Shown here one piece after another: positions 1-64,000 of a stretch of DNA of 64,000 nt. The position numbers and the translations under genes are program-made. Source of the DNA: Geovibrio ferrireducens. Lineage in GTDB: Bacteria; Chrysiogenota; Deferribacteres; Deferribacterales; Geovibrionaceae. Location: contig NZ_JAJAPB010000002.1 in the NCBI RefSeq assembly GCF_026226615.1, forward strand, positions 62,001-126,000, read 5' to 3'. The stretch's first letter is position 1. The number at the start of each line of letters is the position of its first letter. The notes beneath the pieces are model-generated. The model saw only the letters and a program-made list of their open reading frames with translations. It did no database searches and was not told the origin of the DNA.

Positions 1-474
1 AAAATAATCGGCAACCTGCCGTACAACGTGTCCGTGGACATCACAGCCAAATGTACTGAACTGCACGGCATAACTGACCGCATGATATTCATGTACCAGA
101 AAGAGGTCGCGGACAGAATAGCAGCGAAATCTGGCTCAAAGGCATACTCATCCATAACCGTTATGACCGATTACTTCTATGATAAGAAGAAAATAAAGGA
201 CATTTCCGGCGGCAACTTTTATCCCAACACAAAAGTGTTTTCATCGATCCTGAAATTCACTCCCCATGCCAAGGAAAATGTCGGTAACGAAAAGGAGTTC
301 CTCGCTTTCCTGCGGAGGTGCTTCACTCAGAAGCGCAAAACACTCCGCAATAACCTCATGGGGGTCGAAAACCCCGAAACGGTGATAGAAAAAGCAGGGC
401 TTAAGCCTTCCATCCGTGCGGAGGAGATGAATCTGGAAGATTTTATACGCCTTTTCAGGATAATAAATGATTAA
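1..474 (+). CDS. rsmA: 16S rRNA (adenine-N6,N6) dimethyltransferase, C-terminal part
   Basis: The gene is cut by the window start and is open from base 1. The first visible residues hold the NLPYN catalytic motif of the KsgA/RsmA/Erm family, which dimethylates two adenosines near the 3' end of 16S rRNA during small-subunit maturation. About 157 residues follow. They include the usual YQKEVADRI stretch, the FYPNTKVFSS substrate-side motif, and the C-terminal helical domain with QKRKTLRNNL. The stop overlaps the start of the next gene by 8 bases, so the two are probably cotranscribed. The family call is firm. The N-terminal SAM-binding half lies outside the window. Confidence 0.95.
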   Translation, partial: KIIGNLPYNVSVDITAKCTELHGITDRMIFMYQKEVADRIAAKSGSKAYSSITVMTDYFYDKKKIKDISGGNFYPNTKVFSSILKFTPHAKENVGNEKEFLAFLRRCFTQKRKTLRNNLMGVENPETVIEKAGLKPSIRAEEMNLEDFIRLFRIIND

Positions 475-1084
475 TAAACCCATCGAGGAACTGACCTTTA
501 CCGTATTTGACACGGAAACAACGGGCATGTCGCCGGAAAAAGGCTCAAGGCTGGTTGAGATCGCCGCAGTGAAAATCGAGCCTAACCTCACACTGAACCT
601 CCAGAACCGATTTGAAACCCTCATAGATCCCTGCTGCGAAATACCCTATCAGGCTTACAAAGTTCACGGCATAAGCCGCTCTATGGTGCGGGGCAAGCCC
701 ACTGCTGAAATAGTTATACCCGAATTTGTCAGCTTCGTGGGGGACAGCATAGCCATAGCCCACAATGCGGGATTCGACTGCAAATTTGTTTACCACACAC
801 TGGAAAAATGCCAGCCTTCACATAGTTTTACAAAAATAATAGATACAATAGGCCTCGCCAGACTTGCGTTTCCCGGACTGACAAGCTATAGTCTTGACAA
901 CCTGATGTCACAATTGGAACTGGATATTCCCGTTCCCGCCGCATACAGGCACAGGGCACTGTTTGACGCTGCGCACACGGCGCTTCTCACCGTGCGCTGT
1001 TTTGAGGCTCTCCACGCAAAAGGTGTGCGCACAATGAAGGATCTCCTCGGCAGACAGGGGAGACTGTTCTATAAATGGCTGTAA
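467..1084 (+). CDS. DnaQ-like DEDDh 3'-5' exonuclease
   Basis: This is a 205-residue protein of the DNA polymerase III epsilon / exonuclease superfamily, which trims 3' ends of DNA or RNA using two metal ions. The Exo I motif FDTETTG (Asp15, Glu17), the Exo II motif AHNAGFD (Asp104) and the Exo III pattern with His162 and Asp167 are all present, giving a complete DEDDh active site. There is no polymerase-binding tail or other fused domain, so it could be a proofreading subunit or a stand-alone repair or RNA-processing nuclease. The ATG overlaps the rsmA stop. It is followed by 228 bases of non-coding DNA that hold a structured repeat. Confidence 0.85.
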   Translation: MINKPIEELTFTVFDTETTGMSPEKGSRLVEIAAVKIEPNLTLNLQNRFETLIDPCCEIPYQAYKVHGISRSMVRGKPTAEIVIPEFVSFVGDSIAIAHNAGFDCKFVYHTLEKCQPSHSFTKIIDTIGLARLAFPGLTSYSLDNLMSQLELDIPVPAAYRHRALFDAAHTALLTVRCFEALHAKGVRTMKDLLGRQGRLFYKWL

Positions 1085-1193
1085 TACAACAGGAAAAAAC
1101 AGACCTGTTGCATAAAATACAAAAAAACAATAAAATCATCAGTTGTGTTTGATTGTTTTGAACACAGGATGCAGTTTTTGTATTATTACGGAA

Positions 1194-1285
1194 GGCACAG
1201 GAAGTGCCGCCGCCGTGCGAAGCGAAGGACGGTTCATCCGTCCGCGAGCGTGTATGCAAAAAACGCAGGACGCGGTTTTTTGCAT
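1194..1285 (-). repeat. Triple-hairpin dispersed element, copy A
   Basis: Three inverted repeats lie in a row. Stem I pairs 1254-1263 with 1276-1285 (10 bp). Stem II pairs 1227-1232 with 1238-1243 (6 bp). Stem III pairs 1194-1198 with 1204-1208 (5 bp). Read on the minus strand, the linkers (CGCTCGC, then TTCGCTTCGCACGGCG) match copies at 25523-25608 and 30405-30490, while the stem sequences differ and still pair. It fills the gap between the exonuclease gene and accD. The accD ribosome-binding site (AAGGAG, 1297-1302) lies just beyond it. Confidence 0.75.
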
Positions 1286-1312
1286 TATTAAATCAGAAGG
1301 AGACTAACCCAT

Positions 1313-2161
1313 ATGGGAATAACCGACTTTTTGTTGGAAAAGATCACCAAAGTCAGCTCTCAGAAAAAGGACATGAAAGAAAATATATGGAGCAAATGCT
1401 CCGGCTGCGGGGAAATAAGCTACCGTCAGGAAATAGAGGACAACTACCAGTGCTGCCCCAAATGCGATTTTCACTTCCCCGTTTCTGCAATGCAGAAGAT
1501 AGAGTACATCATAGACCCCCATTCCTTTATAGAGTTCGACGCAGGCATCCGCTCCCTTGACCCGCTGAAATTCAAAGACAGTAAAAAATACCCGGACAGA
1601 ATAAAAGCCGCAGTCAAAAAAATGGACATGAATGACGCATTCGTGGGCGGCATGGGAAAAATCAACGGCCGCGAAGTGAATATCGGCGGTATTGAGTTCG
1701 GATTCCTCGGCGGCAGCATGGGCAGCGTTGTGGGCGAAAAAATCACCAGACTGGTGGAAAACGCAGTGAAGCACCGCAGACACGTTATCACCATATCCTG
1801 CTCAGGCGGCGCGAGAATGCAGGAGAGCATACTCTCCCTCATGCAGATGGCAAAAACATCCGCAGCCCTCGCCAAACTCCGCATGGAAGGTCTTGGGCAT
1901 ATATCACTCCTCACTGACCCCACAACAGGCGGCGTTACTGCAAGCTACGCCATGCTCGGCGATGTGATAATAGCTGAGCCCAAGGCTCTGATCTGCTTTG
2001 CAGGACCCAGAGTTATAGAGCAGACAATCAGGCAGAAACTGCCCGAAGGCTTCCAGCGTTCGGAGTTTCTCCTTGAGCACGGCATGGTGGACATAGTTTC
2101 CCACCGCAAACGCTGGAGAAAAGACATGACAAGGGTTCTGGACTTCTTCGGCTACAACTGA
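1313..2161 (+). CDS. accD: Acetyl-CoA carboxylase carboxyltransferase subunit beta
   Basis: The 282-residue protein is the beta half of the carboxyltransferase that moves the carboxyl group from biotin to acetyl-CoA, giving malonyl-CoA for fatty acid synthesis. The N-terminal four-cysteine zinc ribbon (Cys29, Cys32, Cys48, Cys51) is intact. The crotonase-fold core follows, with GGSMGSVVGEK and SGGARMQE motifs near residues 135-170. Length is typical. An AAGGAG ribosome-binding site sits 10 bases before the ATG. The partner gene accA is not in the window. folC follows almost directly, a common accD-folC arrangement. Confidence 0.97.
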   Translation: MGITDFLLEKITKVSSQKKDMKENIWSKCSGCGEISYRQEIEDNYQCCPKCDFHFPVSAMQKIEYIIDPHSFIEFDAGIRSLDPLKFKDSKKYPDRIKAAVKKMDMNDAFVGGMGKINGREVNIGGIEFGFLGGSMGSVVGEKITRLVENAVKHRRHVITISCSGGARMQESILSLMQMAKTSAALAKLRMEGLGHISLLTDPTTGGVTASYAMLGDVIIAEPKALICFAGPRVIEQTIRQKLPEGFQRSEFLLEHGMVDIVSHRKRWRKDMTRVLDFFGYN

Positions 2162-2174
2162 CAAGGAAAAAGCC

Positions 2175-3293
2175 ATTAACGCTTTTGAAGAATATTTCAG
2201 AAACACGGGTGAGTTCAAAAACCTTGAGCTCACCCTTTCGCGTATTGAGGGTGCACTGGCCGAAGCCGGTTTCAGGGAAGAGTCACTGGGCAGAATAATC
2301 CATGTGGCCGGAACAAACGGCAAAGGCTCCACATGCCGCTTCACAGCGGACATGCTCAAGGCATGCGGCTATAAAACAGCCCTGTTCACCTCCCCGCATA
2401 TTCTCAAAGTCAATGAACGCATCGTGTCTGACGGGCGTGATATAAGCGATGCGGATTTTGACCGCATATTCGCCGGATGCGTACCGCTTATAGAAAAATA
2501 CCGCCTCTCATATTTCGAAGCGCTTACCCTCATTGCTTTTATGTATTTCTCAGAACTTAAGCCGGATTTCTCCGTCATAGAAACGGGGATGGGGGGAAGG
2601 TTCGATTCTTCAAATGTTCTGAATGTCAAACTGCCTGTCATCACTGCCATTGCCAAGGATCACGCCGCTTTTCTGGGAAACAGTATTTACCGCATAGCTG
2701 ATGAGAAGCTGGCGATAATTAAGGACAACAGAACCGTTATGCTGGGGATGAATACGCCCTCCGTCACGGAATACATCAGAAAAGCACTGCCTGATAAAAA
2801 AATTATATTCACAGAAGAGGCAAGCTCAGAAGTGCCTGCCCCATTCGGGAAAAACCTTGCTCTGGCGGAGAATATTGTGAAGGAGCTCACAGGGAAGCTG
2901 CCCCTGAACTTTGTTCCGGTGCTTCCTCCGTGCAGAATGGAACGGATAGGAAGATTCATCCTTGACGGCGCGCACAACCCGCACGGCATGCATGAACTGG
3001 TGAAGTCTGCCGATGCATCGAAGATAGGCAGTGTGCTTATCTCCTCCACTGCGGACAGGGATATAAAAAAGCTCGTCGCCCTTCTCTCCCCTAAGTTCCG
3101 GAATATCGTAATAACCGAAATTCCGGATAACGAAAGAAGCCTGCGCCTCCCCCTTGACATAGCGGGAACCGTGCAGGAAAAGGACGCTGCAAAAGCGCTC
3201 AACATAGCGGTTGAACTTGCGGGAAATGCTGATATACTTGTCAGCGGCTCACTTTATTTGTGCGCCCATATAAAAAAGCTTCTTTCGGATTAA
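2175..3293 (+). CDS. folC: Folylpolyglutamate / dihydrofolate synthase with probable ATT start
   Basis: This Mur-ligase-family enzyme adds glutamate to (dihydro)folates. It shows the P-loop GTNGKGS at residues 46-52, the GMGGRFDSSNV motif, a DH pair in the second nucleotide-binding segment, and the C-terminal DGAHNPHG motif. The reading frame between its upstream stop (2127) and the P-loop has no ATG, GTG or TTG except a GTG at 2304, which would cut away the normal N-terminal 43 residues. An AAGGA at 2163-2167 sits 7 bases before an in-frame ATT at 2175. That start gives a family-like N-terminus (MNAFEEYFRN) and 372 residues, about 50 shorter than many FolC, mostly in the middle. The accD stop is 13 bases upstream. 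Confidence 0.88.
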   Translation: MNAFEEYFRNTGEFKNLELTLSRIEGALAEAGFREESLGRIIHVAGTNGKGSTCRFTADMLKACGYKTALFTSPHILKVNERIVSDGRDISDADFDRIFAGCVPLIEKYRLSYFEALTLIAFMYFSELKPDFSVIETGMGGRFDSSNVLNVKLPVITAIAKDHAAFLGNSIYRIADEKLAIIKDNRTVMLGMNTPSVTEYIRKALPDKKIIFTEEASSEVPAPFGKNLALAENIVKELTGKLPLNFVPVLPPCRMERIGRFILDGAHNPHGMHELVKSADASKIGSVLISSTADRDIKKLVALLSPKFRNIVITEIPDNERSLRLPLDIAGTVQEKDAAKALNIAVELAGNADILVSGSLYLCAHIKKLLSD

Positions 3294-3347
3294 TATTTAA
3301 AACCTGTGTGCCGCCCCGGCGGAAATGTGTTAAGAAGGGAAACTCGC

Positions 3348-5531
3348 GTGATCAGACTATTGCTTATTATTCTTTTTACTTCATATATATCCGCAAATGC
3401 AGCGGAAATCTTTGTCCCCTCTGGCACTAAGGCGGACAATATCACCCTTGAGGCGGACGAAATGTTCGCGCCGGACAACCTTACCTTTGAGGCCACAGGA
3501 AACGTTGTAATCATGCGTGACAATTCCACGCTCACAGCAGACAAAGTTATATACAACAGGGAGACAGGCGTTTTTGATGCCAGCGGGAATGTCCGCCTGA
3601 GAGAAGGCGGCAACTTTTTTGACTGCACAAACCTCACATATGACTTTGCTCAGGAAAAAGGAACATTCATTGATGTCAAAGGCTTTGTTGAGCCCTATCA
3701 TTACCTTGAGGCGGAAAAGTTTGAACGCACCGGACAGGATAACTTCCTGATCGAGAAAGGGCGCTTCACCACATGCCCCGGAGAGGTTCCGGACTGGTCA
3801 TTCACTTCAAGCCGCGCCACCATGGACATAGGCCACTATATAAAAGCAACCAACACCACCGGCTGGATAAAAAGCGTTCCGGTGCTCTACACCCCCTACA
3901 TGATTTACCCTATCAAAAAAGAGCGTGAAAGCGGCCTCCTTATTCCAAAAATAGGTTCAAACTCCGAAAGGGGAACCATGATAGGCCTCAAGTATTTCCG
4001 CGACATCAACATAGACAAGGATGCCACCATCGGCACAAATATATATTCAACTGGAATAGTCCACTATCTCGGCGAATACAGATACGCCAAGAGCATGAAC
4101 GAGAATATTTACATTTACGGCGAATATATTGATGACTGGGAGAGCGAATCGGACAAAAGAAACAGGTATCTGCTTTATCAGGACTCCAACTTTAAAATAG
4201 GCGATAATACCGAAATGTACATTGAGATGGATTATGTCTCGGATTACAGGTATTTGAGAGATATAGCAGACACAGAAATGGTGGATGACTATGACAATCC
4301 GGATAACAAATTCTACGCAGATTTCAGGCTGATTCACAGAACAGAATATGCTGATTTCGGAATCCGCTTTAAAAACGACATGCAGTTCACAGATATAGAC
4401 AACGGCTACAAAAAGACGGAGGTTTACAGACTGCCGAATCTTTTTGTAAGAAAAAACCTCCGCCAGGGCTTTCTCGGCCTCAATTACACAGCCGATCTTG
4501 ACCATGTTCTCTACAGGGAAAAAACCATTTACCCGGCCTCAAGCAGTAATGATTTGATTGTGGAAGATGAATATCAGCGCCTGCACCTCACAACGGAAAT
4601 TTATACCCCCATCAACCTCAGAGTAGCCACATTCAAGCCATATGCCGAAATAATGGCTACAAAGTGGGAGGGAATAGCCGAAGCTCCGAATGTGAAAAAC
4701 AGCAGGGGAACAAGCATAGCGCAGATAAATGCGGATGACAGCTCAATAGAGCGTCTCTCATACAGAATCGGTTATGAAATAGCACTGAACGAAATCTACA
4801 GAAAATATGATAAATTCTCCCACTCCATATACAACACATTCAGGTACGAACAGATACCGGAGCTTGACCACTCAGCCATCCCTGAGAGAATAGAAGGCGA
4901 CCTCATAGAAGGAACAAAAAGCTACACATACTTCTTTAAAAACTATTTTGACGCAGAAAAATGGAATCTGGATGCCTCCCTTGAGCAGACATACGATGCA
5001 ATGCTCAGCGAAGACCGCCTGAGACCGATAATAGCCAAAATAAACTACAACTATGACAAAAGGCTGAATGTTTACCTCAGGCACGACTATGACCACAGCG
5101 ATGCGGACACATCCCTCCTCAACCAGAGGATTTCCTTCTCCACAGGCTTAGTGACATTCAGCGAGGAATATCTTTACGAAGATATGGACTACACCGATGA
5201 AACCGAGAACACATCCCTTGAATTCAGCGTGAGTCTCAACTTCAGAAAATTTGAACTTGCTTTTCAAACCAAAACATCAGGTAAAAACGAACATATGTCA
5301 CTCAATAACCTGCGCACAATAAGCAACTCCATCTACGGCACATATAAATCAGGCTGCTGGCACATGGGGCTTTCCGTCACACAGAAGGAGTATAACCCCA
5401 TTGATGACAAAGGCGGCTACTCCGGCAGGGAGCAGATAATATACTTCGTAATCGGCCTCCAGGGGCTCGGCACTTTCAGAAGCCCTGTATCATCAACAAG
5501 ATCTGCGGATAGAGTTGACAACTTCTTCTAA
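3348..5531 (+). CDS. lptD: LPS-assembly outer-membrane protein LptD
   Basis: This is the outer-membrane translocon that inserts lipopolysaccharide into the outer leaflet. I chose the GTG at 3348, with GAAGGG about 8 bases upstream. It gives a clean signal peptide (MIRLLLIILFTSYISANAAE) and a 727-residue product. Residues about 20-130 form an OstA/LptA-like jellyroll with repeated A/N-rich strands (ATGNVVIMRD, ASGNVRLREGG). The rest is a large beta-barrel rich in aromatic and charged strand patterns (for example GLLIPKIGSNSERG). The upstream ATG-like starts lack a signal sequence. The only conserved cysteine pair visible is near residues 96-130, so E. coli-type disulfide isomerisation may differ. 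Confidence 0.93.
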   Translation: MIRLLLIILFTSYISANAAEIFVPSGTKADNITLEADEMFAPDNLTFEATGNVVIMRDNSTLTADKVIYNRETGVFDASGNVRLREGGNFFDCTNLTYDFAQEKGTFIDVKGFVEPYHYLEAEKFERTGQDNFLIEKGRFTTCPGEVPDWSFTSSRATMDIGHYIKATNTTGWIKSVPVLYTPYMIYPIKKERESGLLIPKIGSNSERGTMIGLKYFRDINIDKDATIGTNIYSTGIVHYLGEYRYAKSMNENIYIYGEYIDDWESESDKRNRYLLYQDSNFKIGDNTEMYIEMDYVSDYRYLRDIADTEMVDDYDNPDNKFYADFRLIHRTEYADFGIRFKNDMQFTDIDNGYKKTEVYRLPNLFVRKNLRQGFLGLNYTADLDHVLYREKTIYPASSSNDLIVEDEYQRLHLTTEIYTPINLRVATFKPYAEIMATKWEGIAEAPNVKNSRGTSIAQINADDSSIERLSYRIGYEIALNEIYRKYDKFSHSIYNTFRYEQIPELDHSAIPERIEGDLIEGTKSYTYFFKNYFDAEKWNLDASLEQTYDAMLSEDRLRPIIAKINYNYDKRLNVYLRHDYDHSDADTSLLNQRISFSTGLVTFSEEYLYEDMDYTDETENTSLEFSVSLNFRKFELAFQTKTSGKNEHMSLNNLRTISNSIYGTYKSGCWHMGLSVTQKEYNPIDDKGGYSGREQIIYFVIGLQGLGTFRSPVSSTRSADRVDNFF

Positions 5532-5543
5532 TACGGGTTAATA

Positions 5544-6599
5544 ATGAATCTTATGAAAAAAACAATTTTCTGCTTATTAATTATTGCGGCAGTATTTGCA
5601 TCCGCACAAAACGCTCACGCTGTATTTGTAGAGGGCAGCGCCGGCGCTGTGATCCATGAAGGAAATGTAAAAGCTGCCGAACAGGCTGCCAGAGAAGGCG
5701 CACTAAAAAATGCGATGAGAAACTTTTTTTCATCCGCGGACAATACATCAGTTCCCGAAATCACAGCCGAGTTTCTGAAATTCATTACCAGATACAAAAT
5801 CACAAGCCGCTATGTTAAGGACAATACAGTTTTTTACTCTGTTTCCGCAGATGTTGATGAAATTGCCATGGGCAACCTGAACTACTACATCAGGGAAGCA
5901 ACCAACTCCGTTGTGTTTGACATAACCGGTAAACTTAAGGAAGACCTTAAACCGACCCTTCTGAAAACAGCATCAGAAGCGCTCCAGCAGTACAGGTTTA
6001 CAGCGGGGAACAACCAGAATTTCCTTGCGGAAATGCCTGATAACCCCAAACAGACCGATATGCTGGCTGCTTTCTCCTCCGGTCCGGCGCAGTTTCTTTT
6101 CATCTTCACGCTCAATGCATCCACCAAACCCGAAGGCGAAATATTCAACTGCGAAGCTGAGCTCTATGTAAAGCCGTACTCAAGGGACAAAGAATTTACC
6201 GCCGTTAAAGTTACCGGAAAAGCAGTTCAGGAAACTGATGACCTCTGCATTACAGAAGCGTTCAGGTCATCTGTTCTCACCGCTGCGGATTATATAAGAA
6301 CAAACTTCATCCCTCTCCCGGAGACAGTGAACACTGTTACGAAATACAGCGTCAGAGCAGTGCATTTCAGCAAGTTTGCAGACGTAAAAGCCTTCATGGA
6401 CTTCCTTAAACGCAGGGAGATAGTTAAGGATTACAATATAAAAACCTTCTCCCTTGAAGAAGCTATATTTGACGCTGACACAGTGTTCAGCAGAGATTCG
6501 CTCCTGCGCAATCTGGATGAACTCAAAGGGAGATACGGCTACACCGCGCGGATCGAAGGGGATGAACTCCTTCTGGATTTCTCCGCCGGGACCGAGTAG
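5544..6599 (+). CDS. Exported protein of unknown function
   Basis: This is a 351-residue protein with an N-terminal signal peptide (KKTIFCLLIIAAVFASAQNAHA). The mature N-terminus, with the pattern of small residues EGNVKAAEQAAREGALKNAMR, resembles the N-terminal domain seen in FlgT- and LPP20-like envelope proteins; this is a resemblance by eye only. No cysteine follows the signal peptide, so it is not a lipoprotein. It sits 12 bases after lptD and 8 before a DHH phosphoesterase, clearly within the same operon. Two start codons are possible (5544 or 5553), and the second fits the signal peptide slightly better. The function is not known. Confidence 0.75.
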   Translation: MNLMKKTIFCLLIIAAVFASAQNAHAVFVEGSAGAVIHEGNVKAAEQAAREGALKNAMRNFFSSADNTSVPEITAEFLKFITRYKITSRYVKDNTVFYSVSADVDEIAMGNLNYYIREATNSVVFDITGKLKEDLKPTLLKTASEALQQYRFTAGNNQNFLAEMPDNPKQTDMLAAFSSGPAQFLFIFTLNASTKPEGEIFNCEAELYVKPYSRDKEFTAVKVTGKAVQETDDLCITEAFRSSVLTAADYIRTNFIPLPETVNTVTKYSVRAVHFSKFADVKAFMDFLKRREIVKDYNIKTFSLEEAIFDADTVFSRDSLLRNLDELKGRYGYTARIEGDELLLDFSAGTE

Positions 6600-6607
6600 A
6601 AACGCAT

Positions 6608-7597
6608 ATGATAGAAAAAATACTGCTGGACGTTAAGCCTTTCCGCAAGGTGCTGATTCTCACCCACAACAACCCCGACCCCGATACCATAGCGGCGGCT
6701 GCGGGGATGAAGATGATCCTCAGCAACAAGCTGAAAAAACGCTGTACCATAGCCTATCACGGTATTATCGGCAGGGCGGAGAACAGAGAGCTCATCAAAA
6801 CATGTAAGATTGATATGCATCTCTCCACCAAGCTCAACTTCGCCAGATATGACTACCTCATAGTTGCGGACACTCAGCCGAACGCAGGGAACGTATATAT
6901 ACCGAAAAATATAATGCCCAATGTCGTTATAGACCACCACACTTTCCGCGCGCAGACAAAATCCACGGAGATTTACGATGTCCGTCCGGGCACGGGCAGC
7001 ACAAGCACCATAATAGCAGAGTATATGAAGGCTCTGCATCTGGAACCTGATGCGAACATAGCAACCGCCCTTTATTACGGCATGAAAACAGACACCTTCG
7101 GCTCCGGCAGGAGCATAACCCAGCATGATATGGATATGATGGCCTACATATTCCCCCACATATCCACACAGAAGCTCCAGAAGATAGAAAACCCCGAACT
7201 TCCCCGCTATTACTTCAAGACCATGAAAAAGGCAATCGAACAGGCCGAAATAATAGACAATCTCGTATTCTGCGATCTGGGTGATGTTCGCAACCCCGAT
7301 CTTATTGCTGAAACAAGCGACTTTGTTCTCAGAATGCGTGATGTGAAATGGACTTTCGTAATAGGCCGCATAGACAGCCAGTGCTACTTCTCCCTGCGCT
7401 GCAAGTCATCCAAACAGCTTGTGGGCAGGATCGCAAGCCGCATAGTGAAAGGCATAGGCACTGGCGGAGGGCACATGAAGTCCGCAGGCGGGCAGATAAA
7501 CCTTGAGAACATGCCCTATGAACAGGCAGTTCCGGAACTCAAAGCGCGCCTTCTCCGCAGAACAGGCATAACCGACACCGAAGTCAAAAAGATTTAA
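6608..7597 (+). CDS. DHH/DHHA1 phosphoesterase, NrnA-like
   Basis: The 329-residue protein has the DHH-family metal motifs: THNNPDPDT near residues 18-26, VADTQPN near 86, and VIDHHTF near 107. The C-terminal DHHA1 motif GTGGGHMKSAGG lies near residue 285. NrnA-type members hydrolyse very short RNAs (nanoRNA) and 3'-phosphoadenosine 5'-phosphate; cyclic dinucleotide phosphodiesterases belong to the same family. There is no fused CBS, GGDEF or polyA polymerase domain, so the bifunctional oligoribonuclease/pAp phosphatase role is most likely. It is the last gene of the lptD operon. Confidence 0.85.
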   Translation: MIEKILLDVKPFRKVLILTHNNPDPDTIAAAAGMKMILSNKLKKRCTIAYHGIIGRAENRELIKTCKIDMHLSTKLNFARYDYLIVADTQPNAGNVYIPKNIMPNVVIDHHTFRAQTKSTEIYDVRPGTGSTSTIIAEYMKALHLEPDANIATALYYGMKTDTFGSGRSITQHDMDMMAYIFPHISTQKLQKIENPELPRYYFKTMKKAIEQAEIIDNLVFCDLGDVRNPDLIAETSDFVLRMRDVKWTFVIGRIDSQCYFSLRCKSSKQLVGRIASRIVKGIGTGGGHMKSAGGQINLENMPYEQAVPELKARLLRRTGITDTEVKKI

Positions 7598-7665
7598 CCT
7601 TTTATCTGAAACCGCTGAAAACGAAACAAGGAAAACCTAAATAAATTACAGGTCGTATATCGGAC

Positions 7666-7693
7666 TTGACTTGTACTAATTGACTATTATAGT
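7666..7693 (+). promoter_or_regulatory. Sigma-70-type promoter for rubredoxin
   Basis: TTGACT at 7666-7671 and TATAGT at 7688-7693 are separated by 16 bases. They lie about 36 bases before the rubredoxin ATG, which has a strong AAGGAGG at 7716-7722. A second TTGACT occurs at 7680 but has no well-spaced partner. Confidence 0.6.
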
Positions 7694-7728
7694 TTAGGTA
7701 TCATTTCTAATCCACAAGGAGGACTGCT

Positions 7729-7890
7729 ATGAAATATGTATGTACAGTGTGCGGATGGATTTATGACCCTGAAGTGGGCGATCCCGACGGCGGCATCGAA
7801 CCCGGAACAGAATTTGAAGACATCCCCGAAGACTGGGTCTGCCCCGAATGCGGAGTAGGCAAAGACAGCTTCGAGGTTTACGAAGACTAA
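7729..7890 (+). CDS. Rubredoxin
   Basis: This small gene encodes a 53-residue one-iron electron carrier. Four cysteines bind the iron in two CxxCG knuckles (Cys5/Cys8 and Cys38/Cys41), and the typical [12 protein letters not shown] and [14 protein letters not shown] stretches are present. It has a perfect Shine-Dalgarno sequence (AAGGAGG), its own promoter and its own terminator. The flavodiiron protein gene starts 132 bases downstream. Rubredoxin is the usual electron donor to such proteins, so the two probably form an O2/NO reduction chain in the cytoplasm. Confidence 0.97.
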
Positions 7891-7905
7891 TAAACGAAAT
7901 CACCG

Positions 7906-7932
7906 GCCGTCCGGCTTGTCCGGGCGGCTTTT
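7906..7932 (+). terminator. Intrinsic terminator after rubredoxin
   Basis: A 9-bp GC-rich stem (7906-7914 with 7920-7928, one G-T wobble) with a 5-base loop is followed by TTTT. It separates rubredoxin from the flavodiiron gene, so rubredoxin is mostly monocistronic. Confidence 0.7.
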
Positions 7933-7990
7933 CGTTTGCACCTCCTCTCAAAATCATTGCTTTTTCAATACCCATGAACTATTCTTTAAA

Positions 7991-8005
7991 AGATAAAATT
8001 TATCT
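7991..8005. promoter_or_regulatory. Palindrome before the flavodiiron gene
   Basis: AGATAAAATTTATCT is a perfect 7-bp inverted repeat around one central base. It sits 18 bases before the ATG at 8023, just upstream of the GGGAGG ribosome-binding site. Position and symmetry fit an operator for a dimeric regulator. The regulator is unknown, and the Rrf2 protein at 33.5 kb is only one candidate. Confidence 0.4.
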
Positions 8006-8022
8006 CTTATACGGGAGGCCAT

Positions 8023-9231
8023 ATGAACTCATTCAAAGTTGCAGACAACGTCCACTGGGTCGGTGTCAGAGACCCTGAGCTTGAAATTTTTGACGTAGTA
8101 ATCCCCACAGAACACGGAACCACATACAACAGCTACCTTGTGCAGGGTACAAAAAAGAAAGCGCTCATTGAAGCCAACAAGCTTCTTTTCAAAGATACAT
8201 ACATCCAGACTGTAGAGGAGATCTGCCCCGTCAGTGAGATCGACTATATAATCCTCAACCATAATGAGCCGGATCACTCAGGCTGTCTGCCTGTTCTTCT
8301 GGAAATGAACCCGAATATTGAAGTTATCTACTCCAAAACGGCTAAAACCTTTGTGGATAATATAGTAAACGGAGAATACAACGGCCGCGCAGTGGGTGAT
8401 GATGATGTGATTGACCTCGGCGGCAAGACCCTCCGCTTCTTCCACACCCCCTTCCTCCACTGGCCGGATACCATGTTCACCTACCTTGTGGAGGACAAGA
8501 TCCTCTTCCCGTGCGACTTCCTCGGCGCGCACTACTGCAGCGGCGAGAAGATATTTAATGATGAACTTGAGAGAAAAGATGATGCCATGGAGGCTTTCAA
8601 GTTTTACTACTCCATGATCATGCGCCCGTACAAGGAGCATATACTCAAGGCTCTTCACAAGATCAAAGACATAGAAATAACAATGGTCTGCCCCTCTCAC
8701 GGGCCTATTCTCCGTGAGAATCCCGAAAGATATATCGAGTGGTATAAAAAGCAGGCGGACAGATATTATAAAAATATGCAGGACAGAAGGGTCGCTATAG
8801 TTTACGCCACCGCCTACGGAAACACAAAGATGCTGGCGGACAGCATTAAAGCAGGTGTGGAAGAGACAGGGGTGAAAGCTGTCCTTCTGGACGCTGCTGC
8901 CCTCCCCGTCGGCGAACTGATAGACGAGATAGAGATTTCCTACGGCCTTCTCATAGGTACGCCCACGCTTAATGCAAAGGCTCCCAAGCCCATACTTAAC
9001 CTTTTTGCATACTTTGTGGTGCTTAACATGGTAAACAGACTTGCTGGCGCTTTCGGCTCATTCGGCTGGAGCGGCGAAGGTGTGAAGGTCAGTGAGGATA
9101 TTATGAAAAGCATGAGGATGAAGCTTCCGATGGAGTCCTTCAAAGTCAAAATGACTCCTTCGGCGGAAGACCTCGAAAAAGCCTATGCATGGGGACGTGA
9201 CTTCGGCATGGCTGTGCTTGAGGCCAACTAG
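8023..9231 (+). CDS. A-type flavodiiron protein (FprA-like O2/NO reductase)
   Basis: The 402-residue protein has an N-terminal metallo-beta-lactamase-fold domain that binds a di-iron centre. The ligand motif NHNEPDHSG (His80, Glu82, Asp84, His85) is followed by a His in FHTPFLHWP, an Asp in PCDFLGAH, and the final His in CPSHGP near residue 227. A flavodoxin domain (about 250-400) carries the FMN-binding stretch YATAYGNTKMLA. The family reduces O2 to water and/or NO to N2O in the cytoplasm of anaerobes, fed by rubredoxin, which is encoded just upstream. Whether it prefers O2 or NO cannot be read from the sequence. Confidence 0.93.
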   Translation: MNSFKVADNVHWVGVRDPELEIFDVVIPTEHGTTYNSYLVQGTKKKALIEANKLLFKDTYIQTVEEICPVSEIDYIILNHNEPDHSGCLPVLLEMNPNIEVIYSKTAKTFVDNIVNGEYNGRAVGDDDVIDLGGKTLRFFHTPFLHWPDTMFTYLVEDKILFPCDFLGAHYCSGEKIFNDELERKDDAMEAFKFYYSMIMRPYKEHILKALHKIKDIEITMVCPSHGPILRENPERYIEWYKKQADRYYKNMQDRRVAIVYATAYGNTKMLADSIKAGVEETGVKAVLLDAAALPVGELIDEIEISYGLLIGTPTLNAKAPKPILNLFAYFVVLNMVNRLAGAFGSFGWSGEGVKVSEDIMKSMRMKLPMESFKVKMTPSAEDLEKAYAWGRDFGMAVLEAN

Positions 9232-9242
9232 AGACATTTAAT

Positions 9243-9318
9243 TCAGTCTGAGATTCTTCACCCTTCGGGCTCAGAATGACGCTTGATATAACGTCATCAT
9301 AAACGCAGTGAAGGATCT
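9243..9318. repeat. Short dispersed repeat (REP-like), two partial units
   Basis: The unit AGATTCTTCACCCTTCGGGC plus TCAGAATGAC (9250-9279) and an inverted remnant ACGCAGTGAAGGATCT (9303-9318) fill the gap between the flavodiiron and Rieske genes. Related units occur at 16532-16620, 30352-30388, 30514-30551 and 53292-53405. All are intergenic. Confidence 0.65.
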
Positions 9319-9336
9319 CGGACAGAGGTTTTTATT

Positions 9337-9672
9337 ATGGATTTCATCAAAGCGGCAAAGACAGAGGACTTCTCAGGCACAAGCTGGAAAACTGTTAAGA
9401 TTCTCGCCAAAAACATAGGCATATTCAAAAGGGAGGACGGCTCCTTTTATGCCATGGAGATAAGCTGCAAGCACCAGCAGGCAAACCTTCTGGCAAACGG
9501 ACTCCCGAAGAGCGGCAGCATAATCAAATGCACACGCCACGGCTGGGAGTATGATCTTGCGACAGGCAGGTGTCTTACACATCCGGACGGACATGCAGAT
9601 CTCCGCTTCTACGGCACAAAGGTTGAAGAGGGTGTAATTTTCATATCCGCCGCGCCTCTGCCCAAAGATTAG
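9337..9672 (+). CDS. Small Rieske [2Fe-2S] ferredoxin
   Basis: This 111-residue single-domain Rieske protein has both ligand motifs: CKH (Cys44, His46) and CTRH (Cys65, His68), followed by GWEYD. It has no signal peptide or membrane anchor, so it is a soluble cytoplasmic electron carrier of the NirD/BphF type rather than a cytochrome bc1 subunit. The neighbouring rubredoxin and flavodiiron genes suggest a redox or oxygen-defence role, but no partner enzyme is adjacent. Its stop overlaps the stop of the convergent membrane-protein gene by 4 bases. Confidence 0.88.
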   Translation: MDFIKAAKTEDFSGTSWKTVKILAKNIGIFKREDGSFYAMEISCKHQQANLLANGLPKSGSIIKCTRHGWEYDLATGRCLTHPDGHADLRFYGTKVEEGVIFISAAPLPKD

Positions 9673-10211
9673 GCAAAAAAAGCCGGAACAAGCTGGGTAA
9701 GGAAAAAAGCCATGAGCACGGCGAGCGCCGCGCGGTAGTAAGTTATACCGTTAAGGTAACTGAACGCAAAAATGCCTATGCTGAGATACCAGCCCACATA
9801 AAGCCCCATAAAGACCTTAAGCATTACACCTGAAAGAAGAAAACTCACCGGACTTATGACAGCCGTCATCTCCATCGCCAGAACAATTCTCAGAAGAGGC
9901 AGAAAAGATTCCGCCTTGCGCCTGCACAGCATGAACATGAACAGAAAAAAGAACCCTGACATGAGGATTCCTTCCAGCATATTCTCAAAATTAAAGAACT
10001 CCGCCTCACCGGTAAACGGCGAACGGTAAGGGATAAGGTATGCTGCCAGCATGATGGTGATCAGGTTGAAAATATGGAGCCTGTTGAGGATAAGGTTGTA
10101 GAGCGCCCGTCTGTTAAACAGGATGAAATTGGCGGCAGTGTACGCCGTGTTCAGAAGAGAAGGATATTCTGCGCTACCAGTCTTTTGATCCGTTTTCCCA
10201 TCCGTTCCCAT
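9669..10211 (-). CDS. Multi-pass membrane protein, possibly Yip1-like
   Basis: Starting at the ATG at 10211 (MGTDGKT), this is a 180-residue protein with a short polar N-terminus and about five hydrophobic segments. The segments include NLITIMLAAYLI, ILMSGFFFLFMFML, VISPVSFLLSGVML and AALAVLMAFFLTQL. The layout, a short polar head followed by membrane helices, recalls the Yip1/YIF family, but I see no decisive motif. It overlaps the end of the HD phosphohydrolase gene by 38 bases and ends the long liv-paaK operon, converging on the Rieske gene. No function is assigned. Confidence 0.65.
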   Translation of the reverse strand: MGTDGKTDQKTGSAEYPSLLNTAYTAANFILFNRRALYNLILNRLHIFNLITIMLAAYLIPYRSPFTGEAEFFNFENMLEGILMSGFFFLFMFMLCRRKAESFLPLLRIVLAMEMTAVISPVSFLLSGVMLKVFMGLYVGWYLSIGIFAFSYLNGITYYRAALAVLMAFFLTQLVPAFFA

Positions 10212-10755
10212 CACCGTACCACCATTCGTAATATCTCGTTTCCAGAATGCTTTCCGCAAGCTGTATGCCCTTCTCTGTCTTAAGGCGCTTCACTGCTGAT
10301 TTCAGCCAGTTTCCCGCCTGTTCGTTCCCTTTGTCGAGCTGCTCCTTGAGGAACATAATCAGTTCAAGAACATCGGCTTCCTTGGCGATTTTTGCTTCCA
10401 GAGTCTTCTGCTGTGCGTATTCATCTATGAGCTCCGTTACCTCCGCCTCAAGGGGAAGCCCCTTCAGAGCATCCCGCAGGGCTTTCTGATCGTCAGATTT
10501 GACATATCTCTGCTGGAGGTAGTTAAGGTCTCCGGTTCTGGCTTCCTCAAGGTCGTGAAACAGGCACATTTTCAGCACCTTGTTCACATCAGCGCCAAGC
10601 ATGGCTGCCATTGTGTAGCCTATCACGGTGACGCGGAAGCTGTGCTCCGCCACGCTCTGCTTTCCGGAGCCGAGATATGGGATTCCAGTTCTCTGCAGGT
10701 TCTGGAGAAACCCCGCCTCAAAAAAGAAATTAATTATCCTCTGGTCGTCCTTCAT
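10174..10755 (-). CDS. HD-domain phosphohydrolase, YfbR/HDDC2-like 5'-deoxynucleotidase
   Basis: The 193-residue protein carries the HD signature: His38 in VAEHSF, His67-Asp68 in FHDLEEARTGDL, and Asp128 in EADVLEL. The HDLEEARTGD stretch is characteristic of the YfbR/HDDC2 group, which removes the phosphate from deoxynucleoside 5'-monophosphates. It starts 1 base after the paaK stop on the minus strand, so it is translated from the transporter-ligase operon. The metabolic link to that operon is unclear. Confidence 0.82.
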   Translation of the reverse strand: MKDDQRIINFFFEAGFLQNLQRTGIPYLGSGKQSVAEHSFRVTVIGYTMAAMLGADVNKVLKMCLFHDLEEARTGDLNYLQQRYVKSDDQKALRDALKGLPLEAEVTELIDEYAQQKTLEAKIAKEADVLELIMFLKEQLDKGNEQAGNWLKSAVKRLKTEKGIQLAESILETRYYEWWYGDGNGWENGSKDW

Positions 10756-10756
10756 G

Positions 10757-12061
10757 TTATTCCGGCTTGCGGTTGTCTATAACCCTTTTAGCTTTGCCTT
10801 CAAAACGCTCAAGGGTTTTGGGCATTACAAGCTTAACTCTGGGTTTTATGAGTATCGCCTGCTGGAAGACACGCACAAGCTCCTCCATCAGTGATTTCTG
10901 TTTTTTCATCTCATCAAAGAACAGCGCCTCGCTGACCTCAATCTGTATCTCAAGTTCATCCAGAACGCCCTTCTTGCTCACTATCATCATAAAGTGAGGC
11001 GAAGCGCCGCTCACCGATTCGAGAGCCTCGGCAACCTGTGACGGATAAACGTTCACACCGTTTATAATCAGCATGTCATCGGTTCTGCCTCTGGGCTTCT
11101 CCATCTTAATGAGTGTTCTGCCGCAGGCGCATTTCTCTCTGTAGAGTCTGGTTACGTCTCTTGTTCTGTAGCGTATAAGGGGCATTGCCTCCCTTTTCAG
11201 GGTGGTGATGACAAGCTCGCCCTTCTCGCCGAGGGGCAGAGGTTTGAGTGTTTCCGGATCTATTATCTCAACATAAAAATGGTCTTCGTTAACATGCAGG
11301 CCGCTTTTTTCCAGACATTCCCCAGCGATTCCGGGGCCCATAAGCTCGGAGAGACCGTAGTTGTCCACAGCGTCAATACCGAGTTTTTCCTCTATCTCCT
11401 GCCTTATCTTCTCACCCCACGGCTCACTGCCGAAGAGTCCTGTCTTAAGGTGCAGGTCGTTTTTATTCAGTCCCATCTTGCTGAGGGTTTCGGCTATGTG
11501 CAGGGCATATGAAGGGGTACTGACAAGCACTGTACTTCTGTAGTCCTGCATTATGCCTATCTGCCTTGCCGTGTTTCCGCTGGAAACGGGAATAACGGAC
11601 GCGCCTATATGCTCCGCCCCGTAGTGAAGCCCGAAACCGCCTGTGAAAAGCCCGTAGGTGAAGGCAACATGAACTATGTCCTGCTCATCCGCTCCGCCAG
11701 CTATTATTATGCGCGCCACAAGGTCTTTCCAGTTTTCCAGATCCGCCCTTGTGTAACCCACTACTGTGGGCTTGCCTGTGGTTCCGCTGGATGAATGTAT
11801 GCGCACTATGTCCCGCAGGGGCACTGCGAACATTCCGTAGGGATAATTATCTCTCAGATCCTGCTTCGTGGTGAAGGGGAGGTTCGCTATATCAGTAAGT
11901 TCTTTGACGGAATCAGGCTTGATACCTGTCTCATCAAACTTTTTCTTATAGAAATCCACATTTTTATAGGCACGGTTAAGGGTAGACTGAAGACGCTCAA
12001 GCTGAAACGCCTCTCTCTCCTCAACACTCATCGTTTCTTCACGTTCCTGCCAGTATTTCAT
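10757..12061 (-). CDS. paaK: Phenylacetate-CoA ligase family protein (copy 1)
   Basis: This 434-residue adenylate-forming enzyme activates an aryl-acetic acid (phenylacetate or a relative) with ATP and CoA. The AMP-binding loop [16 protein letters not shown] is near residues 91-106, followed by [26 protein letters not shown] and the hinge region [19 protein letters not shown]. It sits 1 base after livF at the end of a complete branched-chain-type ABC transporter operon. The transporter may therefore import the substrate or an amino acid that leads to it. It is a paralogue of 17083-18384. Confidence 0.92.
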
Positions 12062-12062
12062 T

Positions 12063-12788
12063 CTATCTCTCCCACTTCTCCTTGTATTCCTTTCCGAGGT
12101 AAGCCCGCTTAACCTCGTTGTCGCCGAGAAGCTCTTTAGCGCTCCCCTGAAGAACTATGCGCCCGTTCTCAAGCACATAGCCTCTGTCGGCGTATTTCAG
12201 AGCCATGGCAGCATTCTGCTCCACGAGAAGAATCGTAAGACCTGTCTTGGAGAGAGCAGCCAGTTTTTCATATACATCTTTTATCACAAGGGGCGCAAGC
12301 CCCATGGACGGTTCATCCATCAAAAGCAGCTTCGGTCTGCACATAAGCGCGCGCCCTATGGCAAGCATCTGCTGCTCACCGCCGGAAAGCATGCCCGCCT
12401 GCTGGCTTTTACGCTCCCTAAGCACAGGAAACATCGAATAAATCTCTTCGATTTTATCGGAGTTTTCCTTTGAGCTTTTGGAAAAGCCGCCCATAAGGAT
12501 ATTCTCAAGCACGGACATATTGGCAAAAACCCTGCGCCCTTCGGGAACAAGTGCTATGCCCTTTGCCGCCGCCTGATGCACCTTCATTGCCGCTATGCTC
12601 TCACCCATAAACACAGCTTCGCCCTGCTTAGCTGGAACTATACCCATCACAGAGTTCAGCAGGGTTGTTTTCCCTGCTCCGTTGCTGCCGATGAGGGAAA
12701 CAAACTCTCCCTCGCTCACGTGCACGGAAACGTTGGAAAGCGCCTCTACAGCGCCGTATGAAACACAGAGGGACTTAACCTTAAGCAT
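12063..12788 (-). CDS. livF: Branched-chain amino acid-type ABC transporter ATP-binding protein LivF
   Basis: This is a 241-residue ABC ATPase. I chose the ATG at 12788 (MLKVKSLCV): it has a GGGGGA ribosome-binding site 5 bases upstream and overlaps the livG stop by 8 bases. The Walker A GSNGAGKT, the signature LSGGEQQ, Walker B LLLMDEPS and the switch His region LLVEQN are present. It pairs with LivG to power the HAAT-family importer encoded upstream. Confidence 0.95.
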
Positions 12789-13533
12789 CTTCATCCCCCA
12801 GATAAGCCTTGAGAACAGCCTCATTGTTCCTTATTTCGTCATATGTGCCGCAGGCTATCTTCTCGCCGAAATTGAGGCAGACCACATATTCGGCAAGGCT
12901 GGAGATAAACTGCATGTCATGCTCAACCATGAGAATAGTTATGCCGTCGGCAGAAACCTTGCGCACTATGCCTGCCAGACGTTCCTTCTCAGCCATGTTC
13001 AGCCCCGCCGCAGGTTCGTCCAGCAGGAGAAGCTTAGGCTTTGAGATAACCGCTCTGGCCATCTCAAAGTTTTTCAGCACGCCGTAAGGCACGGAAGACG
13101 GCCTGTGGTGCTGAAAGTCCTGCACGCCCGCAAACTCAAGGAACGTGTCTATCTCTTCCGATGTTTTTTTCCAGTATGACTTATTCAGCCGGAATGCGCT
13201 TTTCAGCACGGAGGGTTTGTCACGGCCTATGATGCCGAGATACATGTTCTCACGCAGTGAAAGCTCAGGGATTATGTTCAGGTTCTGGAACGTGCGAGAT
13301 ATTCCGGAATTAAACACCCTGTGCGGCCTTGCCTTTGTGATGTCTTTATCCATAAACCGCACAGAGCCCGCGACAGGGGTCACAAACCCGGTCACAACAT
13401 TAAACATGGTGGTTTTTCCTGCCCCGTTGGGGCCTATGAGTGCGGAAATGCTCCCGTTCTTCACAGTAAAACTCACATCAGTAAGCGCTTTTACCCCGCC
13501 GAAGCGGACGGATATATCCTTTACCTCAAGCAT
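12781..13533 (-). CDS. livG: Branched-chain amino acid-type ABC transporter ATP-binding protein LivG
   Basis: This 250-residue ABC ATPase carries Walker A GPNGAGKT, the Q-loop region SRTFQNL, Walker B LLLLDEPAAGLN and the switch sequence MVEHD. The AAGLNMAE stretch after Walker B and the C-terminal CGTYDEIRNNEAVLKAYLG are typical of LivG. It overlaps the upstream livM by 8 bases and the downstream livF by 8 bases, which points to translational coupling. Confidence 0.95.
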   Translation of the reverse strand: MLEVKDISVRFGGVKALTDVSFTVKNGSISALIGPNGAGKTTMFNVVTGFVTPVAGSVRFMDKDITKARPHRVFNSGISRTFQNLNIIPELSLRENMYLGIIGRDKPSVLKSAFRLNKSYWKKTSEEIDTFLEFAGVQDFQHHRPSSVPYGVLKNFEMARAVISKPKLLLLDEPAAGLNMAEKERLAGIVRKVSADGITILMVEHDMQFISSLAEYVVCLNFGEKIACGTYDEIRNNEAVLKAYLGDEDA

Positions 13534-14461
13534 CTTTCTTCCTCAGTTTAGAGAGGGTTCCGGCTATGCCGCCGGGAACAAACATAACACAAACGGCCAG
13601 AAGCCCGCCGTAGATAAGCATTTCATAATCCTCGGCAGAGGCGAAAAGCTCCGGCACAAGCCCAAGAATCACTGCGCCTATCACACCGCCTGTTATGTAG
13701 CCGAGCCCGCCCACGGTGGCCATCGCCACAAGCTCTATGGAGTACTTGAGGCTGAAAGAGACAGGGCTGATGAAATGTGCGAAGAAGGCATACAGTGAGC
13801 CGTTAAGGGCTGTGAAGCCCGCCACAAAAGCAAAAACAAGCAGCTTGGTCTGCACAGTGTCCAGTCCGTAGCTGTTTGAGGCGGATTCGGATGATTTTAT
13901 AAACTTAAGCTTGTAATGCAGAAATGACTTATCAAAAAGCTCCAGAAGAAACAGCACAATCACAAAATAAACGGACATCAGCACAAAGTAAGCCTGATCC
14001 AGCCCGAAATACAACCCGAAGAACTCTATGTCCCCTATCCCCATGAGGCCGGAGGGGCCGCCGGTTATGAAGTCCATCTCGTTCATGAGTATGTAGACGA
14101 TCATTCCGAAACCGAGTGTAGCCATAGCCAGATAATGCCCGTGGAGTCTCAGTACCGGCCAGCCTATAACATAGGCTATGATAAAGCATCCGGCGAAGGA
14201 GACAGGGAATGTCATAAGCGCATTCCAGCCGTAAGTGGCTGAAAGAACGCCCGAAATATATGCTCCCAGACCGAAGAACGCAGCCTGCCCTATGGAGATT
14301 ATTCCCGTGTAGCCGAGAAGTATATTAAGACCCGTAGCGTTCAGCGCATGGATCATTATAACCACCGCAACGCCGAGATAATATTCGTTGTCAACCGTGA
14401 GACCCACTGCGGCAAGCACAAAAGCCGCAATAAGCGAAGGAAAAGGATTTATCTTTCTCAT
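13526..14461 (-). CDS. livM: Branched-chain amino acid-type ABC permease LivM
   Basis: This 311-residue membrane protein has about ten hydrophobic segments and the family landmarks NILLGYTGIISIGQAAFFGLGAY and ITGGPSGLMGI. It forms the translocation pore with LivH. Its ATG overlaps the livH stop by 4 bases. Confidence 0.94.
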   Translation of the reverse strand: MRKINPFPSLIAAFVLAAVGLTVDNEYYLGVAVVIMIHALNATGLNILLGYTGIISIGQAAFFGLGAYISGVLSATYGWNALMTFPVSFAGCFIIAYVIGWPVLRLHGHYLAMATLGFGMIVYILMNEMDFITGGPSGLMGIGDIEFFGLYFGLDQAYFVLMSVYFVIVLFLLELFDKSFLHYKLKFIKSSESASNSYGLDTVQTKLLVFAFVAGFTALNGSLYAFFAHFISPVSFSLKYSIELVAMATVGGLGYITGGVIGAVILGLVPELFASAEDYEMLIYGGLLAVCVMFVPGGIAGTLSKLRKKDA

Positions 14462-15321
14462 ACGCGCTTAGCCATCCTTTTTCCGAACAGACCCGCAGGC
14501 TTCACAAACAAAATCAGAAGTATGACCACAAAAGCTATGGCATCCTTATAACCTGAGGGCATTATTGTTGCGGCAAAGCTTTCCAGAAGCCCCAGAAGAA
14601 CACCGCCCGCCACAGCGCCCCAGAAGCTGCCCAGACCGCCGAGAATGGCGGCGGCAAAGCCTTTGAGACCTATCATAACCCCGTCGTCATAGGTTACAAA
14701 GGTAATGGGGGAGATAAGCACCCCGGCGGCAGCGCCCACAGCAGCGGCCACGCCGAAGCTCATTACACGCACCATCACTGCATTTATCCCGCAGATTCCA
14801 GCCGCTGTCATATCATCGAAACAGGCGCGCATCGCGCGTCCGTATTTGCTTTTTTTAAGGAAAAGGTGCAGCACAAGGGCAATAAATGCGCCCACTGCGA
14901 TAACCATTATGCTCTGGTTTGATATAACCCCGCCGGGAAGCTCAATGCTTTTCACAGGCATGAACTCGCCCACCGTCACCGTATCTCTGCCCCAGATGTG
15001 CATTGCAAAATCCCTCAGCAGGATGGACGCGGCTATGGTAACAGTAATAAGGTTTATATCGTTTTTCACCCGCACAAGATTTATAAACACTCTCTCAAAA
15101 AGAAGTCCGAGAATAAGTGCGGTAACCACAGCCAGAGGGAACGCCAACAGAACAGGCATGCCCATGACAGCGAAGAGAGTGTAGATCAGCATTCCGCCCA
15201 GCATGACAAATTCACCCTGAGCGAAGTTGATAAGCCCCGTCGTGTTGTAGATGATGTTGAAGCCGAGGGCTACCAGCGCATAAATACTGCCGCTGGTGAG
15301 CCCCGAATACAGGAATTGCAT
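14458..15321 (-). CDS. livH: Branched-chain amino acid-type ABC permease LivH
   Basis: This is a 287-residue inner-membrane permease. It shows the LivH landmarks GSIYALVALGFNIIYNTTG, NFAQGEFVMLGG near residues 33-45, and LGGLGSFWGAVAGG near residue 235. The ATG shares a base with the livK stop. It is the partner of LivM in the HAAT-family importer. Confidence 0.94.
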   Translation of the reverse strand: MQFLYSGLTSGSIYALVALGFNIIYNTTGLINFAQGEFVMLGGMLIYTLFAVMGMPVLLAFPLAVVTALILGLLFERVFINLVRVKNDINLITVTIAASILLRDFAMHIWGRDTVTVGEFMPVKSIELPGGVISNQSIMVIAVGAFIALVLHLFLKKSKYGRAMRACFDDMTAAGICGINAVMVRVMSFGVAAAVGAAAGVLISPITFVTYDDGVMIGLKGFAAAILGGLGSFWGAVAGGVLLGLLESFAATIMPSGYKDAIAFVVILLILFVKPAGLFGKRMAKRV

Positions 15322-16442
15322 TATTTCGCTATCTCAAATTTTCCGTCTTTTATTTCGACCATAATAAACGCATCAGAGGAAAGACCGTTGTGATCCTGCT
15401 CTGTCATGTTGAACTCTCCGGCTGTGCCTTTGAACCCTTTTATTCCGGCAAGTGCCGAAACAAACTTTTCAGTATCTGCACCTGATTTTTCATAGGCAAG
15501 CTTAAACAGATAGAAAGCATCATATGCATGACCGCCGAAAGCGGAAACAGGCATGTTGAATTTGCCTTCGTAGTCTTTTTTATACTTCATAAGAACAGGC
15601 TTGAACGGGTCACTGTCTGCCAGTCTGTCGGCAACAATAAGCCTTCCGGCGGGCAGCCTGATTCCGTCAGCGGAAGCGCCCGCAAGCTCAATGAACTTCA
15701 TTGAGGCAACGCCGTGGCTCATGAAAAGGTTCTGTATACCCAGATCTTTGGCATTTTTCGCAACAATTGCGGGAGCAGGTCCCACTCCCCAGCAGATAAC
15801 GGCATCAGGCCCGGCAGCTTTTATTTTGCTGAGCTGGCTTGTCATATCCTTATCCTTGTCGCCGAACTTTTCATCGGAGACAATCTGAATCCCCTGAGCC
15901 TTGGCTCCTTCGATCAGCGCATCCCTTCCGGTCACGCCGAACCCGTTCTGAGCTGTGAGGATTGCGGCTTTTTTCATGCCTTTTGATTTCATGTATTTAA
16001 AAATTGTCTCAGCGGCGTGGATGTCGCTCTGAGGTGTTTTGAAAACATACTTGTTAACAGGAGTGACAATGGCTGCACTCGCTGCACAGCTTATGAGCGG
16101 GGTTTTAAACTTGTCCGCAAGATCTTTAACCGCAAGGCTTGAACCTGTGGTGGTGGGTCCGATCACGGCAAAGACTTTGTCCTTTGTCACCAGTCTTTTG
16201 AAATAGTTAATCGCTCTCTGCTCATCCCCTTGTGTATCGTAGGACACAAGAACCACCTTGTCTCCGTTGATGCCGCCTGCGGCGTTGATTTCAGCCACAA
16301 GCATTTCAGCAGTGAGCTTTTCAGGATGCCCCAGATATGACGCAGGGCCTGTTTCAGCAAACAGAGCACCAAGCCTGACCTCTCCGGCGAATGCGGTAAC
16401 ACTCACCAGAAGAAAGATTAAAACCGTCAGAATACGAACCAT
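15321..16442 (-). CDS. livK: Branched-chain amino acid-type ABC transporter substrate-binding protein
   Basis: The 373-residue periplasmic binding protein has a signal peptide (VRILTVLIFLLVSVTAFA) when started at the ATG at 16442, with GGGGTGG directly upstream. The body matches the Peripla_BP_6 fold: GALFAETGPASYLG, DTQGDEQRAINYFKRL, GPTTTGSSLAV, and NGFGVTGRDALIEGAKAQG. Ligands of this family include branched-chain amino acids, amides, aromatic acids and urea. The operon's aryl-CoA ligase makes an aromatic acid or amino acid plausible. Confidence 0.93.
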   Translation of the reverse strand: MVRILTVLIFLLVSVTAFAGEVRLGALFAETGPASYLGHPEKLTAEMLVAEINAAGGINGDKVVLVSYDTQGDEQRAINYFKRLVTKDKVFAVIGPTTTGSSLAVKDLADKFKTPLISCAASAAIVTPVNKYVFKTPQSDIHAAETIFKYMKSKGMKKAAILTAQNGFGVTGRDALIEGAKAQGIQIVSDEKFGDKDKDMTSQLSKIKAAGPDAVICWGVGPAPAIVAKNAKDLGIQNLFMSHGVASMKFIELAGASADGIRLPAGRLIVADRLADSDPFKPVLMKYKKDYEGKFNMPVSAFGGHAYDAFYLFKLAYEKSGADTEKFVSALAGIKGFKGTAGEFNMTEQDHNGLSSDAFIMVEIKDGKFEIAK

Positions 16443-16531
16443 TTTCCACCCCCGATTTATTTTTATGAGTTTCCGTTTGGGAAACAACAACTTGCAGGTA
16501 AGTCTCACCTAATAACTGGCGTTCAGAAAGT

Positions 16532-16620
16532 CCTCATTCCGAACGCAGTGAAGAATCTGAAGCCTCAGCCAAAGCTTATACCTTAAATAGAGATCCTTCA
16601 CCCTTCGGGCTCAGGATGAC
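16532..16620. repeat. Short dispersed repeat, inverted pair
   Basis: ATTCCGAACGCAGTGAAGAA (from about 16535) and, in opposite orientation, AGATCCTTCACCCTTCGGGC followed by TCAGGATGAC (16591-16620) face each other. They fill the 199-base gap between the ACT gene and livK. They belong to the same family as 9243-9318, and the pair could fold into a long hairpin. Confidence 0.65.
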
Positions 16621-16641
16621 AAGCAACGCAGTTTGTGTTGC

Positions 16642-17073
16642 CTATATCTCGTAAATCTGTTCGCCCTTCATTAGTTTGTAGCCGTTTGCGGTGAGGGTGT
16701 CCACGGCCTTTGCCGTGTCATCAAAGCGGAAAATCATCACAGCGCTGTCTGTGCTTCTCTCCACGAGGGCGTACATGTATTCAACATTGATGGATGCCTT
16801 GCTCAGTGCGCCGAGGACACCTGCAAGCCCGCCGGGATTGTCAGGAACCTCAACAGCCAGAACCTCTGTCCTGCCCACAGTGAACTCATTCTCCCGAAGA
16901 AGACGGTAAGCCTTGTCAGGCTCATTGACAATGAGGCGGAGAATGCCGAAATCGGAAGTGTCAGCAAGGGATAATGCCCTGATGTTTATATTGTTATCTC
17001 CGAGGAGCCCTGTAACCTCGTGAAGTCTGCCTGATTCGTTTTCGATAAACACTGAAATCTGGGTGATTTTCAT
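16642..17073 (-). CDS. Tandem ACT-domain protein
   Basis: The 143-residue protein consists of two ACT domains (about 1-68 and 69-143), recognised by the repeated pattern of ESGRLHEVTGLLGDNNINIRAL and NPGGLAGVLGALSKASINVEY. ACT domains bind amino acids and regulate enzymes. Stand-alone tandem ACT proteins next to phenylacetate-CoA ligase genes are common in anaerobes that oxidise aromatic amino acids. It follows the second ligase gene by 9 bases. A role as sensor of an aromatic or branched-chain amino acid is inference. Confidence 0.88.
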   Translation of the reverse strand: MKITQISVFIENESGRLHEVTGLLGDNNINIRALSLADTSDFGILRLIVNEPDKAYRLLRENEFTVGRTEVLAVEVPDNPGGLAGVLGALSKASINVEYMYALVERSTDSAVMIFRFDDTAKAVDTLTANGYKLMKGEQIYEI

Positions 17074-17082
17074 TCCTGCACC

Positions 17083-18384
17083 TCATATTTTCCTTTTATC
17101 GATAACACGCTGAGCTTTGCCCTCGCTTCTGGCTATCGATTTGGGTTCGACAAGGCGCACCTTGCAGGTGACGCCGATCATATCTTTTATATCTTTCTCT
17201 ATCTCTCTGGTGAGTCTCTGGAGTTCCTTGATTTCATCACTAAAGAAGGAACCTTCCACCTCAACCTTTACTTCAAGAGTATCAAGATTATCAATCCTGT
17301 CAACCTCAAGGAGGTAATGCGGAAGCACGCCTTTTTTCTCCACAAGGACAGCCTCGATCTGCGATGGGAAGACATTCACGCCGCGGATTATAAGCATGTC
17401 ATCACTTCTGCCCATGACTTTGCTCATGCGCACAAATGTTCTTCCGCATTTGCAGGGCTGGCGGTTGATGACTGCTATATCCCTTGTCCTGTAGCGGATA
17501 AGGGGTATGGCCTCTTTTGTGATAGTAGTGAACACAAGCTCGCCCGGTTCGCCGAAGGGAAGAACCTCGCCTGTTTCGGGGTTTATGGTTTCTATTATGA
17601 AATGATCTTCGTTTATGTGCATACCGTTTTTCGCCTCGACACATTCAAAGGCGACACCGGGGCCGATGATTTCACTGAGTCCGTATATATCAACGGCATC
17701 TATGCCCCATTTGGCTTCGATCTCATTCCTCATCTCGTTTGTCCATGGTTCTGCGCCGAAAACACCGACCTTGATAGGCATGCTTTTCACATCATACCCC
17801 TCTTCCTCCGCAATCTCGAAGAGGCTCAGTGCGTAGCTGGGCGTGCATGAAATGGCAGTGGAGCCGAAATCCTTCATTATCATAAGCTGGCGCTTTGAGT
17901 TTCCGCCGGAAATCGGGATCACTGACGCGCCTATTTTCTCCGCGCCGTAATGAGCGCCGAGACCGCCTGTGAACAGGCCGTAGCCGTAGGCATTCTGGAG
18001 TATGTCCCCCTTGCCTATCCCTGCGCCGCTGAGGGTTCTGGCCATCAGTTCAGACCATGTGTCAATGTCCCTGCGGGTGTAGCCCACAACTGTAGGCTTG
18101 CCTGTGGTTCCGCTGGATGCGTGGATTCGCACTACCTGCTCCTGAGGAACGGCAAACATTCCGAAAGGGTAGTTGTCACGCAGATCCTGCTTATATGTAA
18201 AAGGAAACCTGTTAAGATCACTGAGGGTTTTGAGGTCTTCCGGCTTTATTCCGCATTCGTCAAATTTGGCTTTATAAAAAGGGACTCTGGCGTAAACAGT
18301 CTCCAGCAGCGATTTGAGCCTGCGGAACTGTAATGCCTCAAGTGCCTCTCTGGGCAGTGTTTCGTACTCTTCGTTCCAGATCAT
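17083..18384 (-). CDS. paaK: Phenylacetate-CoA ligase family protein (copy 2)
   Basis: The 433-residue enzyme belongs to the same family as 10757-12061 and is clearly alike along its length. It has the AMP loop [45 protein letters not shown], and the C-terminal [21 protein letters not shown] chose the ATG at 18384, with GGAG 8 bases upstream; a GTG two codons earlier is possible. It activates an aryl acetate to its CoA thioester. Two paralogues within 7 kb suggest different arylacetates (phenyl-, hydroxyphenyl- or indole-acetate), which cannot be told apart by eye. Confidence 0.92.
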
Positions 18385-18422
18385 CTGCACAACTCCGGTA
18401 AAAATGAAAACTAAAATCTGTG

Positions 18423-18457
18423 CCTGATTTTGTATCAGGTTTACATGGTTTAGTCAA
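18423..18457 (-). promoter_or_regulatory. Promoter with overlapping palindrome for paaK-ACT
   Basis: On the minus strand, TTGACT (18452-18457) and TACAAA (18429-18434) are 17 bases apart. The perfect inverted repeat CCTGAT-N5-ATCAGG (18423-18439) lies across the -10 element, where a repressor would block transcription. The ATG at 18384 lies about 40 bases downstream. Confidence 0.5.
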
Positions 18458-18567
18458 ACCAAATTTAACAAAGTTTAGCCTTTCGTAACAGGCACAAAGG
18501 CGTGTGTATATGCATAAAAACGAAAAACAGAGAGGGTTTACAGATTTCCAATGTCCGTAATGAAGAC

Positions 18568-18601
18568 AGGCGGACAAACCCTGGTGTTCAGTTGTCCGCC
18601 T
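18568..18601 (-). terminator. Hairpin after the glycosyltransferase gene
   Basis: A perfect 10-bp stem (AGGCGGACAA, 18568-18577, with 18592-18601) and a 14-base loop lie 28 bases beyond the stop of the minus-strand glycosyltransferase gene. The following T tract is weak, so it may act as an RNA-stabilising hairpin instead. Confidence 0.5.
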
Positions 18602-18628
18602 CTGATGATTTACTTATAATAAAACTGT

Positions 18629-20227
18629 TTATTTTCCGCAAAAATAGAGATTAATCTTCCGGGCTTTGTATTCCTCGGTGCAGGCATAGCCGTAGTTTTT
18701 TTCCGCTTCCCCTATGTCTTCCGGGTGAGCAATGATAAAAACCTTCCTGCGGTTACGGAAAAACTCCTCAGCGTCATTTTCGTTATCAATATAGTACTTT
18801 CTGTACTCACTGTCCTTTTCAAACTGGATTTCCCGCTCTCTGGAAAGTACCATGGGCACAATTTCCTGACGGTAAAAGCTCACCGAGGGGATAAAAGTCT
18901 TGTAGCATACAGCCTCAATCCTTTCACCGTACTTGTCTGTCATCGAGGCTTCCGAGAGGAGCCTGAACCCTTTGGCATTCTCCTCAACTACCGGAACTAT
19001 GGCATAAACCGGAATACTTATTACCAGAACTGTCCATGCAGAAGCTATGACAAAACCTCTCCCGAATCTGTACCCGCCGAGAATCGTTATATAAACAGCC
19101 GCAGCCACAAGGGTGGAAAGCATAAGCGGCAGCCTGTAAGGCTGAAGATAGTCTAGAACATAGCCGGAAACGGCAGGGGTAAGAATAAGCGCCGACATAT
19201 ACAGATGACCGAAAAAAAGCGGAAGGTGCGATCTGAACCTCATCACCGCGGAAGCCGCAAGAATACCCAGAAGCGGGGTAAACGGAGCAAGATACGAAGC
19301 AAGCTTGCTTTCTGAAACCTGAAAAACTATGAAAGGCAGAAAAAAGAAGAGCCAGAGCGAATATCTGCCCGTAAACCTTTCGCTCAGCATGCCGTAAAAA
19401 GAATATATGAACATAGGACAGAGTCCGAAAAGCACAGCAAAGTAAAAATACCACGGCTCCGCACGGTTAAAAACCTCTGTGGTCATACGCTCAACAAGCT
19501 GATAGCCTACGAAATAGGACACTATTCCCTCATAATGAGCGGCTATGTACAGATACCACGGCAAACCGGCAATGAGAAACACAGCCAGAGAAGAGAAAAA
19601 GAAAACCGGATTAAAAAGATTGCGGTAGTTTTTATTGTAAAGCGCAGCAGCGCAAGCCGGAATAACAGTAAAAAGAAGGACAACGGGCCCCTTAAGCATA
19701 AAACCCGCACCAAGCAGCAGCCCGAACAGAATGCCCTCGAATATGCCGTTTGACCCTTTAGCAGCGGAAAAAATGACATATAAAGCGATTATCACCACCG
19801 TTGTCAGGTAAATATCAATGGCCACAATCCTCGAAACAGACAAAAACAGCAGGCTGGAGCCGGCTGCCAGTACAGCACAGTCGGAGGTGTTGTCATCCCT
19901 TGTGAGGAGGTAAGCGGTCTTTCTGGTAAAAACAAGTGCGACAGCCGAAAAAATAATCCCGAAAAATCTTGCGCCGAGGGCGTTTACACCGAAAATTTTC
20001 ATACCCGCAGCTATAAGCCAGTACACAAGAGGAGGCTTGTGAAAATGGGTTATGCCGTTAAATTCCGGAATCATAAAATTACCGCTCACCAGCATTTCCC
20101 TTGCTATTTCAGCGTAACGGCCCTCTGTGGATTCAAACAGGGTCATGTGGTATGAGGTTATAAAAGCAAGGATTACAAAGACGGCTACAAAAAAAAGATA
20201 CCTGCGTTCTCTACGTTCGTTAAGCAA
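18629..20227 (-). CDS. GT39-family (ArnT-like) lipid-linked sugar transferase
   Basis: The 532-residue inner-membrane protein has about a dozen hydrophobic segments. In the first periplasmic loop it carries the PMT-family pattern ESTEGRYAEIAREM, followed by THFHKPPLVYWL. ArnT-type members move a sugar from undecaprenyl phosphate onto lipid A, while others glycosylate proteins. The gene overlaps by 8 bases with a lipid A synthase N-terminal-like membrane protein gene, which supports an envelope-lipid substrate. No aminoarabinose synthesis genes are nearby, so the sugar is unknown. Confidence 0.82.
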   Translation of the reverse strand: MLNERRERRYLFFVAVFVILAFITSYHMTLFESTEGRYAEIAREMLVSGNFMIPEFNGITHFHKPPLVYWLIAAGMKIFGVNALGARFFGIIFSAVALVFTRKTAYLLTRDDNTSDCAVLAAGSSLLFLSVSRIVAIDIYLTTVVIIALYVIFSAAKGSNGIFEGILFGLLLGAGFMLKGPVVLLFTVIPACAAALYNKNYRNLFNPVFFFSSLAVFLIAGLPWYLYIAAHYEGIVSYFVGYQLVERMTTEVFNRAEPWYFYFAVLFGLCPMFIYSFYGMLSERFTGRYSLWLFFFLPFIVFQVSESKLASYLAPFTPLLGILAASAVMRFRSHLPLFFGHLYMSALILTPAVSGYVLDYLQPYRLPLMLSTLVAAAVYITILGGYRFGRGFVIASAWTVLVISIPVYAIVPVVEENAKGFRLLSEASMTDKYGERIEAVCYKTFIPSVSFYRQEIVPMVLSREREIQFEKDSEYRKYYIDNENDAEEFFRNRRKVFIIAHPEDIGEAEKNYGYACTEEYKARKINLYFCGK

Positions 20228-20864
20228 TGGCGGATGACCTCTCTTTATGAATAAAGTAAAGATTTCTCAAATAAATCAGAATACCGGCTATCTGACCGAC
20301 GGTAAAAACTATATCATGCACAAGAACCGAATAAGCTAAAAGCAGGACACTCCCCGACAGGCTGAAATACCAGAATGCCACAGGGATAACGCTCTTTCTG
20401 AGTTTTTCGGTGTAAAGCCACTGAACAAAAAACCTCATGAAGAAAAAACACTGCCCACTTAAGCCCAGCGCATACAGCATAAAAACATGGGCTGCCTCAC
20501 GTTCTGGCCTGAAAGCCGGAGCATACCAAGCCAGTATGCATGCTGCTGACAAGTATATTATAACAAAAAAAGCTGCGGAACAGGCAAAAACAGATTTTTT
20601 TACACCTTTTTCAACAGCTATAAAATACAGGTTCCTGAGATAGATTATAAAACCAGCAGACTGTCCGGCAATAAAAACCGGATCCTTCACCACAACGGCA
20701 TACGCCAGAAGGATAAAGCTCCCCGCCAGACTCAGATACCAGAACGAGACAGGGACAACGCTCTTTTTCTCTTTTTCGGAGTTAAGCCACTGAACAATGA
20801 ATCTGGAAAAGAATACAGCCTGTCCGGCAATACCTGCAAAAATAACAGCGCTTTCAAAGCTCAT
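20220..20864 (-). CDS. Tandem LAB_N-domain membrane protein
   Basis: The 214-residue protein consists of two copies of the short membrane domain found at the N-terminus of some lipid-A-disaccharide synthases (LAB_N). Copy 1 (about 8-85) and copy 2 (about 130-207) share SRFIVQWLNSEKEKKSVVPV versus MRFFVQWLYTEKLRKSVIPV, then FWYLSLAGS versus FWYFSLSGS, and GFIIYLRNLYFI versus GILIYLRNLYFI. Single-domain relatives usually sit beside GT2/GT39 lipid-modifying enzymes, as here. A scaffold or lipid-carrier flipping role is inference, and no catalytic residues are obvious. Confidence 0.82.
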   Translation of the reverse strand: MSFESAVIFAGIAGQAVFFSRFIVQWLNSEKEKKSVVPVSFWYLSLAGSFILLAYAVVVKDPVFIAGQSAGFIIYLRNLYFIAVEKGVKKSVFACSAAFFVIIYLSAACILAWYAPAFRPEREAAHVFMLYALGLSGQCFFFMRFFVQWLYTEKLRKSVIPVAFWYFSLSGSVLLLAYSVLVHDIVFTVGQIAGILIYLRNLYFIHKERSSAIA

Positions 20865-21027
20865 GGGAGGGAATACCGCTCTGTGAAATCATCATGCAAC
20901 TCCTAACATAAATAGCCGAATCATTCAATATTTTATTAATTCATCTAAAAGGCTTTACAAACCTGTCGGCAATTATGCATACTTAACATGAAGATTCTAT
21001 GAATGGGCGTCAAATTCCGGACAGGGC

Positions 21028-24000
21028 ATGCTTAATTTAAAAAGGAACATTTTCACGAACATACTGATTTCCGCCGCAGTTCCTGCACTCATCTTCATTG
21101 CTTTTGCAGTGGGGGAAAACATGAGAGCAAAGGAAAAGCTCGCAGCCGGGGAATATTCCGGCGCCCTGAAAATATCCGCATCATACCTTGAAAACTATCT
21201 AAGCAGCCGCATAAACGATGTAACCCTGCTGGCTGAAACCCCTACCCTGAAAAGCATGGACTGGGAGTCCATACGCCCTTTTCTTATCAGTGAAACAGAG
21301 CGCCGCAGAGGGCGGTATGACAGCTTTATATTATCCCCTGCCGGAAACAGAGACGGAGCATTTTACTCCACCAAATACGGCAACCCTTTTCAGGGCGGTT
21401 TTGTGAGCATTGACGACTCATCCCCGGAATCAGAGCTTCTCAGCCTCAGAGATAAACAGTTCTGGAAAAGCACTGTGGGTGAAAACTCTTCCGGCAGAAG
21501 TGTTTATACTTCTGTCCCCGAAACATTCTATTTTTCGGATGAGCAATACCTGATCACCGCCGCTGCAATACCGGATAAAAACGGCAGCACAGCAGGGATG
21601 CTCGCCGGAAGCATAAATATGACCTCATTTACTGATGAGATAGAAGACAGCATACTGCACCCTGTTCTGTCCAAAGGAGCAGTCAGTGTAACAATAACCG
21701 ATCTGGCGGGTAAAACAGTCTACAGCAACAGCAAAACTGAACCGGAAAATGAAATACTCCCCCTAATAGGCAGAATGTTCAAGGAGAAATCCGGCGTTAT
21801 AAGCTCCGGCGGGAGCGGTGAAAAGCGCCTCCACTTTTTCGAACGGGTTGACAGTGCTGGGCTGGTCATAACAGCTTCTGTCCCTGCCGCATCCGTATTT
21901 TCCATGCAGAGAACACTGCTCACCTCTGTTCTGCCTTCTGCCGCTGCAATAATTCTCAGCAGTCTTCTCATTGCCTTTGTCATGTATAAACGCCTTGAGA
22001 GGAAGCTTTCAGCCCTTGCAAAAACAATCAATCCGGAAACACTCACACTTGATGACAAATTCAGCGAAATGGAAAATGAGCCTGAGTTTGCGGAGCTTGC
22101 CGGAACCATCAGAAAAATCGCCGAAACCGGGAAGGACTGCCTTTACTCATCCGGAATAATAGCCTCCGGCATTAACGGCATGGAATACTGGCTGGCCTCT
22201 GACGGCGGCATCATATTCATATCCTCCGGGTGCTATGAACTCACGGGCTATACAGAGGAGGAACTGCGCAAGACACCCTCTCTGGTGGACAAAATGATAT
22301 ATGAGACAGACACAGAAAAGTGGCTGACTCAGAAATACGGCGCGGTTTCCGTTCAGGAGCCCTTACGCATGAGGCTCAGAAGGAAAAACGGTAAAGTAAT
22401 CTGGGTGGAAAGCACCGTAAAACAGGTAAAAAACAGACAAGGTCAGGCGGAAGGAGTCCGCGGCTCCCTGATAAATATAGACCGTTTTGTCATAGCGGAG
22501 AATATGTTTAATGAGAACGAACAGCTTTTCAGAAAGGTTTTTATAAAAAACACCGCCGTCATGATGCTTATAGACCCGGTAAGCGGGATAATACATGATA
22601 TAAATAACGCTGCCGAAAAGTTTTATCAGACAGATAAGGACAGGCTGATCAACAAAAGCATAATGGACTTCATACACGGCAAGGATAAAGGATTCAGCTT
22701 TTCCCTCGAACGCTTCATGCATCGGGGCTCCGTAACTCAGGAACTGCCGGACGGAAGCCTGAGGGAAACGGAAATACACTCCACACTTCTTAAATTCAAG
22801 GATCATGTTCAGCTTTTCCTAATCATATACGACATAACCAACAAGGTGGAGCTCCAGAAAAAAATATCCGAAAGCGAACAGCTTTTCCGTACCCTTTCCG
22901 AAAAGGTTCCCGTCGGTATTGTGGTATTCAGCGACAAAATACACTACGCCAACCCCATGGCATGCGAAATTTCCGGTTTTTCGCACAGGGAGCTCGAATC
23001 TGTGAGTCTGTGGGAGCTTGTTTCTCCGGAGCAGCAGAATATAGTTAAAAACTCATGCTTCAGCGTAACAGGCTCAAAAGGTTTCACCAAGAAGCTTCAG
23101 GACATCAGGCTCAGCCGGAGGGACGGGGTTCATAAGAATATTTTCATGACAATAAGCGGCATTAACTATGAAGGCAAACAGGCCGCCCTTGCGACCTTCA
23201 CTGATATATCGGAAATAAAGGAAGTTCAGCACCAGCTTGAGCGTAAAATAGCCGCCGAGGTTGAAAAACACCGTCAGCAGGAGATGGTGTTCATGTCTCA
23301 GTCACGTCTTGCCGCAATGGGGGAAATGCTCGGATCCATTGCTCACCAGTGGCGGCAGCCGCTCAACACCATAGGCCTTTATGTGCAGGATATGGAAGAT
23401 GCATTTGAGCACGGGCAGATCAACCCGGAATATATCAGGGAAACCGTGCAGAAAACCATGCTCCAGATAAGCATGCTGTCAAAGACCATTGATGATTTCA
23501 GCGGCTTCTACAAACCGATGGACGGCAGGACTGTTTTCAGCGCTGTCACAGCAGCAGCCGATGCGGCAAGGCTGATCACCGGAAGGCTTATAAGCGACAA
23601 AATAGCCCTGAGCCTCATTACAAAAGGCACAGAACAGAAAACATACACCGACATAACCGCAGGAGTGCTCCTTGAGGATAATTCGTTTCTTGTGCAGGGC
23701 TATCTCTCCGATTTCAAGCAGGTTATCCTTACTGTTCTGAAAAACGCAGTTGACTCAATCAATGAGAAAAAGGCCGCCAAAGACCCCGGCTTCGCCGCTG
23801 AAATCATAATCGAAGCGGACAGAACCGACTCTGAGGTGATCATAAGAATAAGAGACAACGGCACAGGCATAGCACCTGAAAACATTGCAAAGGCTTTTGA
23901 CCCCTATTTCACCACAAAAGAACAGGGCAAGGGAACCGGGCTCGGCCTTTACATGTCCAAAACAGTAATCGAAAGCAATATGAACGGACAGATCACACTT

Positions 24001-24054
24001 GAAAACACCGAAGACGGTGCAGTCCTCACAATCATCCTTCCCAAAGCCGCCTGA
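21028..24054 (+). CDS. Multi-PAS membrane sensor histidine kinase (orphan)
   Basis: In this 1008-residue kinase, an N-terminal transmembrane helix (about 10-30) and a second near 295-320 enclose a large periplasmic sensor, probably double-Cache. Three cytoplasmic PAS domains follow (about 380-490, 500-610 and 620-735), then a short coiled coil. The phosphoacceptor block is AHQWRQPLN with His773. The ATPase domain has DNGTGIAPENI and GTGLGLYMSK. The HQWRQPLN-type dimerisation domain is typical of kinases that pair with NtrC-like or unlinked regulators. No response-regulator gene is adjacent. The nearest downstream gene, amt, has a sigma-54 promoter, so a nitrogen link is tempting but unproven. 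Confidence 0.88.
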   Translation: MLNLKRNIFTNILISAAVPALIFIAFAVGENMRAKEKLAAGEYSGALKISASYLENYLSSRINDVTLLAETPTLKSMDWESIRPFLISETERRRGRYDSFILSPAGNRDGAFYSTKYGNPFQGGFVSIDDSSPESELLSLRDKQFWKSTVGENSSGRSVYTSVPETFYFSDEQYLITAAAIPDKNGSTAGMLAGSINMTSFTDEIEDSILHPVLSKGAVSVTITDLAGKTVYSNSKTEPENEILPLIGRMFKEKSGVISSGGSGEKRLHFFERVDSAGLVITASVPAASVFSMQRTLLTSVLPSAAAIILSSLLIAFVMYKRLERKLSALAKTINPETLTLDDKFSEMENEPEFAELAGTIRKIAETGKDCLYSSGIIASGINGMEYWLASDGGIIFISSGCYELTGYTEEELRKTPSLVDKMIYETDTEKWLTQKYGAVSVQEPLRMRLRRKNGKVIWVESTVKQVKNRQGQAEGVRGSLINIDRFVIAENMFNENEQLFRKVFIKNTAVMMLIDPVSGIIHDINNAAEKFYQTDKDRLINKSIMDFIHGKDKGFSFSLERFMHRGSVTQELPDGSLRETEIHSTLLKFKDHVQLFLIIYDITNKVELQKKISESEQLFRTLSEKVPVGIVVFSDKIHYANPMACEISGFSHRELESVSLWELVSPEQQNIVKNSCFSVTGSKGFTKKLQDIRLSRRDGVHKNIFMTISGINYEGKQAALATFTDISEIKEVQHQLERKIAAEVEKHRQQEMVFMSQSRLAAMGEMLGSIAHQWRQPLNTIGLYVQDMEDAFEHGQINPEYIRETVQKTMLQISMLSKTIDDFSGFYKPMDGRTVFSAVTAAADAARLITGRLISDKIALSLITKGTEQKTYTDITAGVLLEDNSFLVQGYLSDFKQVILTVLKNAVDSINEKKAAKDPGFAAEIIIEADRTDSEVIIRIRDNGTGIAPENIAKAFDPYFTTKEQGKGTGLGLYMSKTVIESNMNGQITLENTEDGAVLTIILPKAA

Positions 24055-24143
24055 AAAACCTTCTTACGTTCTTTTTTTAACCATAACTGCTGAATTTTTG
24101 ACCACCTGAGCCTCCGGAGCCCGCGAAAAACGCTGGCGGAACT

Positions 24144-24159
24144 TGGCACGTCTCTTGCA
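24144..24159 (+). promoter_or_regulatory. Sigma-54 (-24/-12) promoter of amt
   Basis: TGGCACG-N4-TTGCA matches the RpoN consensus exactly, with GG at 24145-24146 and GC at 24157-24158 in the required spacing. It lies 27 bases before the amt ATG. Transcription should need an enhancer-binding protein such as NtrC. I found no clear upstream binding site. Confidence 0.85.
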
Positions 24160-24185
24160 TGGTGTTAGGGCGAACAGGAGGAGTT

Positions 24186-25445
24186 ATGAAAATTTTAGCA
24201 GGTGTATTAACACTTCTTTTATCTGTAACGGCATTTGCGGGCGAAGGCGAAATCAATTCGGGCGATACTGCGTGGGTTCTCACGTCTGCGGCACTTGTTT
24301 TGTTTATGCTGCCCGGTCTTGCAATGTTTTACGGCGGTATGGTGCGTACAAAAAACGCCCTTAACACCATGATGTTTTCCTTTATAGCAATGGCGGTTAT
24401 CGGCATTCAGTGGGTTCTCATAGGCTTTTCCATAGCCTTCGGCGACAGCGGTTCTTCCGTTTGGGGAAGCTTCCAGTATGCACTCATGGGCGGATCATTT
24501 GCGAGCGAGCTCAGCGGAACAATTCCGCTTTCAGTATTCGCCATGTTTCAGGGTATGTTCGCCATCATCACCTGCGCTCTGATAAGCGGAGCAGTTGTGG
24601 AAAGGATGAAGTTTTCCGCATTCATAGTCTTCATAGCTGTTTGGGCGACAATAGTTTATGCTCCCATTGCCCACTGGGTCTGGGGTGCGGGCGGCTGGCT
24701 CCTTGAAAGAGGCGCGCTTGACTTCGCGGGCGGAACCGTTGTTCACTTCTCATCCGGTACTGCGGCACTCGCACTGGCAATAGTTCTCGGCAACAGAAAG
24801 GACTTCATGAAGAGCGCAACAATTCCCCACAACGTCGGCTACACACTGATCGGCGCGGGAATACTCTGGTTCGGCTGGTTCGGTTTCAACGCAGGAAGTG
24901 CACTCAGCGCAGGTGAAGGCGCAGGCGTTGCTTTCGTGAACACTCTTGCTGCTCCCGGTGCGGCCGGTCTCGGCTGGCTCCTTATGGAAGCCCTTAAATC
25001 AAAACCCAGCGGTATAGGTCTCGCATCAGGCATAGTTGCTGGTCTCGTTGCCATAACTCCCGCAGCGGGCTTTGTTGAACCCTGGGCAGCCATAATAATC
25101 GGCTTCGTGGCAGGCATACTCTGCTTCTACGGATGCAGACTTAAATTCATCTTCAAACTTGACGAGTCTCTGGATGTTTTCGGCATACACGGCATAGGCG
25201 GCTTCTGGGGCGCAATAGCCACAGGTATCTTCGCCACTGTCGGTGCGGAAGGCCTCATAAAAGGGAATGCTTACCAGGTATGGCTCCAGTTTGAAGGCGT
25301 AATGGCAGCGGGCATATACTCTTTTGTACTCAGCCTTGTGATAGCACTGATAATAAAATATACAATGGGAATCAGAGCATCTGCCGAAGCTGAGACCGAA
25401 GGTCTTGACATCAGTCTCCACGGCGAACATGTAATAAAACTTTAA
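24186..25445 (+). CDS. amt: Ammonium transporter Amt
   Basis: This is a 419-residue trimeric channel for ammonium/ammonia in the inner membrane. I started it at the ATG at 24186: it follows AGGAGG and yields a signal-peptide-like N-terminus (KILAGVLTLLLSVTAFAGEG), whereas an earlier start lacks a Shine-Dalgarno. Family landmarks are DTAWVLTSAALVLFMLPGLA, FYGGMVRTKN, HFSSGTAAL (pore region), FGWFGFNAGSA and FGIHGIGGFWGA. No glnK/PII gene is linked, which is unusual because amt and glnK are often paired. The gene is driven by the sigma-54 promoter at 24144 and ends in a strong terminator. Confidence 0.96.
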   Translation: MKILAGVLTLLLSVTAFAGEGEINSGDTAWVLTSAALVLFMLPGLAMFYGGMVRTKNALNTMMFSFIAMAVIGIQWVLIGFSIAFGDSGSSVWGSFQYALMGGSFASELSGTIPLSVFAMFQGMFAIITCALISGAVVERMKFSAFIVFIAVWATIVYAPIAHWVWGAGGWLLERGALDFAGGTVVHFSSGTAALALAIVLGNRKDFMKSATIPHNVGYTLIGAGILWFGWFGFNAGSALSAGEGAGVAFVNTLAAPGAAGLGWLLMEALKSKPSGIGLASGIVAGLVAITPAAGFVEPWAAIIIGFVAGILCFYGCRLKFIFKLDESLDVFGIHGIGGFWGAIATGIFATVGAEGLIKGNAYQVWLQFEGVMAAGIYSFVLSLVIALIIKYTMGIRASAEAETEGLDISLHGEHVIKL

Positions 25446-25472
25446 AAATCACCCGGATTTTTATATAGAAAG

Positions 25473-25505
25473 AGCCCCTTTGTCATCTGACAAAGGGGCT
25501 TTCGT
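25473..25505 (+). terminator. Intrinsic terminator of amt (possibly bidirectional)
   Basis: A perfect 13-bp stem (25473-25485 with 25488-25500) with a 2-base loop is followed by TTCGTATTT. It may serve both amt and, in reverse, mqnA. Confidence 0.85.
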
Positions 25506-25522
25506 ATTTAATAACACCAAAC

Positions 25523-25608
25523 TGTACATCCTGTCAGTTTGATGTACACGCTCGCGCCGAACCAGGTTCGGCTTCGCTCCGCACGGCGCAGCCCAGTCCT
25601 TGGGGCTG
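25523..25608 (+). repeat. Triple-hairpin dispersed element, copy B
   Basis: Stem I pairs TGTACATC (25523-25530) with GATGTACA (25541-25548). Stem II pairs CCGAAC (25557-25562) with GTTCGG (25566-25571). Stem III pairs CAGCCC (25589-25594) with GGGCTG (25603-25608). The linkers CGCTCGCG and CTTCGCTCCGCACGGCG are almost identical to copies A and C, while stem II differs in sequence. An alternative pairing AAACTG/CAGTTT overlaps stem I. It lies between the convergent amt and mqnA genes. Confidence 0.8.
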
Positions 25609-25624
25609 TTAGGGGTTAATGCTT

Positions 25625-26410
25625 TCAGACAAAGAAATTGATCGGCGGTACTTCCTTAATCGCCCCGTATTTACGGGCGTAGCTGTAGAAGCGCAGAAGC
25701 CCCTGAACATGCCTGTCAGACAGGCTGTAGTCCATCGTCTCCCAGTAATCAATAATCTGGTAAGAGGTAAGCCCTTTCATTGAATAATGATCCAGAAGAG
25801 CGGCGAGGTTTGACTTGCTGTCCTTCTTAATCTCCTCAAGCTGAGAGGCGAACAGCTCGAAATCCGCCCTTTTTGCGGCCACAGATTCCTTTCTGGCTAT
25901 CCAGAGGGCAAAAACGAACGGCAGACCCGTGAAAGCGTTCCAGAGGGTGCAAAGGTCATAGATATACTTATTCTGCCCGTTATACAGCTCAAAAAGCGCC
26001 TTATCCCCGATGAGCACCTTTCCGTCCGCCCCTTCCTGCTGGTCGGTAAATTCCGGCTGAAAGCCGTACATCTCGCTAACCAGAATCCTGAACAGGACAA
26101 CGCTTGTGCCTGATTCCCCGGTGAGGAAGACCTTGCGCCCCTTCAGTTCTTCAATAGGCACATCAGAGTAAAGCATTACACTCTTAACCCTGTCGGTGCT
26201 GCTGATTGAAATTCCGGGAATGAGGATGTAATCCTCAAATGACTTGGCGTATTCGATGCTGCTGCACGGTGAAAGGTCTATCACCCCTTCCCTGAGAGCC
26301 GTGTTGAGATAGGAGGGAACCCCTTTTACGAACTTGTATTCCTTGTGTTTGTTAAGCTGATGAAAAATGGGGTAGACATTTGCATAGTCTATCTGCCCGA
26401 TTACAAGCAT
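25625..26410 (-). CDS. mqnA: Chorismate dehydratase MqnA (futalosine menaquinone pathway)
   Basis: The 261-residue protein converts chorismate to 3-enolpyruvyl-benzoate, the first step of the futalosine route to menaquinone. Its periplasmic-binding-protein-like fold shows GQIDYANVYPIFH at the N-terminus, LSPCSSIEYAK near 48-58, TGESGTSVVL near 98, LIGDKAL near 133, and LWNAFTGLPFVFALW near 155. It overlaps the trmL stop by 10 bases. Its presence implies respiration with menaquinone. Other mqn genes are not in this window. Confidence 0.92.
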   Translation of the reverse strand: MLVIGQIDYANVYPIFHQLNKHKEYKFVKGVPSYLNTALREGVIDLSPCSSIEYAKSFEDYILIPGISISSTDRVKSVMLYSDVPIEELKGRKVFLTGESGTSVVLFRILVSEMYGFQPEFTDQQEGADGKVLIGDKALFELYNGQNKYIYDLCTLWNAFTGLPFVFALWIARKESVAAKRADFELFASQLEEIKKDSKSNLAALLDHYSMKGLTSYQIIDYWETMDYSLSDRHVQGLLRFYSYARKYGAIKEVPPINFFV

Positions 26411-26889
26411 ATTTTCCTCTCCAGCCCTGCGAAGTCCAGCCTCCTGAGTACATCGAAAGTGACTATGGAGACAGTATTTGCTATGTTCAGGCTGCGCACA
26501 TTGCCCGTGGTGGGTATGCGGTAGCTTCTCTCAGCGTACTTCGTCAGGATTTCTTCCGGCAGCCCCACTGTCTCCTTTCCGAAGACGAGCACAAGGCTTC
26601 CGTCATTTTTTGCGGGTATTTCCGTGTAGATCTTTTCTGCCTTTTTAGAGAGAAATGCAAGGGTGTATTCGGGAGTATTGTATTTGTTAAAAAATTCACT
26701 AAGAGTATCAATGCGCTGCAGACGCACTTTTTCCCAGTAGTCCAGCCCGGCTCTTTTCATGTATTTGTCATCCATGGAAAAACCGAGCTTTCCCACAAGG
26801 AGCAGTTCGCAGTCCGCTCCCACGCATATCCTGCCTATGTTGCCTGTATTCTGTGGTATTTCAGGTTCGATGAGGGCGATTTTGATCAT
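26401..26889 (-). CDS. trmL: tRNA (cytidine/uridine-34-2'-O)-methyltransferase TrmL
   Basis: This 162-residue SPOUT methyltransferase modifies the wobble ribose of certain leucine tRNAs. The ATG at 26889 (MIKIALIEPEIPQNTGNIGR) gives the canonical N-terminus. The SAM-knot motifs LVFGKETVGLPEEIL and IPTTGNVRSLNIANTVSI lie in the second half. It lies just after rsfS and overlaps mqnA. Confidence 0.93.
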   Translation of the reverse strand: MIKIALIEPEIPQNTGNIGRICVGADCELLLVGKLGFSMDDKYMKRAGLDYWEKVRLQRIDTLSEFFNKYNTPEYTLAFLSKKAEKIYTEIPAKNDGSLVLVFGKETVGLPEEILTKYAERSYRIPTTGNVRSLNIANTVSIVTFDVLRRLDFAGLERKICL

Positions 26890-26894
26890 CGGGC

Positions 26895-27260
26895 TTATTT
26901 CTGCGGAGCCTCGATAAACTGCGAAGCGTCTATTTTTGAGCATCCGCCCCAGATAGCTTCAAGATTGTAATAATTTCTCTCATCCTCGCACATGATATTC
27001 AGAAGGATGTAGCCAAAATCTATGCAGATCCATTTTGAAACTCTGTAGCCGTCAAGCGCCTGAGGCTCAACTTTTTTGCCTTTCAGCTCATGGAGAATGA
27101 AATCCGCCAGAGAGTTTGCGTGTGTGTTTGAGTTTGCGGTGGCAATCACAAGAAAATCCGCCAGAGAGCTTTTCTCTGCGATTTTGTAAATCTCGATGTG
27201 CTCCGCCTTTTTGTCGTCAAGGTATTTTAATATGTCTCTTAAGAGTGTGTCCTCAGCCAT
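26895..27260 (-). CDS. rsfS: Ribosome silencing factor RsfS
   Basis: The 121-residue DUF143/Iojap-family protein binds ribosomal protein L14 and blocks subunit joining under starvation. It shows LADFLVIATANSNTHANSLADFI, VEPQALDGYRVSKWICIDFGYILLNIM and FYNLEAIWG-like C-terminal (YYNLEAIWGGC) landmarks. It overlaps nadD by 8 bases, the usual nadD-rsfS pairing. Confidence 0.94.
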   Translation of the reverse strand: MAEDTLLRDILKYLDDKKAEHIEIYKIAEKSSLADFLVIATANSNTHANSLADFILHELKGKKVEPQALDGYRVSKWICIDFGYILLNIMCEDERNYYNLEAIWGGCSKIDASQFIEAPQK

Positions 27261-27897
27261 TGGCTCTCCTGTATAAATTGTTTGTGCGTATAAACTCGTA
27301 AACGTCTTCCGGCAGGTTCGCCTTCCGGTATTCAGCGTCCAGCATGTCCCTTATCTCCGTGCTGGATATATCTATCTCCGGCATTTCGTAAAGGATTATC
27401 CTGCCGTATTTTTCCCCTTTGAAACCTGCCGGAGCAACCACCCTTTCATGCAGGGAAACGGGAATGCGGCTCATCAGTTCATCAAAGCTCACCGATGACC
27501 TGTTCACCACTATGAAATTGGAGAGACCGAAGAGATCCCGCCAGTACTGCCATGACTCTATGGTAGCAAATATATCAGTACCTGCAATGAAGAATATCTC
27601 CGCATCAGGATAATCTGTTCTGAATTTTTTCAGGGTTTTATATGTATAAGACACTTCCGGCGAATTTACTTCAAAATCGGAAACCTCGAAACCTGCTCCC
27701 AGTTTCTCCGCCACAAGCTGAACCATCTCATACCTGAGCTCAGGGGAGATTACACCCTTGTCCTTTTTATGGGGTGATATGCTGGATGGGATTAACAGAA
27801 GCCTGTCCAGCCTGAAATCCCTGAAAACATTGCCCGCAAGAGTAACGTGTCCCAGATGTATAGGGTTGAATGTACCGCCGAAAAGCCCCAGACGCAT
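27253..27897 (-). CDS. nadD: Nicotinate-nucleotide adenylyltransferase
   Basis: The 214-residue nucleotidyltransferase joins nicotinate mononucleotide and ATP in NAD synthesis. The N-terminal GLFGGTFNPIHLGHV contains the GxFxPxHxGH nucleotide-binding motif, and the C-terminal ISSTEIRDML is the second ATP-contact motif. It starts 1 base after proA. The window also holds nadA and nadK, so three NAD genes are spread over 33 kb. Confidence 0.95.
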   Translation of the reverse strand: MRLGLFGGTFNPIHLGHVTLAGNVFRDFRLDRLLLIPSSISPHKKDKGVISPELRYEMVQLVAEKLGAGFEVSDFEVNSPEVSYTYKTLKKFRTDYPDAEIFFIAGTDIFATIESWQYWRDLFGLSNFIVVNRSSVSFDELMSRIPVSLHERVVAPAGFKGEKYGRIILYEMPEIDISSTEIRDMLDAEYRKANLPEDVYEFIRTNNLYRRANG

Positions 27898-27898
27898 C

Positions 27899-29134
27899 TT
27901 ATTCCCGGATGTGGCCGTCGCCGTAAACCTGATATTTTGTTGTTGTCAGGTCGAAAGCGCCCATAGGCCCACGGCAGTGAAGTTTCTGCGTGCTGATGCC
28001 TATCTCGGCCCCAAGTCCGAACTCCCCGCCGTCGTTGAATCTTGTTGATGCGTTCACGAATACGGCAGAAGCGTCCGCCCTGTCCATGAACTGTCTTGCG
28101 CTTGTGTAGTTTTCGGTAATAATCGCTTCCGAATGACCGGAGCCGTATCTGTTTATATGTTTAAGCGCCTCTTCCATGGACGAAACAACCTTAACCGACA
28201 GAATCAGATCGAGGTACTCCGTACTCCAGTCCGCATCCGTGGCAGGCTTGACATCTATGAAGCTCAGTGTCCTTCCGCAGCCTCTCAGTTCCAGCCCGTC
28301 CTTCTGCGTAAGCTCCGCAAACGCGGGGAGAAACGCTCCCGCCGCATCCTCATGCACAAGAAGAGTCTCCGCTGCATTGCACACGCCCGGACGCTGAACC
28401 TTGGCGTTACGGACTATTTTGAGCGCCTTCTGTATATCCGCATCCCTGTCCACATAAACATGGCAGATGCCCGCATCGTGCTTAACAAGGGGCACATGGG
28501 CGTTTTCAGAGCAGAACTTAATCAGCTCCGCGCCGCCTCTGGGGATGATTATGTCTATATATCCTTTAGCCTGAAGCATTTCCATTACCCGCGCCCTGTC
28601 AGTGTCCGGAACTATATTAACCGTTCCGTCGGGGAGCCCCGCTTCTTTCAGAGCCTCCTCCATTATTCTGCCGAGGCAGGTGTTTGAATGAATAGCCTCT
28701 TTTCCGCCTCTGAGAATCGAGACATTGCCCGATTTAAGGCAGAGAGCGGCAGCATCTATTGTAACATTCGGTCTGGATTCGTATATGATCCCGACAACGC
28801 CGAGAGGAACGCGCACTTTGGTTATATAAAGCCCGTTGGGGCGTTTGTAGCCGTCCACAACTGAGCCCACGGGGTCGGTCTGCTCTTTTATCTCATTTAC
28901 AGCCTTTATCATGGAGTTCACAGCCTTGTCATCCAGCCTGAGCCTGTCAATAAGGGCGGAGCTCAGTCCGGCTTCACGTCCGGCCTTGAGGTCTTTTTCG
29001 TTTTCGGATTTTATCAGTTCGCGGTTTTCGTCAAGCTTACGGGCTATGGCAGCCAGAGCTTCATTTTTGACTTTGGTGTTCAGGTTCATCAGCTTATAGG
29101 AAGTGCTTCTGGCTTTTTCAAAAAGTTCCTTCAT
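27899..29134 (-). CDS. proA: Gamma-glutamyl phosphate reductase
   Basis: The 411-residue aldehyde-dehydrogenase-fold enzyme reduces glutamyl-5-phosphate to the semialdehyde in proline synthesis. It shows VPLGVVGIIYESRPNVT, the catalytic Cys region VQRPGVCNAAETLLVH, and FVNASTRFNDGGEFGLGAEIGIST. Its ATG overlaps the proB stop by 4 bases, so the two are coupled. Confidence 0.96.
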   Translation of the reverse strand: MKELFEKARSTSYKLMNLNTKVKNEALAAIARKLDENRELIKSENEKDLKAGREAGLSSALIDRLRLDDKAVNSMIKAVNEIKEQTDPVGSVVDGYKRPNGLYITKVRVPLGVVGIIYESRPNVTIDAAALCLKSGNVSILRGGKEAIHSNTCLGRIMEEALKEAGLPDGTVNIVPDTDRARVMEMLQAKGYIDIIIPRGGAELIKFCSENAHVPLVKHDAGICHVYVDRDADIQKALKIVRNAKVQRPGVCNAAETLLVHEDAAGAFLPAFAELTQKDGLELRGCGRTLSFIDVKPATDADWSTEYLDLILSVKVVSSMEEALKHINRYGSGHSEAIITENYTSARQFMDRADASAVFVNASTRFNDGGEFGLGAEIGISTQKLHCRGPMGAFDLTTTKYQVYGDGHIRE

Positions 29135-30276
29135 CCGTGCCCCCTCTCCGCAGATACCACAAGGTCGTCCCTGTGGATTATTTCATCGGAGAATTTATAA
29201 CCGAGTATGTCAAAAATCTCTGCGGATTTTCTGCCCATGATCTGGCGCATATCCTTGCTGGAATAGCGGGTTTTTCCCTTTGCCAGTTCCCGCCCGTCCG
29301 CATCGGCAACGGAGATTATATCGCCTATACCGAAACGCCCCGTGACATTCACCACGCCGGAGGGAAGCAGAGACTTTTTCATATCCACTATAGCCTTAAC
29401 AGCGCCCGCGTCAATGGAAATAGTGCCTTTGACACTGGCTGCGTGGGCGATCCAGAATTTCCTTATGCGGTAAACATCTTCCGTGTGGGAGAAATAGGTT
29501 CCCACAAGCTCGCCGTTGATGAATCTCTGAATGTTTGCCGTGTCCCGTCCGTTTATTATCCCCACGTGGCATCCTGCGTTCAGCGCCTTTTTAGCAGCCT
29601 TGAGCTTGGAGCCCATGCCGCCTGTGCCCACACCGCTGACGGATTCGCCTGCGGCGCTCATGAGGTTTTCGTCAATATACTGAACATCGTGTATCAGCTT
29701 CGCATCGGGATAAACCGAAGGATTTTTATCGTAAAGTCCGTTAACATCAGAGAGAATAAGCAGAAGATCCGCCCCTATCAGACCGGCAACCAGAGCCGAT
29801 AGGTTATCGTTATCCCCGAAGGATTCAAAATATTTAAGCTCGTCCACGACTACGGTGTCGTTTTCGTTTATGATCGGCACAACACCTAATTCAAGCAGGC
29901 GGCGGATCGCATAACGCGCATTGAGGCATCTGCGGCTGTTTGAAAAATCATCCTTAGTGATCAGAATCTGCGCAACACTCTTGCCGAAGTTCTCAAACTC
30001 TTTCTCATAAAACCATATGAGGCGCGCCTGACCGATGGCTGCGCACGCCTGTCTGTCGGTGATGTTTTTCGGTCTGGATGAAAAGCCCAGATGCCTGAAA
30101 CCAGCACCCACAGCACCGGAGGAGACGATTACAATATTTTTGATTTTTTTATTAACATCGGCAAGCACGGATGTGAGAGAACTGATGAATTCAAGGTTAA
30201 CCCCATCGTTCTGTCCGAGGAGAACATTGCTACCAATTTTAATGACGAGGGTTTCTATTTCAGGTAAATGTCTCAT
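29131..30276 (-). CDS. proB: Glutamate 5-kinase with C-terminal PUA domain
   Basis: The 381-residue enzyme phosphorylates glutamate, the first and feedback-controlled step of proline synthesis. The amino-acid-kinase domain (about 1-260) has VIKIGSNVLLG, VSSGAVGAG, NENDTV and GVGTGGMGSKLKAA. Residues about 285-365 form the PUA domain (KGTISIDAGAVKAI). It is the first gene of the proB-proA-nadD-rsfS-trmL-mqnA operon. No clear promoter was seen in the repeat-rich DNA upstream. Confidence 0.96.
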   Translation of the reverse strand: MRHLPEIETLVIKIGSNVLLGQNDGVNLEFISSLTSVLADVNKKIKNIVIVSSGAVGAGFRHLGFSSRPKNITDRQACAAIGQARLIWFYEKEFENFGKSVAQILITKDDFSNSRRCLNARYAIRRLLELGVVPIINENDTVVVDELKYFESFGDNDNLSALVAGLIGADLLLILSDVNGLYDKNPSVYPDAKLIHDVQYIDENLMSAAGESVSGVGTGGMGSKLKAAKKALNAGCHVGIINGRDTANIQRFINGELVGTYFSHTEDVYRIRKFWIAHAASVKGTISIDAGAVKAIVDMKKSLLPSGVVNVTGRFGIGDIISVADADGRELAKGKTRYSSKDMRQIMGRKSAEIFDILGYKFSDEIIHRDDLVVSAERGHG

Positions 30277-30404
30277 ACTTTATTATTTAAAACGTACATC
30301 CTGTGGTTTTTACAGCAAGCTCTGCGCATTCGCACCCTTGGGGCTGTTTGCGTCATTGCGAACCCTGAAAGGGTGAAGCAATCTCTCATTCGATAGCATC
30401 AAAC

Positions 30405-30490
30405 TGCACATCCTGTCAGTTTGATGTACACGCTCGCGCCGCTTAAAAAGCGGCTTCGCTTCGCACGGCGCAGCCCCTTCCATGGGGCTG
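30405..30490 (+). repeat. Triple-hairpin dispersed element, copy C
   Basis: Stem I pairs TGCACATC (30405-30412) with GATGTACA (30423-30430), one mismatch. Stem II pairs CCGCTT (30439-30444) with AAGCGG (30448-30453). Stem III pairs CAGCCCC (30471-30477) with GGGGCTG (30484-30490). Linkers are the same as in copy B. Stem II differs from copy B at three positions on each arm with pairing preserved, so the structure, not the sequence, is being kept. Confidence 0.8.
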
Positions 30491-30713
30491 TATATCTCTG
30501 TATATTCAGAGACTGCCTCATAGTTTCAGCTCCTCGCAGTGACACAGCAGTGCGCCATTCCGGGGCATCAGCCGAAGAATCTATGACTTAACAGGAAAAA
30601 ACCTGCACGTCCCTCAGTTTTCAGGCAGGTGCATACCGCCCCCTGCGCCATTGGGTTCTGTACCATTTATATCGGGCGTTTGTCAATAATTTAACCGCTC
30701 TCAAACCCACCCA

Positions 30714-30754
30714 TGAAAACAAAAAAAGAGGAGTATGCAAATCATACCCCTCTT
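30714..30754 (-). terminator. Intrinsic terminator of the DUF779 gene
   Basis: A 12-bp stem with one mismatch (30726-30737 with 30743-30754) and a 5-base loop is followed on the minus strand by seven T, G and four T. It lies 32 bases beyond the DUF779 stop and ends the aldehyde dehydrogenase operon. Confidence 0.85.
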
Positions 30755-30785
30755 AAGGAAATATTTACTGAATATACGCCTGTGT

Positions 30786-31163
30786 CTATACTGATTCCCC
30801 GGATTCCGGAGGCCGGATTTGGCATACGCGGGATCTTGTGATAAAGTGGCTGTTTTCTCCCGCCGCAATAGAGAAGCCTTCCGGCTCCCCTTCCCCGACA
30901 TCTAATATAAGCTGAGTATGCTTCCATACCTCATACTGACGGAAGTCAATATAGAACGGACAACCTCCGACCTCACCTAACAGGACATCGTTGTCGCCGA
31001 TCATAAACTCCCCCTCTTCAAAGCACATAGGCAGGCTGCCGTCGCAGCAACCGCCGGACTGGAAGAAGAGAACAGATCCGCGCTCCTCCCGAAGGCGTTT
31101 TATTGCTTCAAGGGCTGCGAGCGTGGCCACAACCGCGGGTTCTCCGTCAGGCATTATTATCAT
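30786..31163 (-). CDS. DUF779 family protein
   Basis: The 125-residue protein is of the DUF779 family, recognised by SVLFFQSGGCCDGSLPMC near residues 30-47, GGCPFYIDFRQYEVWKHTQL near 67-86, and the C-terminal F-I-T-R region. The conserved cysteines suggest metal binding. Genes of this family are regularly found beside AldB/ExaC-type aldehyde dehydrogenases, as here (12 bases after the ALDH stop). Its biochemical role is unknown. The start may be the ATG at 31163 or the one three codons in. Confidence 0.82.
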   Translation of the reverse strand: MIIMPDGEPAVVATLAALEAIKRLREERGSVLFFQSGGCCDGSLPMCFEEGEFMIGDNDVLLGEVGGCPFYIDFRQYEVWKHTQLILDVGEGEPEGFSIAAGENSHFITRSRVCQIRPPESGESV

Positions 31164-31175
31164 ACGGGTCTCCTG

Positions 31176-32702
31176 TTAAAAGAAACCAAGAGCATTCGGA
31201 CTGTAGCTCACCAGCAGGTTTTTGGTCTGCGTGTAATGCTCAAGCATCATCTGATGGTTCTCCCTTCCGATGCCCGATATTTTATACCCGCCAAAAGCCG
31301 CTCCGGCAGGGTATAAGTGGTAGCAGTTAGTCCAAACACGTCCGGCTTTTATTGCCCGCCCCATGCGGTAGGCGCGGCTGGCATCTCTTGTCCATACACC
31401 GGCTCCCAGACCGTAAAGGGTGTCATTTGCTAACTCCAGCGCTTCGGCTTCGTCCTTGAAGGTGGTTACAGCCAGAACAGGCCCGAAGATCTCTTCCTGA
31501 AATACGCGCATCTTATTGTTGCCGCGCAGAACAGTAGGCTGAAAATAGTAACCGCCGGACAGTTCTCCGCTCATCATGTTGCGCTGGCCGCCTATCAGGC
31601 ATTCCGCGCCTTCCTGTCTGCCTATTTCAACATAGCCTGTTATTTTCTCTATCTGCTGCACGGATACCTGAGCTCCGAGCATAGTTGATGTATCCAGCGG
31701 GTTGCCCTGAGTAATCTTTCTGATGCGGTCAAGGCAACGATCCATAAACTTATCATAGATTGATTCCTGAATGAGCGCGCGTGACGGGCATGTGCAAACC
31801 TCACCCTTATTGAAGGCGTAAAGAACCAAGCCTTCAACCGCTTTGTCCAGAAATGCATCATCCTCAGCCATTACATCGGCAAAGAATATGTTGGGAGATT
31901 TTCCGCCAAGCTCAGTTGTGGACGGAATAAGGTTCTGTGCCGCATACTGCATTATCAGCCTGCCCGTTGCTGTTTCACCGGTAAAGCCTATTTTGGCTAT
32001 GCGCGGGCTGGTGGCAAGGGCTTTGCCTATTTCGCCTCCGGGGCCGGTTATGATATTGATAACTCCGGGGGGAACTATATCTGCGATAACTTCCGCAAAT
32101 TTCAGAATTGACCACGGAGTCGGGGATGCGGGTTTAATCACCGTGCAGTTGCCGGCAGCAAGGGCGGGAGCAATCTTCCACGCTGCCATAAGAAGAGGGA
32201 AGTTAAAAGGTATGATCTGCCCCACCACGCCCAGCGGTTCATGAAAATGATAGGCCACGGTGTCTTTGTCGATTTCAGTGAGCGTACCTTCAAGTGAGCG
32301 GGTGGCTCCTGCAAAATAACGGAAATGGTCAACCGCCAGCGGAATATCAGCCGCGAGGGTTTCGCGCACAGGTTTGCCGTTTTCCCAGCTTTCCGCCACA
32401 GCCAGCATTTCCAGATTGGCCTCAATGGCATCAGCAATGCGGTTAAGAACTGCGGCACGCTCAGCGAGTGATGCTGAACCCCATGCGTCTTTTGCCTTAT
32501 GTGCCGCATCCAGTGCCTTGTTGACATCTTCAACAGTTGATTTCGCAACTTCGCAGAAAGGTTTTCCGGTAACAGGGCTGATGTTGGGCATATACTGCCC
32601 TTTTTCGGGGGCTACCCATTCACCTCCGATGAAATTGTTGTAACGAGATTTTAGTGATACGATACTTCCTGCATTTCCGGGTGCTTCGTAAATTTTTCCC
32701 AT
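31176..32702 (-). CDS. NAD(P)-dependent aldehyde dehydrogenase (AldB/ExaC-like)
   Basis: This 508-residue enzyme oxidises an aldehyde (probably acetaldehyde or a small aliphatic one) to the acid. Catalytic residues are visible: Asn167 in IPFNFPLLM, Glu264 in [10 protein letters not shown], and the nucleophile in [10 protein letters not shown]. The CTC arrangement (Cys303, Cys305) is typical of the AldB/ExaC group; by alignment Cys303 fits the nucleophile. The NAD-binding GFTGETATG near 239-247 is intact. It has its own promoter and forms a two-gene operon with DUF779. Confidence 0.92.
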
Positions 32703-32813
32703 CAGTAACCTCCAAAGGTTTTTACGGGGGGTTGACGCTGCCGCACTGAAAGCCAGTAGAATACATATGTCCGTAGTTAGCCATCTCGAACATAGTTATC
32801 ATAGAATACTTAA

Positions 32814-32841
32814 AATATACTCCCCCTGTCTGCAAAGTCAA
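32814..32841 (-). promoter_or_regulatory. Promoter of the aldehyde dehydrogenase operon
   Basis: On the minus strand, TTGACT (32836-32841) and TATATT (32814-32819) are separated by 16 bases. They predict a leader of about 105 bases before the ATG at 32702, which has GGAGG upstream. In the rest of the gap to the tRNA gene (32842-33040) I see nothing else. Confidence 0.6.
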
Positions 32842-33040
32842 GGCATAGAGATTTACCCTGCTGCGGTTGATATTCAACGGAATACCGCTGATTTGAAGTT
32901 GAAAATATCCAGATACAGAAGGATGTTAGTTGTGATTTCCGGGGAAGATTTTATAATGAAAAAGCCAATCAAGAGATATGTAAAAAAATGTTAAATATAT
33001 TTTGTGTCAACAGAACAGCGGCGGGTTGTTTTAAGAAAAA

Positions 33041-33116
33041 TGGCAGGGGTAGAAGGACTCGAACCTACAATACACAGTACCAAAAACTGCTGCCTTACCA
33101 ATTTGGCTATACCCCT
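33041..33116 (-). tRNA. tRNA-Gln (anticodon TTG), CCA encoded
   Basis: The 76-base cloverleaf folds fully: 7-bp acceptor AGGGGTA/TACCCCT, D arm GCC/GGC, anticodon loop TTTTGGT with anticodon TTG, T loop TTCGAGT, discriminator G and an encoded CCA. The T stem contains one U-U mismatch at its second pair. Confidence 0.93.
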
Positions 33117-33224
33117 GTAAGGAAAAAAGAACTTATAAGTTTTTAATGCATTTGTCAATATTTTTCACCGCCGGAGCAAAGCCCGCAGCGATGAATTACT
33201 TAATGACACGGAAAAAAAGAGAAG

Positions 33225-33296
33225 CAGGGGTGGAAGGACTCGAACCCACAATACACGGTACCAGAAACCGATGCCTTACCATTTGGCTACACCCCT
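33225..33296 (-). tRNA. tRNA-Gln (anticodon CTG), CCA not encoded
   Basis: The 72-base cloverleaf has acceptor AGGGGTG/CACCCCT, anticodon loop TTCTGGT with anticodon CTG, and T loop TTCGAGT. The bases after the discriminator G read CTT, so CCA must be added by enzyme, unlike the neighbouring TTG tRNA. It shares the unusual U-U pair in the T stem with the TTG tRNA, suggesting duplication from one ancestor. Confidence 0.92.
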
Positions 33297-33314
33297 GTAA
33301 GTTGGGAAATCGTA

Positions 33315-33341
33315 TTTATAGCTTTTTTACTCCTGTGTCAA
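33315..33341 (-). promoter_or_regulatory. Promoter of the tRNA-Gln pair
   Basis: On the minus strand, TTGACA (33336-33341) and TATAAA (33315-33320) are 15 bases apart, just upstream of the CTG tRNA. An overlapping TAAATA at 17-base spacing is an alternative -10. Confidence 0.6.
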
Positions 33342-33390
33342 CCAATTTTTATCAAAGACATTAAAAAAGATGCATCTGCTCTCAAAACCC

Positions 33391-33419
33391 TTGACTGAAC
33401 CAGACTGTGTTTGTATGAT
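33391..33419 (+). promoter_or_regulatory. Promoter of the Rrf2 regulator gene
   Basis: TTGACT (33391-33396) and TATGAT (33414-33419) are exactly 17 bases apart. The perfect palindrome AGTTTAAACT (33447-33456) lies about 22 bases after the likely start point and could be an autoregulatory site. Confidence 0.65.
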
Positions 33420-33503
33420 TAGACGGAATCCTAAGTATTTTTATTTAGTTTAAACTGACACAGGGACTGAATCTTTTAATTTGATAAAAAGAAGGAGTTA
33501 CAT

Positions 33504-33938
33504 ATGAAAGTTACCAGAGCCAGTGATTACGCGATCCGCTCACTCATCCACATAGCAAAAAAACAGGAAGGAACGGTTTTTATGCGCTCTGAACTGTCCA
33601 AGGCCTGCGATATACCGGACAGCTTTCTGGGCAAAATTCTCCAGAACCTCGCCAAGGCAGACATACTAAGCTCCGAGCGGGGCAAAAAAGGCGGATTCAG
33701 GCTCAACAGACCCACCCAGGACATCACAGTCTATGACATAATCAAAGCAATCGAAGGCGAACTCAGTTTAAATGAATGTATTTTTGATGACAGTTTTTGC
33801 AGCATAGTTAACACCTGCTCAGCACATAAAATGTGGGGCAGCATACAGGACTCCCTTCTTCAAAAGCTCAAATCCTATACCCTTAAACAACTTGCGGATG
33901 ATGAGATGAGAGGGCAGAAAGAACACGTTCAGCCGTAA
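33504..33938 (+). CDS. Rrf2-family transcriptional regulator, probable Fe-S sensor
   Basis: The 144-residue winged-helix protein begins with the family signature VTRASDYAIRSLIHIA, followed by IPDSFLGKILQNLAKADIL (recognition helix) and ERGKKGGFRL (wing). Three cysteines at 92, 99 and 105 (C-x6-C-x5-C) match the cluster-binding loop of IscR/NsrR-type members, so it probably senses iron-sulfur status, O2 or NO. No isc/suf genes are adjacent, so its targets are unknown. GAAGGAG precedes the ATG. The flavodiiron and rubredoxin genes would be sensible targets. Confidence 0.92.
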   Translation: MKVTRASDYAIRSLIHIAKKQEGTVFMRSELSKACDIPDSFLGKILQNLAKADILSSERGKKGGFRLNRPTQDITVYDIIKAIEGELSLNECIFDDSFCSIVNTCSAHKMWGSIQDSLLQKLKSYTLKQLADDEMRGQKEHVQP

Positions 33939-34005
33939 ACGGCATTAGACGGGGCTTCCAGCATAAGTAGCTTATAATAATGAATAAATTTTATTATTTT
34001 TTTAT

Positions 34006-34034
34006 TTGACGAACCCCCATTCATGCTTTAACAT
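34006..34034 (+). promoter_or_regulatory. Promoter of the nrdJ leader
   Basis: TTGACG (34006-34011) and TAACAT (34029-34034) are 17 bases apart. Transcription would begin near 34042, leaving a leader of about 400 bases before the ribonucleotide reductase ATG. Confidence 0.55.
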
Positions 34035-34041
34035 ATATCTC

Positions 34042-34275
34042 ATGGGCGGTGCGTATCTCCTTTTCATGCCCCCGGTTAGCACAGACTGCTGAAATATCCT
34101 TTACCTTTAGACCTGTTTATTTTTATCGGTGCTCAAGGTTGCGTTGCGGCTGTTTTGTTAACCCTATATCAACTTTTCTATGGTAAAGGTGTTGTTGTGG
34201 CTTATCACCATGGGGTCGGAAGCATTTCTTTTTTAAATTCCGGTAAGCAGTCTGCTTTTTCCCTGTTCGGGGTGA
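34042..34275 (+). ncRNA. Candidate structured leader RNA upstream of nrdJ
   Basis: This gene-free DNA follows a promoter and holds nested long-range complementarity. AGC-AGACTGCT (34078-34090, 2-base bulge) pairs with AGCAGTCTGCT (34246-34256). CCTTTACC (34098-34105) pairs perfectly with GGTAAAGG (34182-34189). Smaller hairpins are enclosed (GGTT/AACC 34137-34163; CGGAA/TTCCG near 34217-34241), and a CCC/GGG hairpin lies near 34261-34271. The nesting gives a multibranched fold. I compared it by eye with cobalamin, TPP, FMN, SAM, glycine, Moco, fluoride and c-di-GMP riboswitches, RNase P, SRP, tmRNA and 6S, and none fits. It could be a regulatory leader or a separate small RNA. Confidence 0.45.
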
Positions 34276-34348
34276 TTATTCCTTCAATAAATTAAAAAAA
34301 TACTTGGGAAAAATACTTTCCCCTATATTTTAATTAAAATGCGGATCT

Positions 34349-34441
34349 GCGGGTCTGCGTTATTTGTTTGTACAAGACGCTTTTGCGTCATTATTTGAAA
34401 AAAACGCTAACCCGCTGCCTCTCCAGCTGCGGGTGCGGAGG
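34349..34441 (+). promoter_or_regulatory. Mutually exclusive helices before the nrdJ ribosome-binding site
   Basis: The segment AACGC-TA-ACCCGC (34403-34415) can pair with upstream GCGGGT-CT-GCGTT (34349-34361), which encloses a GACGC/GCGTC hairpin. Its ACCCGC half can instead pair with downstream GCGGGT (34429-34434). The downstream loop carries CCTC (34418-34421), complementary to GAGG of the ribosome-binding site (34438-34441). Such an either/or design is typical of translational attenuators. This is a pairing inspection, not an energy calculation. Confidence 0.45.
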
Positions 34442-34445
34442 TTGT

Positions 34446-36749
34446 ATGCTTAACACCGAGGAGATTGAAAAGGTTCTCTCCCGTGAACCGAAACTTTCGG
34501 CAAATGCTGTTACCGTTCTTAAGAAGAGGTATTTAAAGAGGGATAATAACGGTAATGCCACGGAAACGCCGAAAAAAATGTTCCAGCGTGTGGCGCTGAA
34601 CATTGCGGAAGCCGAAAGAAAATTTGACGAGAAGGCGGATGTTCTCGCCAAAGCGGCTCAGTTTTACGATCAGATGATTGATCTCAAATTCCTTCCCAAT
34701 TCTCCCACTCTTATGAACGCAGGAAGAGAGCTTCAGCAGCTTTCCGCATGCTTTGTTCTTCCTGTGGATGACACGCTCGAAGGCATTTTCGATGCGGTTA
34801 AGAACACCGCTCTTATTCATAAATCCGGCGGAGGAACAGGTTTTTCCTTCAGCCGCCTCAGACCGAAAGACGATGTGGTAAAAACCACCAAAGGCGTATC
34901 CAGCGGCCCAGTATCGTTCATGAGCGTTTTTGACGCAGCCACGGAAACCATCAAACAGGGCGGAACAAGACGCGGCGCGAACATGGGGATCCTCCGTGTG
35001 GATCACCCTGATATTATGGACTTTATCTACGCCAAGCAGGACAAAACAAAGCTCACTAACTTCAACATCTCTGTCGGCGCAACAGAAGCCTTTATGAACG
35101 CCCTTGAGTCAAGCGGCAATTTTGACCTTATAAACCCCAAAACCAAAAAGAAAGCAGGCTCCCTCAACGCGAAAGAAGTCTTCGATCAGATGGTTCAGCT
35201 TGCGTGGGAAGGCGGAGATCCGGGAATCATATTCCTTGACAGAATAAACGCCGAAAACCCCACCCCGAAAGAGGGTGAAATAGAGAGCACAAACCCCTGC
35301 GGCGAGCAGCCTCTTCTCCCTTATGAATCATGCAATCTCGGTTCAATAAACCTTGGCAGGTTTGTGGAAGACGGCAAGGCGGACTGGAAAGCCCTTGAAG
35401 AAACAGTGAAAACTGCCGTCAGATTCCTTGACAACGTAATCGAAATGAACAAGTACCCCATAGTTCAGATCGAAAACCAGACAAAAAGAAACCGCAAAAT
35501 CGGTCTCGGCATCATGGGCTGGGCGGATATGCTTGCCATGCTTGAAATCCCCTACAACAGTGACGAGGCAATAGACTTTGCTGAAAAAATAATGAAATTC
35601 ATCCGTGACAAGGCAAGGGAAGCCTCCGCAGAACTCGCTAAAGAAAGAGGAAACTTCCCCACTTTCAACGACAGCGTGTACCCTGCCATGGGCTTTAAAA
35701 ACATGCGCAACGCCACAGTCACCACCATTGCCCCCACAGGCACAATATCGATCATCGCCGGATGTTCCAGCGGAATCGAGCCCTATTTTGCCATAGCCTT
35801 CTACAGGTTTGTTATGGATAACAACAAACTGCCGGAAGTATGCCCCGTTTTCAAGGATATAGCCAAGAAAGACGGCTTTTACTCTGATGACCTCATGGAG
35901 AAAGTGGCCGATACCGGGCATGTGCATGACCTTGAGCAGGTTCCGTCAAAATGGCGCAAAGTGTTTGTAACATCGCATGAAATAACACCCCTTTGGCATA
36001 TCAAAATGCAGGCGGCATTCCAGAGATATACTGACAATGCAGTGAGCAAAACAGTTAACTTCTCCAACGAAGCCACAGTGGATGATGTACGGAACGCTTA
36101 TCTCCTCTCATACAAACTCGGCTGCAAAGGAACTACAATCTACCGTGACGGAAGCCGCACGGGGCAGGTTCTTAACGTTGGCACAAAAGAGAAGAAGGAA
36201 GAAGCAGTTGCTGCTCAGCAGCTTCCCAATAAACCCAGACCCAGACCCTCTGTGCTGGTGGGACGCACTATAGAGATGATGACCGGCTGCGGCAAACTTT
36301 ATGTAACTATAAATCAGGATGAAAACGGCGAACCATTCGAAGTTTTCACCAGCATGGGCAAAGCCGGCGGATGCGCACAGAGCCAGTGCGAGGCAATAGG
36401 AAGGCTTATCTCCCTCGACCTCAGAAGCGGCGGCGATATTGACCTGATCATCAAGCAGCTTAAAGGCATATCATGCCACATGAAATACGGTTTCGGCCAG
36501 AACACTGTGCTGAGTTGTTCCGACGCTGTGGGCAAAGCCCTTGAGCTTGCTCTCAAAGCCTCGGCACTTGAGATAACTGTTACGGGCAAGCAGGAAAAAC
36601 TCAGCGTTGACAAGCTCCTTGAAACAGTGAGTGTTCATGAGGAAGAGCATAAGGTGAAAAACGGCGCCTGCCCCGAATGCGGCAGCCCCATAGAACACGT
36701 AGAAGGCTGCGATATTTGCTACTCCTGCGGCTATTCGCACTGCAGCTAA
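34446..36749 (+). CDS. nrdJ: Adenosylcobalamin-dependent (class II) ribonucleotide reductase
   Basis: The 767-residue enzyme reduces ribonucleotides to deoxyribonucleotides with B12, independent of oxygen. It shows FLPNSPTLMNAG, LSACFVLPVDD, GGGTGFSFSRLRP, NPCGEQPLLPYESCNLGSIN with the catalytic Cys/Glu, and APTGTISIIAGCSSGIEP. A TSCPD domain (about 620-700) and a four-cysteine zinc-ribbon tail (CPECG...CYSCGYSHC) complete it. I chose the ATG at 34446, after GGAGG. The frame stays open upstream to 34368, but that stretch is the leader hairpin region, and its cysteine-rich translation is not family-like. The gene stands alone between a leader and a terminator. Confidence 0.95.
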   Translation: MLNTEEIEKVLSREPKLSANAVTVLKKRYLKRDNNGNATETPKKMFQRVALNIAEAERKFDEKADVLAKAAQFYDQMIDLKFLPNSPTLMNAGRELQQLSACFVLPVDDTLEGIFDAVKNTALIHKSGGGTGFSFSRLRPKDDVVKTTKGVSSGPVSFMSVFDAATETIKQGGTRRGANMGILRVDHPDIMDFIYAKQDKTKLTNFNISVGATEAFMNALESSGNFDLINPKTKKKAGSLNAKEVFDQMVQLAWEGGDPGIIFLDRINAENPTPKEGEIESTNPCGEQPLLPYESCNLGSINLGRFVEDGKADWKALEETVKTAVRFLDNVIEMNKYPIVQIENQTKRNRKIGLGIMGWADMLAMLEIPYNSDEAIDFAEKIMKFIRDKAREASAELAKERGNFPTFNDSVYPAMGFKNMRNATVTTIAPTGTISIIAGCSSGIEPYFAIAFYRFVMDNNKLPEVCPVFKDIAKKDGFYSDDLMEKVADTGHVHDLEQVPSKWRKVFVTSHEITPLWHIKMQAAFQRYTDNAVSKTVNFSNEATVDDVRNAYLLSYKLGCKGTTIYRDGSRTGQVLNVGTKEKKEEAVAAQQLPNKPRPRPSVLVGRTIEMMTGCGKLYVTINQDENGEPFEVFTSMGKAGGCAQSQCEAIGRLISLDLRSGGDIDLIIKQLKGISCHMKYGFGQNTVLSCSDAVGKALELALKASALEITVTGKQEKLSVDKLLETVSVHEEEHKVKNGACPECGSPIEHVEGCDICYSCGYSHCS

Positions 36750-36794
36750 GGCAGGCAGTATATATTACCGAAGAATCTTCCGTAATCCAGACTC

Positions 36795-36832
36795 AAGGCC
36801 GCAGTATAAGACATGCTGCGGCCTTTTTTTTC
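36795..36832 (+). terminator. Intrinsic terminator of nrdJ
   Basis: A perfect 10-bp stem AAGGCCGCAG/CTGCGGCCTT (36795-36804 with 36816-36825) runs into a T tract. Confidence 0.9.
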
Positions 36833-36917
36833 ATATTTTTCTCAATTTCGCTGTAATTCAGCAAAAAAATACTTTAAGATCCATTCATACGGACGATAAC
36901 TATATCAGGTGGTTTTA

Positions 36918-36931
36918 GGGCATGGATGCCC
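36918..36931 (+). promoter_or_regulatory. Small leader hairpin before the orphan gene
   Basis: GGGCATGGATGCCC folds into a 5-bp stem with a 4-base loop and is followed by GTTTTAT. It sits 12 bases before the AGGAGG of the small gene at 36953, where it could attenuate transcription or translation. Confidence 0.4.
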
Positions 36932-36952
36932 GTTTTATGACTAGGAGGTCTT

Positions 36953-37234
36953 ATGAAGTCCAGCGAAGAATTCCTGAGCAATGTTTTTGCCGTTCTCGGA
37001 CATATAAATCAGGCTATAGAGCGCAATGTGTCCATTCTCCTTGAAAAGAAAGTCGAAGGAAAATCATCTCACTTCAATGTAATTCTCAAAGGCGAAAAAG
37101 AAGGCGAAGTATTTGTAATGGCTTCCGATCTCACCGAAGAACAGCTTAAATGGTATGTGTTCGGGCTGGGTGACGGACTGGGGCTTACCCCCGAACAGCT
37201 TAAAAATCACACAAAACAGCAAAAAACCGCCTGA
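36953..37234 (+). CDS. Small cytoplasmic protein of unknown function
   Basis: This is a 93-residue soluble, charged protein. It has no signal peptide, cysteine or membrane segment. A predicted helix-rich N-terminus (SSEEFLSNVFAVLGHINQAIERN) is followed by a probable beta hairpin (SHFNVILKGEKEGEVFVMAS) and a C-terminal helix. I recognise no family. The strong AGGAGG, with its own terminators on both sides (36795 and 37282), shows it is a stand-alone gene. Confidence 0.75.
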   Translation: MKSSEEFLSNVFAVLGHINQAIERNVSILLEKKVEGKSSHFNVILKGEKEGEVFVMASDLTEEQLKWYVFGLGDGLGLTPEQLKNHTKQQKTA

Positions 37235-37281
37235 AAAGGCGATTCCCTAAAAATTATTTATACCGCTTAAGTTCCAGAGAG

Positions 37282-37313
37282 CGGCGGGCTTCGAAAGAGC
37301 CCGCCGTTTTTTT
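37282..37313 (+). terminator. Strong bidirectional-looking terminator
   Basis: CGGCGGGCT (37282-37290) pairs with AGCCCGCCG (37298-37306), followed by TTTTTTT. It ends the small gene at 36953 and lies 5 bases beyond the stop of the convergent secreted-protein gene. Confidence 0.9.
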
Positions 37314-37318
37314 ATAAA

Positions 37319-37765
37319 CTATTCAGCCGGTACGCCTCCCCTGCCCTGCATAGGCTGAAAAGGATACTGACCAAGCATTACACCGTTAGGGGTCAATGTA
37401 AGGCTCATTTTGTTGCCGCTTTTATCAGTAACCGGAGCCGACCACACTGTGAAGCCTCTGGGGGTTGTGAAGCCTTCCAGTTTGCCAACCTGATAGCCTT
37501 TCAGATTAGCCGCAGCGTAATCATTAATAATCTTCCCGGCTTCTGCCTCTGTGTACTGAGTAACTGCCTTCGGCCCTCTCTGAACATTAGCCTGAGCCAT
37601 CATTTTTCTGCCTTTAAACTGACCGCCCTGATAATTCATGCCCTGATACTGTCCGCCAGCCTGAACACACTGTGCGTAGCCCATACCGCCGCCCATACGC
37701 GCGTATGCTGATCCGGCGAATGCTATCGTAAGAATTGCCGCCATTGCTATAACTGTTTTTCTCAT
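37319..37765 (-). CDS. Small secreted protein of unknown function
   Basis: The 148-residue product has a clear signal peptide (MRKTVIAMAAILTIAFAGSAYA) when started at the ATG at 37765, which follows AAGGAGG. The mature protein begins with a Gly/Gln/Met-rich low-complexity segment (MGGGMGYAQ, GGQYQGMNYQGGQFKG), then a folded-looking domain with GYQVGKLEGFTTPRGFTVWS and a C-terminal GQYPFQP. Met-rich, His-poor N-termini occur in some periplasmic metal-binding proteins, but that is only a hint. It is monocistronic, and no neighbour suggests a pathway. Confidence 0.75.
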   Translation of the reverse strand: MRKTVIAMAAILTIAFAGSAYARMGGGMGYAQCVQAGGQYQGMNYQGGQFKGRKMMAQANVQRGPKAVTQYTEAEAGKIINDYAAANLKGYQVGKLEGFTTPRGFTVWSAPVTDKSGNKMSLTLTPNGVMLGQYPFQPMQGRGGVPAE

Positions 37766-38002
37766 TTTATGCCTCCTTAAATGAGCTTTTACAGTTAATA
37801 AAGCAAAGTCCGTTCCCAAAGTGCCAAACAGAAATTATCTTATATAACAGCACCTAACCCGAAACCATGATTTTCATCCGCAGTTAATATTCTGCACAGA
37901 TGAGCAGAAACTGCACAATATCCCGTCTGCAGTCCGGATTAAAAAATTGACCCTGACTGCTTAGTCTGCTATCTTTCAAAATACTTGAAAACACGGTGTA
38001 AA

Positions 38003-39019
38003 ATGAAATTCCTTCTCATACAGCTATACCAGACAGGAGACGTAGTTCTTACCACGCACATCCAAAGAGAAATAAAAAACGCGTACCCTGATGCGGAAAT
38101 AGATTTCCTCACATTTACAGCCAACAAACCTGTTCTGGAAAACAGCCCCTATCTCAGAAATATCTTAACTACTGACAGAAAAAGCGGACTGAAAGGCCTT
38201 ATTAAAATCATCATACAGATACGGAAAAATAAATATGATGCAGTGCTGGACTTCATGAACAATCCACGCACAGCTTTGATAAGCCTTTTCAGCGGGGCAA
38301 AAAACACAGTGGGCTACGCCACAAGCAGAAGAAGGCGGTTCTACAACACTCTGGCCTCCAGACTGGAAGGCAGCCCCGGAGAGACCAAGCTTTCGCTCAT
38401 AGCTCCGTTTATCAGTGATTTCAGACCCGAAACCCATAACACACGCCCTGAACTTTTCACATCAGAAGCAGCAGATGAAAAAGCCGCAGAGGTTCTCAGC
38501 AGCTTCGGAATCAAAGACAGCGACTTCATAGTAACCATGTCCCCCACCCATAAACGTGATACCAGAAGGTGGAAACTTAAGCATTTCATGAACATTGCCT
38601 CTTTTGTCACCGAAAAATATGATGCAAAGGTGATTCTTACCTATGGTCCGGGCGAAAAAGGGTATATAACTGACAATGTACCGGTGATGCCTGAAAATGT
38701 TTATCTTATGCCGCAGCTTTCACTCGGTGAGTTTACAGCACTTATAAAAAGAGCAAAGCTCCATATAGGCAATGATTCTGCACCGCACCACATAGCAACG
38801 GCGTTCAAGATACCAACATTCATCATTATCGGTTCCTCCCATACAAGCTGGGTGTTCAGCTCTCCAGAGCACACCTGTATCACCAAAGGGATGGACTGCC
38901 AGCCCTGCGGCAAATCAGTATGTGCAATCAGCGGGGAGATACCCTGCATGGAGAATCTGACCGCGGACGATGTTAAGCCCGCGCTGGAGAGGTTTATAAA
39001 GAATGTTTTCCGCCTTTAA
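38003..39019 (+). CDS. Glycosyltransferase family 9 (heptosyltransferase-like)
   Basis: This is a 338-residue GT-B-fold enzyme. The N-terminal MKFLLIQLYQTGDVVLTTH has the family's substrate loop, and the C-terminal half has SPTHKRDTRRWKLKHF, QLSLGEFTALIKRAKLHIGNDSAPHH and FGSS-like IGSSHTSW. Such enzymes add heptose or related sugars to the lipopolysaccharide core. A cysteine-rich patch near the C-terminus (CQPCGKSVCAISGEIPC) is common in this subfamily. The ATG at 38003 is preferred to one six codons upstream. The gene overlaps the deacetylase-like gene by 17 bases. Confidence 0.87.
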   Translation: MKFLLIQLYQTGDVVLTTHIQREIKNAYPDAEIDFLTFTANKPVLENSPYLRNILTTDRKSGLKGLIKIIIQIRKNKYDAVLDFMNNPRTALISLFSGAKNTVGYATSRRRRFYNTLASRLEGSPGETKLSLIAPFISDFRPETHNTRPELFTSEAADEKAAEVLSSFGIKDSDFIVTMSPTHKRDTRRWKLKHFMNIASFVTEKYDAKVILTYGPGEKGYITDNVPVMPENVYLMPQLSLGEFTALIKRAKLHIGNDSAPHHIATAFKIPTFIIIGSSHTSWVFSSPEHTCITKGMDCQPCGKSVCAISGEIPCMENLTADDVKPALERFIKNVFRL

Positions 39020-39962
39020 ATCAGTACCTGTTTTAAGTTATACAAGTATTTCAGATAAAAGCGACATCACAAAAGAAGACTTCAGAAGGCAGATGAGGGT
39101 TCTGGCGCGCGGCGGGTACACCCCTGTTTCCGCAGTCAGGCTCCATGAGTTTATGCTCGGTGACGGGGATTTGCCCCGCAGACCTGTTGTAATCACCTTT
39201 GACGGCTGCCTTTTTGACAACTGGGTAAACGCCATGCCCGTTCTGGATGAATTCGGCTTTAAGGCGGTTTTTTTCTGCATAACTGGCTTTCTTCATGACA
39301 CGCCCAGAAGACCGCAGCACGAAAACCAAACACTGCCGGACAGAGATCAGGCTTTTGAACAGGCGCTCTGCAACAAAGACTTTTCCGGCTTCATGAGCAG
39401 GCAGGAGGTTTATGAAACAGTCCACGGACTGGGGCATGAGGTTTACAGCGGCTCTGTCACACACCCTATGATTTTCAGTTCAGCCAGCCAGAACGGCATC
39501 TTCCCTGACAAGCAGCATTGGTGCTTTCACAGCATATGCGGCAAATTGCATAAAGGTGATAAGGTATATGACATAGGCTCCGCCCTTGCTTACAACGGCT
39601 ACGTAATCAAAGACGGCTCACCCGTTCTGAGGGGCATGGACGAGAGGGCAAAGCTGTGCCGATTCGAGCTTGAGGAGAGCAAAAAGGAGCTTGAATACCT
39701 TCTCGCACGTCCCTGCGGATTTTTCAGCTGGCCCTGCGGTCAGTATGATAAGCTTTCGCTGAGCATTCTTGAGGAAACAGGGTATAAAGGAGCATTCACC
39801 TTTGACAGAGGCTCAAACGCCCGTAATACGGATGTACGGTATATAAAAAGAATAAAAGTCAAAGGAAGAAGACCGCTCATCTGGCTGCGCAAGAAACTCG
39901 GAATCTACTCCAACTCAATAACCGCCAGCCTTTTCGGCAGAAAATTCAAACTGAAAATCTAG
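39003..39962 (+). CDS. NodB-fold polysaccharide deacetylase-like protein, probably catalytically altered
   Basis: In this 319-residue protein, the NodB fold is visible from PVVITFD (61-67), through FGFKAVFF, to the C-terminal FFSWPCGQYDKLSLSILEETGYKGAFTF. The first motif, normally TFDDG, reads TFDGC, so the metal-binding second Asp is Gly68. The second motif, normally HxxxH, reads GSVTH, leaving only His154. Two of three metal ligands are therefore missing, and classical deacetylation is doubtful. It starts inside the end of the heptosyltransferase-like gene, so an LPS or surface-glycan role is likely. There is no signal peptide, which suggests a cytoplasmic location. Confidence 0.8.
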   Translation: MFSAFKSVPVLSYTSISDKSDITKEDFRRQMRVLARGGYTPVSAVRLHEFMLGDGDLPRRPVVITFDGCLFDNWVNAMPVLDEFGFKAVFFCITGFLHDTPRRPQHENQTLPDRDQAFEQALCNKDFSGFMSRQEVYETVHGLGHEVYSGSVTHPMIFSSASQNGIFPDKQHWCFHSICGKLHKGDKVYDIGSALAYNGYVIKDGSPVLRGMDERAKLCRFELEESKKELEYLLARPCGFFSWPCGQYDKLSLSILEETGYKGAFTFDRGSNARNTDVRYIKRIKVKGRRPLIWLRKKLGIYSNSITASLFGRKFKLKI

Positions 39963-39971
39963 ATACAAAAA

Positions 39972-39991
39972 CGCCCTCCTGAGGGAGGGCG
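39972..39991. terminator. GC-rich hairpin between convergent genes
   Basis: CGCCCTCC (39972-39979) pairs perfectly with GGAGGGCG (39984-39991) around a 4-base loop, 10 bases after the NodB-like stop. On the minus strand it is followed by TTTTTGTATCT (reading away from the M23 gene), so it can end the long minus-strand operon too. Confidence 0.7.
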
Positions 39992-40037
39992 CCAGGCTGA
40001 TTACAAAAACAGCAACTGACTTGTTCATACATATAAA

Positions 40038-40124
40038 ATCCCCCTCAATCCCCCTTTATCAAAGGGGGAAGTTACTGTGATTAAAAGCAGAATACCCTCC
40101 TTTAGCAAAGGAGGGCAGGGGAAG
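40038..40124. repeat. Two C-rich inverted-repeat units
   Basis: CCCCCTTT-ATC-AAAGGGGG (40050-40068) and CCCTCCTTT-AGC-AAAGGAGGG (40095-40115) have the same layout with compensating changes. Flanking AATCCCCCTCAATCC and GCAGGGGAAGATT are also related as inverted arms. Similar units are scattered in many bacterial genomes. The pair fills the gap before the M23 gene stop. Confidence 0.7.
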
Positions 40125-40147
40125 ATTTATGCAAAGGGCGCTTAGCT

Positions 40148-41305
40148 TTACATAGTAGGAACAGTTTTGGAGGCGTAAGCCGCTTTTACAAGCACCTCAT
40201 CCAGTCTGGAGGCGTAGTATTTTGTTGTGTCCTGAAACTCCGCGACTTCTGCCTTCGGAAGTTTCGGCGCTGGAGCCTTGAACGTCAGCGGGTTTATGTA
40301 CGTGTTCCCTTTTCTCAGACGGTAGTCGACATGGGGACCGGTGGATATGCCTGTACTGCCGACATAGCCGATGACCTCACCCTGCCTGACATACTTGCCT
40401 ACATTCATGCCGTTTGCGAATCTGGAAAGGTGGAGGAAAAGAGTGTGGTAGTCGTTAGTGTGACGGAGACCGATGTAGTTGCCGTTATATTTTCCGTAGC
40501 CTCTCTTGCTCACGTAACCGTCAGCAGTGGCGTATATGGGTGTGCCCACGGGCGCGGCGTAATCCACTCCGAGGTGGGGTCTGACTTTGTTAAGCACAGG
40601 GTGGAGCCTGTTGTAGCTGAATGTTGATGAAACCCTGCCGAATTTAAGCGGAGCCTTGAGGAATCCTTTTTTAAGAGCGTTGCCTTCGGGGGTGAAGTAG
40701 CCCCTTGTCTTGCCGTTTTCATAGTAGAGTGCGCGGATGTGACGGCCGTTGTTGAAGAAATCAGCCGCGTGAACTCTTCCGTAGCCTGCGAACTCACCCT
40801 TGATGAAGCGTTTGTCCACAAGGAGGGTGAAGCTGTCACCGTGGCGTATGTCTTTGAAGAAGTCGATCTCCCATTCGTAGATCTCTGCCATTTTCATAGC
40901 CAGAGAGAAGTCCTCCCCGGTTGAGGTTATGGCGTTGTAGAGGCTGCTTTCAATAGTGCCGGAAACATAGGCTGTTACAGTTTCCACGGGATATTTTACC
41001 GCTTCAACCCTGAAACCGTCGCCGTCTTTCTCTACACGAAGCTCTTTATCCATACTGAGTTTAAAAAGCACCGAGTTTTCATCGGTAAGAAGAGTGGCTC
41101 CCGCTTTCAGAGTAAAATCGGGCAATTGGCTTTTAATTTCTTTTACGATTTCCACAACCTGCGCAGAATCGAAAATCCCCCCAAGGATCGAGTACAGAGT
41201 TTCGCCGAATTTCACAGTCCTTTCAATATAAGGGGAAGCATGGGAAACCTGAGCCGTAAAAATAAGCACGGCGGTAAGCACGGAAAATACAAATTTTTTC
41301 ATCAT
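40148..41305 (-). CDS. Exported M23-family metallopeptidase
   Basis: The 385-residue protein starts at the ATG overlapping the dedA stop (TGATG) and has a signal peptide (KKFVFSVLTAVLIFTAQVSHA). Residues about 30-200 resemble a LysM/OapA-like substrate-recognition region (VKFGETLYSILGG). The peptidase domain carries HLGVDYAAPVGTPIYA (His and Asp ligands) and GPHVDYRLRKGNTYINP. The usual HxH is HVD, a variant seen in a known subgroup, so activity is probable but not certain. It likely cuts peptidoglycan cross-links in the periplasm. Confidence 0.88.
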   Translation of the reverse strand: MMKKFVFSVLTAVLIFTAQVSHASPYIERTVKFGETLYSILGGIFDSAQVVEIVKEIKSQLPDFTLKAGATLLTDENSVLFKLSMDKELRVEKDGDGFRVEAVKYPVETVTAYVSGTIESSLYNAITSTGEDFSLAMKMAEIYEWEIDFFKDIRHGDSFTLLVDKRFIKGEFAGYGRVHAADFFNNGRHIRALYYENGKTRGYFTPEGNALKKGFLKAPLKFGRVSSTFSYNRLHPVLNKVRPHLGVDYAAPVGTPIYATADGYVSKRGYGKYNGNYIGLRHTNDYHTLFLHLSRFANGMNVGKYVRQGEVIGYVGSTGISTGPHVDYRLRKGNTYINPLTFKAPAPKLPKAEVAEFQDTTKYYASRLDEVLVKAAYASKTVPTM

Positions 41306-41913
41306 CACACAGCCTTCTTTCTCTTTTTTTGAAAATAAAAGTAGCACACAATAATAACGGCTACAAAAACAAGCAGTAAAATACTTATCGTCTTTAATTT
41401 ACTGTGCATTAGCTCAGGATTGTTTCCGATGAAAAATCCCACCCACGCAAGCACGACAACCCAGATTCCCGCGCCCAGACCTGTGTAAAAACAGAACTTA
41501 GGGATATTCATCCCGGCGAGTCCTGCCGGAAATGAAATGTACTGTCTTATCACAGGGATGAGCCTTCCGGTAAAAGTTGTGACCTCTCCGTGTTTCAGGA
41601 AAAAGCCATCAACCTTAGCAAACTTTTCCTCGTTAAGAAAAAGATACCTGCCGTACTTTTTAAGAAGCCCTCTGCCCATGTAAACGGCAATAAAGTAATT
41701 TACCAGTGCCCCTATCACGCTCCCCGCCACGCCGGAGAGCACAACAAAATATATGTTCATCTTCCCCTGCGCCGCCAGATACCCCGCCGGGGGAACCACA
41801 ACCTCGCTGGGAAAAGGAACAAACGAGCTTTCAAGAGCCATGAGGAAAACTATCCCCCAATAGCCCATGCCGTGAACGGCATCCAGAACAAAATTAACAA
41901 ACGCGCTAAGCAT
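41305..41913 (-). CDS. DedA-family membrane protein
   Basis: The 202-residue inner-membrane protein is of the DedA/VTT family, associated with lipid-carrier (undecaprenyl phosphate or phospholipid) recycling and envelope stress. Landmarks are LESSFVPFPSEVVVPPAGYLA near 25-45, RFTGRLIP-like TFTGRLIPVIRQYISFPAGLAGM near 115-137, and a C-terminal basic tail. I chose the ATG at 41913, with AGGGG 6 bases upstream and an 8-base overlap with recN. Confidence 0.9.
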   Translation of the reverse strand: MLSAFVNFVLDAVHGMGYWGIVFLMALESSFVPFPSEVVVPPAGYLAAQGKMNIYFVVLSGVAGSVIGALVNYFIAVYMGRGLLKKYGRYLFLNEEKFAKVDGFFLKHGEVTTFTGRLIPVIRQYISFPAGLAGMNIPKFCFYTGLGAGIWVVVLAWVGFFIGNNPELMHSKLKTISILLLVFVAVIIVCYFYFQKKRKKAV

Positions 41914-43564
41914 TGCCACCCCTGCCTGTCAGAAGTTCTTTCGCCTGCTCAAGGGAGGAAGGGGTTTTTTCTCCCGCTATCATCAGCGCGAGAACCTCTT
42001 CCCTTTCATCATCACAGAGCGCTTTCACATCGGTTCTGGCCTTGTCGCCGTCTGTACCTTTTGAAATGTGGAAGTGTCTGTTCCCCTCTGCCGCTACAAC
42101 AGGAAGGTGAGTGATAACTATAACCTGCTTGCCGCGGGCTATGCTGCCCAGTTTTTTTGCCACCTGCTTCGCCGTTTTTCCGCTTATGCCGGTATCTATT
42201 TCGTCAAACACCAATGTGCCTACACGGTCAGACTCGGCAAAAACATCCTTAAGCGAAAGCATAACCCTTGAAATTTCCCCGCCTGAGGCCACTCTTGCCA
42301 GAGGAGCCGGAGGAAAGCCGGGGTTTGTGGATATATAAAACTCTGTGCGTACACCGCCCAGTTCGTCAAGTTCGTCCTGAGGAAAAAACTCAAGTTTAAA
42401 GACCGAGTTTTTGAGTTCCAGTTCACTTAAATTTTTAATAATTTCAGCAGAAAGTTTTTCGGCAGCCTTTTTTCTGGCAGAGTTGAGTTCATCCGCCTTT
42501 TTCTGTGCCTCTGAGTGAAGCGCGGTGACCTCCTTTTCCATTCTAGACATTGAGTCCTCGTCCAGAAAAAGGTTGTCCAGCCGCTCTTTTATAACCTGCC
42601 CGTGGCGTATTACCTCATCCAGCGTACCGCCGTATTTCTTCATCAGGTTAGCTAAACGGAACTTCCTGTCCATGAGCCTGTTAAGCTCTTCGGGGTCAAG
42701 CTCCTGCATATCCAGCATCTTTTCCAGAAATGCGGTCACATCCGCTATCTTATATCCCACATCGGCAAGGCTGTCCGCGGCGGAAGCCAGCTCCGCACCG
42801 TAATCCGCAACAGAGGACATAAGGGAGGAGGCGTTTCCTATCAGCTCCGAGGCGTTTATTTCGCCGTCTTTCAGATAGTTCAGGGAAGTTGCCGCCGCTT
42901 CGCGTATCTTCTCCATATGGGAGAGCATCTTTATCTTTTCCTCAAGCCCTTCATCCGTACCGGGGTCGATACGCATTGATTCTATCTCGTTAAGCTGAAA
43001 TTCCAGAATATCCTTTTCTTTCAGTGTTTTTGCTATGTCAGACTTGATATTTTCAAACTTTTTCTTTTTTTCCAGATATTTACCGTATGCCGCAAGATAA
43101 GCGTCTTTCGGCTTCTGCTCCACAGCGGCATCCAGAAACTCTATATGGCAGGCAGGGTTAAGGAGCCTCTGGTGCTCATGCTGCCCGTGTATATCGGCGA
43201 ACCCTTCCGCAACTTCCTTAAGCTGAACAACCGTTGCCAGTTTTCCATTGAGATAAACACGGTTTTTCCCTGCGCTGTCTATCTCTCTGCGGATTATGAC
43301 TTCGTCCTCAATTTCGAACTGCTCTCTGGTGTCACCTGTAAGGTGAGAGAAATCACCGCTGAAAAGCCCTTCCACCACAAGCTTTTTCTCCTCATCACGA
43401 AGAAGGGTTCTGGCGAAGCGTTCACCCAGCAGAAGCTTTAAAGCACCTATAAACACAGATTTGCCCGCTCCGGTTTCCCCGGTGATGATGTTCAGTCCTT
43501 CCCCGAACTCAACCGTGGCGGACTCAATAACAGAAAGATTTTCAACACGAAGCATATTAAGCAT
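41906..43564 (-). CDS. recN: DNA repair protein RecN
   Basis: The 552-residue SMC-like ATPase helps repair DNA double-strand breaks. The Walker A GETGAGKS near 30-37 is followed by long coiled-coil arms (about 150-400). The signature VASGGEISRVMLSLKDV and Walker B LVFDEIDTGISGKTA come after. Its start TGATG overlaps the nadK stop, and the nadK-recN order is conserved in many bacteria. Confidence 0.96.
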   Translation of the reverse strand: MLNMLRVENLSVIESATVEFGEGLNIITGETGAGKSVFIGALKLLLGERFARTLLRDEEKKLVVEGLFSGDFSHLTGDTREQFEIEDEVIIRREIDSAGKNRVYLNGKLATVVQLKEVAEGFADIHGQHEHQRLLNPACHIEFLDAAVEQKPKDAYLAAYGKYLEKKKKFENIKSDIAKTLKEKDILEFQLNEIESMRIDPGTDEGLEEKIKMLSHMEKIREAAATSLNYLKDGEINASELIGNASSLMSSVADYGAELASAADSLADVGYKIADVTAFLEKMLDMQELDPEELNRLMDRKFRLANLMKKYGGTLDEVIRHGQVIKERLDNLFLDEDSMSRMEKEVTALHSEAQKKADELNSARKKAAEKLSAEIIKNLSELELKNSVFKLEFFPQDELDELGGVRTEFYISTNPGFPPAPLARVASGGEISRVMLSLKDVFAESDRVGTLVFDEIDTGISGKTAKQVAKKLGSIARGKQVIVITHLPVVAAEGNRHFHISKGTDGDKARTDVKALCDDEREEVLALMIAGEKTPSSLEQAKELLTGRGGNA

Positions 43565-44415
43565 CAGGAATCGCCCCAGCCGAGTTTTTCCCTTAGAAGG
43601 GAGTAGTAGTTTTTATTTTTCGGAACCACCAGAACGGTGGGAGATTGAGCTTTTTTTACGGATATGGTCATTGTCGGGTCTATGGAACGCCACACCTGAC
43701 CGTCATAGGTGATGGACACATTTTCGTCCCTGCTTCTGAGTTTTATGGTTATGTTGCTGTTGTCGCTTATAACTATCGGCCTGTTGGTGAGTGCATGGGG
43801 GCAAATGGGGGATATGATTATTGTCTCCGTCTCAGGGTGAACAATGGGCCCTCCGGCTGCAAGATTATACGCTGTGGAGCCTGTGGGGGTGGAGATAATC
43901 AGCCCGTCCGCCCTGTAGCGGTTCACGAAATCTCCGTTTATGTAGACTTCCATCTCTATTATTCGGGCAAGGTCAGATTTATTGAGAACCACATCGTTGA
44001 GAACTTCTATCTCAAGAGTCTTCCGCCCCTCCTCCTCGATGTGGCAGTGGAGCTTCATCCTCTTTTCCAGCCTGTAATTATCGTTCAGGAAATCATCAAG
44101 AGCCGCGACAGCTTCGTCCACCCTTGTTTCGGTAAGAAAGCCTAGTCTGCCGAGGTTCACCCCAAGCACAGGCGTTTCTTTGCTGCCCAGAAGGCGTGCG
44201 GCGGATATAAGGGTTCCGTCCCCGCCGAGGACTACAACAAGGTCTGATTTTTCTCTGATTTCATCATGGTCTGCGGGCTCAGCACCCATTACTGCGGCGG
44301 CTTTCTCCTCAAAGAGGATGCAGACACCTTTTTCGGCAAGGAAAGCGCATACTTTTTCAAGAGTCTGTCTGACTTTCTCCCCGTGAGGCTTTGCTATAAT
44401 AGATATAGTTTTCAT
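43564..44415 (-). CDS. nadK: NAD kinase
   Basis: The 283-residue kinase makes NADP from NAD. The family motifs are VVLGGDGTLISAARLLG near 62-78 (GGDG), GVNLGRLGFLTE near 89, and DGLIISTPTGSTAYNLAAGGP near 165-185. Its start lies 59 bases inside the 3' end of tlyA, an unusually long overlap. The normal N-terminus (TISIIAKPHGEK) begins there, so the overlap is probably real. Confidence 0.95.
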   Translation of the reverse strand: MKTISIIAKPHGEKVRQTLEKVCAFLAEKGVCILFEEKAAAVMGAEPADHDEIREKSDLVVVLGGDGTLISAARLLGSKETPVLGVNLGRLGFLTETRVDEAVAALDDFLNDNYRLEKRMKLHCHIEEEGRKTLEIEVLNDVVLNKSDLARIIEMEVYINGDFVNRYRADGLIISTPTGSTAYNLAAGGPIVHPETETIIISPICPHALTNRPIVISDNSNITIKLRSRDENVSITYDGQVWRSIDPTMTISVKKAQSPTVLVVPKNKNYYSLLREKLGWGDS

Positions 44416-45193
44416 CCGCTACCCGTTTGATAATCTCCGTAAGTCCAACGAAGTCTGACGGGCAATTGTATACAAAATACGCAGGATATTCAAGATTTCC
44501 TTTTGCTCCGCGTATCGGGGACTGGACAAGCCCGCGGAAGAATAATGATGATTCCTCCGCAGCCCTTATCACGGATTCTATAACACGGACATGCACGGAT
44601 GTATCTGATACTATTCCGTTTCGGCCTATTTCACCCCTTTCCGCCTCAAACTGGGGCTTAATGAGGAGCACAGCCTCAGTGCCTTCGCGGCAGAACTGTA
44701 CGCAGGAGGGAATAATCATTGAAAGGGAGATAAATGATACATCGGAAACGATTATATCAGCCTTTTCGCCTATGGTTTCAAACGGAATTGTGCGGAAGTT
44801 GGTCTGCTCAAGGTTTATGACACGGCTGTCTTTCTTAAGCTTTTCATGGAGCTGGTTTGTGCCCACATCAACAGCGAACACCTTCTTTGCCCCCTTCTGG
44901 AGAGCAAGATCCGTGAAACCGCCGGTGGAGGCGCCTATATCCAGAACTGTTTTATTCTTAAAATCAAGTCCGAAGGCGCTTACCGCCTTCTCAAGCTTCA
45001 AACCGCCCCGGCTGACATACGGCAGGGTTTCCTTCAGCCTCAGCACGGCATCGCGGCTTATCATCTGACCGGGCTTATCGATCCTGTGATCGTCTGCGAC
45101 TGCGAGCCCCGCCATTATCAGGCGTTTTGCATGCTCCTGCGATTCCGCCAGCCCGTACTCCACCAAAAGCAGATCGAGGCGTTCCTTTTTCAT
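44357..45193 (-). CDS. tlyA: TlyA-family rRNA 2'-O-methyltransferase
   Basis: The 278-residue protein has an N-terminal S4 RNA-binding domain (RLDLLLVEYGLAESQEHAKR) and a Rossmann methyltransferase domain with VLDIGASTGGFTDLALQ and IIVSDVSFISLSMIIP. In mycobacteria the family methylates 16S and 23S rRNA and influences capreomycin sensitivity. The older name hemolysin A is not supported as a function. It overlaps both dxs (4 bases) and nadK (59 bases). Confidence 0.93.
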   Translation of the reverse strand: MKKERLDLLLVEYGLAESQEHAKRLIMAGLAVADDHRIDKPGQMISRDAVLRLKETLPYVSRGGLKLEKAVSAFGLDFKNKTVLDIGASTGGFTDLALQKGAKKVFAVDVGTNQLHEKLKKDSRVINLEQTNFRTIPFETIGEKADIIVSDVSFISLSMIIPSCVQFCREGTEAVLLIKPQFEAERGEIGRNGIVSDTSVHVRVIESVIRAAEESSLFFRGLVQSPIRGAKGNLEYPAYFVYNCPSDFVGLTEIIKRVADENYIYYSKASRGESQTDS

Positions 45194-47055
45194 AATCCGC
45201 CGTAAACGGATTTCACTTTCTCAAACATCTGCTCAGCGGTTAAGCCGCAGATCTGTCTGAGTTCCTTCACTGAGCCGTGCTCTATGAATATATCAGGTAT
45301 GCCGAAGCGGACAACCCTCGCCCTGCTTCCGCCGTCCATAAGGACAGACTGAACCTCTTCCCCTGCTCCGCCTTTGACGGAACCCTCCTCCACAGTTACC
45401 ACAAGCTTTTTCGAGCCTATGACGCCGCACAGGTATTCCTGATCCAGAGGCCTGAGAAAGCGGAGGTTTATGAGTGATACCTGCCCGTACTCCTCTTTCA
45501 GGTTTTTCCAGAGCTTGTACGATTCCTCAAAAATATGTCCGACTGAGACTATTGCTATCTCCCCTTCCGCTTCTATCACTTCCGGTCTGCCGTATTCAAC
45601 AGATGAAACGGGCAGTTCGGGATAATGGTGAGCCTCGCCTCTGGCGTATCTCACCGCTGAGGGGCCTTTGAGCGCCATTGTCATTTTAAGCATGGTCTCA
45701 AGCTCATAGCTGTCCTTAGGGAGCATGATGGAGATGTTCGGTATCATGCGGAAATAAGATATGTCAAACACACCGTGGTGCGTCGGGCCGTCAGCACCCA
45801 CAAGCCCGCCTCTGTCCACACAGAAAACAACGGGAAGGTTCTGCACTGCCACATCATGAATTATCTGATCAAAAGCGCGCTGGAAGAAGGTGGAATATAT
45901 GGCAACATACGGGCGTATTCCGCTTATGGCAAGCCCCGCGGCAAATGTCACCGCATGCTGCTCCGCTATGCCCACATCAAAGAACCTGTCGGGGCATTTC
46001 TGTTCAAACTCGCACAGCCCCGTGCCGTCCTTCATGGCGGCACTTATCGCGGCTATTTCTTTATTTTTAACGCCCATTTCGGCAAGAACCTTTCCGAAGA
46101 CATCAGTGTATGATTCGGCGCTGCCCAGCTTGGAGGAACAGCCTGTACTGACATCAAACGATGAAACACCGTGAAATCTGGACGGATCTTTCTCGGCGTG
46201 CCCGTACCCCTGCCCTTTTTTGGTGGAGACATGGATTATCACCGGCCCGTCCTGAAGCATGGCGTTCTGAAACGCTTTGTCCAGATCTGCCACCTTGTGT
46301 CCGTTCACCGGGCCTATGTATCTGAGCCCCAGTTCCTCAAAGAGGATTCCGGGTGTGAAAAGGCCGACTATCCCCTCCTCCATCTTCTTGGCTATTTTCA
46401 GAAGTCTGGGACCGAGGGGGCGTTTTTCCAGCAGGCTCTGCACATCCTTTCTGAAACGGGTGTACATTTTGCCTGTCATAAGGTTTGAAAGGTAATGGGA
46501 GAAAGCGCCCACATTGCTGCTTATGGACATTTCATTATCGTTCAGGACAACTATCATCCGCTTGTCAAGATGACCGAGGTTATTGAGCGCCTCAAACGCC
46601 ATACCAGCAGTCATGGCTCCGTCACCTATGACGGCAACGACTTTTCTGTCCCGCCCCAGTATCGAATCAGCAACTGTCATACCGAGACCGGCGGAGATTG
46701 ATGTGCTGGTGTGCCCTACCCCGAAAGCATCGAATGAACTCTCGGAGGGTTTGATGAAGCCTGATATACCCTTGAACGTGCGCAGGGTGTGGAATCTGTC
46801 CTTCCTGTCGGTAAGGATCTTATAAGCGTAGGACTGATGCCCCACATCCCACACTATGCGGTCGTACAGGGGGGTGAAATTGCGCAGAAGGCTTATTGTA
46901 AGCTCCACAACACCGAGGCTGGGAGCCAGATGACCGCCGTTTTTTGAAACAGTGCCGATTATTATCTCCCTTGTTTCGGCGGCGAGTATTTCAGCCTGCT
47001 GATAATCAAGCTTTTTTATATCATCCGGAAGCTTCAGTTTTTCGATTGTCCCCAT
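45190..47055 (-). CDS. dxs: 1-deoxy-D-xylulose-5-phosphate synthase
   Basis: The 621-residue thiamine diphosphate enzyme condenses pyruvate and glyceraldehyde 3-phosphate, the first step of the MEP isoprenoid pathway. The diphosphate motif is VIGDGAMTAGMAFEALNN near 140-157, and the transketolase central part has DVGIAEQHAVTFAAGLA near 358-374 with HDVAVQNLPVVFCVDRGGLVG. It directly follows ispA (no gap), so precursor supply and chain elongation are coexpressed. Confidence 0.97.
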   Translation of the reverse strand: MGTIEKLKLPDDIKKLDYQQAEILAAETREIIIGTVSKNGGHLAPSLGVVELTISLLRNFTPLYDRIVWDVGHQSYAYKILTDRKDRFHTLRTFKGISGFIKPSESSFDAFGVGHTSTSISAGLGMTVADSILGRDRKVVAVIGDGAMTAGMAFEALNNLGHLDKRMIVVLNDNEMSISSNVGAFSHYLSNLMTGKMYTRFRKDVQSLLEKRPLGPRLLKIAKKMEEGIVGLFTPGILFEELGLRYIGPVNGHKVADLDKAFQNAMLQDGPVIIHVSTKKGQGYGHAEKDPSRFHGVSSFDVSTGCSSKLGSAESYTDVFGKVLAEMGVKNKEIAAISAAMKDGTGLCEFEQKCPDRFFDVGIAEQHAVTFAAGLAISGIRPYVAIYSTFFQRAFDQIIHDVAVQNLPVVFCVDRGGLVGADGPTHHGVFDISYFRMIPNISIMLPKDSYELETMLKMTMALKGPSAVRYARGEAHHYPELPVSSVEYGRPEVIEAEGEIAIVSVGHIFEESYKLWKNLKEEYGQVSLINLRFLRPLDQEYLCGVIGSKKLVVTVEEGSVKGGAGEEVQSVLMDGGSRARVVRFGIPDIFIEHGSVKELRQICGLTAEQMFEKVKSVYGGL

Positions 47056-47955
47056 CTAGTTCTTACGCTCCAGTACGTACTTGGCTATCTCTATGCACGG
47101 CCTTGCAGCCTTGCCGTAAGGCTCTACTATGGCTATTGCCTCCGCTGTGAGTTCGGAGGCGATTTTCATCGACCTTTCAACCCCGTAAAGGGCAGCGTAT
47201 GTCGCCTTGCCCTCTGCCTCGTCCTTGCCTATGGATTTGCCCAGTTCCTCGGACGTGGAGGTGACATCAAGCACATCGTCCACCACCTGAAAGGCCAGCC
47301 CTATTTTCCTGCCGTAGGCTTTCATGTTCGCTTTGTCTATATCTTCCCCGTAGCCGAGTATAGCGCCAAGCTCTGCGCAGTAGGCAATGAGGCTTGCTGT
47401 TTTGTGCATGTGGATATAGTCCACGGTTTCAGCCTCCGGGTCTGTTCTTTCTGCCTGCATATCGGCAAACTGGCCGCCCACCATCCCCTTGTCACCCGCG
47501 GCTAGTGCCAGTTTAAAGGCTGCTTCCGCCATAAGCGGGGCTTCAATATCGGGATTGATCTCTTTATTCAGCATTATCTCAAACGCCTTGGTAAGCAGCG
47601 CATCTCCGGCAAGAATTGCCGTAGCCTCACCGAAAACCTTATGGTTAGTGGGCTTGCCCCTGCGGAAATCGTCATTATCCATAGCGGGAAGATCGTCATG
47701 AATGAGGGAGTAGGTATGCAGAACCTCAACAGCAGCGGCGTACGGGGTTACTTTATCAAAATAGTTGTCGAATATGCCGAAGGATGAAAATATCACCGCG
47801 GGGCGCATACGCTTGCCCCCTGCGGACAGGCTGTAGTTCATGGATTTCAGAAGTCCTGACGCATGAATATCAGCGGGAACCATATAGCTTTCGAAAAATT
47901 TTTCAACACGCTCCGCCCAGAAGCCAACATAGCCTTTCAGGTTGAAATCATTCAT
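47056..47955 (-). CDS. ispA: Farnesyl/geranyl(geranyl) diphosphate synthase
   Basis: The 299-residue trans-prenyltransferase has both aspartate-rich motifs: DDLPAMDNDD near 88-97 and DDVLDVTS near 227. GGKRMRPA near 47 and the GQFADM region lie between them. The length of the product chain is not certain from sequence; FPP is usual for this xseB-ispA-dxs arrangement. It overlaps xseB by 8 bases. Confidence 0.95.
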   Translation of the reverse strand: MNDFNLKGYVGFWAERVEKFFESYMVPADIHASGLLKSMNYSLSAGGKRMRPAVIFSSFGIFDNYFDKVTPYAAAVEVLHTYSLIHDDLPAMDNDDFRRGKPTNHKVFGEATAILAGDALLTKAFEIMLNKEINPDIEAPLMAEAAFKLALAAGDKGMVGGQFADMQAERTDPEAETVDYIHMHKTASLIAYCAELGAILGYGEDIDKANMKAYGRKIGLAFQVVDDVLDVTSTSEELGKSIGKDEAEGKATYAALYGVERSMKIASELTAEAIAIVEPYGKAARPCIEIAKYVLERKN

Positions 47956-48175
47956 CGGCGGGCTCCGTGCGGATGTTCCCTTCGCTGTCAGCGCTGAGAA
48001 CCTTGTTGACCTTTATCTCTATTTCATCAAGCATTTTGCGCGATTCCCTGCCAAGCTGCATCCCTTCCTGAAAGAGAGCCAGCGTGGTTTCTATATCAAG
48101 CTCAGAGTTCTCAAGCTTTTCCACTATTTCCTCAAGCCTTTTCAGCTTGGTTTCAAAAGCGCCTGTCTCTTTCAT
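47948..48175 (-). CDS. xseB: Exodeoxyribonuclease VII small subunit
   Basis: The 75-residue helical protein carries the XseB pattern [35 protein letters not shown]. It forms exonuclease VII with XseA, which is not encoded nearby. It overlaps the peroxiredoxin stop by 4 bases and the ispA start by 8. Confidence 0.93.
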
Positions 48176-48633
48176 CTCAGTTCACACAGCACTTTTTCCG
48201 CGTGCCCTTTTGCCCTGACGTTTTTAAACGCCTTAAGCACTGTTCCGTCAGTATCTATGACGAAGGTGGAACGGATTATACCCATATATTTCACACCGTA
48301 GTTCTTCTTTTCACCGTATGCGCCGAAAGCCCCGGCGCACGCTTTATCCGGATCGGAGAGGAGCAGAATCTCAAGCTCATATTTTTCCTTGAATTTCTTG
48401 TGGCTGGCTGCGCTGTCCGGACTGACACCGATTATCCTGTAGCCTTCTTCGGCGTATTCCTTAGCAAGCGCGGTAAATTCGCGGGCTTCCGTTGTGCAGC
48501 CCGGAGTGTTGTCCTTGGGGTAGAAATAGAGAACGATTTTTTCTCCGCTGAAATCAGAGAGTGAATAAGACCTGCCGTCATCACCTTCCAGAGAAAAATC
48601 CGGGGCGGGATCACCCGCTTTGAGTTCAGCCAT
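48172..48633 (-). CDS. bcp: Thioredoxin-dependent peroxiredoxin (BCP/PrxQ type)
   Basis: Begun at the ATG at 48633 (AAGGTG 7 bases upstream), this is a 153-residue peroxiredoxin. It has the peroxidatic Cys46 in [12 protein letters not shown] and the KDNTPG active-site loop. The usual nearby resolving Cys (five residues on) is Arg, so it works as a 1-Cys enzyme or uses one of the later cysteines (near 99 or at the C-terminus). It overlaps the rlmN stop by 8 bases. Confidence 0.93.
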
Positions 48634-49702
48634 TGTCATCACCTTTTTCCTTTGCCGTTTTGGCGTAAAGCTGCCCGCAGGCTCCGTCAATGTCGCTTCC
48701 GAGGCTCTTTCTGATAAAAGTACCGATCCTCTCTTGTATCAGATATTGCTGGAATTTTAAAGTTTCTTTTTCCCCGGAGCTTCTGAACTCACCGTCCTTG
48801 GAGTTGTTGTATGCGATGAGGTTTACCTTTACAGGCATGCCTCTGATAAGCTTTGCAAAGGCTCTGGCATCCTCCTCGGAGTCATTAAACCCTTTGAGAA
48901 GAACATACTCTATCATTATCATTTTGTGCTTGCTGACAGGAAGTGACCTCACCACACGCATAAGCTCATCCAGAGGGAACTTTCTGGAAATGGGCATTAT
49001 CTTCTCCCTCTTCGCCTGAGTAGGCGCATTGATGGAAACGGCAAGATTCACAGGCTTATCAAGCTCGAAAAGCTTCGGCAGCTTATCGGTGAGACCGGAG
49101 GTGGACACTGTTATCCTGCGGTATGAAAAGCCGTAGCCGTTATCATCCAGCAGAACAGTAATCGCAGGCAGAAGGTTTTCAAGGTTGTCCAGCGGTTCGC
49201 CCATCCCCATGAAAACAAGGTTGGTCAGCCTGCGCCCCTCAGCACGGAGCATGTTGTCCATGGTGCGTACCTGAAGGAGTATTTCCCCCACAGTGAGGTT
49301 GCGGATGAAGCCCATCTTCGCCGTGGAGCAGAAGACACACCCCATGCGGCAGCCAACCTGAGTGGATATACAGCCTGTGGCACGGTCAAAATCGCGCAGG
49401 GTTACAGCCTCAATCATGTTTCCGTCACTAAGGCGGAAGAGGAGCTTCATGGAGTCGTCCTGCATGGAGCGCTGCTCTTTTATCACCTCAAACTGAGTGA
49501 ACCCGCATTCGGCTGTGAGTTTTTCACGGAGCTTTTTTGAGAGGTTCGTCATCTGCTCAAAATCGAGCACACGCTTATTATGAATCCAGTCGAAAATCTG
49601 ATCGGCACGGAATTTTTCAAAGCCGATCTCCGCGAAATATTCGCGCATCGTCTCTTTGGACATAGAGTCCAGCATTATTAAGTCAGTATTGATTTGCGGC
49701 AT
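48626..49702 (-). CDS. rlmN: Dual-specificity rRNA/tRNA adenine-C2 methyltransferase RlmN
   Basis: The 358-residue radical SAM enzyme methylates A2503 of 23S rRNA and A37 of some tRNAs. The radical SAM cluster motif is [10 protein letters not shown] near 117-126, and [28 protein letters not shown] and the late Cys in [12 protein letters not shown] (the methyl-carrying residue) are all present. The ATG overlaps the STAS stop. A start nine codons later is possible. Confidence 0.96.
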
Positions 49703-50046
49703 CAGCCTTCCAGAATAGTACCTGCTGTTTCGTCCGTGGGATGGATGCTGAAAAGTCTGTGCAGGTTGGTACTGTCGAAAATTTTATTAATCTCTTCGCT
49801 TAGGTTGGTGAGGAAAAGAAGCTTTCCCCTTTCTTTCAGAAATTTTAATATCTGAATCAGCTCACGCAGCCCTGAACTGTTAAGGTAGTTTACTCTGGAA
49901 AAATTGACTATAACGGCATCATACGAATCATGTTCGATGATGAAGGTTTTCATTTCCTCCCCGTTATAAGAGTCAATTTCGTGGAGAGGGTACAACACTT
50001 CCACCGTTTTTCCGCTAAAATCCTTAATTTCTCTGCTGAACGCCAT
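49702..50046 (-). CDS. STAS-domain anti-sigma factor antagonist-like protein
   Basis: The 114-residue single STAS domain (SpoIIAA-like) has the phosphorylatable serine in NYLNSSGLRELIQI near residues 55-60. I chose the ATG at 50046, with AGGTG 6 bases upstream. Such proteins switch partner kinases or sigma regulators by phosphorylation. No anti-sigma kinase is adjacent. It follows a PilZ gene by 9 bases, so it may belong to a c-di-GMP or motility signalling branch. Confidence 0.85.
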   Translation of the reverse strand: MAFSREIKDFSGKTVEVLYPLHEIDSYNGEEMKTFIIEHDSYDAVIVNFSRVNYLNSSGLRELIQILKFLKERGKLLFLTNLSEEINKIFDSTNLHRLFSIHPTDETAGTILEG

Positions 50047-50055
50047 TATTAGCAC

Positions 50056-50721
50056 CTAGCCTATGAGTTTTCTCAGTTCGAGCTGTCTTTTAAAAACATA
50101 TTTAATTACTTTATCTCTGTCAACAGTGTTCATTCCGAGGAACTTAAGCCCGGCCTCATATCTCTGGTCCTCATGAGCCACACTGCGCATTACAGCTGCT
50201 CTTGCAGATTTAAGTTCAGGAACCATATCACCGAAGTATATCTCAACTTCCTGCCCGTGTTCAAGCCTGTATCCGGCAGTAACCCTCATTCCGCCTCCTG
50301 ATATATCCTGCACGTAAGCATCAAATACATCATCAACGGGATTGCCCCTGCCATCCTCATATGAAGCGAGGATTTTCACCTTGGCTCCTGTGTTTATCCT
50401 GAAAAACTCTCGCAGTTCCTTCCTGAAAACAACCGAGGGTTTCTCTAACTCAAGCATGGGGATCTGTTCCTTAAGCCTTGACAGCACCTTGGACTGAAAG
50501 CTGAAACGGCCGCCGTCGCCGACGTATGAAACATTTACACTGACCCCGACTGCCAAAGGCACAGGAAAACCTTTTTGGCTGGGCATGGTTATATATATAC
50601 TTTTATTCTTAATATCCTCAATGCGGGAGTCAAACACGCCGGGATACTCCCCAAACTTTACGTCCAGAATAATTTTCTGATTTATTATCAGAAATTTGTC
50701 AACATTTGTATATTTTTCCAC
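50056..50721 (-). CDS. PilZ-domain c-di-GMP receptor with YcgR-like N-terminus
   Basis: In this 221-residue protein, residues about 10-100 form a YcgR/FlgZ-type beta domain (GEYPGVFDSRIEDI, YITMPSQKGFPVPL). The PilZ domain follows, with REFFR near 110 (RxxxR) and DISGGGMRV near 144 (D/NxSxxG), the c-di-GMP ligands. YcgR-type proteins slow the flagellar motor, though no flagellar gene is in the window. It is the first gene of a long minus-strand operon that continues through rlmN to the M23 gene. Confidence 0.86.
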   Translation of the reverse strand: MEKYTNVDKFLIINQKIILDVKFGEYPGVFDSRIEDIKNKSIYITMPSQKGFPVPLAVGVSVNVSYVGDGGRFSFQSKVLSRLKEQIPMLELEKPSVVFRKELREFFRINTGAKVKILASYEDGRGNPVDDVFDAYVQDISGGGMRVTAGYRLEHGQEVEIYFGDMVPELKSARAAVMRSVAHEDQRYEAGLKFLGMNTVDRDKVIKYVFKRQLELRKLIG

Positions 50722-50796
50722 TGATACGTCACCGTCTATTTAAAACGAAACTGGTATGATTTATATTAGTCTATACGATTTATTTGTAAATTAAAA

Positions 50797-50831
50797 ATAT
50801 TAAGGAGGGGGAAGAGCCTCCTCCTTAATAT
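50797..50831 (-). terminator. Intrinsic terminator of pyrF-pyrE
   Basis: A perfect 12-bp stem ATATTAAGGAGG/CCTCCTTAATAT (50797-50808 with 50820-50831) is followed on the minus strand by TTTTAATTT. Confidence 0.88.
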
Positions 50832-50853
50832 ATCGGTTTGTTTTTAAAAAAAT

Positions 50854-51432
50854 TTAAGCCTTGAAGTTCCTGCTGCCGGGTTTTATGGCAGGAGTTCCCT
50901 GTCTGCACAGGGGACAGTCCGCAGGGTCGTATGTATGAACATCTATCTGGAGAAGCGAAATGAACGGAACATCAAACTGGGCTTCGCCGCTGCTTCTGTC
51001 AACAAGGCTCACAACAGCCTGAATATCCCCGCCGGCATCACGGACAGCCTTCATGCATTCTTTTGTGGATTTACCTGTGGTTACAACATCTTCTGCTATA
51101 ACAACCTTTTCATTCGGCTTCATGACGAATCCCCTGCGGAACTGCACGACATCATCCACCCTTTCAGTGAAAAGAGAACGCTTCCTGAGCTGTCTGGCAA
51201 ATTCATAACCGAAGCGTATGCCGCCTATGGCGGGGCTTACCACCGTGGTAAATTCCAGATGATAGGTCTGGAGCACGAGATCGTTAATGAGTCTTTCGGC
51301 TATTGCCGGATACTGCATGATCAGCGCGCACTGGAGATACTTGTCGCTGTGGAGGCCGGAGGAGAGCAGAAAATGCCCTTCAAGGAGTGCGTTGTGCTTG
51401 TTGAATACTTCCAGAATCTGTTCGTTTGTCAT
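50854..51432 (-). CDS. pyrE: Orotate phosphoribosyltransferase
   Basis: The 192-residue enzyme joins orotate to PRPP in pyrimidine synthesis. The PRPP loop VVIAEDVVTTGKST near 111-124 and the N-terminal FLLSSGLHSDKYLQC are clear. The C-terminal CPLCRQGTPAIKPGSR is the usual tail of the longer PyrE subfamily. It shares a base with the pyrF stop. Confidence 0.95.
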   Translation of the reverse strand: MTNEQILEVFNKHNALLEGHFLLSSGLHSDKYLQCALIMQYPAIAERLINDLVLQTYHLEFTTVVSPAIGGIRFGYEFARQLRKRSLFTERVDDVVQFRRGFVMKPNEKVVIAEDVVTTGKSTKECMKAVRDAGGDIQAVVSLVDRSSGEAQFDVPFISLLQIDVHTYDPADCPLCRQGTPAIKPGSRNFKA

Positions 51433-52139
51433 TATCTCATTTCCTCACTTATTCTGACTGCGGCAAGATACGGATCTTCCGCTTTGGTTATGGGTCTGCC
51501 GACCACAATATAGTCTGTACCTAGTTTTTTCGCATCAGCAGGGGTTACCACCCTTTTCTGATCGTCCGCAGAAGAATCAAGAGGTCTTATACCCGGTGTG
51601 ACAGTTATGAAATCTGCCCCCAGAGCTGTTTTTATTATTCCGGTTTCCCTTGCGGAGGAGACAACTCCGTCAAGCCCCGCTTCCTGCACTGTTTTTGCCA
51701 GATGCAGAACATAATCAGCGGAACTGCTGAAACCTATATTGTATTTTTCGAGGTATTTTTCATCCAGACTGGTCAGGAGAGTTACAGCGATCACAAGAGG
51801 AGCCTTCACGCCTCTCCTGGCACATTCCTCTCTCATGGAATCAGCGGCGGTTTTCATCATCTCAACTCCGCCCTGCGCATGCACATTCACCATATCCACG
51901 CCGTATTTCAGGGAGGAGTGCATCGCACCTGCAACGGTATTCGGGATGTCATGAAACTTGAGATCAAGGAAGATGTTTTTGTTCTCACTCTTAAGAAACT
52001 CAAGCGCTTCCTGCCCGTGTGAAACAAAAAGCTCCAGCCCTACCTTATACCAGCTTACGGCGCTGCCTATCCTTCTGACTATCTCTTTAACTGGTTTAAT
52101 ATCGCTGTAGTCCAGCGCTGTAATAATCTCCGGTTTCAC
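51432..52139 (-). CDS. pyrF: Orotidine 5'-phosphate decarboxylase
   Basis: The 235-residue TIM-barrel enzyme makes UMP. The catalytic D-K-x-x-D set is in FLDLKFHDIPNTV near 57-69, and the phosphate-binding loop is VTPGIRP near 180 and IVVGRPITKA near 210. It is followed immediately by pyrE, so the last two UMP steps are coexpressed. Confidence 0.96.
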   Translation of the reverse strand: MKPEIITALDYSDIKPVKEIVRRIGSAVSWYKVGLELFVSHGQEALEFLKSENKNIFLDLKFHDIPNTVAGAMHSSLKYGVDMVNVHAQGGVEMMKTAADSMREECARRGVKAPLVIAVTLLTSLDEKYLEKYNIGFSSSADYVLHLAKTVQEAGLDGVVSSARETGIIKTALGADFITVTPGIRPLDSSADDQKRVVTPADAKKLGTDYIVVGRPITKAEDPYLAAVRISEEMR

Positions 52140-52147
52140 ATAATCAC

Positions 52148-52747
52148 CTACATCTTAATAATACGTCTGAATTTATTCTCTGTTTTCAGCGGTACGCACA
52201 TGGTTTTTATTATGTCGGAAAGAAGCTCCTCCGGATGGGCGGCTTCCTTGCGGATCTTGTCCGGTTTGGAGCTTTTCAGAATCTCCGCCGACCAGACCAC
52301 CTCGCCTGTTTCTATTCTGATGAGCTTTGCGGTGAGGTGGGCTTCGGAGTACACCCTTTCCCGCCCCTTAAAGTCCTGATTAAATGATATAAGCTTTCCT
52401 GTGAGGAGAGTGTCGGCTCCGATCTGCTGGAGTTTCTGGACTGTTTTATCATCCAGAGTGCCTATCTCGGAATTTTTAAACTGGTAACCCACCTCTTTCA
52501 TAACCTTGTCCACATCTTTTCTGTCCACAACGGTGAAAAGCTCGGAGCCCACAAGCTCCGCAGTGAACCTGTCAGCTATGTTTGATGAGTCATACCTCAG
52601 ACCGTTAACAACCGTAAAATCAAGCACGGCAACCCTGCTCATAATCGACGGGGAAAAGTTTTTTGAATAGTTGACTTTCTCAACATTGGTTTTTGCCCCG
52701 CATCCGAAAATGAACAAAGCAAGAGCAAGCAGAAGGATTTTTTTCAT
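52148..52747 (-). CDS. CsgG/LpoB-like outer-membrane lipoprotein
   Basis: The 199-residue protein has a lipoprotein signal ending in FIFGCGAK (Cys16). The mature domain resembles the CsgG/LpoB fold: RVAVLDFTVVNGL, then FTAELVGSELFTVVDRKDVDKVMKE, IGADTLLTGKLISF and IETGEVVWSAEI. Relatives activate penicillin-binding proteins or form secretion pores. A single-domain size favours an LpoB-like or unknown role. It ends 8 bases before pyrF. Confidence 0.83.
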   Translation of the reverse strand: MKKILLLALALFIFGCGAKTNVEKVNYSKNFSPSIMSRVAVLDFTVVNGLRYDSSNIADRFTAELVGSELFTVVDRKDVDKVMKEVGYQFKNSEIGTLDDKTVQKLQQIGADTLLTGKLISFNQDFKGRERVYSEAHLTAKLIRIETGEVVWSAEILKSSKPDKIRKEAAHPEELLSDIIKTMCVPLKTENKFRRIIKM

Positions 52748-52834
52748 CCCCGTTCCTCCGAAAAAAAGGTTAAATAACGATGGTTAAAACGACTTATGAT
52801 AGGTCAGCGGAAGGGGTTACGTCAAGGTACTTTT

Positions 52835-53152
52835 TTACTCTTTTTCCATAGTGAGGCGAATCAGTTTTTTCTTTAACTCATTCTTTTTTCTGGAGTTTTC
52901 GGAGCCGTCCTCAACTGCGCTCTCTAAAAGGTTTGTATTTTCAATAATGCGTTTTATTCTTTCGGCAAGGATTCTGCCCATGGTTCCGCCCGTACCGCCG
53001 GAGGAATCCTCTGCGTACTGCTCATTCGCGGTGATAATCATATCGCTCCTGAGATTGAAAAAAAGACTGCTGACCTTATAAAAATTACTGAGCCTGTTCA
53101 GAAGCGCAATCTTGTTTTCCAGAATGAGTTCCCTGTCTAAATATTCAGTCAT
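52835..53152 (-). CDS. Small helical protein of unknown function
   Basis: Begun at the ATG at 53152 (MTEYLDREL), the product is 105 residues, strongly charged and mostly helical, with a glycine/serine turn (EDSSGGTGGTMG) separating two helical blocks. A GGAGG lies 12 bases before this ATG, which is far, so the start is uncertain; an earlier start at 53200 would add a poorly hydrophobic extension. It has no recognised family. It sits between the rnf terminator and the lipoprotein gene. Confidence 0.5.
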   Translation of the reverse strand: MTEYLDRELILENKIALLNRLSNFYKVSSLFFNLRSDMIITANEQYAEDSSGGTGGTMGRILAERIKRIIENTNLLESAVEDGSENSRKKNELKKKLIRLTMEKE

Positions 53153-53229
53153 ATATAACGGCCGCCTCCGTGCATATCCGTAAAGAGCTAAGAGGATCAT
53201 CGAAAAAAACAGCCGATACTTGAGGAAAA

Positions 53230-53257
53230 AAATGAAAAAGCCGCCGGAAGGCGGCTT
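53230..53257 (-). terminator. Intrinsic terminator of the rnf operon
   Basis: AAGCCGCC (53238-53245) pairs perfectly with GGCGGCTT (53250-53257) around GGAA. On the minus strand it is followed by TTTCATTTTTTT. It lies beyond a repeat pair that follows rnfB. Confidence 0.85.
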
Positions 53258-53291
53258 GAGGCTGATTGCAAACGATAGTTTCTTTTTTCTG

Positions 53292-53405
53292 TCATTCTGA
53301 ACGCAGTGAAGAATCTCTTATCAGACATGTTCGTGAGAATCTTCGCTTCCGATCAGAGCAACGCCGCATAAGTTTACTGTCACTGCGAACGAAGTGAAGC
53401 AGTCT
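53292..53405. repeat. Short dispersed repeat, two direct units after rnfB
   Basis: GTCATTCTGAACGCAGTGAA (continuing GAATCTC, 53291-53317) and GTCACTGCGAACGAAGTGAA (continuing GCAGTCTC, 53380-53407) are two copies of the family seen at 9.2, 16.5 and 30.4 kb. They lie between rnfB and its terminator. Confidence 0.65.
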
Positions 53406-53414
53406 CAAAGCGGT

Positions 53415-54197
53415 TTAAAACTTTTTTATCGCCTTCGTGGGGCAGACTTCCTCACACTTTCCGCAGTTTATGCAGATGTCAGGGTCTATCACGGCAAGGA
53501 AGTTCTCCACCTGGATAGCAGTCACAGGGCAGTTTTTAACGCAGAGTTTACAGCCTATGCAGCCCACAGAACAGGCTTTTTTAACGTCCCCGCCCTTGTC
53601 TTTTGACATGCAGGTAACTACAAACGGCTTGTCCTGCTCGATAATGGTTATTATGCTTCTGGGGCATGCCTTTACACACATACCGCAGGAGGTGCATTTT
53701 TCCTCTACTATAACCGGCAGACGGTTTTCGTCCATATACATGGCATCAAACCCGCAGGCCTTAACACAGCTTCCCTCACCCAGACATCCGTATGAGCAGA
53801 GTTTGTTTCCGCCCGAAAGCAGATTTACACTGTGACAGTCACGGGGGCCGTAGTAATCATATTTTTCAGGAGCTTCCGCCCGGCCGCCTTTGCAGCGGAC
53901 TCTGGCGACCTTCCGCACACTTGAGCCAAGCTCAATCCCCAGAAGGGCGGCTATCTCCGCAGCACTTTCAGCGCCGAGAACCGGGCAGGAGTTCGGGGCG
54001 GACTTGCCCTTAACTATGGATTCAGCCAAAGCGCCGCAGCCGGGAAATCCGCAGCCGCCGCAGTTTGCCGCGGGGAGCAGGTTAACCACCTGCTCAATGC
54101 GGGGGTCTTTTTCAACGTGGAACTTCTTTGAAGCTATCATAAGCCCGAAACCGGCAACAAATCCGGTCGAAAGCATTGTCAGTATTGCTGATGTCAT
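53415..54197 (-). CDS. rnfB: Rnf complex subunit RnfB (polyferredoxin)
   Basis: The 260-residue Fe-S protein has an N-terminal membrane anchor ([21 protein letters not shown]). It has a 4-Fe cluster motif [10 protein letters not shown] near 42-51, then several ferredoxin motifs: [24 protein letters not shown] and [12 protein letters not shown], plus a [11 protein letters not shown]-type site. It is the entry point for ferredoxin electrons. The tail of the protein carries more cluster motifs than the short proteobacterial RnfB. It is the last gene of the operon. Confidence 0.95.
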
Positions 54198-54205
54198 ATC
54201 TTCAC

Positions 54206-54784
54206 CTACTTAACCAGTCCGCTGAAGCCCATGAAGGCAAGCGCAAGGATTCCCGCCGTTATGAAGGCTATGGGCACTCCTTTGAACAGGTACGGAATGT
54301 CTGAGAGCTCTGTTCTCTCCCTGAGTCCGGCGAAAAGCACAAGAGCAAGCCCGAACCCCAGAGCGGAGCCGATGGTGAACACAAGCATTGTCACAAAGCC
54401 GAAGCCTGACTGTATGTTAATGATCGCAGCACCGAGAATTGCGCAGTTAGTTGTGATGAGCGGGAGGAAGATGCCGAGGCTCTTGTAGAGATCAGGCGAA
54501 GTCTTCTCTATAACCATCTCAACGAACTGCACCAGAGATGCGATCACCAGTATGAAAACTATTGTCTGGAGGTAGCCTATGCCGAATTTATCCAGCACTG
54601 TGTACTGTATAATCCATGTTATCACACCTGCCACTGCCATTACGAAGGTAACGGCAAGGCTCATGCCTATTGCAGTGTCTACCTGCCTTGAAACGCCGAA
54701 GAACGGGCATATTCCGAGGAAGCGGCTGAGAACGAAGTTGTTAACCAGTACCGCCCCGACAAATACCAGAGCAAGCTCAGCCAT
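54206..54784 (-). CDS. rnfA: Rnf complex subunit RnfA
   Basis: The 192-residue, six-helix inner-membrane subunit has the pattern [20 protein letters not shown], with conserved Cys in helix 1, and [20 protein letters not shown]. Together with RnfE it holds the intramembrane Fe-S centre. It overlaps rnfE by 8 bases. Confidence 0.95.
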
Positions 54785-55397
54785 TTGTCACCGCCCTGCC
54801 CGCTTTCGCGCGCTTTCTTTCCTCTATCCAGTTGTTTCCGGCCAGTATGAAGCCGAGAACGATGAATGCGCCCGGAGGCAGAATCATCAGTATCGCCGGG
54901 CTGAACCCTTCGGGGAACAGACCGAGACCGAAGAAGGAGCCGTTGCCGAGAACCTCTCTCACCGCACCGAGGAGAAACAGGGCAAAAGTAAAGCCCAGTC
55001 CGGTTCCCACAGCATCAAGGAAGGAATCGCCCACGCCGTTTTTGGAGGCGAAGCTTTCCGCCCTGCCCAGAACCACGCAGTTAACAACTATCAAAGGAAT
55101 GAAAAGCCCCAGAACCTTATGAAGGTCATGCACAAAGGCGTTCATCATCAGATCAACCACCGTAACAAAGCTGGCGATGATAACGATGAAAGCCGGAATA
55201 CGCACCTTAGCGGGGATAACGCTTTTTATCATCGAAACAACCGAGTTTGAACCGATAAGGACTGCCGTTGTGGCAAGCCCCATGGCTATTCCGTTCACAG
55301 CGGAGGTTGTCACCGCGAGGGCAGGACAAAGCCCCAGAACCTGTTTGAGAACGGCGTTGTTCTTAAATATGCCGTCTGTAAGGCTGGAAAGTCTCAT
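54777..55397 (-). CDS. rnfE: Rnf complex subunit RnfE
   Basis: The 206-residue membrane subunit is a paralogue of RnfA in inverted topology. It shows [40 protein letters not shown] and [14 protein letters not shown]. It overlaps rnfG by 4 bases and rnfA by 8. Confidence 0.95.
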
Positions 55398-55951
55398 TTT
55401 TTCACCTCCGCAAGCGCTTTGTCCATAAAGGCGAGTCCCGCCGTAACAGCTTCGCAGACAGCGCGCGGTGAAATAGTCGCCCCGCTGAACTGCTCTATGT
55501 TGCCGCCGTCTTTCTTAACGGCGATGTTATCATTTTTACTGAGTCCCTTAAAGCTGTCCCTGAACTCCGGAAACTCTATCTTGTTGCCGAGTCCGGGGGT
55601 TTCAGCATGTTTCAGGATCTCAATGCCCGTGACCTTGCCTTCAAGATCCACACCCATCAGCACGACTATGTCGCCGCTGTAGCCCTTGGGCGAAACACTC
55701 TGCACTGCGTATGCCAGAAGCTCACCGCCCATTTTAGCCGGATAAAGCATTCTGCCGTCCACTTCCACTGCCTCTTTGTCAGGCTCATTGTCAAACTCAG
55801 GCAGAACAACAGTAAGCCCCTTGAGGAAGTCTTTCCTGTATTCCTCCGCTATGCGGTCCTTTGTGAAATCATAGACAAAGGCGAGTATGAGAGCGGAAAT
55901 CCCTGCGATTACAGTGAGCACCACAACCATCATAACTGAGTTACGGTTCAT
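55394..55951 (-). CDS. rnfG: Rnf complex subunit RnfG (FMN-binding)
   Basis: The 185-residue protein has an N-terminal transmembrane helix (VMMVVVLTVIAGISALILAFV) and a periplasmic FMN-binding domain. The flavin is attached to the Thr of SGATISPRAV near residue 160. GYSGDIVVLMGVD and HAETPGLGNKI are further family marks. Confidence 0.95.
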   Translation of the reverse strand: MNRNSVMMVVVLTVIAGISALILAFVYDFTKDRIAEEYRKDFLKGLTVVLPEFDNEPDKEAVEVDGRMLYPAKMGGELLAYAVQSVSPKGYSGDIVVLMGVDLEGKVTGIEILKHAETPGLGNKIEFPEFRDSFKGLSKNDNIAVKKDGGNIEQFSGATISPRAVCEAVTAGLAFMDKALAEVKK

Positions 55952-56940
55952 GACTTCACCTCGCCGAAGCTTGCGGGACGCATGTAGTTATCTATGAGGG
56001 GCGTTACAGCGTTCATGATAAGGATTGAGAACGCCACACCCTCCGGATAACCGCCGAAAAGCCTTATCACAACAGTGAGAAGCCCGCAGCCGAAGCCGAA
56101 AAGCACCTGACCCTTAATGGTCATGGGGCAGGTTACGTAATCAGTGGCCATGAAGAAAGCGCCGAGCATAAGCCCGCCCGCCAGAAGGTGCTGAACTGGG
56201 TTGAGCGTTTTCTCAGGGGATATGAGCCAGTAAAGCCCTGTGAGTACAAAAACAGTTGCCAGATATGTAAAAGGTATATGCCATTTTATTATGCGCTTCC
56301 AGATGAGGAAAAGCCCGCCTATGAGAACAGCAATTGCGGAATCGCCGCCGAGACAGCCGCTGACTGTTCCGAGGAAAAGATCCGTAACATCCGCCATTCC
56401 GGTGGAGACTATGTGCCCGCTGCTTATGATCTCGGATTTTATCTGCCCCAGAGGAGTGGCAGTGCTTACGGCATCGAACATAAAACCGCTTTTCAGTGTG
56501 GAGGCCTCAATCCATGAGGTCATCTCAGCAGGCCATGCGATAAGCAGGAAGACCCTGCCCACAAGCGCCGGGTTGAACGGGTTCTGCCCCAGTCCGCCGA
56601 AAACCTGCTTGGAGATAACTATCGCCACAAAGCTGCCCGCAAGCACAAGCCACCAAGGCGGCGAGGGGGGCATGTTCATGGCAAGCAAAATTGCCGTGAC
56701 CAGTGCGCTGTTGTCCCTCACTGTGACGGGGAGTTTGCGTATTTTAAGGAAAAGAGCCTCAAGCCCCAGACAGAATATAACCGTCAGAGCGTAGGTTTTA
56801 ACCGCGTAAAAGCCGTATACATAAAAGGAAACAAGTATGCTGGGCACAAGCGCCAGCACCACCAGCATCATAACCTTGTCGGTTGTCAGCGGGTCTCTTG
56901 TATGGGGGGAAAAGGAAACCAGAAATTTATTGTCAGCCAT
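55948..56940 (-). CDS. rnfD: Rnf complex subunit RnfD
   Basis: The 330-residue membrane subunit has about eight to nine helices. The covalent FMN site is the Thr in VSTATPLGQIK near residue 163, and KQVFGGLGQNPFNPALVGR near 111-129 is characteristic. It overlaps rnfC by 8 bases and rnfG by 4. Confidence 0.95.
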   Translation of the reverse strand: MADNKFLVSFSPHTRDPLTTDKVMMLVVLALVPSILVSFYVYGFYAVKTYALTVIFCLGLEALFLKIRKLPVTVRDNSALVTAILLAMNMPPSPPWWLVLAGSFVAIVISKQVFGGLGQNPFNPALVGRVFLLIAWPAEMTSWIEASTLKSGFMFDAVSTATPLGQIKSEIISSGHIVSTGMADVTDLFLGTVSGCLGGDSAIAVLIGGLFLIWKRIIKWHIPFTYLATVFVLTGLYWLISPEKTLNPVQHLLAGGLMLGAFFMATDYVTCPMTIKGQVLFGFGCGLLTVVIRLFGGYPEGVAFSILIMNAVTPLIDNYMRPASFGEVKS

Positions 56941-58243
56941 TTTTCTGTGCCTCCCGTGCCTTAAGCACCTTCATAACCTCACGCTTGGATGTTTTGAATC
57001 CGCCCGCAAGGTTGCGTCTGGACGGACAGTCGTATGAACAGCAGCCGCATTCGATGCAGTTCATCACATGCCAGTCAGCAAGGGATTCATACATCTCTCT
57101 GATGACAAACCTGTCCATAACGGAAGGAATGAGCCCCATGGGGCAGACATCCACACAGCGGCCGCAGCGTATGCAGTTGCACTGTCTTAAATCCGGCAGG
57201 TCTTCACTGCGGAAAACCAGAATGCCGCTTGTTCCCTTCATCATGGGTACATCAAGGGTGGAAAGTGCAAAACCCATCATAGGCCCGCCCATAACCACCT
57301 TGCGGGGTTCGCCCAGAAAGCCGCCGCAGTATTCTATAATATCCTTGACGGGTGTACCGATGCGCACAAGGAGGTTCTTGGGCTCCTTCACGGCTCCGGT
57401 TACCGTAACCACTCTCTCTATAAGGGGTTTTCTGTTTGCAACCGCCTCAAAAACGGCAAGACAGGTTCCCACGTTATGTACAATTACACCCACCTCAAGG
57501 GGGAGCATGCCTTCGGGAACTGTCCTGTTGAGACAGGCTTTTATAAGCTGCTTCTCGCCGCCCTGCGGGTATTTCACCTCAAGGGGGATAAGCTCAAACT
57601 TATATGCCGAAACGAACTTGCCGAAAGCGGCAAGCGCATCGGGCTTGTTCTCTTCTATGCCTATGATAAGATTTTCGATATTGAGCGCTTTGCGGATTAT
57701 GTCCGCGCCTTTGATTATCTCTTCCGTTTTCTCAAGCATAAGCCTGTGGTCACAGGTGAGGTAAGGCTCGCACTCAGCGCCGTTAAGCAGCAGCGTATCC
57801 ACCTTCTTGGGCGGGCTGAGCTTCACGTTTGTGGGGAATGTCGCCCCGCCGAGGCCGACTATCCCTGCCCTCAGCACGGCATCCTGAAACTTCTCCGCAG
57901 CTTCCGCCGGGAGGATTTCATTCTGATCCCCTGAGGCCTCGATTATAACCCCTGCCGTCTTCCCTGTGACGGGATGAGGCAGATCCTGCAAAGCCACAAC
58001 CTTTCCTGAAACGGGAGCATGGATATTCGCACTGATAAAGCCTGCGGCCTGTCCTATCAGCTCTCCCGCCTTCACTTCCTGATTTTTAGCCACCAGCGCC
58101 TTTGCCGGAGCCCCTATGTGCTGCGCGAGGGGAACCCCGTACAGCGCACCCTCTTTCACGGGCATAACCTCAATTGGTTTGCCCGACGTCGCACCCTTAT
58201 TGTAGTCAGGGTGAACGCCTCCTCTGAATCCAAAAAACGGCAT
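56933..58243 (-). CDS. rnfC: Rnf complex subunit RnfC (NADH-binding)
   Basis: Starting at the ATG at 58243 (MPFFGFRGGVHPDYN), which follows AAAGGGTAGG and leaves a 4-base gap to the deaminase stop, the protein has 436 residues. It has the NADH/FMN fold with GLGGATFPTNVK near 127, then two ferredoxin motifs CIRCGRCVDVCP and CIECGCCSYDCP near the C-terminus. The gene order C-D-G-E-A-B matches other anaerobes. The complex couples ferredoxin:NAD+ electron flow to ion (H+ or Na+) transport; the ion cannot be read from the sequence by eye. Confidence 0.95.
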   Translation of the reverse strand: MPFFGFRGGVHPDYNKGATSGKPIEVMPVKEGALYGVPLAQHIGAPAKALVAKNQEVKAGELIGQAAGFISANIHAPVSGKVVALQDLPHPVTGKTAGVIIEASGDQNEILPAEAAEKFQDAVLRAGIVGLGGATFPTNVKLSPPKKVDTLLLNGAECEPYLTCDHRLMLEKTEEIIKGADIIRKALNIENLIIGIEENKPDALAAFGKFVSAYKFELIPLEVKYPQGGEKQLIKACLNRTVPEGMLPLEVGVIVHNVGTCLAVFEAVANRKPLIERVVTVTGAVKEPKNLLVRIGTPVKDIIEYCGGFLGEPRKVVMGGPMMGFALSTLDVPMMKGTSGILVFRSEDLPDLRQCNCIRCGRCVDVCPMGLIPSVMDRFVIREMYESLADWHVMNCIECGCCSYDCPSRRNLAGGFKTSKREVMKVLKAREAQKNG

Positions 58244-58247
58244 GAGC

Positions 58248-58694
58248 CTACCCTTTATTAAATTGTTCAACTATTATATTGGTTTCCGCCAGAATCTCGT
58301 CCGCAAGAGCGTCCTCGTAATAGAGTTCGTAAACTATGCGTACTATGCCGGCATTTATGATCATTTTGGTGCAGATTGAGCAGGGTTTGGTGTTGCAGTA
58401 GAGAGTGGCGCCCTTGATGGGCACACCGTGGTAAGCAGCCTGAAGTATTGCGTTCTGTTCGGCATGGAGCCCTCTACAAAGCTCATGCCTCTGTCCGGAG
58501 GGCACATTGAGTTTCTGCCGCAGACACCCGACAGCCTCGCAGTGGGTCACCCCCGCAGGGACTCCGTTATATCCGGTGGCAAGTATATGGTTATCTTTAA
58601 CAAGGAGTGCTCCGACCTGCCGTCTCAGACAAGTGGAGCGCTGTTTGGCTATATTCGTGATTTCAATGAAGTACTGATCCCAGTTAGGCCTCAA
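58248..58694 (-). CDS. dCMP deaminase (ComEB-like)
   Basis: The 148-residue zinc deaminase converts dCMP to dUMP for thymidylate synthesis. The zinc and catalytic motif is LHAEQNAIL (His, Glu) near 76-84 with PCSICTKMI (two Cys) near 107. The N-terminal [20 protein letters not shown] and the extra Cys/His residues of the dCMP deaminase subgroup are present. It lies 4 bases before rnfC and may be cotranscribed with it. Confidence 0.93.
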
Positions 58695-58754
58695 TACCCT
58701 GTTCCCGTAAGAAAAAACCCTCTGATGAAGCCTTTTCCCGACTTTTTGAGCATG

Positions 58755-59249
58755 TTATTTTTCCTCAGATAAATATTTCCGCCATCTTTCAGCAGCAAGA
58801 GCATCAAGCTTGTCTATGCGCTTCTGGTGTCTTCCGCCGTCAAAGGGTGTGGTGAGCCATAAATCAACCATGTCCACAGCACGTTCAAAGGTGATTATTC
58901 TGCCGCCGAGGGCAAGAACATTTGAGTCATTGTGCATTCTGGACATTTTTGCCGTGTATGTGTCCCAGCAGAGGGCAGCCCTTATGCCGGGTATTTTGTT
59001 TGCTGAAATTGAAATGCCTATGCCGGAGCCGCATATCACTATGGCTCCGTCCGCTTCGCCGTCCGCAACGGCTATGCCGGCCTTTGCGCCGAAGTCGGGG
59101 TAGTCAACGGAGGCTTCGTTATCTGTTCCTAAATCTAGAACATCCACACCGTATTTTAATATGTAATTTTTTAACTGTTCTTTAAGTTCAAATCCGCCGT
59201 GGTCACTGGCTATTGCTACTTTCTTAAAGACTGAAAGACGGCTGCACAT
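58755..59249 (-). CDS. rpiB: Ribose-5-phosphate isomerase B
   Basis: The 164-residue enzyme interconverts ribose 5-phosphate and ribulose 5-phosphate. It shows IASDHGGFELKEQLKNYI, VICGSGIGISISANKIPGIR (active-site Cys in CGSG) and HNDSNVLALGGR. GGGAG precedes the ATG by 6 bases. It stands 60 bases upstream of the dCMP deaminase gene and is probably the first gene of that operon. Confidence 0.94.
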   Translation of the reverse strand: MCSRLSVFKKVAIASDHGGFELKEQLKNYILKYGVDVLDLGTDNEASVDYPDFGAKAGIAVADGEADGAIVICGSGIGISISANKIPGIRAALCWDTYTAKMSRMHNDSNVLALGGRIITFERAVDMVDLWLTTPFDGGRHQKRIDKLDALAAERWRKYLSEEK

Positions 59250-59301
59250 ATTATCTCCCGAACAAAGGTTCGCTATATTAGCACTTATGTTCTAAAATTC
59301 A

Positions 59302-59331
59302 ACAATTTTCGGAACCGCTTCTGAAAATTGT
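59302..59331 (-). terminator. Intrinsic terminator after nadA
   Basis: ACAATTTTC (59302-59310) pairs with GAAAATTGT (59323-59331), with inner GAA/TTC pairs. On the minus strand TTGAATTTT follows. It ends the rarA-nadA run before rpiB. Confidence 0.65.
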
Positions 59332-59348
59332 CAGATTATTTTAAAATA

Positions 59349-60257
59349 TTAGTAGTTTCTGGGTATATCAAGCATCTTCTGAATACAGCGGACACCCTTC
59401 TCCCTTATATCCTCCGGCACAGTTATTACATGCTGTTTGTAAAGCAGTGCCTCGTAAAGGCTTTTCAGTGTGGTTTTCTTCATATTCTTACAGATGAACC
59501 CGTCATAAGCGAAAATAAATTCCTTATCAGGGTTCTGCTTTTCAAGCAGGTAACGCACGCCCTCTTCCGTGGCGATAATGAAACGCTTGTTGGAACTCTC
59601 GCGGCAGTATGTGTATATACCCGATGTGGAGCAGACATGATCAGCAAGCTCCACCACAGAAGGCGGGTTCTCAGGGTGAGCCACAACAAGCGCATCGGGA
59701 TATTTTTCCTTAAGCTGCCTGACTTCAAGCTCGGTTGTTCTGTTATGTATGGGACACCAGCCCTGCCAGAGAATCATCTTTTTATCGGTAAAGCGTGACA
59801 CATAGTGACCTAAGTTACGGTCAGGCACGAAGATTATCTCATCAGCGTCCACATGCCTGATCACGTTGACCGCGTTGGCGGATGTACAGCAGATGTCGCT
59901 CTCTGCCTTAACATCGGCAGTTGTGTTCACGTAGCAGACAACGGCGGCTTTCGGGTGCTGCTTCTTGAACTCGCGGAGCTTATCCGCAGTTATCATGTCC
60001 GCCATGGGGCAGCCCGCATTTATCTCAGGCAGAAGAACGGTTTTCTGTGGTGAAAGCATGTACGCGGTCTCAGCCATGAAGTGAACCCCGCAGAAAACTA
60101 TTGTGCTTTTGTCGGTCTGTGCCGCCTGTATACTTAAACCGAGGGAGTCCCCGGTGATGTCTGCAATTTCCTGAATTTCCGCAGGCTGATAGTTGTGAGC
60201 CAGAATAACAGCGTCCATTTCTGCGGCAAGGCGCTTGATCTCTTTTCTGTAGTCCAT
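59349..60257 (-). CDS. nadA: Quinolinate synthase A
   Basis: The 302-residue [4Fe-4S] enzyme makes quinolinate for NAD synthesis. The three cluster cysteines are expected in VVCYVNTTADVKAESD, VWQGWCPIH-like LWQGWCPIHNR, and the CSTSGIYTYC region. AHNYQPAEIQEIAD at the N-terminus and HPENPP near 197 are further marks. nadB and nadC are not in the window. It begins at the base after the ymdB stop. Confidence 0.96.
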   Translation of the reverse strand: MDYRKEIKRLAAEMDAVILAHNYQPAEIQEIADITGDSLGLSIQAAQTDKSTIVFCGVHFMAETAYMLSPQKTVLLPEINAGCPMADMITADKLREFKKQHPKAAVVCYVNTTADVKAESDICCTSANAVNVIRHVDADEIIFVPDRNLGHYVSRFTDKKMILWQGWCPIHNRTTELEVRQLKEKYPDALVVAHPENPPSVVELADHVCSTSGIYTYCRESSNKRFIIATEEGVRYLLEKQNPDKEFIFAYDGFICKNMKKTTLKSLYEALLYKQHVITVPEDIREKGVRCIQKMLDIPRNY

Positions 60258-61034
60258 TTACTCCCCCGATATTTCTGATATTTTTGAATAACGGACAATT
60301 TTACCGAGCGAATCATACTCGAAAAACAGGGCATTAAACACCATTTTACCCGCTTTTTCAACCTCATATTTCCTCGGCACACCGCCCAGAAACCGCTCTA
60401 TCGGCGCACCCGCACTCATCCCTATGACTGAGTCAAGCCCGCCGCACATGCCCACATCGGTAATATACAGAGTGCCGTTCGGCAGTACCCTGTCATCGTT
60501 TGTCTGTACGTGAGTGTGGGTTCCGAGCACAGCTCCGGCTCTGCCGTCAGTGTACAGCCCGAAGGCGTTCTTCTCACTGGTGGCTTCCGCATGGAAGTCC
60601 ACAAGGACAAAGCTTCTGCTTATTTCAGGGTAGACTGAGTCAAATTTCCTGAAAGGGCAGTCGGAAAGGGGCATGAAGACTCTCCCCATGAGATTGAACA
60701 GGGTGAATCTTTCGCCGTTTTTTTCTATGGTTATGTGCCCTTTGCCGGGGGTTCCATCCGGGTAATTGGCAGGGCGGACGAGATTTTCCAGATTTCTGAT
60801 GAAATTTTCGGATTCCTTCACATCGAACACATGGTTTCCGGTGCTCATGAGATCAACGCCGTATGAAAGGATGTCTTTATAGAGAGCCTCAGTGATACCG
60901 AAGCCGTTTGCGGCGTTCTCAACGTTTGCTATTACAATGTCAAGTCCGAGTTCCTCTCGGAGGCGGGGTACGGCGGAGCGAAGCAGGCTTCTGCCTGCTT
61001 TGCCCATTATATCGCCTATATGAAGTACTTTCAT
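60258..61034 (-). CDS. ymdB: YmdB-family metallophosphoesterase
   Basis: The 258-residue calcineurin-like phosphatase has GDIMGKAGR near 7-15 (metal-binding Asp), NVENAANGFG near 39, STGNHVFD near 63, and VLGTHTHVQTNDDRVLP near 170-186. In Bacillus and Mycoplasma YmdB-type proteins cut 2',3'-cyclic nucleotides and affect biofilm/motility switching. It follows rny by 9 bases, the widely conserved rny-ymdB pairing. Confidence 0.94.
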   Translation of the reverse strand: MKVLHIGDIMGKAGRSLLRSAVPRLREELGLDIVIANVENAANGFGITEALYKDILSYGVDLMSTGNHVFDVKESENFIRNLENLVRPANYPDGTPGKGHITIEKNGERFTLFNLMGRVFMPLSDCPFRKFDSVYPEISRSFVLVDFHAEATSEKNAFGLYTDGRAGAVLGTHTHVQTNDDRVLPNGTLYITDVGMCGGLDSVIGMSAGAPIERFLGGVPRKYEVEKAGKMVFNALFFEYDSLGKIVRYSKISEISGE

Positions 61035-61043
61035 TTAACTGTG

Positions 61044-62603
61044 TTATTTAGCATATCCCACAGAGCGGGCTTCTCTGATTACAGTAACCCTGATCTGTCC
61101 GGGGTATGTGAGTTCTTCCTCTATCTTTTTTGATATGTCTTTGGAAAGAGTCACGAGCCTTTCATCGGTCACTTTGTCGGGCTCAACTATTATGCGAACT
61201 TCCCTTCCCGCCTGAATAGCATAGCATTTGCTGACACCGTCAAACGAGGAAGCGATTGTCTCAAGGTTTTCAAGCCTTTTAAGGTATGACTCAAGAACCT
61301 CTCTCCTCGCACCCGGTCTGGATGCGCTCATGGCATCCGCGGCCTGTACAAGGACAGATTCAACGCACTTGAACTCCTCTTCACCGTGGTGCGAGGCGAT
61401 GGCGTTAAGCACTCGCCAGTCCTCTTTGTATTTCTTGGCGACTTCCAGACCGATTTCGGTGTGTGAGCCTTCGCTTTCGTAGTCTATGGCTTTTCCTATG
61501 TCGTGGAGAAGGCCTGCACGTTTGGCTATTTTCTCGTTCAGTCCGAGTTCGGCTGCCATTGTTCCGCAGATTTTCGCGACTTCTATGGAGTGTCCGAGAA
61601 CGTTCTGACCGTAGCTGGTTCTGTATTTGAGCCTGCCGATAAGCCTTGAAATATCTTTGTGAACGCCGTGTATGCCCAGATCAAAGAGGGTCTGCTCGCC
61701 GACCTCAAGGACATGTTTCTCAAGCTCCTCACGGCATTTGTCGTGAAGCTCCTCTATCCTCGCCGGATGAATGCGGCCGTCGGTCACAAGCCTCTCAAGG
61801 GTCATTTTGGCGATCTCTCTTCTGAACGGATCATAAGATGAAAGAATAACCGCTTCAGGAGTGTCATCCACTATGATGTCAACTCCGGTAACACTTTCAA
61901 ATGTGCGGATGTTTCTTCCTTCACGGCCTATGATTCTGCCTTTCATCTCATCGCTGGGAAGGCTGACAACAGAGACGGAAATCTCACCCACATATTCGGG
62001 GGCGCATCTCTGGATGGCTGTTGCGATAATGCTCTGGGCTTTTTTCTCGGCATCCATTTTGGTCTGCTCTTCGATTTCCCTGAGCTCACGCGCCGCATCT
62101 ATTTTTGCATCCTCAACAAGTTCGGCGATAAGCATCTGCTTTGCTTCCTCCCTTGTCATGGCGGCTATCTTTTCGATTTCGGCTATCATTCTGTTGCGGA
62201 TCTCTTCCGCTTCTTCACGGAGCCTGTCGAGAACCTTCTGTTTTTCTTCAGCTTCCTCGTATTTTTTAAGGAGCGCATCCTCTTTCTTGGTAAGCTGATC
62301 AAGCTTGCTGTCGATGGATTCTTCTTTGGTGATAAGCCTTTTTTCAAGGGCGGCTATCTCTTTTTTCTTTTCTCTTGATTCCCTTTCAACTTCCTGCTTG
62401 CCTTTATAGACATAATCCTTGGACTCAAGTTTGCCTTCCTTGATTATCTCATCGGCTTCCTTTCTTGCTCTGCTTAAAATATCTTCGGCTGTTTTGCTGT
62501 TTCTGATATTCTCATTATCATTCTTTCTTTTCTGATATAAAAGTCCCGCGAACATACCTACTAAAAGGCTCGCGAGGGCAAGTAACGCATGCAGACTGCT
62601 CAT
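61044..62603 (-). CDS. rny: Ribonuclease Y
   Basis: In this 519-residue membrane-anchored endoribonuclease, an N-terminal transmembrane helix ([17 protein letters not shown]) is followed by a long charged coiled coil (about 30-200). A KH domain with [15 protein letters not shown] near 222-236 and an HD domain with [15 protein letters not shown] near 362 come next. It starts bulk mRNA decay at the membrane. It overlaps the cyclo-ligase stop by 4 bases. Confidence 0.97.
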
Positions 62604-63139
62604 CTGCTCCTCCTGTATATGTAATTTTCAGTTATCAGCGCATCCAAGGGGAAATCATGCTCTTCCCTGTAAACCGTGCCGACAATCTGAAATCCGTAAC
62701 CCAGACCGGCTTTGACCGAAAGCTTCAGTCCGGGCAGTAGTCTGTCGTAGTAGCCGCCTCCGTAGCCAAGCCTGTACAACCCGCTGTCAAAAGCAAGTCC
62801 CGGCACAGCAACCACGTCAAAATCTGTTCTGTCATCTATCACAATCGGTTCCCTGACTCCGTAGGGTCCCGCCTGTAATCCTCCGTCATAGGGTCCGGTA
62901 ACCAGCCTGCCTTCTTTTAATGCGGGCAGGTAGACTTCCGTCCCTCCGTTCATTAATTGTAGCGCAAGATTTTCCGTTTTCACCTCGTTATTTATATCGG
63001 AGTACAAAAGTACCCTCTTTGCCGATTTATACTCGGCCAGAAATTTAAGGCATATGCTGCGCGAGGCCTCCTCCACAAAGGGAACAGCCAGCTGACAGCG
63101 TTTTTCCTTCATGAGCTTTCTGAGGGCGGCTTTATTCAT
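62600..63139 (-). CDS. 5-formyltetrahydrofolate cyclo-ligase
   Basis: The 179-residue enzyme recovers 5-formyl-THF as methenyl-THF. It is recognised by the ATP site LRKLMKEKR near the N-terminus and by [27 protein letters not shown] near 115-141. The usual neighbour roles (6S RNA linkage in other phyla) are not seen. It lies between rarA (8-base overlap) and rny. Confidence 0.93.
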
Positions 63140-64000
63140 ATTTCTTTACGCCGTCCCAGAGCCTTTTAAGGCGTTCAGCAAATTTTGCCTCAAATCCCTG
63201 TTCGGAAGGATTGTAAAAATTAAGCGTTTCCTCCGCATAATCCTGCTTCACAAAACTTCCGTGATCAAACGGATAAACATATCCGCTGCCCCCGCTTCTA
63301 AGATGGTCAGGCACTTTGGGGTTGTGTGCCTGAAGGTAATTTTTTACTTTGTGCAGAGCCATATAGCTCCTGTTGCTCTTCGGGCAGGATGCAAGGTAAG
63401 TCACCGCCTGAGCGAAGATAATGTCCCCTTCGGGTCTGCCCACGTTTGTAAACGCCTGATAAGAGGCATTCGCAAATTCCAGCGCATCGGGATAGGCGTT
63501 GCCTATGTCCTCACTGGCGGAGATGAGCAGCCTTCTGAAAACAGTTTCCGGAGCCACTCCGCTTTCCATAAGCTTCATGCCCCAGAGAAGAGCCGCATCG
63601 GGGTCGCTGCCCCTTATGCTTTTTATCATGGCGGAAAGCAGGTCGTAATGCTCGTCCGTATCGTAGCTTCCGCCTGTGACGTAGTCTTCAATGCCCTGAA
63701 GACCCAGTGTGACGCTCCGCCCGCTGAAAACACCCTTTATAACGGAGAGTTCCAGCATGTTCAGAAAGCGTCTGCCGTCGCCGAGGCTGACACGTTTAAG
63801 CTTTGTCAGGCCTTCGTCATCGGCTGTCACTTCTTCAACCCCGTAGCTTTCTTTTATGTAGGAAACAGCCTTTTCATAAAGCTGATCCAGAGCCCTGTCC
63901 CCAAGAGGATTGAACTCAAACACAAAACTCCTTGAGCGGAGCGGCTGAGTGAGGTTGAAGTAAGGGTTCTCCGTGGAGGCTCCTATAAGCTTCGCATGCC
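63132..64000 (-). CDS. rarA: Replication-associated recombination protein A, C-terminal part
   Basis: The gene is cut by the window end. The visible 289 residues start with IGASTENPYFNLTQPLRSRS (the sensor/arginine-finger region of the AAA+ domain). They continue through the lid (GLTKLKRVSLGDGRRFLNMLEL) to the tetramerisation domain with SMIKSIRGSDPDAALLWGMKLMESG, RLLISASEDIGNA and the C-terminal VPDHLRSGGSGYVYPFDHG. RarA/MgsA acts at stalled forks. The Walker A and B motifs lie outside the window. Confidence 0.95.
   Translation of the reverse strand, partial: HAKLIGASTENPYFNLTQPLRSRSFVFEFNPLGDRALDQLYEKAVSYIKESYGVEEVTADDEGLTKLKRVSLGDGRRFLNMLELSVIKGVFSGRSVTLGLQGIEDYVTGGSYDTDEHYDLLSAMIKSIRGSDPDAALLWGMKLMESGVAPETVFRRLLISASEDIGNAYPDALEFANASYQAFTNVGRPEGDIIFAQAVTYLASCPKSNRSYMALHKVKNYLQAHNPKVPDHLRSGGSGYVYPFDHGSFVKQDYAEETLNFYNPSEQGFEAKFAERLKRLWDGVKKYE

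Follow-up and report, generated by a model that had tools for sequence, protein, structure and literature searches.

The 64,000-nucleotide stretch of DNA analysed here (the window) belongs to a 2.97-Mb draft genome and carries nrdJ, which encodes a class II adenosylcobalamin-dependent ribonucleotide reductase. Upstream of nrdJ, on the same strand, lie a gene for an Rrf2-family transcriptional regulator, a sigma-70-like promoter and a 5' leader of about 400 nt (Table 1). nrdJ is the sole PF02867 gene found in the genome and is followed by an evident terminator with a U-run. Among the records compared, the closest named relative of the genome is Deferribacterales bacterium Deferri_01, at 95% identity in the NrdJ protein. 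A second reductase set, class III NrdD with NrdG, is encoded on a different contig.

Table 1. Coordinates of the features described at the nrdJ locus, in positions of the window.
Feature	Position	Strand	Basis
Rrf2-family transcriptional regulator, candidate nrdJ regulator	33504..33938	+	TIGR00738, 116 bits; linkage
Sigma-70-like promoter, TTGACG-17-TAACAT	34006..34034	+	Sequence scan; synteny in family genomes
5' leader of nrdJ, about 404 nt, this genus only	34042..34445	+	DNA search, alignment, covariance models
5' hairpin of consensus fold, weakly supported	34077..34163	+	RNAalifold on three-species alignment
H1 hairpin, AAAATA..GGGAA(A)-loop-(U)UUCCC..UAUUUU	34297..34331	+	Stem near-invariant, loop variable
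H2 hairpin, AAUGCGGAUC/GGUCUGCGUU, terminator-like	34338..34361	+	10 pairs in 3/3 species
H3 hairpin, GACGC-UUUU-GCGUC, small	34376..34389	+	Consensus fold, sequence scan
H4 hairpin, CGC-UA-ACCC.../...GGGU-GCG	34405..34437	+	Adjoins Shine-Dalgarno; inner pairs change type between species
nrdJ, 767 aa, ATG at 34446	34446..36749	+	NF006417, 1217 bits (cut-off 961); TIGR02504, 759 bits

The nrdJ promoter and the origin of the leader

The initial annotation had placed a promoter at 34006 and, downstream of it, a leader of about 400 nt ahead of nrdJ. The promoter motif is present, with a predicted transcription start at approximately 34041-34042, and taken alone it is at chance level (one found against 1.1 expected in shuffles). 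Its support comes from synteny, as TT[GT]AC[AG]-N17-TAACAT is found in the same place ahead of nrdJ in 11 of the 12 family genomes. The start codon lies 62-65 bases from the promoter in seven family genomes and 245 bases from it in G004, a species of another genus; the three species of the genus studied here have a spacing of 440-441. Most family members bearing the syntenic promoter have a leader of only about 35 nt. The promoter therefore predates the long leader, some 370 nt having been gained in the genus.

The leader is full-length in the three congeneric species, with BLAST matches to the two congeners at 86% and 81% identity. Beyond these two, a DNA search of 60 relatives gave no full-length match, and two additional matches of 34-37 bases were dismissed. 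Covariance models R1 and R2, one per leader half, recovered the same three genomes only, out of 51 in the phylum. The leader is single copy in the genome, and the idea that it is a repeat element was therefore rejected. In G004, a leader of about 200 nt (L006:3805-4030) lies between the same promoter and nrdJ and holds a terminator-like hairpin, GGCGC-TATTTTT-GCGCC, plus a T-run. This leader was also considered as a homologue and rejected, being unrelated in sequence and found in no other relative.

Divergence in the leader between this genome and the other two species is 14-23%, compared with 40-51% between the three species at the fourfold sites of nrdJ, so that the leader is under constraint. 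Identities of 83-88% in other intergenic stretches of the window show a comparable degree of conservation, however; sequence identity alone therefore proves little, and leader conservation was rejected as stand-alone proof after this comparison.

Conserved hairpins in the 3' half

The three-species alignment was folded and compared with column shuffles that preserve conservation and gaps. Based on this comparison, the structural signal is concentrated at 34280-34441, where the alignment-fold z is -6.3 and none of 100 shuffles is as good, against -5.1 for the whole leader and -2.2 for its 5' half. Conserved structure in this segment is also indicated by the contrast between stems and loops: the stem columns of H1, H2 and H4 comprise 59 invariant and 7 variable positions, and the hairpin-loop columns 6 and 17, respectively. 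Since the stems were picked on the same alignment as these counts, the fairer comparison comes from the shuffle test.

H1 and H2 have a high predicted probability in all three species. H2 is followed by AUUUGUUUGU, an interrupted tail, in this genome (G000) and in G002, and by AUUUUUUG, a run of six U, in G001 only. This tail is poor compared with the U-runs of the genome's evident terminators, such as the one after nrdJ; terminator-like sites, H2 among them, numbered six against 0.7 expected. H4 abuts the Shine-Dalgarno sequence GGAGG (34437-34441) and takes in its first G, and the Shine-Dalgarno region is mostly paired in the predicted ensembles. The outer stem of H4 is kept between species, while two inner pairs are changed on both sides, with one G-G and one U-U mismatch. 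With three sequences the covariation is not significant, as 114 of 500 within-pair shuffles reach the observed level.

A structured, unassigned leader before a class II reductase had been proposed from the single sequence, drawn as two nested long-range helices. Conserved structure does exist, but it is located towards the 3' end (34297-34437) and not at those helices. Both helices can be found in this genome: the 8-bp one (34098-34105 with 34182-34189) is exact, and the one described as about 11 bp consists of nine contiguous pairs (34082-34090 with 34246-34254). Across the three species, however, the former retains 8, 7 and 4 pairs and the latter 9, 6 and 4 of 11, so that the pairing is not conserved in the orthologous leaders of the congeners and the two helices have to be given up. 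The block at 34078-34256 is unremarkable in the alignment fold (z -0.93). Perfect helices of this length are not unusual by chance, since in 32% of shuffled sequences the best one is 9 bp or longer; five helices of at least 8 bp in the leader, against 1.2 expected, are somewhat more than chance would give, and the single-sequence fold of the leader is mildly unusual (z -1.92). The consensus fold offers a different hairpin in this 5' region as an alternative to the two helices (Table 1), and 34060-34179 has an alignment-shuffle z of -2.6, with adjacent windows near 0.

Elsewhere in the window, the alignment-fold z of most intergenic regions falls between +1 and -4.5, and the 3' half of the leader ranks among the top three structural scores in this comparison. 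The other two, both at about -7, belong to 37235-37318, which contains an evident terminator hairpin, and to the minus strand of 58271-58754; a strong z can therefore merely mean a terminator or another hairpin. At 58271-58754, it is part of a conserved region that has the z of -7.1 on the minus strand, and the phase of the substitutions suggests that part of the region is coding. A hairpin-rich intergenic repeat of about 110 nt, with 51 matches in the genome and several copies in a congener, was also observed at 25500-25612 and 30393-30491.

Known RNA families, cobalamin and protein regulators

The Rfam search that the initial annotation had called for matched no known class. No Rfam 15 family was found in the leader at the gathering score, and when 33940-34500 was searched at E-values up to 10, the best value was 1.6, for an animal microRNA family. 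At the gathering score, the whole window yielded two tRNAs only, and the nrdJ loci of 20 relatives likewise yielded tRNAs only.

The absence of a B12-box from the leader, noted from the sequence, agrees with the cobalamin riboswitch model RF00174, which had no match in the window, nor in 33940-34500 at E-values up to 10. As a positive control, the same model found two cobalamin riboswitches elsewhere in the genome, at 84-86 bits. One of these ends about 115 bases before nrdD-nrdG (G000 contig C6:37643-39961; L139:844-3198). The other lies upstream of a cbiK-like cobaltochelatase gene on the same strand, the protein match of which, at 164 bits, is under the family's 400-bit cut-off. The initial annotation held that cobalamin riboswitch control is common among class II reductases, and for this genome that premise is the wrong way round. 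Shutting off the B12-independent NrdD when B12 is available is the expected logic behind a riboswitch at nrdD, and with the riboswitch here preceding nrdD, there is no reason to look for one at nrdJ, so that the missing B12-box calls for no special explanation. The roles of the two reductases appear to be split according to B12 supply.

In many bacteria, reductase genes are restrained by NrdR. NrdR (TIGR00244) went undetected in this genome and across the phylum, a set of 51 Deferribacterota genomes of which 39 are of high quality; the same model matches 9 of 14 control genomes. The Rrf2-family gene, on the other hand, is found upstream of nrdJ in 11 of the 12 family genomes, as it is in each of the six genomes covered in two other families, and in a further family a related gene lies about 1.2 kb upstream of nrdJ. 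Since the gene is linked to nrdJ across families, and judging from this linkage only, Rrf2 is the likelier general controller of nrdJ, presumably at transcription start. The leader of the genus would be an added layer of control atop Rrf2; because relatives in the same family do without it, it is dispensable for basic nrdJ control.

Readings of the leader

The leader is ordinary in kind and real in substance: genus-restricted, structured and outside the known RNA families. We give about an even chance to its being a genus-specific cis-acting element that controls termination and/or translation start of nrdJ. The approximately 370 nt gained between the older syntenic promoter and the ribosome-binding site would then belong to a 5' leader that the nrdJ mRNA carries in this genus only, transcribed as drawn and most likely acting in cis after transcription initiation. 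Part of the transcripts may end early at H2 and its U-rich tail, and translation start may be limited by H4, which extends into the Shine-Dalgarno sequence. A signal would shift the balance; it could be a protein, a small RNA, a metabolite or simply the rate at which transcription or translation proceeds. A ligand sensor in the nrdJ leader is at most a possibility.

The main competitor is that the leader is simply a long non-regulatory 5' UTR, its sequence gained in the ancestor of the genus. Its hairpins would do no more than lend the mRNA stability or shield the ribosome-binding site, and the real control would be exerted by Rrf2 at the promoter. The rest of the family lacks the leader and has the same promoter some 62-65 nt from the ATG, linkage of the Rrf2 gene to nrdJ extends over three families, and the conservation of the leader is similar to that of other intergenic DNA, all of which fits this account. 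Nevertheless, the local structural signal exceeds that of most intergenic DNA, and it is the loops that vary and not the stems; on balance we consider a purely passive UTR rather unlikely, though deserving of serious attention.

It is improbable that the chief product of the promoter is a separate small RNA, about 320-330 nt long and ending at H2, with nrdJ expressed by read-through or from another start. The U-rich stretch after H2 (U6 in G001) and the conservation of the 5' part of the leader could be explained in this way. However, the H2 tail is interrupted in G000 and G002, a promoter scan of the leader region found no second promoter between H2 and nrdJ, and in relatives the same promoter directly precedes nrdJ.

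A still less probable reading is a riboswitch of a new class, sensing a nucleotide, a dNTP or a cobalamin-related ligand, with an expression platform in which the 3' arm of H2 would have two alternative partners, the 5' arm of the same hairpin and the Shine-Dalgarno region. In all three species there is complementarity between this 3' arm (34354-34361) and 34432-34439, a stretch overlapping the Shine-Dalgarno sequence, and between 34139-34145 and the 5' arm of H2 (34338-34344). Helices of such strength are, however, equally common in shuffled alignments (27 observed against 26.6 expected), and both alternative pairings have a predicted probability of about zero. The leader is moreover limited to one genus and lacks a compact, conserved, aptamer-like core showing covariation. 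We accordingly regard it as very unlikely that the leader is a new riboswitch or RNA sensor restricted to this lineage, with the 3' arm of H2 serving as the switch that tunes a B12-dependent reductase in bacteria lacking NrdR. Control by a leader peptide, encoded by an upstream ORF from the GTG at 34197 (24-33 codons) or the ATG at 34042, is the least credible of all: AAGGTG precedes the GTG and the start region is invariant in the three species, but none of the six frames carries a coding signal (z at most about 1.5) and an indel in G001 breaks the reading frame and shifts its end.

Taken as a cis-acting control element, the nrdJ leader can be compared with several known systems. With the cobalamin riboswitch (RF00174) it shares the role of a cis-acting leader of a ribonucleotide reductase gene; unlike the genome's own copies, which precede nrdD-nrdG and the cbiK-like gene, it does not match that family. 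Transcription attenuators and leaders that sequester the Shine-Dalgarno sequence resemble it in having a terminator-like hairpin and a hairpin abutting the ribosome-binding site, whereas the nrdJ leader has no leader peptide, supported antiterminator, known ligand or known protein binder. An "nrdJ motif" figures among the orphan structured 5' leaders described by comparative genomics. These are likewise structured RNAs, in this instance upstream of nrdJ, but the leader described here is confined to one genus and has no match in Rfam release 15; a literature search for an RNA motif of nrdJ gave nothing useful.

With nrdD behind a B12 riboswitch, and nrdJ beside an Rrf2 gene and, in one genus, behind a new structured leader, it can be tested directly how the two reductases share the work. 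Another possible leader in the window is the 425-nt intergenic region at 7598-8022, which lies before a flavorubredoxin-like gene, is 87% and 81% conserved and has a z of about -3.5.
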